Shown one piece after another: positions 1 to 28,431 of a DNA stretch of 28,431 nucleotides. Source of the stretch: a virus. Position 1 is the first letter of the stretch. Every line of letters begins with the position of its first letter. The notes beneath the pieces are model-generated. The model saw only the letters and a list, made by a program, of their open reading frames with translations, did no database searches and was not told the DNA's origin. The position numbers and the translations under genes are program-made. The stretch is from positions 1-28,431 of the IMG/VR virus record IMGVR_UViG_3300032073_000175. One strand, given 5' to 3'.

Positions 1-333
1 AATAGTCTGTTCATAACTTCCAGGCCTTGGTATTGTTTGTTCATATGAAGCAGGTCTAGGTATTGTTACCTCATAGTTAGCAGGTCTATTGATTGTCTGT
101 TCGTATGAAGTGGGTCTCGGAATAGTCTGTTCATAACTAGATGGTCTAGAGTTCTGTAACTGTGCTGGTCTATTAATTGTTTGTTCATAGTTAGCAGGTC
201 TATTGATTGTTTGTTCATAGTTGGCAGGTCTAGAGTTTTGCAACTGTGCTGGTCTATTAATAGTCTGTTCATATGAAGTAGGTCTAGGTATAGTTACCTC
301 ATAAGTTGTAGGTCTACTAATAGTCTGTTCATA
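1..333 (-). repeat. 30-bp tandem repeats encoding YEQTI(N/P)RP decapeptides
   Basis: Ten units begin with Tyr at residues 72, 82, 92, 110, 120, 138, 148, 158, 168 and 178 of the partial gene at 1-546. Two units carry the same 24-base insertion, making two near-identical 54-base blocks at 220-273 and 136-189. The array reaches the window edge, so the copy number is unknown. Tandem arrays of this kind can change length by recombination or slippage. Confidence 0.9.
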
Positions 334-546
334 AGGTTGTTGGTAACCTTGTTGATAAGGTTGTTGAAATGGTTGCTGATAAGTCTGCTGAAAGGGTTGT
401 TGCACCTGTATAGTTCCAGTCTGGAATTCCCATCCAGTTGGAGTCTTTCTTTTTACATCAACAACTTTTTTCCAGCCAGATGGAGTCTTGACTCTCCATC
501 CTGTAGTCTCATTCCATCCTGCTGGAGTTTTTACTTTTGAACTCAT
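1..546 (-). CDS. Repeat-rich fibre-associated protein (partial, C-terminus beyond window)
   Basis: The frame is open from an ATG at 546-544 to the window edge, giving 182 visible residues. A GAGG ribosome-binding site lies 10 bases upstream, and the gene starts 32 bases after the 1417-residue fibre stops. Residues 6-39 hold three KTPxGW units spaced exactly 14 residues apart (K6, K20, K34). Residues 47-74 are Gln-rich with Pro, Phe and Tyr. From Tyr72 onward a decapeptide of the form YE(Q/V)TI(N/P/S)RPxx repeats ten times up to the edge, twice with an eight-residue insert AQLQNSRP. I do not recognise a named family. KTPxGW-type repeats occur in phage fibre-associated proteins, and the location fits an adhesin, fibre tip or fibre accessory role, which is inference. 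No signal peptide or membrane segment is seen. The continuous frame, ribosome-binding site and codon-level conservation between repeat units argue that it is real. Confidence 0.85.
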   Translation of the reverse strand, partial: MSSKVKTPAGWNETTGWRVKTPSGWKKVVDVKRKTPTGWEFQTGTIQVQQPFQQTYQQPFQQPYQQGYQQPYEQTISRPTTYEVTIPRPTSYEQTINRPAQLQNSRPANYEQTINRPANYEQTINRPAQLQNSRPSSYEQTIPRPTSYEQTINRPANYEVTIPRPASYEQTIPRPGSYEQTI

Positions 547-578
547 TAATCAATTTCCTCATTCATTATATATGGTTA

Positions 579-3500
579 CTATGAGTATGTTATCCAGATA
601 TCACCTACTGCTCCATCTGAACCGCCTGGGGCAGAACTATGTATAAATGTATTTCTGAATGCTTTTGCACTAGCACCTATTGTCGTATAACTTGTTGTTG
701 CAGCTCCTGTAACACCCAATGTTCCACCCACTGTTTGGTTACCACTAACTGCTAATCCTGTTAAAGTACCAACACTTGTAATTGCAGTCTGAGCTGCACC
801 TGTTACTGTAGCTGCAGTTCCAGAAGTGTTTCCTGTGACATTACCTTGTAAGTTTGCAACTAAAGTACCTGTACTTATTGTTAAATTACCACTAGAGGCT
901 CCAGTTGCACTTGTTGTTCCCATAACAAACTTATCTGCACTTTCATCCCAACCCATAAATGCATTTGAAGAACTTCCTCTTTCGATAATGATACCAGAAT
1001 CACCAGAAGGTGAACCAGAATTACCTGTTCCAAGTTCTATAAGTTGGTCTTCAATTGTTGTGTTTGTTGAACTGTTTGTTACAGATGAACCATTAACTGT
1101 TAAATTACCAGAAATTACAACATTACCACTTGCAGTAACATCTGTTGCAGCTATATCTGCAAAAGTTACATCTGCTGTTGTTGCAACACTCTGTCCAATA
1201 CTAATTGCAGGCTCCCATCCTTCACCAGCACTACCACTTACAGTAACACCAGTTCCACCAGTAACATTGTCAACATAGTTTCCAGATGTTCCAGAACCTA
1301 ATGCAACTGTACCTACTGTTAGGTCAATTGTGTTGTCTGCATCTTGATATGTTACAGTGATACCACTTTCAGTGTTTGAACTGAACATTGCACCTACTGT
1401 GTCTGATACTGCTTCTGCAAAGTCTGATACTTGAGATGCAGGCATACTAATGTCTACATTAGATGCACTTGTTACTCTACCTTTTGCATCTACTGCTACT
1501 TGAGCAACACTATTTGCATCACCATAAGTTGCAGCCGATACACCAGAGTTTGCAAGTGTAATTGGTAATGCAACATTACCTGTTCCATCAAATGATTGTG
1601 ATGAGTCTGTAGTTGCATCTCCACTTACTGTAAAGTTTCTTGAAGTTGCAAGTGCTGTTGCAGTTGCAGCGTTTCCTGTTGTACTTCCAGAAGTACCACT
1701 TACATTACCTGTAATGTTTGCAATTAATGTACCTACTGTATATCCTGTTGCACTTGTATTAACTGTTGTTGAAGGTACTGTTTGTGTATCTGAGAATAAT
1801 CTAAATGTATTGTCTGTTGATGCATCATAGAATAAACCAGCATATTTTGTGGTTGATGATTCTACATACTTACCATAGAAACCAAAGTCTGTTGCGTTTC
1901 CTGTGTTTGCATCTGATAAACCTGTAAAGTTTGAATCTGAAACTGTTGCACCAGTGTTAGTTGTTGTACCACTAACTACCAAGTTACCTGTAACTGTTAA
2001 GTCATTTGATACTGTTACATCACTTGGTAATCCTACTGTTACTGTTCCAGCATTTTCTGCAACATCTACTTCGTTTGATGTTCCAGCAAAAGTTAAAGTA
2101 CCACCTAATGATACTGGACTTGTATTTGAACCATCGGAAACTGTTATACTTGAATTTGAAAGTTTACTGTTTGCAATTGAACCAGATAACATTGCATTGT
2201 CTACTGCACCAGCAGCTATTGTTGTTGCAAAAGATAAATTACCTAAATTGGTCATTGTTCCAGAACCAGTTACATCTCCTGTTAGAGATATTGTTGGGTC
2301 GTTAACATTGAAGTCTAGAGTACCATCTGAGTCCTCATATGTGACTGCTATACCACTTTCTGTGTTGGATGACACCATTGCACCAACCACATCTTGAACT
2401 GCTTCTGAGAAGTCTGATACGATTGTTGAAGCTGTACCACTTACTACTAGGTCTATTGTTCCATCACCATCTTCGTAAGTTGCACTAATTCCTGTTTCAG
2501 TGTTTGAACTGAACATTGCACCTACTGTGTCTTGAACTACTTCTGATAAGTCAATGTTTGCACTACCATCAAATGATACACCATGAATTGTTCTTGGAGT
2601 TGCTAATGCTGTAGCTGTTGATGCATTACCTGTTAATGCACCACTAAATGCACCTGTAAATGTAGGAGCAGTTACTTCTGCATTAAAAGTAGCTTCACCT
2701 GCTTCAGACATATCAAGTGTAAGAGCCGTTATTTCTGAACCACCATCATTACCTTTGAATATTAAATCACCATCTGAATTAGTTGATTTAATGGTATTAC
2801 CATCAACATTAATATTGTCCACAAATAAATGTGTAAATGGATAACTTGAATTACCAAGAGGGAATGCAACATTTGGTGATAAACCAACATTTGCAGAAGC
2901 TAATAACCATGAAGTTCCACCAGATTTAAATATCAACATATCATCAATAGGTGAACCAGCAATTGATGTATCACCATCTACATCAAAAATAATTGCATTA
3001 CCATTCGTATCAAGAGGTTTTCCTAATAATATTGTTTCTGCTGAGTCTGTAGTATTAAAAGTTAAATAGTCATTACTACCTTCTGAAATGGTAAGAGCAG
3101 TTGCTGAGTTATCGGCTACAGATATCTTTGAACCATCAATAGTAATATCATCTACTGTTAATGAGGTAAGAGTACCAAGACTCGTTATTCCACTTTGTGC
3201 AGCGTCTACTGATAATGTATGTGCAATACCTTCACCAGAAGTTGCACCAGATGATGAAAGACCTGTTCCTGCTGTTACAGTTCCTACATAGTTACCAGTT
3301 GTGTCTGTTCCTAATGCAACTGAATCAGCTTGAATTGTTGAGTTAATAGTTATGTTTCCACTTCCATCAAAAGATGCAGAACCAACTACATCTCCAGCGA
3401 CTGCAATAGTTCTTGCAGTTGCAAGTGCAGAAGCTGTGGATGCATTACCTGTTAATGCACCTTCAACATTTGCAAGTAAAGTACCTGTTGCATGTCCTGT

Positions 3501-4832
3501 TCCAGAAGTATTTACTGTTGTTGTAGGTTCTGATTGGTTTCCATGAAACAATCTAAATTTATTTGATTCGGATGCATCCCATAGTAGACCAGCATATTTT
3601 GTAGTTGAACCATCAACATACTGACCATATAAACCAAAGTCAATTGCATCTGCAGCGTTGTCTTTTGCAACTTTAACTGCACCATCTGTTACTGCAAGAG
3701 TAGAAGATGAAACTGTAGTTGTACTTCCTTGTACTGTTAAGTTACCACTTAATGTCATATTGGTTGCACCAATATCTCCTGTAACTGTTAGGTCATCTCC
3801 AATAGTTACATCATCTGGTAATGAAATCGTGACACCTGCTGTTTCTGAACCAGAACCAGAGACAGTAATCTCATTTGCAGTTCCAGCAATTGTTGCAACA
3901 TAGTTTCCTGTTGTGTCTGTTCCTAATGCAACACTATTGGCTGCAATAGTGGTTGTAATTCCAACATTTCCTAAATCTGTCATTGTTGCAGAACCAGTCA
4001 CATCTCCAGTTAAGGAAATGGTAGGGTCGTTTACATTGAAATCTAAAGTACCATCTGAGTCATCATAGGTAACCATAATACCACTTTCGGTATTAGATGA
4101 TACCATTCCACCCACAACATCTTGTACTCTTTCTGTTGTATGATATTGATTTGTTCCTTCTGCAAGTTGGGTTGTAGTTGGGACTTCACCTAAGTGAACA
4201 TTTCCACCCATTCCACTATGGTTTGCACAATAGTAGTAGTGTGGATTCATTGCATCCATTTCAAAACATACTTCTACATATGCACCAGCATTACCTGCTG
4301 TTCCTACTTTATTGTAGATAGTTGTTCCAGCAGATATTTCAGAACCACTATTATGTGTTCCATCACTAGTTGTTGAGAATCTTAAAGGATGTGAGGAATT
4401 ACTACCAGCTGATTGGTCAAATCTGTAAACAACATTGGGAGAAAGTTTAGCTGTTTGTTGTGAACCACCATCTAGTAAAAATTTACCACTAGAAACAGTA
4501 ACTACAACTTTATGGTAGTATGGTGCTGATGTATTGTTTAATTGTTGTTCTACTGCAAGGTCGATAGTTCCATCACCATCTTCGTAACCTACAGTTATGT
4601 TCGTTTCAGTATTGGAACTAAACATAGCTCCTACTGTGTCTTGTATAAATTCTGCTCCTACTACTGCACTAAATGTACCAGATGAGTCATTATATGTAAA
4701 TGATATACCTGTATGTGTTCCAGCAGCAAACAGACTTGAAATCTGGTCTTGTATCGCTTCAATAGCACCTGTGGAGTCTAGTTCTCCAGATGCATTCAAA
4801 AGGTCTGCAAGATATCTTGCTTTAGTTGGCAT
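579..4832 (-). CDS. Giant modular tail fibre protein with internal cupredoxin-like module
   Basis: This 1417-residue protein is rich in Ser, Thr, Gly and Ala, typical of an elongated trimeric phage fibre. It starts with ATG behind an AGGGAGA ribosome-binding site at 4842-4848. The N-terminal MPTKARYLADLL segment resembles anchors of marine phage fibres. Six copies of a QDxVGxM...YxDxDGTxDF module are spread along it. Residues about 105-215 form a different domain with His148, Cys202, His205 and Met208 in a plastocyanin-like pattern. Residues about 236-500 and 810-1090 are diverged copies of one long block, including a DFG(L/F)YGxY segment followed by STTKYAGL. The C-terminus ends in GDIWITYS, with no S74 chaperone, so folding help may come from another protein. 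A CATAAATA late-promoter-like octamer lies 34 bases before the ATG. Its place among fibre genes supports a host-contact role. The receptor is unknown. Confidence 0.85.
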   Translation of the reverse strand: MPTKARYLADLLNASGELDSTGAIEAIQDQISSLFAAGTHTGISFTYNDSSGTFSAVVGAEFIQDTVGAMFSSNTETNITVGYEDGDGTIDLAVEQQLNNTSAPYYHKVVVTVSSGKFLLDGGSQQTAKLSPNVVYRFDQSAGSNSSHPLRFSTTSDGTHNSGSEISAGTTIYNKVGTAGNAGAYVEVCFEMDAMNPHYYYCANHSGMGGNVHLGEVPTTTQLAEGTNQYHTTERVQDVVGGMVSSNTESGIMVTYDDSDGTLDFNVNDPTISLTGDVTGSATMTDLGNVGITTTIAANSVALGTDTTGNYVATIAGTANEITVSGSGSETAGVTISLPDDVTIGDDLTVTGDIGATNMTLSGNLTVQGSTTTVSSSTLAVTDGAVKVAKDNAADAIDFGLYGQYVDGSTTKYAGLLWDASESNKFRLFHGNQSEPTTTVNTSGTGHATGTLLANVEGALTGNASTASALATARTIAVAGDVVGSASFDGSGNITINSTIQADSVALGTDTTGNYVGTVTAGTGLSSSGATSGEGIAHTLSVDAAQSGITSLGTLTSLTVDDITIDGSKISVADNSATALTISEGSNDYLTFNTTDSAETILLGKPLDTNGNAIIFDVDGDTSIAGSPIDDMLIFKSGGTSWLLASANVGLSPNVAFPLGNSSYPFTHLFVDNINVDGNTIKSTNSDGDLIFKGNDGGSEITALTLDMSEAGEATFNAEVTAPTFTGAFSGALTGNASTATALATPRTIHGVSFDGSANIDLSEVVQDTVGAMFSSNTETGISATYEDGDGTIDLVVSGTASTIVSDFSEAVQDVVGAMVSSNTESGIAVTYEDSDGTLDFNVNDPTISLTGDVTGSGTMTNLGNLSFATTIAAGAVDNAMLSGSIANSKLSNSSITVSDGSNTSPVSLGGTLTFAGTSNEVDVAENAGTVTVGLPSDVTVSNDLTVTGNLVVSGTTTNTGATVSDSNFTGLSDANTGNATDFGFYGKYVESSTTKYAGLFYDASTDNTFRLFSDTQTVPSTTVNTSATGYTVGTLIANITGNVSGTSGSTTGNAATATALATSRNFTVSGDATTDSSQSFDGTGNVALPITLANSGVSAATYGDANSVAQVAVDAKGRVTSASNVDISMPASQVSDFAEAVSDTVGAMFSSNTESGITVTYQDADNTIDLTVGTVALGSGTSGNYVDNVTGGTGVTVSGSAGEGWEPAISIGQSVATTADVTFADIAATDVTASGNVVISGNLTVNGSSVTNSSTNTTIEDQLIELGTGNSGSPSGDSGIIIERGSSSNAFMGWDESADKFVMGTTSATGASSGNLTISTGTLVANLQGNVTGNTSGTAATVTGAAQTAITSVGTLTGLAVSGNQTVGGTLGVTGAATTSYTTIGASAKAFRNTFIHSSAPGGSDGAVGDIWITYS
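1555..2405 (-). repeat. Copy B of the long internal duplication in the 1417-residue fibre
   Basis: The motif order matches the block at 3330-4130: VQDVVGAM, NDPTISLTGDVTG, NEVDVAE, a TGNLVVSG segment, YGKYVESSTTKYAGLFYDAS, TVNTSATGYTVGTL, then NAATATALATSR. The copies have diverged in sequence and slightly in length, so the duplication is not recent. Confidence 0.7.
3330..4130 (-). repeat. Copy A of a long internal duplication in the 1417-residue fibre
   Basis: This block runs from VQDVVGGM through NDPTISLTGDVTG, NEITVSG, a GNLTVQG segment, YGQYVDGSTTKYAGLLWDAS and TVNTSGTGHATGTL to a NASTASALATAR segment. The same order of motifs recurs at about 1555-2405. At the start of the block the two DNA copies are still clearly alignable by eye. 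Confidence 0.7.
4188..4530 (-). other. Cupredoxin-like (plastocyanin-type) domain within the 1417-residue fibre
   Basis: Residues about 102-215 break the repeat pattern. A beta-rich stretch leads to SNSSHPLRFSTTSDG with His148. About 50 residues later comes YYYCANHSGMGG with Cys202, His205 and Met208. Type 1 copper proteins use one upstream His and a downstream Cys, His and Met. Plastocyanin spacing is C-x2-H-x4-M, while here it is C-x2-H-x2-M, so copper binding is plausible but not proven. The same module occurs, as I recall, in other marine phage fibres. Confidence 0.6.
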
Positions 4833-4866
4833 TTTATAGTTTCTCCCTAATTAAATCCTTTATAGT

Positions 4867-4874
4867 TATTTATG
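4867..4874 (-). promoter_or_regulatory. Putative T4-type late promoter for the 1417-residue fibre
   Basis: The minus strand reads CATAAATA, seven of eight bases of the T4 late consensus TATAAATA. It begins directly after the stop codon of the 433-residue fibre gene and ends 34 bases before the next ATG, a distance like those of the perfect octamers before 8669 and 19264. Confidence 0.5.
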
Positions 4875-6176
4875 TCATTCATCTATTTCAATGAAGTTCT
4901 CACCAGTGATTTCTTGTAATTTACGAATCATCTTTTCCATATTGACTTTAAATCTTTTTCCTGTTATACTATTCTCAGAGTAGTATATCCATTCACCTTC
5001 GGTGTTATGTGGAGAGATTTGGGTAACATTACCTGCTTCATCTCTCACAAACAACTCTGCACTACTCGATATATCCTTTGCATATATGGATGCACGATTA
5101 GCTACACCAGATGGGTCGGATGACAATATTTCCATATGCATTGGCCCATCTTGAACATCTACATAAGTAGATGGTTTTAGTGTGACTGCATCAGTCCCAC
5201 TTGAAATTATGTCCTTTCCATTGGTATCTAAATTACCACCTAAGAAAGGGATTGTGTCCAGAAATATGTTTACTTCTGGAGTATTGTAACCATAGTCAAT
5301 GACATCGATTACATAGTTTGGGTCTGTAAGTGCTTCTTCAAAATTAATTTGAGTTCCACTTCCAGAATTCCATTGTCCTTTTTTCACTAAGACACCATTC
5401 ACAAATACTTCTGTATATTTGGGAATAACACCTAATGGTAAATTGTTTGCATCGTTTCCACTTATACTTGAAGTAGAAGCTGCAGTGATATCATATTGAT
5501 ATCTTGTAAATGGTTTTGAACCAGCATATGCCTTTACAATAACAGTATCATTTACTTGAAGACCAGAACTGAATGTTATTGTCGTTGCACTTGTCTCTGT
5601 ATAGTCTGTTCCACTCCTGTTGTCCATAAGGACACCATTTAAGAATACTAGAACTTTACCTACTGTATATGACAAAGTATTACTATTTTCATCTGCACCA
5701 TTTAATACTGTTTGGTTTGCAGTTGCAGTAAATTCGAATGTTGATAAACCAGTAAATAGACCAGAAGTTGCAGTAGCTTTCCATGCAACTATCTCAAGAT
5801 AGTCGGAAGATTTTGCACCATCATCTAATACAACTGATGTACCATTTGATGCAGTGTAATCATCTGGGTCTAAGAATACCCCATTTAAGAATACTGCGAT
5901 TAAACCCGCAGTGTATCCCAATGATTCACCATTTACATCATTGCCTGAAAATGTTGTTTGGTTTGCACTTGCATTGAATACATAATGCACCATATTAGTC
6001 ATGTCTGAGGATACATCTGCACCCACTTCGACTACAGATTGTGTTCCACCAACACTTTTCTTTATGTATGCCTTACCATCATAGGTATTGATTGCCAATT
6101 CACCTAATTCTAAATCAGATGTACTCGGAATCGAACCAGCAGTAGCAGACCTTTTTAATTGGACTGTCTGTGTCAT
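4875..6176 (-). CDS. Tail fibre protein with three FLNG-type beta modules
   Basis: This 433-residue protein begins with a VQLKRS...TSDLELGELA segment (residues 5-28). The 483-residue fibre starts the same way, so this is probably a shared virion-attachment anchor. Three tandem modules follow at about 64-134, 146-220 and 225-294. Each has a QTxFSGxD-like strand, a (V/F)F(L/V)NG turn and a hydrophobic closing strand. The C-terminal third contains ELFVRDEAGNVTQISPHN and a TGKRFKVNMEKMIRKLQ helix, a conserved ending I recognise from marine phage structural proteins without a named function. The start is ATG with only a weak ribosome-binding site. The gap before it holds two perfect palindromes and a weak late-promoter-like octamer. 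A fibre or fibre-connector role is well supported by composition and neighbours; the receptor is unknown. Confidence 0.8.
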   Translation of the reverse strand: MTQTVQLKRSATAGSIPSTSDLELGELAINTYDGKAYIKKSVGGTQSVVEVGADVSSDMTNMVHYVFNASANQTTFSGNDVNGESLGYTAGLIAVFLNGVFLDPDDYTASNGTSVVLDDGAKSSDYLEIVAWKATATSGLFTGLSTFEFTATANQTVLNGADENSNTLSYTVGKVLVFLNGVLMDNRSGTDYTETSATTITFSSGLQVNDTVIVKAYAGSKPFTRYQYDITAASTSSISGNDANNLPLGVIPKYTEVFVNGVLVKKGQWNSGSGTQINFEEALTDPNYVIDVIDYGYNTPEVNIFLDTIPFLGGNLDTNGKDIISSGTDAVTLKPSTYVDVQDGPMHMEILSSDPSGVANRASIYAKDISSSAELFVRDEAGNVTQISPHNTEGEWIYYSENSITGKRFKVNMEKMIRKLQEITGENFIEIDE

Positions 6177-6196
6177 TTGTCACTCACTTGTGTCAT

Positions 6197-6212
6197 TAGG
6201 GTATATACCCTA
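6197..6212. repeat. 16-bp perfect palindrome TAGGGTATATACCCTA
   Basis: This perfect inverted repeat lies 20 bases before the 433-residue fibre start codon. If the octamer at 6212-6219 is a late promoter, the palindrome falls across the expected transcription start. It could be an operator, a protein-binding site or an RNA hairpin. It has no U-tract. Confidence 0.75.
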
Positions 6213-6219
6213 TATTTAC
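6212..6219 (-). promoter_or_regulatory. Weak late-promoter-like octamer for the 433-residue fibre
   Basis: The minus strand reads AGTAAATA, six of eight bases of TATAAATA. It sits 35 bases before the ATG at 6176, the same spacing as stronger candidates elsewhere. The position is a better argument than the sequence. Confidence 0.25.
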
Positions 6220-6235
6220 TCTGTTATATAACAGA
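6220..6235. repeat. 16-bp perfect palindrome TCTGTTATATAACAGA
   Basis: This second perfect inverted repeat spans the stop codon of the 134-residue gene (6224-6226). It is separated from the palindrome at 6197-6212 by seven bases. As RNA it could form a short AU-rich hairpin at the end of the upstream transcript. There is no following U-run, so a standard terminator is unlikely. Confidence 0.75.
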
Positions 6236-6628
6236 AACTTTTTCTAATGTTGCACTCCATGTAGAAGTGTCTACAGTATATTTGATATTAATCTGGTCAT
6301 CTGCAAAACCAAGTCCTAAATAATTTAAAACATCATTAGGGACTGCTTTCATAGTTCTTTCAACTAATCCAGTCTTTGTTTCCCACCATCCCTGTGTAGG
6401 ATAGTCTCCATCAACTCTAAATGATAAATCAAGTTCTCTACCACCATTTGAGTTATCTAACTCTAATTTAGCAGTTAAACTTCCACCATCACTGATAAAA
6501 ACCTTTCCATCAATGGGAATGTATAATGCATCCATCACCTCATTTGGGATTTGGATGTCTATCAACCTATCAGTAAGATTGTCTGCAAAATGAGTATTTA
6601 CTCTTTCCCAGATTTTTCCATTACTCAT
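6224..6628 (-). CDS. Small virion-associated protein, function unknown
   Basis: This 134-residue protein starts with ATG 11 bases after a clear AGGAG site and follows the 483-residue fibre by 16 bases. It does not have the Ser/Thr/Gly repeat composition of its neighbours. It reads as a compact soluble domain with mixed strands: DRLIDIQIPNEVMDALY near residue 20-36, a conserved-looking WWETKTG near 81-87 and a final strand SATLEKVSVI. I do not recognise the family. It has no signal peptide or membrane segment. Its place between two fibre genes and its likely co-transcription with them suggest a fibre tip, adaptor or fibre-assembly helper, but this is inference from position only. Confidence 0.75.
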   Translation of the reverse strand: MSNGKIWERVNTHFADNLTDRLIDIQIPNEVMDALYIPIDGKVFISDGGSLTAKLELDNSNGGRELDLSFRVDGDYPTQGWWETKTGLVERTMKAVPNDVLNYLGLGFADDQINIKYTVDTSTWSATLEKVSVI

Positions 6629-6644
6629 AATAAACTCCTATCTA

Positions 6645-8096
6645 TTAATAAGAACCACCATCTATTGCAGTAATTGAAACTGCACCAGATGATACTGCAA
6701 AGTTTGCCGAAGCAAAACTTGCTACACCTTTATTAGAGGTACTTGCATCTTCACCAGCAATAGTAATACTACCATTTGCATTAGTGACATCTACACCTTC
6801 TCCAGCAGTCAAGGTTGCAAGAACCATGTCTCCATTACCACCATGACCAATTAATAATTGACCAGCAGTTGGTGCAGAACCATCAACACTTGTGATTGAA
6901 CCAGCAAGGTCTAATCCACCAATGTCAAGGTTACCTTTTGTACCAGAAATAACACCAGAAGAATCTGTTGCATCTGGAATAAATGTAAATTTGCCTGTAC
7001 TATCATCGAATCCGAAGAACCCTAGTTTTGCAGCTGAACCATTGTGCCATCTGAATTCCATACCTCTATCAAGGTTGTCATCAGAGCCTGGAGCAGAATC
7101 TCCACCAACTGTAAAGATTGGGTCATCGACTGTTACTGTAGTACTGTTAACTTGTGTTTGTGTACCATTAACTGTTAAGTTACCTGTAACTGTAAGGTTG
7201 TTTCCTATAGTTACATTATTTGGTAATCCAACTGTAAGTGTTTGACCACTTGCAGATGTTTCGATTTCATTTGTTGTACCAGCAATTGTTAAGGATTGAG
7301 AATCCAAATCAACTGCACCAGTTCCAGAGTCACCAGCAAAGTCAACATCTTGAGCTGTTAAATTGTTATCAACATAGTCTTTAACTGCAGCTGATGTTGG
7401 TAATGTTGTATCGTTATCATTAGACCCAATCCCTTCGGATTCAGTTACTAATAATGCAGCTGCAAGTGAGACTGCACCACTTGATACACTAAAGTGTGAA
7501 CTGTTAAATGATGCAACACCCTTATTGGATGTAGTTGCATCTTCACCAGAAATCTGTATTTGGTTGTTTGATACTGTAGTATCAATACCTTCTCCACCAG
7601 CAAAAGTTAATGTTTCACCAGTATTGAATGTATCATTAGAACCACTATCTGCAGCTAATGATAATGAACTTGTGACTGTTCCGAAACTTAAATTTCCAGA
7701 ACCATCTGTTTTTAAGAACTGACCAGTTGAACCATCTGCACTTGGTAGTACATATGTTGTATCAGTTGTTATTGAGTTTGCAGCTTTAAGTGCAGTAAAG
7801 TTTGAACCATTATCTGAATCTTCGTATAATTTTATACTACCACCAGTTGAATTACCATTCCCTACTTTGAAATCTGCTGGTGTTGGTGTTGAACCATCTA
7901 AGATATCGGTATAATATTTACCACCTAATTTTTGAATTACTGGGTTACCACCACTATTCTGTGACTCTACATAAAGGATTGCACCACTTCCACTATTGGA
8001 AGCATCCATTGAATATGCTAATTCTCCTTGAGCTAAGTCAGATGTAGTAGGGGCAGAAACACCTGTGCTTCTTTTAATCTGAATTACTGTTGACAT
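6645..8096 (-). CDS. Modular tail fibre protein
   Basis: This 483-residue protein opens with VIQIKRSTGVSAPTTSDL and GELAYS, matching the anchor of the 433-residue fibre. Next comes a GGKYYTDIL segment typical of marine phage fibres. The middle contains two KGVASF...FxVSSGAVS modules, also present once in the 813-residue fibre, and a TVTGNLTVNGTQTQVNSTTV block followed by a FFGFDDSTGKFTF stretch that parallels blocks in the 1417-residue protein. The protein ends in AIDGGSY, echoing IDGGTY at the end of the 70-residue neighbour. ATG is preceded by an AGGAG site. It lacks an S74 chaperone. This is a fibre by composition, modules and context; which receptor or sub-particle it contacts cannot be seen. 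Confidence 0.82.
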   Translation of the reverse strand: MSTVIQIKRSTGVSAPTTSDLAQGELAYSMDASNSGSGAILYVESQNSGGNPVIQKLGGKYYTDILDGSTPTPADFKVGNGNSTGGSIKLYEDSDNGSNFTALKAANSITTDTTYVLPSADGSTGQFLKTDGSGNLSFGTVTSSLSLAADSGSNDTFNTGETLTFAGGEGIDTTVSNNQIQISGEDATTSNKGVASFNSSHFSVSSGAVSLAAALLVTESEGIGSNDNDTTLPTSAAVKDYVDNNLTAQDVDFAGDSGTGAVDLDSQSLTIAGTTNEIETSASGQTLTVGLPNNVTIGNNLTVTGNLTVNGTQTQVNSTTVTVDDPIFTVGGDSAPGSDDNLDRGMEFRWHNGSAAKLGFFGFDDSTGKFTFIPDATDSSGVISGTKGNLDIGGLDLAGSITSVDGSAPTAGQLLIGHGGNGDMVLATLTAGEGVDVTNANGSITIAGEDASTSNKGVASFASANFAVSSGAVSITAIDGGSY

Positions 8097-8118
8097 TTAT
8101 CTCTCCTAATATAATCCT

Positions 8119-8331
8119 TTAGTAAGTCCCACCATCTATTGTGTTGGCAGCTTCAAACTTACCTGTTGTTGCATCATATATAAGGGTAGTTCCACTTTGT
8201 AGTGTGACAGTGGTTGTATCTACATTAGACAAATCATTCATTTGTACAGTAGATGCATCCATCTTACCAACAGTAACTTGTTTGACCTGTTTGTTAGTAG
8301 GATTTGCAACTTGAACCTTAATGGTCGACAT
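8119..8331 (-). CDS. Small fibre-associated protein ending in IDGGTY
   Basis: This 70-residue protein starts with ATG. Its AGGAG ribosome-binding site overlaps the TAG stop of the 111-residue gene, only two bases upstream, so translation of the pair is probably coupled. The N-terminal half is a beta-like TIKVQVANPTNKQVKQVTVG strand pair. The C-terminal half contains LSNVDTTTV and LIYDATTGKFEAANTIDGGTY-like elements, which match the widespread phage fibre phrase in which a 'valued' strand precedes a short Gly/Tyr ending. The 483-residue fibre, next in the unit, ends almost identically. It is probably a small fibre or baseplate decoration protein. Its function is not known. Confidence 0.75.
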   Translation of the reverse strand: MSTIKVQVANPTNKQVKQVTVGKMDASTVQMNDLSNVDTTTVTLQSGTTLIYDATTGKFEAANTIDGGTY

Positions 8332-8333
8332 AT

Positions 8334-8669
8334 TTAACTCCTACTTACACTTGGGGTAACAATTAACTGCCCTTCAATCAATCTTGTTTTTAATCCATCA
8401 CTTGCAGTTTGGATAATGTCATAAACATATCTTCCAGACTCAAGTGCAGCCGTTTGAACATCGGTGAGTTTTACAGTTAAGTTCCCACCAGTTCCATCAT
8501 TAGTCGTAGTGAATGTTGCTTTAATTGTATTGCTACCATGAGACTTTCTTACCTGTCCCAAAAAAGACGCACCTGTTAAGTTAAGTGCATCATCTACAGA
8601 ATCAGTAAGGCTCAATGTGATTTCAAAATCACTGCCTTGGTCTACAAATAAATTACTTATACTCGCCAT
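8334..8669 (-). CDS. Beta-sandwich fibre/baseplate-associated protein
   Basis: This 111-residue protein begins MASISNLFVDQGSDF, a phrase I recognise from small phage tail proteins with an immunoglobulin-like or BppU-N-like beta-sandwich. Alternating hydrophobic strands (FEITLSL, FLGQVRKS, NLTVKLT, RYVYDIIQ, EGQLIVTP) fit that fold. The ATG has an AAGGT site 10 bases upstream. A perfect TATAAATA late promoter octamer ends 32 bases before it, so this gene probably opens a late transcript carrying the 70-, 483- and 134-residue genes. A structural role at the baseplate or fibre is likely, but the family assignment is by resemblance only. Confidence 0.75.
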   Translation of the reverse strand: MASISNLFVDQGSDFEITLSLTDSVDDALNLTGASFLGQVRKSHGSNTIKATFTTTNDGTGGNLTVKLTDVQTAALESGRYVYDIIQTASDGLKTRLIEGQLIVTPSVSRS

Positions 8670-8701
8670 AAAAAAACTACCTTTTGATGTTATCTAAGTA
8701 G

Positions 8702-8709
8702 TATTTATA
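8702..8709 (-). promoter_or_regulatory. T4-type late promoter octamer
   Basis: The minus strand reads TATAAATA exactly, in the 44-base gap between the 813-residue fibre gene and the 111-residue gene. It ends 32 bases before the ATG at 8669. T4 late transcription uses this -10 octamer with the phage sigma factor gp55 and the clamp coactivator, and no -35 element is needed. Confidence 0.65.
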
Positions 8710-8713
8710 CGAT

Positions 8714-11155
8714 TTAAGACTTTAAACTTTCGATTTCTGATTTGAGTTCTTTGATTGCTTCAATAAGTAGAGGAACTACTTTATCATAGTGGACACTATC
8801 GTATTGACCTTCAATTGCATTTTCAACTACAACTTCTGGAAGAACTGATTTAATTTCTTGTGCAGATACACCAACTTGTAGTTGGTCTGCATATTGTGGA
8901 GTAATCTCATTACCCTTTTCGTTCTGTTTGAAGTAGAATCCATTTAATGCACATACTTTATCTACTGGATTTTTTATACTACCCAATCTAGTTTTTAATC
9001 TATCATCTGAGTAGTATGCAGTGATATTACCTGTTGACCTAACTTCAGCAAAAGTAACTACAGAACCAGAGTCGGTATATTGGTTCATGTTTCGTGCATA
9101 GATATTAGATACAGAGAATGAAGTTCCAGATAATGATAATCCAACTCCAGCACTATAAGTTGTATTGGTGTCGGTATTAGTATCTGTTGAATTAATTGTA
9201 ATTGTATTACCAGATTGTGATATAGAAGATGCACCAGAAGCTGCAAGAGTAATTGTACCTGTATTCTGTTGACCAGAAACACCAACTGAGGTTACAGTGT
9301 TAGTATCAGTATTGGTATCACTCCAAGGCACATTGACAAACATTTTACCACTTGATAATTCAACTGGATAGTTTTTACCATTTTCTGAATATCCAATTTT
9401 AACAAGACCTAATGCAGATGATGTTGCTGTTGAATAAGTTGTATTAGTGTTTGTATCTGTTGAAGTAATTGTGATATCATCACCAGAACGAGTTACAGTT
9501 GTTGCACCAGCACCACTAAATGTTACTGTATCACCATGACTAACTTGGTCTGTTCCAGCAGTTCCATTTGCAGCTATATTCCAAACTGTAAGTTGGTTAG
9601 TATTAGTGTCGGTATTGGTATCTGTAGAATTGACTGTGACTGTTCCTGTGGAATCATTATAAGATACAGAAGTTGCACCAGTACCAGTAAACATTGCACC
9701 TACAATGTCTTCTATTTCTTCTTGAGTTTTTTGAGTTGATGCAATAGTTAAGTTATCACCACTTGGTGTTAAAGTAATATTACTTCCTGCTACAAATTTT
9801 AAATCATCGTTTCCAGACCCAGAACCACCAGCAGTTAATCTGAGAATTGCATCATTAGAACTATCTACAAATGATGTTGAATAGGTTGTATCTGTTTGTG
9901 AGATTGCACCCCAACTTAATGCACTACCATTAGTTGTTAAGAACTTACCATTATGTGATGATTGAGATGGAATAACTTGTGCAGTTGCAAGTTGTACTGC
10001 ACCACTTGATACTGAGAATTGACCACTATTAAAACTTGCTAAACCTTTTGCAGAAGTACTTGCATCTGCAATTGTGAAGTCTAAAGTACCATCTCCATCT
10101 TCGTATGCTACAGCAATACCAGTTTCAGTATTAGATGATACCATTCCACCTACGATGTCTTGTATCTCTTCTGTTGTTTTACCTGTTGAAGATATAACTA
10201 ATGTTCCAGCACTATCGTTGTAAGTTGCAGTTGTTGAACCAGAACCAGAGATTAATGCACCCACAGTATCTTGTATCTGTTCTGTTAAATCTATATTTGC
10301 AGTACCATTAAAAGATACTCCATGTATTGTTCTTGCATTTTGTAATGCAGTAGCAGTTGCAGCGTTACCTGTTGTATCTGCTGAACCAGTTGCAGAGATT
10401 TGACCAGTTGAACTATTATATGCTATACCATTACCAGCAGAGAAAAGAGCTCTTGAACTTGCACTAAATCCAGATAAATCTGATGCAGTTATTTGTGAAC
10501 CATTTACTTTAATGGTTGCACCACTTGTTAAATTTAAATTACCATTTACAAATACTTCTTTTGAAGTCCCACCAGTATTTAAATAAATGTTTGAACCATC
10601 GGATTCTAGTTGGATACCATATCCACTTGCTGGTGTTGTAACAACACTAGTTGCATCTGAATTAATAACAACTCCAGCAGTAGTATCGTGATTGTAAATA
10701 GAACCAGCACCAGTCTTAGTCCATTGAGTTGTAGCAGCTGCAGTAGTACCAGCAATACCTTCGTATGAACCAGTAAAAGATGTGATTCTTATTACATCTG
10801 AGTTTGCAGCGGAAGATGCAAGAGTAATACTTGTACCATTAGCTGCAGAGTAGTCTGTACCACTTCTGAGTAGTGTACCATTTTTAAATACTAGTAATCT
10901 GTTAACTGAATAGTTTAATGAGTTTCCAAAGTTGTCGTTTCCACTAAATGTTCTATTTGAACTTGCACCATCTGACCCATCATATTCGAAATCTTGAAAA
11001 TAAAAATATTGGTCAATAATACTATTGATAGAATCTACCAATGTAGATTTTTGATTTGTTCTAAGCGTTCCTAATCCACCAACCTCATTTACGAGGTCGT
11101 TATAAGACTGTCTTAAAACTTCTAAGGTTTCGTTATTACTTACACTTTTAGCCAT
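8714..11155 (-). CDS. Tail fibre with C-terminal S74 intramolecular chaperone
   Basis: This 813-residue fibre has an N-terminal helical anchor (residues 1-50, with LEVLRQSYNDLVNEVGGLG), an FLNG-type beta module at 52-130, three QDxVGxM modules, one KGLASF...VSSGAV module and four Thr-Asp-Asn-rich stretches such as TDTNTDTNT. The last 98 residues are a Peptidase S74 endosialidase-type chaperone: YYSDDRLK places Ser716 and Lys721 five residues apart, as in the catalytic Ser/Lys pair, and GVSAQE plus a C-terminal coiled coil ending KELKSEIESLKS complete the pattern. S74 domains help fibres trimerise and then cut themselves off just before the Ser. The ATG directly abuts the stop of the 66-residue gene and has only a weak ribosome-binding site, so translational coupling is likely. 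It is probably a host-recognition fibre. Confidence 0.9.
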   Translation of the reverse strand: MAKSVSNNETLEVLRQSYNDLVNEVGGLGTLRTNQKSTLVDSINSIIDQYFYFQDFEYDGSDGASSNRTFSGNDNFGNSLNYSVNRLLVFKNGTLLRSGTDYSAANGTSITLASSAANSDVIRITSFTGSYEGIAGTTAAATTQWTKTGAGSIYNHDTTAGVVINSDATSVVTTPASGYGIQLESDGSNIYLNTGGTSKEVFVNGNLNLTSGATIKVNGSQITASDLSGFSASSRALFSAGNGIAYNSSTGQISATGSADTTGNAATATALQNARTIHGVSFNGTANIDLTEQIQDTVGALISGSGSTTATYNDSAGTLVISSTGKTTEEIQDIVGGMVSSNTETGIAVAYEDGDGTLDFTIADASTSAKGLASFNSGQFSVSSGAVQLATAQVIPSQSSHNGKFLTTNGSALSWGAISQTDTTYSTSFVDSSNDAILRLTAGGSGSGNDDLKFVAGSNITLTPSGDNLTIASTQKTQEEIEDIVGAMFTGTGATSVSYNDSTGTVTVNSTDTNTDTNTNQLTVWNIAANGTAGTDQVSHGDTVTFSGAGATTVTRSGDDITITSTDTNTNTTYSTATSSALGLVKIGYSENGKNYPVELSSGKMFVNVPWSDTNTDTNTVTSVGVSGQQNTGTITLAASGASSISQSGNTITINSTDTNTDTNTTYSAGVGLSLSGTSFSVSNIYARNMNQYTDSGSVVTFAEVRSTGNITAYYSDDRLKTRLGSIKNPVDKVCALNGFYFKQNEKGNEITPQYADQLQVGVSAQEIKSVLPEVVVENAIEGQYDSVHYDKVVPLLIEAIKELKSEIESLKS
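8717..9010 (-). other. Peptidase S74 chaperone domain with predicted self-cleavage site
   Basis: Residues 716-813 of the 813-residue fibre. Ser716 begins the domain and Lys721 is the expected general base. The predicted cut between Tyr715 and Ser716 would release a 98-residue chaperone. Both key residues are intact. The domain ends in a charged coiled coil. Confidence 0.85.
10766..11002 (-). repeat. FLNG-type beta module in the 813-residue fibre
   Basis: Residues 52-130 carry RTFSGNDNFGNSLNYSVNRL, LLVFKNGTLLRSGTDYSA and NGTSITLASSAANSDVIRI. This is the same module found three times in the 433-residue fibre and, diverged, once in the gp7-like protein (around residues 518-616). Confidence 0.75.
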
Positions 11156-11356
11156 TTATATTTTTTCCAATACTTTTGTCATCATTATCTTTAATTCTGA
11201 TACTTCTGATTTTAATTCCTGTATTTCATTATTCTTTACTTGCATGAGAGTTCTTCTCTTTTTATATAAAGTATAACCTTCTGTATCAGTATTTATAACT
11301 GCTTTACTAAACTCATCTTTAATTAGATGGTCATGACCTTTTACTTTCTTATGCAA
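11156..11356 (-). CDS. Small coiled-coil protein with TTG start
   Basis: This 66-residue protein starts at TTG (11356-11354). An in-frame TAG lies two codons upstream and the first ATG is at codon 38, so TTG is the only full-length choice. An AGAGGA ribosome-binding site sits 8 bases before it, inside the last codons of the 2148-residue gene, which it overlaps by 8 bases. Residues 14-32 (DEFSKAVINTDTEGYTLYKK) match a short motif I associate with small proteins beside fibre or neck genes in marine T4-like phages. Residues 40-66 form a heptad-patterned helix with EIQELKSEVSELK. The ELKSE(V/I)xxLK pattern reappears at the C-terminus of the 813-residue fibre next door. A trimerisation, capping or assembly role is possible. 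No function is known to me. Confidence 0.75.
   Translation of the reverse strand: MHKKVKGHDHLIKDEFSKAVINTDTEGYTLYKKRRTLMQVKNNEIQELKSEVSELKIMMTKVLEKI
11290..11297 (-). promoter_or_regulatory. Possible intragenic late promoter octamer
   Basis: A perfect TATAAATA on the minus strand lies inside the 66-residue gene, 134 bases before the 813-residue fibre ATG. It also encodes part of VINTD, and a few chance matches are expected in a genome this AT-rich. It is kept only as a weak candidate. Confidence 0.2.
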
Positions 11357-14300
11357 GTGCTAATCCTCTAAATGCTTTGATTGCACAAGGCATTGTTGTA
11401 TCTTTACTCTTCATTACAATTTTAATTGAGAACCCTACAAACTCTTCTAGGTTAGTTGCATCATATTCATATGACCTAAACTTACTTGAGTCTGCATCTG
11501 GTACATTTGTTGTTGCAAATTCTGTCCAACCTAATTCTTCAATAGGTAATGTACTATCTGCTTTTAATAGTTTGAAATATGTTTTAATTTCACCATCAGC
11601 AGTTCCAGCTGCTCTGAATCCATCAAAGATTACTTTTAGTTGTGATGCTGGATTTTCTAATTGTACTAATCTTGTACAATAGATAGCTGCATTGTTATCT
11701 CCATCTGGTTGTGTCCCTTCAACTAAAGTTGTATTAGCTGCAAGGTCACTACCTGTGGTAACATGGTTGATTCTATTCATAACTGTGTTTGCACCAATAC
11801 TTCCTAAGTCAATTACTGGTGATACAAAGTTAGATTCGGAAGTCAATCCAAGACTTAATCTAAATGATTTTACAGATGCCATCTCATTCGTTTCGTTGAT
11901 TTGTGATGCAACGATACCAGATGTAACCATAAAGTTATTATCGTTCAAAACTAATGTTTGACTTGAAGATGCTTTAACATAACTATTACCAGTTGTGTTT
12001 GCATTTACACCACCTGTACTTGTCTTAAACATATTAGATGTTAATGTAGTTTTAGGATAAACAACATTTGGTACTAAAGTATGAATAACATCATAATACA
12101 TATTTTCAGATGCAAATACATTATCTCCACCTGCTCTTGTTGATTCTGTTGCACCAAGATGATTTCCTAAACTTATATTAACCTCATATGAATCCATATC
12201 AAATGATTGGAATGTTGTATGGGTTGTGTTAATTTTACCAATTGGTATTCCACCCAAAGTGTCTTCTATAGATGCAACTGTTATTACACAGAATGTTGTT
12301 GCACCAGAACCACCGACTGAATCTTGTCTAATTGTAACTGTTTCATTAACTGCATAGTTAAAGCCTGGGTTGTTAATTTTAATTGAACTAATACTTGTAG
12401 TTGTGTCTAGTGTAATATCAAATGTTGCACCAGAACCATTATTATCAGCAGTACCACCTACACCTGTGTAAGTATTAACCACACCTGTTCCAGATGCACT
12501 TGAAGTTACTGATAATACACCATTATCCTTATCACCTTCTACTCCAGAAATTGTTACATTAGAATCTTGGTCGTACATACCATGTGATTGATGATGAACT
12601 TTAAGTCTATCTCTATCTCCACTAATAGTTTCTATTGGATTAGATTTTAATTTTTTACTTGGGATTGCTTTATTTTCTAATACAGCAGTTCCACCAGTAT
12701 TAAATAAACAACGATTGATATTGAATTTCAAATCTTGCATTTGTTCTGGTGTCCAAGTTGAACTGTTTTGTGATTTAAATAATACACCAGCATATGGTTG
12801 TTTATCAATTGGTTCTTTTGTATGAATATCAAAGTCACCCATCTGACCAACCCAAGTTAAGTATGCATTTGAGTTTGACTCAAGTACAAAACAATATTCT
12901 GTATTTGGATTTAAGTAAACTGGTGATGGGAATGAGAACTTAGTTGATGTTTGTGCATTTGCACTTACTGATACCTCACTTGGATATAATGTCTTTTCTG
13001 CAAAAGGCATAATCTTCTGTGTAGGTGAACCATTTAACATTTGTCTAATTGAACATGTTACTGGTAATCCACCAGCATCTTTTGCACTAAAGAATACATC
13101 GATTGAATTAATAAAGACACCTTCTTCTTGTTCTACTAAGAACGATTGTGCAAGTGGGTCAACCCATCTTGTTGTAGTATTAGATGTAGTTACTTGGTTT
13201 GCTCTACTTTCACTTACTGACTCTTGAACTAATCTACCATTTCTTGTGTTTATAATTTCTGTTTGTTGTGATGTCAACGAACCATTTGCCATGAAGTTTG
13301 TAAATGCAGAAGTTGTTGACAATGCACTATCTACTGTTGTAGTATCAGTAACCTTTAATGTTCTAACACCAGTTTCAAATCTTAGTGTATCATCATTTGG
13401 TATTGTAAATGTTGCATTTAGTTTACCTCTGTTATCGGTTACTAGTTGTGTTCCTTTTGCAGTTGCACCACCTACACCATAAGTTGCAGATGCTGGAGTA
13501 CAATGTGCATTGACTTGAATGTTATCAAAGAATACATTCAATGCAGTATTTGGTTTTAACAATTCACCTGTAATTGTTATATCAATTGTTCTCATGAAGT
13601 TAACAGCAGATACACCAACTACTCTATCGTTTCTTGTTGTTACTATGTCTTCTACAATGTTAGTTATGATACCTGTTCTTTGTTCTCTTGTAGGTATTGT
13701 TCTGGTGACTGTAGTTGTAACTGCTCTTCTTCCTCTTCCTCTAGGAATTCTTCTTCTACCTCTTCCACCTCTTCGACCACCTCTGACTACTTCAAACTCT
13801 TCTGGTTCAATACCTTGAAATGCACCTTCTAGTACATTGTCTGAATTTGATGTGACTATAGGAGTTCCAGACCATGTTTGTTGCCAATCATTCCAGACTG
13901 TTCCTAATTCAACCCCAGCAAGTACTGCATCGAAACTACCTTCTTGAGAACTTGTAATACTTGGTAGTTGTTCCATGTCATGCCAGACATCCTTGTCTGG
14001 ACTTAGTTCTAATCTTCCTACAAAGTTTGCAACATCATATGGGTTAACATTGACTTGTTGTGATGCTTTATTTGCAGAGATATAATTTGTTTCTGTGAAT
14101 GGTAATGTTAACAAATCACCACTCTTTGTAATGTTTGATGAAACACCACTATTAAATTCTAAATCAAAATAATTTGTTCTGTGAGCTGGTCTTGCAATAC
14201 CTTCTCTTTGGTCTACTGCAATACCATAGTCTGGGTGGAATACATCTCCAACACCATGACCTTTAAATGGGTCTACAACGAAACCAGATTTGAATCTGTC

Positions 14301-17300
14301 AAATCCTTCATCATCTAAAACCTGTAATGTTTCTGTTTTTTCTTCTAACATAGAAAGAGAAACTGCTGTTTCTAATTGTGTTAATCTTCTTTGTATACCA
14401 TCTATATCTCTCATGGTATATCTTCTATGTTGAATTAATTTTGTTTCTACTTCACCCACATCTGGAGTAAATGCTGGAACAAACACTTCTGCAATCTCGA
14501 TTGCATTATCAATTTTTGCACCTTTCTTAGGACTGTCTGATGGTTCACCAGTAACCACAACAAACTCACCTAATGAAGTTAAGAATACTCTATCTTTTCT
14601 AGGAAGATAATGGTCATAGTCTAATGTTATATTAGAACCTATTTTTGCAAGGTCATTACTTAATGAACCATTTCCTTCAAATGCAGTTGACCCATATGAG
14701 AATGGATATGTTGAAATACCAGAAATATTTTGTGGACTATCCACATTATTATTTGGTGCAGTTCCAAGTAGTCTAGCTGCAACTGGTCTATAGTCTATAC
14801 TATCTGCAAGTGCAAAGTCACCATCTGAATCAAACGATGCAGTTGGGTCAAATCTATCTGCAACATAGTTTGGTATTTTATCAATCTCCATACCAGAATA
14901 AGATGTACCATTAAATGTATTTCCAGCACTATGTGTAAAGTAATCAAATACAATCATTAGTGGGCCATTAGGTGTTGGTGCATTTTTCTTTCTAGTTATT
15001 TTTGATATACCATAGTAACCATCTCTTTGACCATCATCAAAGACAAAGTTATCTGTAATCTCTTTTGAACCTGCTGTTAAACTTCCAATAGTTCCTGCTT
15101 TATCAGTTCCATCTGTAAAGGTTACACCTTCACCACTTTGGAATTTTGCAGAACCATCTACATAGTAGAAGTAACAAACATTAGAGTCATTCTCAATTAG
15201 AATACCTCTTGCATTTGAAACATTACCTACAATCTCTGTTCCAGCAGTAGACAATGCATTACTACCAGCATCAGCAGTATATCTAAATGATGGTGGGGTT
15301 GGTGCAGTTACAAAAGTTGAACCATCACCACTTGGGTTTAATGCATTACCACCCTCAAAGACACCTCGTATCTCATAGACATCTGCCACACCAACTGTTA
15401 TATCTGTATGTTGATATGAATTACCATAGTTAGTAGTTGAGTTTGCAGTATTAACAACTGCACATGCACCCTTAACAAGTGTCTTAGTTGCAGCTGCTAC
15501 TGTTCCTCTTTGAACTGTTACAATAACTTTACAAGTTTTACTTGCAACTCCAACATCTATTACAACTGAACCACTGTTTGCACCATTGTTAACTGTTACA
15601 TTACTAGAAGTTAGGGCAATCGGAGTTCTTGAAGCTGTTGATGTAGTTTCTACTACTGCATGATAATCATCATCACTAAATGCAACGAAAGTACCATCTG
15701 TAGATGATACTGTAACATCTCCATTACCATCGGATGTTGTTACAACCATTCTTCTTACGATTTCTGTTTCGATACCTGTAATTTCTTTAATTCCATTATT
15801 AGGTAAACCAGAGATTGCAACTGTTTGGTCTTGTTTATAAAATTTTGCTCTTTGTCTTACGATGTTACCACTAATAGTTCCAGAAGTTCCAGATGTAATA
15901 TCGGTAACTGTTACAGATGTGTCTGATGCAACACTTACAACTGTAGTAGTTGCATTGTTTGCTAATAGTAAACTGTCACCTTCTTGTAGTTCAGATGTAA
16001 ATCTAGATGAAATACCTGTTATAGTATCGTTACTTGAATCACCATCTAATGTGACTGTTCCACTACCTGTTAATGTTTGGTTGTCTTCTAATACGACATT
16101 TGCACCAAACTCTTGGAAGTTTCCTGTTCCTCTGTCTTGGAACACACTTCTTATTCTACCTATATCGTAGTTTCTAATTGCACTAACTGCTACACCACCA
16201 GATGAGTTCTGATGTTTTCTTAATGTATCACTTGTATTAAATGTTCCAACAACACTATGTAATTTTACTGTTGTTCCACTTGATACTGCTTCTGCAACAA
16301 TACCTGTTGCACCAGAAGTAGTTCCTTTAACTTTTTGTCCTTTTGCAAGTGAAACTGACGCAGTTGTTAATTGAGTAAACATTTGTACATCAAATAAATA
16401 CAATGCATCACTTGATGTATCAAATTGTTCGTATGCTCTTACTCTTGCATAACCAATTAAACTTCCATTTGCACTTCCATTACCAGCAACATTTGCTCCA
16501 GCAGTATCATATAAACCTATCTCTGAATATGCATTTGAATCTCCAGTTGCACTTATATCTGGTAAACCATAGATTGTATCAATCTTTAAAAAGTTTCCAA
16601 TCCTAAATGCAGATGCAACATTATTTTTTGATTGTGTTGTTCTTGCTTTATCAAAGGTTAAAAATGTAGGAACTTGTTTATCTATCTCGTATCCTCTAAC
16701 ATATGCTTTACCAGAAGATATTACTGAAATAAATTTATTTGCATTTCCAGAAGGTGTATCTGTTGAAGTATAAACACCATTGTTAGATAAATCATTTAAA
16801 TGTTCTCTGTAAGACATTGTAAATGGTTGTAATGTATAATCACCAGACTCATCAAATGTTCTTCTTGCCATTGTTTCTTGGAGTCTGTTGTATTCTGTAA
16901 TCTCTTGTTTTTTAACTACTTCACCAGCAGATAGTCTCATTAACTCTATAAAGTCTGTCGAGTCTGTTGCAGTTATTGCTTTCTTTGCAAGGGTCATTGT
17001 TAATGTTAATCTATCAGCACCAGGCGCATTTTCGTTTGTTGAACCTTGTGCATTGTCTAACAATGATGTATCTTCGGAATATGATGTAAGTGTTTCTGCA
17101 ACATCTACACCAACCTTGTAGGATGGAGAGTTAGAATACTTCTCTAAGATAAGAGTTTGTTCTGGTACTCTGACAAACATTCCTCTGGTGTATATAATAC
17201 CTTCTGAAATATTTGCAGCTGAACCAACCATTGAACCTACATTTGTAGACCCTGCTATTGAATAAACTTTGAATTGATTGTTTGATGATGCAGAAGAATA

Positions 17301-17795
17301 ACCACCAAGATTGTTTGAGTCTTGAGTTACTTCATTTAATGTTTCTGCATCTAAGAATTCTGTATAGAATGTAGAACCAGAGTTACCAGTTCTTTGATAT
17401 TTAACATGTAATGTTAGTGGGTCATCAGATGTCTTCTGACTTGTATTAACAACCTTACATACAACACCAGAAGTTTCTCCTTGATAAAATTTACCAATTG
17501 CATCTACACGAAAAGATTCTGTTGCTTGAACTCCAGCTCCATTTGGATTAATGTCTTCAACCCTTACTCCAAAGTATTGATTATCATAGTTAGTTCTTGC
17601 TCCAAGAATGATTGAACCTTCTTTGAAGATATGAGAACCAAACCTCTCAATTTGGTTTTGAAGTATTGATTGTAATTGTGTTAGTTCCCTAGCCTGTATT
17701 GCAGCAGATGGTTTAAACAGAACTCGATGAAAATTCTTCGAGTCTGCATAATCATCATAATAAGGACTAACATTAAGGTCTGTTTTTTGAGCCAC
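11349..17795 (-). CDS. DUF4815-type giant virion structural protein
   Basis: This 2148-residue protein starts at GTG (17795-17793), with AGGA nine bases upstream overlapping the gp8 stop. Its first 70 residues (VSPYYDDY, NFHRVLFKPSAAIQARELTQ, LQNQIERFGSHIFKEGS) are the signature of DUF4815, found in marine T4-like phage virion proteins. A segment near residues 1245-1320 (VNPYDVANFVGRLELSPDKD, then GTVWNDWQQTWSG) and one near 1545 (WVDPLAQSFLVEQEEGVFI) are also conserved in that family. Between them lies an Arg/Gly patch at 1338-1357. Several beta units of the TSGATGIV type and a GATFDIT...NPGFNY module recur. The gene follows gp8, where T4 has gp9-gp12, so it is probably an outer baseplate component, perhaps linking wedge and fibres; that role is inferred from position. 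Confidence 0.85.
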   Translation of the reverse strand: MAQKTDLNVSPYYDDYADSKNFHRVLFKPSAAIQARELTQLQSILQNQIERFGSHIFKEGSIILGARTNYDNQYFGVRVEDINPNGAGVQATESFRVDAIGKFYQGETSGVVCKVVNTSQKTSDDPLTLHVKYQRTGNSGSTFYTEFLDAETLNEVTQDSNNLGGYSSASSNNQFKVYSIAGSTNVGSMVGSAANISEGIIYTRGMFVRVPEQTLILEKYSNSPSYKVGVDVAETLTSYSEDTSLLDNAQGSTNENAPGADRLTLTMTLAKKAITATDSTDFIELMRLSAGEVVKKQEITEYNRLQETMARRTFDESGDYTLQPFTMSYREHLNDLSNNGVYTSTDTPSGNANKFISVISSGKAYVRGYEIDKQVPTFLTFDKARTTQSKNNVASAFRIGNFLKIDTIYGLPDISATGDSNAYSEIGLYDTAGANVAGNGSANGSLIGYARVRAYEQFDTSSDALYLFDVQMFTQLTTASVSLAKGQKVKGTTSGATGIVAEAVSSGTTVKLHSVVGTFNTSDTLRKHQNSSGGVAVSAIRNYDIGRIRSVFQDRGTGNFQEFGANVVLEDNQTLTGSGTVTLDGDSSNDTITGISSRFTSELQEGDSLLLANNATTTVVSVASDTSVTVTDITSGTSGTISGNIVRQRAKFYKQDQTVAISGLPNNGIKEITGIETEIVRRMVVTTSDGNGDVTVSSTDGTFVAFSDDDYHAVVETTSTASRTPIALTSSNVTVNNGANSGSVVIDVGVASKTCKVIVTVQRGTVAAATKTLVKGACAVVNTANSTTNYGNSYQHTDITVGVADVYEIRGVFEGGNALNPSGDGSTFVTAPTPPSFRYTADAGSNALSTAGTEIVGNVSNARGILIENDSNVCYFYYVDGSAKFQSGEGVTFTDGTDKAGTIGSLTAGSKEITDNFVFDDGQRDGYYGISKITRKKNAPTPNGPLMIVFDYFTHSAGNTFNGTSYSGMEIDKIPNYVADRFDPTASFDSDGDFALADSIDYRPVAARLLGTAPNNNVDSPQNISGISTYPFSYGSTAFEGNGSLSNDLAKIGSNITLDYDHYLPRKDRVFLTSLGEFVVVTGEPSDSPKKGAKIDNAIEIAEVFVPAFTPDVGEVETKLIQHRRYTMRDIDGIQRRLTQLETAVSLSMLEEKTETLQVLDDEGFDRFKSGFVVDPFKGHGVGDVFHPDYGIAVDQREGIARPAHRTNYFDLEFNSGVSSNITKSGDLLTLPFTETNYISANKASQQVNVNPYDVANFVGRLELSPDKDVWHDMEQLPSITSSQEGSFDAVLAGVELGTVWNDWQQTWSGTPIVTSNSDNVLEGAFQGIEPEEFEVVRGGRRGGRGRRRIPRGRGRRAVTTTVTRTIPTREQRTGIITNIVEDIVTTRNDRVVGVSAVNFMRTIDITITGELLKPNTALNVFFDNIQVNAHCTPASATYGVGGATAKGTQLVTDNRGKLNATFTIPNDDTLRFETGVRTLKVTDTTTVDSALSTTSAFTNFMANGSLTSQQTEIINTRNGRLVQESVSESRANQVTTSNTTTRWVDPLAQSFLVEQEEGVFINSIDVFFSAKDAGGLPVTCSIRQMLNGSPTQKIMPFAEKTLYPSEVSVSANAQTSTKFSFPSPVYLNPNTEYCFVLESNSNAYLTWVGQMGDFDIHTKEPIDKQPYAGVLFKSQNSSTWTPEQMQDLKFNINRCLFNTGGTAVLENKAIPSKKLKSNPIETISGDRDRLKVHHQSHGMYDQDSNVTISGVEGDKDNGVLSVTSSASGTGVVNTYTGVGGTADNNGSGATFDITLDTTTSISSIKINNPGFNYAVNETVTIRQDSVGGSGATTFCVITVASIEDTLGGIPIGKINTTHTTFQSFDMDSYEVNISLGNHLGATESTRAGGDNVFASENMYYDVIHTLVPNVVYPKTTLTSNMFKTSTGGVNANTTGNSYVKASSSQTLVLNDNNFMVTSGIVASQINETNEMASVKSFRLSLGLTSESNFVSPVIDLGSIGANTVMNRINHVTTGSDLAANTTLVEGTQPDGDNNAAIYCTRLVQLENPASQLKVIFDGFRAAGTADGEIKTYFKLLKADSTLPIEELGWTEFATTNVPDADSSKFRSYEYDATNLEEFVGFSIKIVMKSKDTTMPCAIKAFRGLALA
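13725..13784 (-). other. Arg/Gly-rich patch in the 2148-residue virion protein
   Basis: Residues 1338-1357 contain 11 Arg and 7 Gly in 20 positions (pattern RGGRRGGRGRRRIPRGRGRR) and no acidic residue. The surrounding protein is Thr/Ser/Asp-rich and not basic. The patch sits between two conserved segments, so it looks like an exposed linker or an interaction loop. Confidence 0.85.
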
Positions 17796-17806
17796 TGTTA
17801 GTTATC

Positions 17807-19264
17807 CTACATTTCAATTATTAGTTTGATGTCCTCAATCTGGTCAGCAGCCCTTGCTACTGCACCCCTATTTTCTAGATATACTATATCACCAGAATTT
17901 CTTTTTACTTCTGGGTATGCACTACTTACTGCATTACTAGATTCAAGGTTACCTTTACTTGCAAGAGAACCTAATGCTGTTCCAGCATGTATTACATTAC
18001 TGTTTGCAAATGCATTGTAGTTTCCTACTGAATCAACTGCTGGTAGATAATAAACATATCTATTAGTTGCATCTACTGATACTACTCTTCCTACAGCAGT
18101 TCCAGAAACGACTGTTCCAGCATTTGCAATGTAGTCATCTACTACTGGTAATGTTGCACTACTATTCATAGTGAATCTGTTTAATGCACTTAGTGTTGTT
18201 GCACTTGATAAAGTATCTGAAGCTATATTAGTTGGATTTGTAATCAAACCTATTTGTCTAAAATCGTTATCTGTTGGGAAGTCACCAGAACCCTCTGCAT
18301 ATTCTAAACGAGAGTTTACGATGACATAGTTTCCACCTAATTCTTCTACTGCATCTGAACCATGTCCATTCTTAGGACTGATAATTATTTCAATGTCAGC
18401 ACCAGAACCAGAACCACCACCTGTTGCAGTTTTAAGTACAGTATTATCTATACTTGCAACTGAGTAACCAGAACCAATATTTTGAATTGATACTGCTGTA
18501 ATTACACCAGATGATACTGTTACTCTAATCTGTCCACTTGCACCATCACCACTTATTGCAACATTTGACTGTCCATCTGAACCATAGTTAGTTCCACCAG
18601 CCTTCACTCTTGCATGAAGTATGTGTCCATCAATTGCAGCTTCTTCTACATCCCATTGTGCAGAGTTATCATCTGCAGCTGCACTTCCTAGTCCAGCAAC
18701 TTCTCCATCAACTGCAGCTTTTCTACCAAGTGTTTTAACTGGTATAAAGTCTGATGTTACGAATTTAATAACATCGGATGCAGAAATAGAATACATATAT
18801 TTCCATGTATAATTGTCTGCCCCTGTTATTAGGGCTGTTCCTGTTCCTACAGGCATTACTGTTGAGTTTCCTACACCACCATTATTAGATATACATTTGT
18901 ATACATTATAATCACTGGTTACAACATAGAATGTTGATGCCCATAAAGTTGTTGCACCACTAGTTGCGGTGTTGCTTGATGAGTAGTTATGTCTATACTC
19001 ATCATATTTTGTTCCACTTGTCCAGTCTCTTCGGATAATGGCATGACTTACATCTGTTGATGAAACTTTCTTCAAAGCTGTCATATTTGCATATGCATCA
19101 TACTCATCGTTTAAAGAGTCAACTGGAGTAGGTGGATTATTATCATCTGACCACGCAATAGGTCTTCCAATAAACATATACATTGCATTACCAGTTTCGG
19201 TAGCACTCTGTTTAAATTCCTTTGCGTTGTGCAGTCTGAATTTTTCTGTAATAATCGCTGCCAT
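17807..19264 (-). CDS. gp8: Baseplate wedge subunit gp8 homologue
   Basis: This 485-residue protein matches T4 gp8, the wedge subunit that binds gp7 and gp10 in the T4 baseplate. Visible signatures are FYVVTSDYNVYKCISNNGG (112-130), NYTWKYMYSI (151-160) and, further on, GHGSDAVEELGGNYVIVNSR followed by an NDFRQIGLI segment, all typical of marine T4-like gp8 proteins. T4 gp8 is 334 residues. The extra length lies in a Gly-rich beta insert (NIGSGYSVAS and nearby) and in the C-terminal half. The ATG has a strong AGAGGAAGG site, and two perfect late promoter octamers lie upstream, so expression should be high and late. It precedes the DUF4815-type gene by 11 bases, and the two are probably co-transcribed. 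Confidence 0.88.
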   Translation of the reverse strand: MAAIITEKFRLHNAKEFKQSATETGNAMYMFIGRPIAWSDDNNPPTPVDSLNDEYDAYANMTALKKVSSTDVSHAIIRRDWTSGTKYDEYRHNYSSSNTATSGATTLWASTFYVVTSDYNVYKCISNNGGVGNSTVMPVGTGTALITGADNYTWKYMYSISASDVIKFVTSDFIPVKTLGRKAAVDGEVAGLGSAAADDNSAQWDVEEAAIDGHILHARVKAGGTNYGSDGQSNVAISGDGASGQIRVTVSSGVITAVSIQNIGSGYSVASIDNTVLKTATGGGSGSGADIEIIISPKNGHGSDAVEELGGNYVIVNSRLEYAEGSGDFPTDNDFRQIGLITNPTNIASDTLSSATTLSALNRFTMNSSATLPVVDDYIANAGTVVSGTAVGRVVSVDATNRYVYYLPAVDSVGNYNAFANSNVIHAGTALGSLASKGNLESSNAVSSAYPEVKRNSGDIVYLENRGAVARAADQIEDIKLIIEM

Positions 19265-19303
19265 TTTTTCCTTCCTCTAAGTTAAAAAATATTTTCTATT
19301 AAG

Positions 19304-19311
19304 TATTTATA
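19304..19311 (-). promoter_or_regulatory. T4-type late promoter octamer (proximal of a tandem pair)
   Basis: TATAAATA on the minus strand, ending 39 bases before the gp8 ATG. It lies in the 52-base gap after the gp7-like gene. A second identical octamer is exactly 10 bases upstream. Confidence 0.6.
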
Positions 19312-19313
19312 TG

Positions 19314-19321
19314 TATTTATA
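19314..19321 (-). promoter_or_regulatory. T4-type late promoter octamer (distal of a tandem pair)
   Basis: TATAAATA on the minus strand, overlapping the TAA stop of the gp7-like gene (19317-19319). It is one helical turn from the proximal copy, on the same face of the DNA. Confidence 0.5.
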
Positions 19322-22300
19322 CACCAGATTGTACAGAAGCAGGATAATTTAATATCATTGTTCTTCCACTATGTTCCTGTAAATCAGAAATACTATTATT
19401 TGGATATAAAGTACTTATATCACTAATTTTAACACCTTCATAAGGTGCTTCATGTAGAATCCTTCCACCAACTGAACCATCGTAATTTGAATGTCCATGT
19501 GGAACACCATTTTCCATAAGGATTAAATCACCCTTATCCCAGCCGTTACTTGAAGTTGGAGTTGTTCCAACTGCATTTCCAGATTCTAATCTAAGTCTAT
19601 CTTCAATCTCAAGTGATTGAGAGAAACCTATTTTTGCAAGGTCACCTAGTGTTGGGCCAAGTCTTTCGACTGGTTCACCAAATGATATTGCATTTTCTTG
19701 GACTATCCTTGTACCATCCTCATATACAAGTGTATCTTGTACTTCGGATTTCATAAAGTATGAACCCAAGTTAAATGACCTTTCAGTCACAAATCTTTCG
19801 TGTGTTTCTATATCTGTTGCATCTTCTAATGCAAGTCTATCACCATTAGTACCACTCTCTAATGTGATTTCTTCTGTTGGGTCTACAGTCCAAAGAATAC
19901 CAGTATAGTATTTACCATCTGTTGTATAAATGTTTTCTGCAGCCTCTGGTTCTATCATTAAGAACCCATTGTCTATTTCTTCTATAAGATATGAACCATC
20001 TTCTGTTACAATATATTCCTCATCAACATTTGCAACTGAGTTAATTCGTTTTGCATCGGATGGAACAAGATGATTACTATTTCCTACTGCAAGGTTATTG
20101 ATTATAGAATCCCTACCAGCATTCTTAGTTGATTCACCCCAATCCAATCCACCTGTTTGTACTATAGCAGTTGTTGCACCACTTCCTCTTTTACCATGTT
20201 GATTTACAGATTCATTGATATCTGGAACAATCGTTAATGTTCTACCAGACCTTGTATTTGCAGTTGCAAAGGTTTGTAGAATTGTGATGTTCTTTCTGTG
20301 CTGTCTGTTTGCACCTTCGTAATACTCAGAAGTTTTATGAGCAAATGCATTTGTATCAACACTTGTTGATGGTCGACTTGGAGTAGAAACTGTGGTATAA
20401 TGTCCATTAGAGAAATCTACTATTCTTTCATGTACATGATGTTCTTCTACTACTGTTGCAGTAAAGTGTGTTGTATTTCCTGCTTCGTTTGTTACTACAC
20501 CTGTACTGAAACTTCCTAAGTTTGCACCAAATGAATCTGACCCAGACCAGACAATAATAAACTTATTGACTGTATCGTGTTCCATGACACGACCTAACTT
20601 ACCATTGTTTTTAATTGTTTGTCCTATTGACAAAGCATTATTCAATGTAGTATAATATAATCTGTGATGTGCATAATGAGGATATATCTCTATTTCTTTT
20701 TCTACCTTATGTCCATGTGCAGTTACATTTGCACGAATAATTCTATCGTATAATCCAACATCGGATTCTGTAATATCCTCTCCAATAATAAATGCTTGTC
20801 CAGAGCCTTGGTCTGTTTTAGTACTGTTGTTTACTACTGTTGCAACATGTGATTTAACACCAGAGGTTTCTCCAATAACACCATGCACATATTCTACTGT
20901 AGTATCAGATTGATTTGTTTTCCATAATGCACCTGTAGGTAAGAATAGTCCCCAGACACCACCTCGTTTTCCTTCTACTGTAAATTGTTTGATTGCAGTA
21001 TTATCTGGTCTAATCTGGTCAACGATTAAATCGTTACCATCTATTGATACTACTCTACCTTTAATTGTTGCAATATCTCCACTTGCAGTCTTGAATAAGT
21101 TCTGTGTTACTGTTTCACCAACTGTAAATGCAGTTGAACCTGCTGGAGACATTCCACCATTGTTTAGTGTTAGTTTTATTTTATCATCTGCAAGGAATCT
21201 TTCTGTAACTGCAACACCTTCTCCAGATTCTAAAATTATATTTTGTTCTTCTGCATAGAATACATCTTCTTCTCCAGATGCAACTGTTCCTTCTTCTAAA
21301 ATAATTTTTGCTGGGTCAATCTTAGAACCAATATAAAGTGTTGGTACAAATGACCTTGTAATTCTATCTCCATCAAATCCTTCTGTCTTAGAACCACTTC
21401 TATATGTTTCTGCACTACCATCAAGGTTGTTTGTAATTGCAACTTCACCAAAGAAGATTGTTCCAGCTGGATTTAATAACTGTTGAACGACTGAACGATA
21501 TTTGTTAATACTTTGTCCAACCTTAATTACATATGAAAAGTCTTGATAGAATTTTGAATCTTGTATTCTTTGTGATGTTACAGAAGGGAAACCTATATCA
21601 CTTGTATAGTTTCCATCAATCTTTGCAATAGTATTTTGTTTTGCACTTGCTGTTGCTGGATTACCTTCTAATATCTGAAAAGTCTTTCCATCGGATGCAG
21701 TACATTGTTCTCCTATTCTATAAACACCACTTGTTAAATTTATTGATAGAATATTTCTGTCACCATCAATATTTACAACTGTACCAATTGCACCACTAAC
21801 ATCTCCTGTTACAGTAGTGTTAAGAACTGGTTGTGCAGATTGTCTACCAATTATAAAATGGTTTGTGAAGTTTGTTATACCATTTGATTTATCGAAATGG
21901 TTTCCTTCATCTATTATTCTAAGTTCTCCTACAGTTCCAATAGACTTACCATATGCTAATAATTTTGCACCTTTTCCTGTTGTGAAACTGTTCTGGACTA
22001 CTGTACAAGTTGTACCAGAAGAACTACCTGTGATTGTATCACTTACACCAAATGTTGTAGTATCAGTTGTAGTTTGTAGTTTACCTATGATAAGTTTCTT
22101 TGCACCTTTGTCATGGTCAACCAGAACACCAGTTGTAGTTCCAGATGTAACTGTTTCTCCTATTGCAAAATTTGCTTTTTCAATTGTTGAAACATAATCT
22201 AAGTCTTCACTATAGAATACTTCTCCGCCTGGATATGCTTTTGGAAGTTTAGTATACCCAACTCCACTTGTTGTAACTCTAACTCTTGAGATTGCACCAG

Positions 22301-24239
22301 TTGGGTTTGCACCAGATTGGTCATAAAGAATTTTATCTTCACCAGTTGATTGTAATCCATCTTCTAAAATTAAAGTTGTTTCTTCTGGTTGTGCAAACAC
22401 TTCGATGATAGTACCAGCTGCACCAACATAATTTGCATGAGAAGCGTTTGCATAAGTTCCTGTGAATACTATAGAGTTTCCATTGAGACCAACATTGGCA
22501 CTTCCTCTTACTTCTTCAAAATTTGTAAAGGTAACATTACCACCTTGAGCTGCAATACTTTGAGATTGGTTTGTTCTCTTAACTCTGACCATAACTTTTT
22601 CTGGGTCATAAACTAAAAGTTCATTATGTTTATCTCTTCCACTAAATGTAGTTTGACCAGCAGTTGCAACAAATTCGAATGAACCAAATGTAGTTCCACT
22701 TTCTAAAAGAATATCTCCAGAAACAGATGTTATTATACCTCGTGCAAGTGTACCACCAGAATCCCTGTTATCAAATACAACTAGGTCTCCATCATCATAA
22801 CCTTGTCCTGTGTTTGATGGGTCTACTATTACTTTTTCTACCTTACCATCTTCAACAGTACCAACTAATGCTTTTGCAACTTTACCAACACCAAGTTCTG
22901 ATTGTGGTAAATTGATTGGAACATTATCAGATGGAGAATATAATGAACCTCTTGATACTTCTTCGGATTTCATTGAACCACCAATTACTGCTGTTGTACT
23001 TGTGGTGTTTACTGTCTCTAAAACTAATATTGGAGTTTTTCCATGAACTTCATTTAGACTATTGTCTGATTGTGTTCCTTCTTCCAGAAGAAGTATACTT
23101 CCTGTTTCTTCTGCTTCGATTTGAAATGCTTCTGTATTATCTGATTCTGATGAAACAAATCCTGTTCCTGTTTCAGACTCAAGTGTTAGAAGAACATTAC
23201 CATCGGTCGCATCTAAATTTGATACGATACCTCTAACAGTTGCATTATGAAATTTTAAACTACTGTATCTTGATTGTAATTCTACTGTATCACCAATATT
23301 TAATGAACCTGTATATGGCTCCATAATAGTGATTCTATAAACATTCTCACCTTCACCAGATGCTTGAACTCTACTAATTGTATCTGCTTGTATTTCAGTT
23401 ACTACTGTTCCTTCATTATCTTTCTTAACTACTTTTCCTTGTGAATAGTCTAGTAGGTTTTTTGTAGAATGTAAATGTATGACTGTATACTCAAGCCATT
23501 TGGATTGAGATGGTGCAATCATATTATCTCTAGGATATACGATTGTTATGTCTTCACCATACAGAATTCTAAATAAGAAATCGTATGATGCCATACTACC
23601 TTTTGCTAGGTAGATGTTATTAATATGTTTTGCAAGTAATCTTTTATCTGCAATTATTTTTGTGTCAATCGAAGGCATGAAGTCTTTTCGGAAGTATTCC
23701 AAAAAGTCCCCTGTTGTCTTATCTACATCTGCATAGTCTAACAGATTGTTTGCAGCGAACAATGCACCACCTTCAAAGGAATCAACCTTTGCAGTGTATC
23801 CACTATTCTGACCAACGATTGTTTCATCTGGTAAAAATTGTGCCTCAGTAAATACTTCGATGTATAGTTTATTGGATGTGTTTCCAATAACATCGATTCT
23901 TGCAGTTGCACCAGATGTTGAACCAACTACATATTCACCTATTTCCCAAGAACCAGTTTGTGTAGCTGAACCTTCACCTATACCTAACTGTTCTTTTAGA
24001 ATCTTTGCACTAGAAATAGGAGAAGGAGAGAAGGTTGCATTCTCTTGTAAGATTGCACCTTCCCCATCTTCTAAACCTATTGTATCAAGGTCTGTTCCTT
24101 GTTTGTGTATAAGGATGCCTTTCTCAAGAAAGTCAAAGTATGCAGACATGAACCTTTTGAGTCCTTGTCCCTCTTCATTGATATACTCTGGTAAGAGTTC
24201 ATCAATTTGGTCTACTATCCTATCGTTGAGAATCGGCAT
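19317..24239 (-). CDS. gp7: gp7-like baseplate wedge giant protein
   Basis: This 1640-residue protein lies between gp6 and gp8, the slot of T4 gp7, the wedge initiator (1032 residues in T4). Residues 178-236 (GDFLEYFRKDFMPSIDTK, then LLAKHINNIYLAKGS and FLFRILYGEDITIVYPR) and 891-935 (RIQDSKFYQDFSYVIKVGQS, LLNPAGTIFFGE) match proteins annotated as gp7-like in marine T4-like phages. Many short units of the (I/L)xLE(D/E/S)G type recur from residue 54 to the C-terminal part. GExVxGxTSGAxA beta units recur too, and one FLNG-type fibre module sits at about 518-616. The ATG has an AAGGAT site. The gp7 name rests on position and family resemblance; direct homology to T4 gp7 is not visible by eye. 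Confidence 0.7.
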   Translation of the reverse strand: MPILNDRIVDQIDELLPEYINEEGQGLKRFMSAYFDFLEKGILIHKQGTDLDTIGLEDGEGAILQENATFSPSPISSAKILKEQLGIGEGSATQTGSWEIGEYVVGSTSGATARIDVIGNTSNKLYIEVFTEAQFLPDETIVGQNSGYTAKVDSFEGGALFAANNLLDYADVDKTTGDFLEYFRKDFMPSIDTKIIADKRLLAKHINNIYLAKGSMASYDFLFRILYGEDITIVYPRDNMIAPSQSKWLEYTVIHLHSTKNLLDYSQGKVVKKDNEGTVVTEIQADTISRVQASGEGENVYRITIMEPYTGSLNIGDTVELQSRYSSLKFHNATVRGIVSNLDATDGNVLLTLESETGTGFVSSESDNTEAFQIEAEETGSILLLEEGTQSDNSLNEVHGKTPILVLETVNTTSTTAVIGGSMKSEEVSRGSLYSPSDNVPINLPQSELGVGKVAKALVGTVEDGKVEKVIVDPSNTGQGYDDGDLVVFDNRDSGGTLARGIITSVSGDILLESGTTFGSFEFVATAGQTTFSGRDKHNELLVYDPEKVMVRVKRTNQSQSIAAQGGNVTFTNFEEVRGSANVGLNGNSIVFTGTYANASHANYVGAAGTIIEVFAQPEETTLILEDGLQSTGEDKILYDQSGANPTGAISRVRVTTSGVGYTKLPKAYPGGEVFYSEDLDYVSTIEKANFAIGETVTSGTTTGVLVDHDKGAKKLIIGKLQTTTDTTTFGVSDTITGSSSGTTCTVVQNSFTTGKGAKLLAYGKSIGTVGELRIIDEGNHFDKSNGITNFTNHFIIGRQSAQPVLNTTVTGDVSGAIGTVVNIDGDRNILSINLTSGVYRIGEQCTASDGKTFQILEGNPATASAKQNTIAKIDGNYTSDIGFPSVTSQRIQDSKFYQDFSYVIKVGQSINKYRSVVQQLLNPAGTIFFGEVAITNNLDGSAETYRSGSKTEGFDGDRITRSFVPTLYIGSKIDPAKIILEEGTVASGEEDVFYAEEQNIILESGEGVAVTERFLADDKIKLTLNNGGMSPAGSTAFTVGETVTQNLFKTASGDIATIKGRVVSIDGNDLIVDQIRPDNTAIKQFTVEGKRGGVWGLFLPTGALWKTNQSDTTVEYVHGVIGETSGVKSHVATVVNNSTKTDQGSGQAFIIGEDITESDVGLYDRIIRANVTAHGHKVEKEIEIYPHYAHHRLYYTTLNNALSIGQTIKNNGKLGRVMEHDTVNKFIIVWSGSDSFGANLGSFSTGVVTNEAGNTTHFTATVVEEHHVHERIVDFSNGHYTTVSTPSRPSTSVDTNAFAHKTSEYYEGANRQHRKNITILQTFATANTRSGRTLTIVPDINESVNQHGKRGSGATTAIVQTGGLDWGESTKNAGRDSIINNLAVGNSNHLVPSDAKRINSVANVDEEYIVTEDGSYLIEEIDNGFLMIEPEAAENIYTTDGKYYTGILWTVDPTEEITLESGTNGDRLALEDATDIETHERFVTERSFNLGSYFMKSEVQDTLVYEDGTRIVQENAISFGEPVERLGPTLGDLAKIGFSQSLEIEDRLRLESGNAVGTTPTSSNGWDKGDLILMENGVPHGHSNYDGSVGGRILHEAPYEGVKISDISTLYPNNSISDLQEHSGRTMILNYPASVQSGV

Positions 24240-24251
24240 TATTAATTATCC

Positions 24252-24713
24252 TTATGAAACAACAAACCCATGTCCGCCTATAACGAACCATGCAGTACCA
24301 CTATACATCATGACTACTGATTCACCAGTAGCACTAAGTGTTACCTTAGTTCCACCACTTAATGTACCAGAAGGGTCGATGTCAACATCAGCACCACCAT
24401 CATTGGCAAGAACAAAATATTTAATTTGTCCTGTAGAACCATTTGGTAATGCAAGAGTTGATGTACCAGAAGAATGCGAAGTAATTGAGTGACCCCACAC
24501 ACCTGCTGTTGCTGTTATAGCACTTCCAGAGAACGACACTGTTTCCATTGCTTGTGCAAATCCAATGTAGTCTGGAAGGTTGTTAATTACATTACTGACT
24601 GACACCTTTTTGTTTACTGGAGTTCCAGAAGGGTCATCAATAACATGTAGCAAGTCTTCACCTGCTATACCTGTACCCAAGTCTGTTAGGGCTGTTACTT
24701 TTTTATCTGCCAT
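24252..24713 (-). CDS. Small beta-rich fibre-like structural protein
   Basis: This 153-residue protein has two parts. The N-terminal 45 residues ([20 protein letters not shown] and [15 protein letters not shown]) match a widespread phage fibre attachment motif. The C-terminal part ([47 protein letters not shown]) is a beta domain often found at the ends of marine phage structural proteins. The ATG has an AGAGGAAA site. It sits alone between gp6 and the gp7-like gene, an unusual place for a fibre-like protein, and could decorate or cap the wedge. Its exact role is unknown. The gap before it holds two hairpins. Confidence 0.78.
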
Positions 24714-24747
24714 TTTAGTTTCCTCTTAAATTTAGCATTATTATAAA

Positions 24748-24763
24748 CCCACATAATTGTGGG
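24748..24763 (-). terminator. Possible weak terminator hairpin after gp6
   Basis: On the minus strand CCCACA-ATTA-TGTGGG forms a six-base-pair stem with a four-base loop, followed by TTTATAATAA. It is 33 bases after the gp6 stop. The U-run is short, so it may instead be an RNA processing or stability element. Confidence 0.35.
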
Positions 24764-24771
24764 AATTCTAC

Positions 24772-24789
24772 TTCATGCATATACATGAA
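24772..24789. repeat. Inverted repeat TTCATG-CATATA-CATGAA
   Basis: Six-base arms around a six-base centre, eight bases from the CCCACA hairpin, in the 83-base gap between gp6 and the 153-residue gene. This is the largest non-coding gap in the window. Function unknown. Confidence 0.5.
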
Positions 24790-24796
24790 TCATAGT

Positions 24797-26668
24797 TTAG
24801 GAGTAACTAGATGAGGATGTATATCCCACCCCAGCACTCGTATCACCAGATGCGATGGTGTCTGTTGCACCAGTCACACTTATCAATGAAGTATTGATGT
24901 CTAGAAGATTACTTCTATATGCAACACTGTCATATGAATTCGGAATTACTGTAAAGAATATTGAACCATCTGTATTAGATGTTTCAATTATGTTTATTCC
25001 ATTTACAGTTATTTTACCATTTGTATAGTCAACTATTCCTGCTTGACTATCGGCGTAAACTCTTGTTGAACCACTTAATGAATATCTTCGGAGATTACCT
25101 TCTCCATCATCATCAAAGTAGTATGTATCTGTATACCCAGATACTTTAAATCCTGTTGTGGTAGTTATACCACCACCATGTTTGTTGTGTCCAATATGAG
25201 GACTGTAGAATGAATTACCATCTCCAAACTCTACAGTATATCCTAAAGATTGACCAAGAGTTGGGGTAATTGTTTTTCTAAGTTTAACAGTTGTTATATT
25301 CGAAAGAATCGAAGATTCTGCACTGTCTATATCTGATGTTAGAACTGAGTGCCTAAAGATACTGTCAAACCCACTAAGGTAAGTACTGTCATGTGTAATG
25401 ATTGCAGCTCTTACAAGTGTTTCTAATTCAGACACAGTTTTAGTTGTTGCACGAGGATTGTATTTAAATACAGTATTAACTATAATGTCAATTATCTGTG
25501 CATCAACAATCTCTGGTCTGACTGTTAACATATTCAATTTTCTCATTTTATCTTTTAACAAAATCTTTTCAGATGTTGTTAATTTATTTACATTCTGAGA
25601 TGGTTTAATTGAAATAAATATCTTTCCATATTGTGGTGGGTTGTTGTCTTCACCACCCCAGACTGATATTGAATCTGCGCCTGGATATAAAGTTTGTAGT
25701 TTAGATTTGTAGTCATCTACTGTGACTAATCTATTTTGTGAGGTATAGAATTTAGAAGCTGCAAATCTAATTGATTCAACACCTTCTTTATCTTTACCAC
25801 CAGAAGAAGCATGTGTAGTTATAAGTGTAACATCGGAGTTTCCACCTATGTTATCTGTCATTGAAAATATAGTTGCATCTTCTGTATGTTGTTCGTTTGT
25901 TACTAGGTATGAAATTGTTATGTTGTCACCATCTAAAGGTTCTGCACTAATAACACCATCACCAAAGTATACTTCAAATTGGCCTTGGTCATTTTCCTGT
26001 ACATACCATACTGTACTGTCTTTATCTACTGAACTAATATCAGTTGCCTGTGACCATGCAGAGGATGAACCACCTGTTGATTGTACTGTAACTGTGATAG
26101 ATGATGTATCAACTAACTCTTCTGTTAATGGAAATCTTTGGTTTTGTATTTGTCCATTGTAAGCAAAGATATCAGAGTTCATTGTTCCTTGATACAATTC
26201 AAGACCTTCAAATTTAAATACATCATTGATTGGACTTATTGTTTTTGTTTCTAATAAAACATATGGATAAGATACACCATCATAAACTGTTTTAAATTTA
26301 TGTCCTCTATTAAGAGTTAAAGATGTAGGAGTCTCACCACCAATCAAAGGATTGTTTACCTGTAGGTCAATCTTTGCCATTGAGGCAGTTGCACTAGTCG
26401 GAGTATAACCAATTTCTTTTGCACGAGAAACAATGTTCTTTCTTATTTGTGCAGTATCCAAAAACAATTCAGATGCAACCATGTTTGCATTGAATGCTGA
26501 TACATGTGAACTGTATGCAAGAAGGTCAATCAATATACTAATATTACTACCTTCGAAATTGTAGTCTTTAAGAGTCGATTGACCCTTAAGATATTCTTTT
26601 AGATTAGATGCAATATCATCGAAATCTAAATCGGTAATATTGACTTGTGAACTTTTTACTGTGGCCAT
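24797..26668 (-). CDS. gp6: Baseplate wedge subunit gp6 homologue (gpJ-like)
   Basis: This 623-residue protein matches the T4 gp6 family (660 residues in T4), which dimerises to form the inner iris ring of the baseplate and joins wedges together. The N-terminus shows the family pattern: FDDIASNLKEYLKGQ (16-30), NFEGSNISILIDLLAYSSHV (37-56), then FNANMVASELFLDTAQIRKN and an AKEIGYTP segment. The middle has the gpJ-like region with VTVDDYKSKLQTLYPGADSI and IFISIKP. The ATG comes one base after the gp25 stop, with only a weak ribosome-binding site, so translation is probably coupled to gp25. The gene ends in a Ser/Tyr-rich tail. Confidence 0.9.
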   Translation of the reverse strand: MATVKSSQVNITDLDFDDIASNLKEYLKGQSTLKDYNFEGSNISILIDLLAYSSHVSAFNANMVASELFLDTAQIRKNIVSRAKEIGYTPTSATASMAKIDLQVNNPLIGGETPTSLTLNRGHKFKTVYDGVSYPYVLLETKTISPINDVFKFEGLELYQGTMNSDIFAYNGQIQNQRFPLTEELVDTSSITVTVQSTGGSSSAWSQATDISSVDKDSTVWYVQENDQGQFEVYFGDGVISAEPLDGDNITISYLVTNEQHTEDATIFSMTDNIGGNSDVTLITTHASSGGKDKEGVESIRFAASKFYTSQNRLVTVDDYKSKLQTLYPGADSISVWGGEDNNPPQYGKIFISIKPSQNVNKLTTSEKILLKDKMRKLNMLTVRPEIVDAQIIDIIVNTVFKYNPRATTKTVSELETLVRAAIITHDSTYLSGFDSIFRHSVLTSDIDSAESSILSNITTVKLRKTITPTLGQSLGYTVEFGDGNSFYSPHIGHNKHGGGITTTTGFKVSGYTDTYYFDDDGEGNLRRYSLSGSTRVYADSQAGIVDYTNGKITVNGINIIETSNTDGSIFFTVIPNSYDSVAYRSNLLDINTSLISVTGATDTIASGDTSAGVGYTSSSSYS

Positions 26669-26669
26669 T

Positions 26670-27089
26670 TTATCTTACTCTCTGTAATATAACTTCTAAT
26701 TCTTGTGGTTCTTTAACACCTCTAACACCATAGTGTAAATTGATGTGTAATCTGTTTGCTCTATCTTGTGTCAAATAAATATTATCAACTGCAACTCTTG
26801 GTTCGAAATTTTGAAGTGCTTCAACTATTTGCTGTCTTATTTCCATTTTAGTAATATCATCTGCAAGTTCAAATAAAAGACTTCTTAAGTTTGCACCAAA
26901 GTTTGGTTTGAATGGTCTTTCGTAATGGTTGGTCAACATTATATTTCTTATTGACCTTTTAACTGCATCTTTATCTTGTTTCAAAACCAAGTCACCAGAA
27001 GAAGGATGTGGTGTGATATTTAAATCGATATCAGTGTACCACCTTCTTGCAGTAATCTTGTTTTGATTTTTTAGATAGTTATTACTCAT
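26670..27089 (-). CDS. gp25: Baseplate wedge / sheath initiator gp25 homologue
   Basis: This 139-residue protein is a GPW/gp25 family member, close to the T4 length of 132. Residues 33-75 include the conserved KQDKDAVKRSIRNIMLTN and YERPFKPNFGANLRSLLFEL segments. The EPR core motif is at 96-98. T4 gp25 sits at the top of each wedge, contacts gp6 through the core bundle and offers the first handshake strand for the sheath. Placement directly before gp6 fits this partnership and is typical of marine T4-like phages. The ATG at 27089 has no recognisable ribosome-binding site: the upstream bases read CATAAATACTACT, a late-promoter-like octamer five bases from the start. Confidence 0.93.
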   Translation of the reverse strand: MSNNYLKNQNKITARRWYTDIDLNITPHPSSGDLVLKQDKDAVKRSIRNIMLTNHYERPFKPNFGANLRSLLFELADDITKMEIRQQIVEALQNFEPRVAVDNIYLTQDRANRLHINLHYGVRGVKEPQELEVILQRVR

Positions 27090-27094
27090 AGTAG

Positions 27095-27102
27095 TATTTA
27101 TG
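27095..27102 (-). promoter_or_regulatory. Late-promoter-like octamer touching the gp25 start
   Basis: The minus strand reads CATAAATA, overlapping the stop of the 355-residue gene and ending five bases before the gp25 ATG. If used, the transcript would start at or next to the ATG. Spacing differs from the other candidates, so it may be chance. Confidence 0.25.
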
Positions 27103-28165
27103 CACCATCTAACACTAGATTCTCAACTGATATCTCTTTTGGGAAACCAATTACTGATAGGAATGTACATAGAGTAAATGGTATCGGTATTTCTGGTGGT
27201 ATAAAGAACTTAATAAGTTCTGTAAGTTTCTCAAGACATGCTTCAATCAATATTTGAGGTAAGTCTTTTATAAAAGTTTTAAATCGTTCAAATAGTTTTT
27301 GTTCATCCCATCTAGGAAAATCTATTTGTTTATCTTTAATATCTAAATTAATTAAATCACCTAGAGTCTTCGGTAAGATATCATCTAGACCTAGTATAGA
27401 TGGAACTTCGGATACAAAAGGTATTTCTGTATCTAGTAAATAATCTCTAAGTTCAACACCTGCCTCTTCAGCTTCTTCTCTAAGTTTTTTAAATAGTGCT
27501 TCTGAATCAAACTCAAATCCACCATTAGGAATTGACTTAATTAATTCTAAAAAGAATCCTATAGGGTCTGGTAGAGATTTTATAATAGTCTCTAATGGTT
27601 CTTTCTCTAGTAGGTCTGCAATCTTCTTTAAGAAACCACCTTGCATTAACTTCTGGAGTTCCTCAATCATTTCCTTCCATGCTTTCTGTAATTGAATATC
27701 TGGGATGTCAATACCAAACTCACCATTCCAATTTTCTGCACTAAACTCTGACATGAGTTTTTCTATTTTGTCAATACCTATTTCTTCTTTTAATTGTTTA
27801 AGAAGTTCATTTTTATACTCTGGGTCTTCGAATAGTTTTTTACAATCTACTTCTAAACCAAAGGGTGGAACGACAACTGTTAATGGGACTCCTAAGAATT
27901 CTGCAATCTTGACAATAGGATATAATTTAAATTCCTCTATGATTGCTTGTATCTTTGCTTCCCATTCTAATTCTGGAATATCTAAATCAGATGGCCATGT
28001 AAAAGATAATGGAAATGCACCTAATATTTCTTCTATGGGTTCAAGTACTTCTGCACCATAGTTAGTTATTATAGATATTATTGCTTCTTCTAAGTCATCT
28101 GCACTTGGAATAATAACTTGTGGACAAGGGACAGTTGCAACAGCAGTATTATTTTCTTCGGTCAT
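27098..28165 (-). CDS. Helical baseplate-region protein, function unknown
   Basis: This 355-residue protein lies between the gp5-like gene and gp25. It is unlike its beta-rich neighbours: rich in Leu, Ile, Glu and Lys, with several amphipathic helices (for example ELLKQLKEEIGIDKIEKLMS and EMIEELQKLMQGGFLKKIAD) separated by Pro-rich hydrophobic turns (FPLSFTWPSDLDIP, VPLTVVVPPFGLEV, FIPPEIPIPFTL). It has few Cys and no clear signal peptide; hydrophobic stretches are broken by Pro and are too short for a confident membrane segment. A gene of this kind often sits between gp5 and gp25 in marine T4-like phages, but I know no assigned function. A tail-tube, hub or tape-measure-chaperone partner is possible. 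The ATG has a poor ribosome-binding site and follows the previous stop by five bases. Confidence 0.75.
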   Translation of the reverse strand: MTEENNTAVATVPCPQVIIPSADDLEEAIISIITNYGAEVLEPIEEILGAFPLSFTWPSDLDIPELEWEAKIQAIIEEFKLYPIVKIAEFLGVPLTVVVPPFGLEVDCKKLFEDPEYKNELLKQLKEEIGIDKIEKLMSEFSAENWNGEFGIDIPDIQLQKAWKEMIEELQKLMQGGFLKKIADLLEKEPLETIIKSLPDPIGFFLELIKSIPNGGFEFDSEALFKKLREEAEEAGVELRDYLLDTEIPFVSEVPSILGLDDILPKTLGDLINLDIKDKQIDFPRWDEQKLFERFKTFIKDLPQILIEACLEKLTELIKFFIPPEIPIPFTLCTFLSVIGFPKEISVENLVLDGA

Positions 28166-28170
28166 AATAT

Positions 28171-28431
28171 TTAATCATCATATTTTGTACCATTAATAGA
28201 TACTTTACCTTTTAATTTAATTGCACCTTTTGCTGTTAAACTAATATCGGAGTCACATGTAATAAAAACATTACCACCATCATCACCTTGTTTTCTGGTA
28301 ACTATATTATAATCACCATTCATAAGTTCTATATCTGCACTACCACCAATTAATATTTTTTTATCTTTTAATGTTATCTCGTAATTATTATTTACGACCT
28401 TCATGGTTTGAGTCCCATCTGGTAATATTTC
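28171..28431 (-). CDS. gp5: gp5-like baseplate hub/spike protein, C-terminal part (partial)
   Basis: The frame is open to the right edge, so the Met at 28404 is probably internal; residues EILPDGTQT precede it and no ribosome-binding site is present there. The visible 86 residues have the alternating short-strand pattern of a spike beta-helix (YEITLKDKKILIGGSADIEL, YNIVTRKQ, VFITCDSDISLTAKGAIKLK). This resembles the end of gp5/VgrG-type puncturing spikes in marine T4-like phages, where each strand adds to a triangular beta-prism. The lysozyme and OB-fold parts, if present, lie outside the window. The gp5 name rests on this pattern and on the position before gp25 and gp6. Confidence 0.6.
   Translation of the reverse strand, partial: EILPDGTQTMKVVNNNYEITLKDKKILIGGSADIELMNGDYNIVTRKQGDDGGNVFITCDSDISLTAKGAIKLKGKVSINGTKYDD

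Follow-up and report, generated by a model that had tools for sequence, protein, structure and literature searches.

Mirror-ordered, complementary repeat arms in a putative tail-fibre stalk protein of uncultured T4-like marine phages

The stretch of DNA analysed here, hereafter the window, is a whole virus record of 28,431 bases. Pfam and PHROG searches showed that it encodes the baseplate proteins gp25 and gp6 and a DUF4815 protein, and the best matches of its gp6 (40%–42% identity) are in Methylophilales phage Melnitz and the Pelagibacter phages Mosig and HTVC008M. Judging by these genes and matches, the source of the window is an uncultured T4-like marine myovirus. On the minus strand, 182 codons without a stop run from the ATG at position 546 to base 1, where the gene is truncated by the left edge of the window (Table 1); a first-pass annotation of this DNA had proposed both the open frame and its ribosome-binding site, and both are borne out. 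The ATG is separated by 32 nt from the stop codon of the gene for a 1417-aa tail fibre. Another fibre protein, of 813 aa (window positions 8714-11155), carries an S74 endosialidase-type chaperone domain at its C-terminus.

Table 1. Features of the mirror-arm gene and its upstream neighbour in the window
Feature	Position	Strand	Remark
Mirror-arm gene, 5' part (182 codons)	1..546	-	Open frame; homologues 524-604 aa at full length
Ribosome-binding site GAGGAA	555..560 (560-555)	-	Sequence upstream of the ATG
Tail-fibre gene, 1417 aa, upstream	579..4832	-	Order fibre gene, then mirror-arm gene, also in relatives
N-terminal base module with three KTPxGW	403..546	-	Conserved even where the arms of relatives differ widely; served as profile A3
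KTPxGW units	531-514, 489-472, 447-430	-	Within the base module
(QQPx)6 period-4 ladder	331..402	-	Opposite the C-terminal (TRPx)6 in homologues; six QQ versus six RP at mirrored positions
Outgoing arm, proximal half	1..330	-	RP spacings; list of units and predicted partner units

The encoded fragment is modular. KTPAGW, KTPSGW and KTPTGW begin at residues 6, 20 and 34, an exact 14-residue spacing, and the Gln-rich bridge has a period of four residues (QQPx), both in agreement with the first-pass annotation. The same annotation had described ten such units and a repeat of 10 residues; the count of ten YE[QV]TI units stands. The successive RP units of the arm measure 10, 10, 8, 10, 10, 8, 10, 10, 10 and 10 residues (RPxxYE[QV]TIx and RPAQLQNS), the two 8-residue units (RPAQLQNS) having previously been overlooked. 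The frame contains 11 RP dipeptides, all on the same parity. With its three KTPxGW motifs and its RP units, the fragment fits the family described below and, judging by the homologues, the tip and the entire second arm of the window protein would lie beyond the left edge.

Related proteins in other phages, envisaged in the first-pass annotation as a check, were found in 22 viral contigs beyond the window, where complete copies measure 524-604 aa and one copy lacks a start. A further full copy is carried by L040 (NYUU01000002.1), which was assigned to the bin of a Synechococcus metagenome-assembled genome (MAG) and may be a phage contig. Because the full-length gene occurs in 22 viral contigs and one Synechococcus MAG contig, a chance frame is excluded. 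The proteins consist of the KTPxGW base, (QQPx)n, a first arm, a non-repeated centre, a second arm, (TRPx)n and the terminal motif VSTWDGDxNKPWP; the three KTPxGW, the mirrored complementary arms and the WDG..WP end, either fused or on a partner gene, recur in the homologues. The centre, which in most homologues includes a segment NPKFG...GPW, varies between 29 and 72 residues in length, counted between the flanking RPs. The RP codons vary synonymously among relatives and the RP pattern is thus kept at the protein level. The gene follows fibre genes and is itself followed by a small gene without known function, a 2OG-Fe(II) oxygenase gene and, further on, neck genes, which is the position of a T4-like fibre/baseplate operon before the neck genes.

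Searches of Pfam and PHROGs yielded no family assignment beyond low complexity; keratin-like Pfam matches were rejected as reflecting low complexity rather than homology. Among the cultured phages searched, no clear homologue of the main (KTPxGW/RP) family was detected. The tblastn matches in phages of Lactobacillus, Pseudomonas, Arthrobacter, Streptococcus, Vibrio and Escherichia were regarded as compositional, and those to SAC12B and ctHz2215 (Manatee Spring), examined in full, proved to be simple repeats. A single scan with the profile of the KTPxGW base confirmed 192 of 251 matched stretches, the best 80 of which were kept, thereby exposing a large unannotated fibre family of uncultured T4-like ocean phages.

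The arms are built on an even metre. Outside the centre, 952 of 953 distances between successive RPs equal 4, 8, 10 or 12 residues, a count that covers all homologues, some of them nearly identical, and in which the longer gaps represent the centre and 51-residue His-rich units. Residue types also divide by parity, Arg, Tyr/Phe, Ile and Val occupying one and Pro, Glu and Ser mainly the other, much as a two-faced strand would show. Moreover, followed from the centre towards the two ends, the spacings agree, with 18/18 or 19/19 matches in most homologues with a plain centre; this agreement was reached by 0-13 of 5000 shuffles, which ignore shared ancestry, yet different patterns each retain their own mirror. 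When the spacings were compared in the same order, just 39%–79% matched. Across 22 proteins anchored at the base, mirrored units of ordinary size agree in length in 389 of 391 cases, and an arm matches its own counterpart at 0.99, as against 0.60 on average across proteins (15 distinct patterns). L020, L021 and L034 have as their true centre a gap of 35 residues, flanked by the mirrored 51-residue units, and the mirror match is full once these proteins are anchored at the base. Breaks of register are rare: one arm of L003 contains an additional 10-residue unit, and L012 has one 11-residue unit.

The mirrored units are not copies of each other but belong to complementary types. YEVTI stands opposite YEQTI in 178 of 194 mirrored pairs, the remainder comprising 14 Q:Q, one V:V and one Q:S. 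Heterotypic pairs likewise outnumber homotypic ones 67:0 for the QxQN/YQT 8-residue units, 52:0 for QIxN/QTxG and 45:0 for the 12-residue types, leaving aside a small remainder of units that fall outside the patterns used. Both orientations occur, either type being found in either arm. Within the YExTI class, covariation links positions 6-6 (V6-Q6), 3-9, 9-3, 2-9 and 9-2, of which 6-6 and 3-9 fit a register of i+j = L+2, equivalent to matched unit boundaries; this register sets P opposite P and, at the base, RP opposite QQ. In the main family, proline-only self-mirror counts leave an ambiguity of one 10-residue period, so that the register is set by unit boundaries and covariation; the table of residue pairs, partly shaped by the motif phase around proline, was excluded from the main evidence. 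By these rules, the part of the window protein beyond the edge is predicted to carry, from the tip towards the base, EVTI, EVTI, EQTI, EVTI, EVTI, an 8-residue YQT unit, EVTI, EVTI, an 8-residue YQT unit, EVTI and EQTI, and then, by analogy with the homologues, one more 10-residue unit, six RPxT and VSTWDGD. That the mirror order and the complementarity of types are real is near certain.

The same rule extends to other repeat alphabets and to arms encoded by separate genes. In a more distant group, the first arm is RP-rich and the second QQ-rich, with 16/20 and 19/19 RP-versus-QQ mirror coincidences that none of 2000 shuffles attained; L036, which failed the proline-only self-mirror test, passed the RP/QQ test. 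For the fused proteins among the best 80 of 192, self-mirrored prolines exceed the shuffles in nearly all, L088 merely equalling the shuffle maximum. In many relatives, the two arms are adjacent genes, with the C-arm gene coming first in some, and 20 of 22 distinct pairs lie clearly above the maximum of 200 shuffles. The prolines of the B arm are mostly paired at 90%–100% (72%–81% in L099, L120, L124 and L125); L126 is weak (29 versus a shuffle maximum of 24), and L127, whose A frame is short, does no more than reach the maximum of 200 shuffles and is no better than chance. When six split pairs were cross-tested (1000 shuffles), own partners gave 27-64 coincidences and foreign partners 11-22, each arm matching its own partner alone. 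Among the split A genes, the C-terminal tip is variously short and Gly-rich, extended into a longer domain (as in L103) or formed by a Hint/intein-like domain. The latter ends the first-arm gene at L090:3989-5476, L093:3989-6313 and L099:374-2056, and matches PF14890 with E values of 1e-5 to 1e-7, below Pfam's cut-off. It begins with a Cys that follows a Gly-rich stretch and ends in VHN, and ordinary splicing looks unlikely because the next residue is F or G rather than C, S or T; cleavage, or a link to the partner arm, can be envisaged. A gene of ~525 aa lies after the split-arm genes (L085:4862-6442, L074:5781-7358 and L103:6523-8106), its copy in L085 corresponding to phrog_28018; to the eye only, its motifs look glycosyltransferase-like.

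We propose, with a probability of roughly three in four, that the mirror-arm protein supplies the stalk and tip of a tail fibre in an uncultured T4-like marine phage, with its arms paired antiparallel in a sequence-coded register. The chain would begin at the KTPxGW base, extend outward as a strand of 8-, 10- and 12-residue RP units, make the tip and then return as a second strand along the first to the C-terminal base motif. The register would be coded jointly by the equal lengths of the mirrored units and by their complementary types (V opposite Q, QxQN opposite YQT, QIxN opposite QTxG and proline opposite proline), and zipping would therefore require the correct alignment. In relatives with two neighbouring arm genes, the products would pair as two chains; the assembly would be a hairpin or a two-chain complex, the oligomer possibly being a trimer of hairpins. 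The components of this reading differ in strength. Antiparallel pairing of the arms is highly probable, and a fibre stalk role is nearly as well founded, whereas β pairing, the oligomer state and the stoichiometry are what we infer from these patterns. We also lean, with greater reserve, towards the more general statement that two long arms recognise each other over 200-500 residues by a complementary repeat alphabet, antiparallel and with a private code for each phage.

Mirror complementarity by itself cannot separate intra- from intermolecular pairing, and split-gene relatives necessarily pair between chains, which leaves some room for an extended dimer or fibril in which two antiparallel copies pair without a hairpin tip, each N arm lying along the C arm of the partner copy. 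We consider such an arrangement rather unlikely, given that it would place the two base motifs at opposite ends and that a distinct centre of variable length, together with the diverse tip domains of the split A genes, fits a tip more readily than a mid-fibril position. A disordered Tyr/Arg/Pro-rich accessory, acting as a condensate or sticky adhesive and partly anticipated by the first-pass annotation, would agree with the low-complexity composition and with the low confidence of AlphaFold2 over most of the chain (mean pLDDT of 42 for the full L014 protein). This possibility is very improbable, however, as disorder leaves unexplained the near-invariant even spacing, the mirrored order, the fixed-register covariation and the partner specificity of the split arms; the condensate proposal is unsupported, the strict two-residue periodicity and mirror complementarity favouring an ordered β structure. 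The L014 prediction, made, like all others here, for a single chain, is informative near the centre only, where short strands (pLDDT 64-82) are symmetric about the sum 571, which is also the register derived from the L014 spacings. The subgroup of proteins with HxH motifs gave an uninformative prediction (mean pLDDT 30), and a Foldseek search of PDB folds returned nothing significant. Finally, it is scarcely credible that the mirror is a by-product of repetitive gene origin, through duplication or repeat shuffling, with no structural pairing: although the arms share 54-91 same-strand 15-mers, which implies that units are exchanged between them, they share no inverted 12-mers, and the mirror is therefore not an inverted DNA repeat; duplication yields the same order, in which matching is poor, the unit types are complementary rather than identical, separate arm genes follow the same mirror rule, and no mirror is seen in the controls, which comprised the T4 gp37 needle, the RQP-rich fibre of cyanophage S-SCSM1 and the remaining fibres encoded in the window.

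The position after the fibre gene and before the neck genes also speaks for the fibre stalk. The first-pass annotation had placed an extended, fibre-associated protein right after the largest fibre gene, a view supported by the conserved position and the variable tips of the relatives; gene position and the differing split-A tips suggest a stalk bearing an exchangeable tip. Its further proposal of a freely variable array length did not hold up: most fused homologues measure 524-569 aa (one reaches 604), both arms change jointly, and comparison of the repeats among related phages revealed that unit order and length are tightly constrained. In this reading, the protein would sit in the virion at the fibre end and its tip would bind a receptor, and it may serve as an adhesin or in host range. 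2OG-Fe(II) oxygenase genes lie beside proline-rich genes in L012 (8276-9103 and 10929-11648) and also in S-SCSM1 (L128); the proline-rich fibre could be a substrate of such an enzyme.

In the open-access literature searched, we found no account of a protein whose arms are mirror-ordered and complementary; the novelty concerns the principle of construction, the job of a fibre stalk being of a known kind. If true, a pairing code between long β arms that can be read in the sequence would amount to a novel principle by which fibrous proteins assemble and might provide a toolkit for protein filaments that can be programmed, with the pairing of arms readable from metagenomic sequence alone. In cultured phages, Mosig_00062 (Mosig) and I899_gp065 (HTVC008M) occupy a comparable slot after the fibre genes and close to genes for a 2OG-Fe(II) oxygenase and the neck, but are glycine-rich and carry no RP repeats, KTPxGW or WDG motifs. 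The ‘short tail fiber protein’ SSCSM1_245 of S-SCSM1 (L128:8671-9936), surrounded by many 2OG-Fe(II) oxygenase genes, has a long RQP/NF-rich segment (tblastn E value of 4e-4), yet differs in its ends, is strongly basic and shows no mirror (six coincidences versus 6.2 in shuffles). Its Arg-Gln-Pro-rich segment lies between AHTH and SHNHPF, and the shorter neighbour SSCSM1_244 has similar ends without the segment.

The closest parallel is the T4 gp37 tip, described in PMC6957217, PMC9659904 and PMC7291167 as a six-stranded antiparallel needle with the receptor site at its tip (Bartual et al., 2010), the base domain D10 being built from two chain segments (residues 811-881 and 1010-1026) according to the same papers. 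The out-and-back topology is published for gp37; a similar path, with both chain ends at the base and the tip in the middle, may hold for the mirror-arm protein, as its mirrored arms and distinct centre suggest. The HxH motifs in both arms of L020, L021, L034 and L069 also recall gp37, which has HxH iron sites along its needle. They lie in mirrored 51-residue His-rich units in both arms of the first three, with similar His-rich stretches in L069, are confined to these four proteins within the family and are absent from the window arm; as read in L020, they fall mostly on the R/Y/I face, and they are possible metal sites. Comparison of L020 with solved structures gave no sequence match at E ≤ 1, homology to gp37 or its solved tip was not detected by sequence or profile, and the gp37 needle has no mirror in its His, HxH or Gly positions. 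By analogy, the mirror-arm protein would work like the gp37 needle without being homologous to it. Its arms exceed those of the needle several times in length, are coded by RP and of complementary types, and can be divided between two genes.
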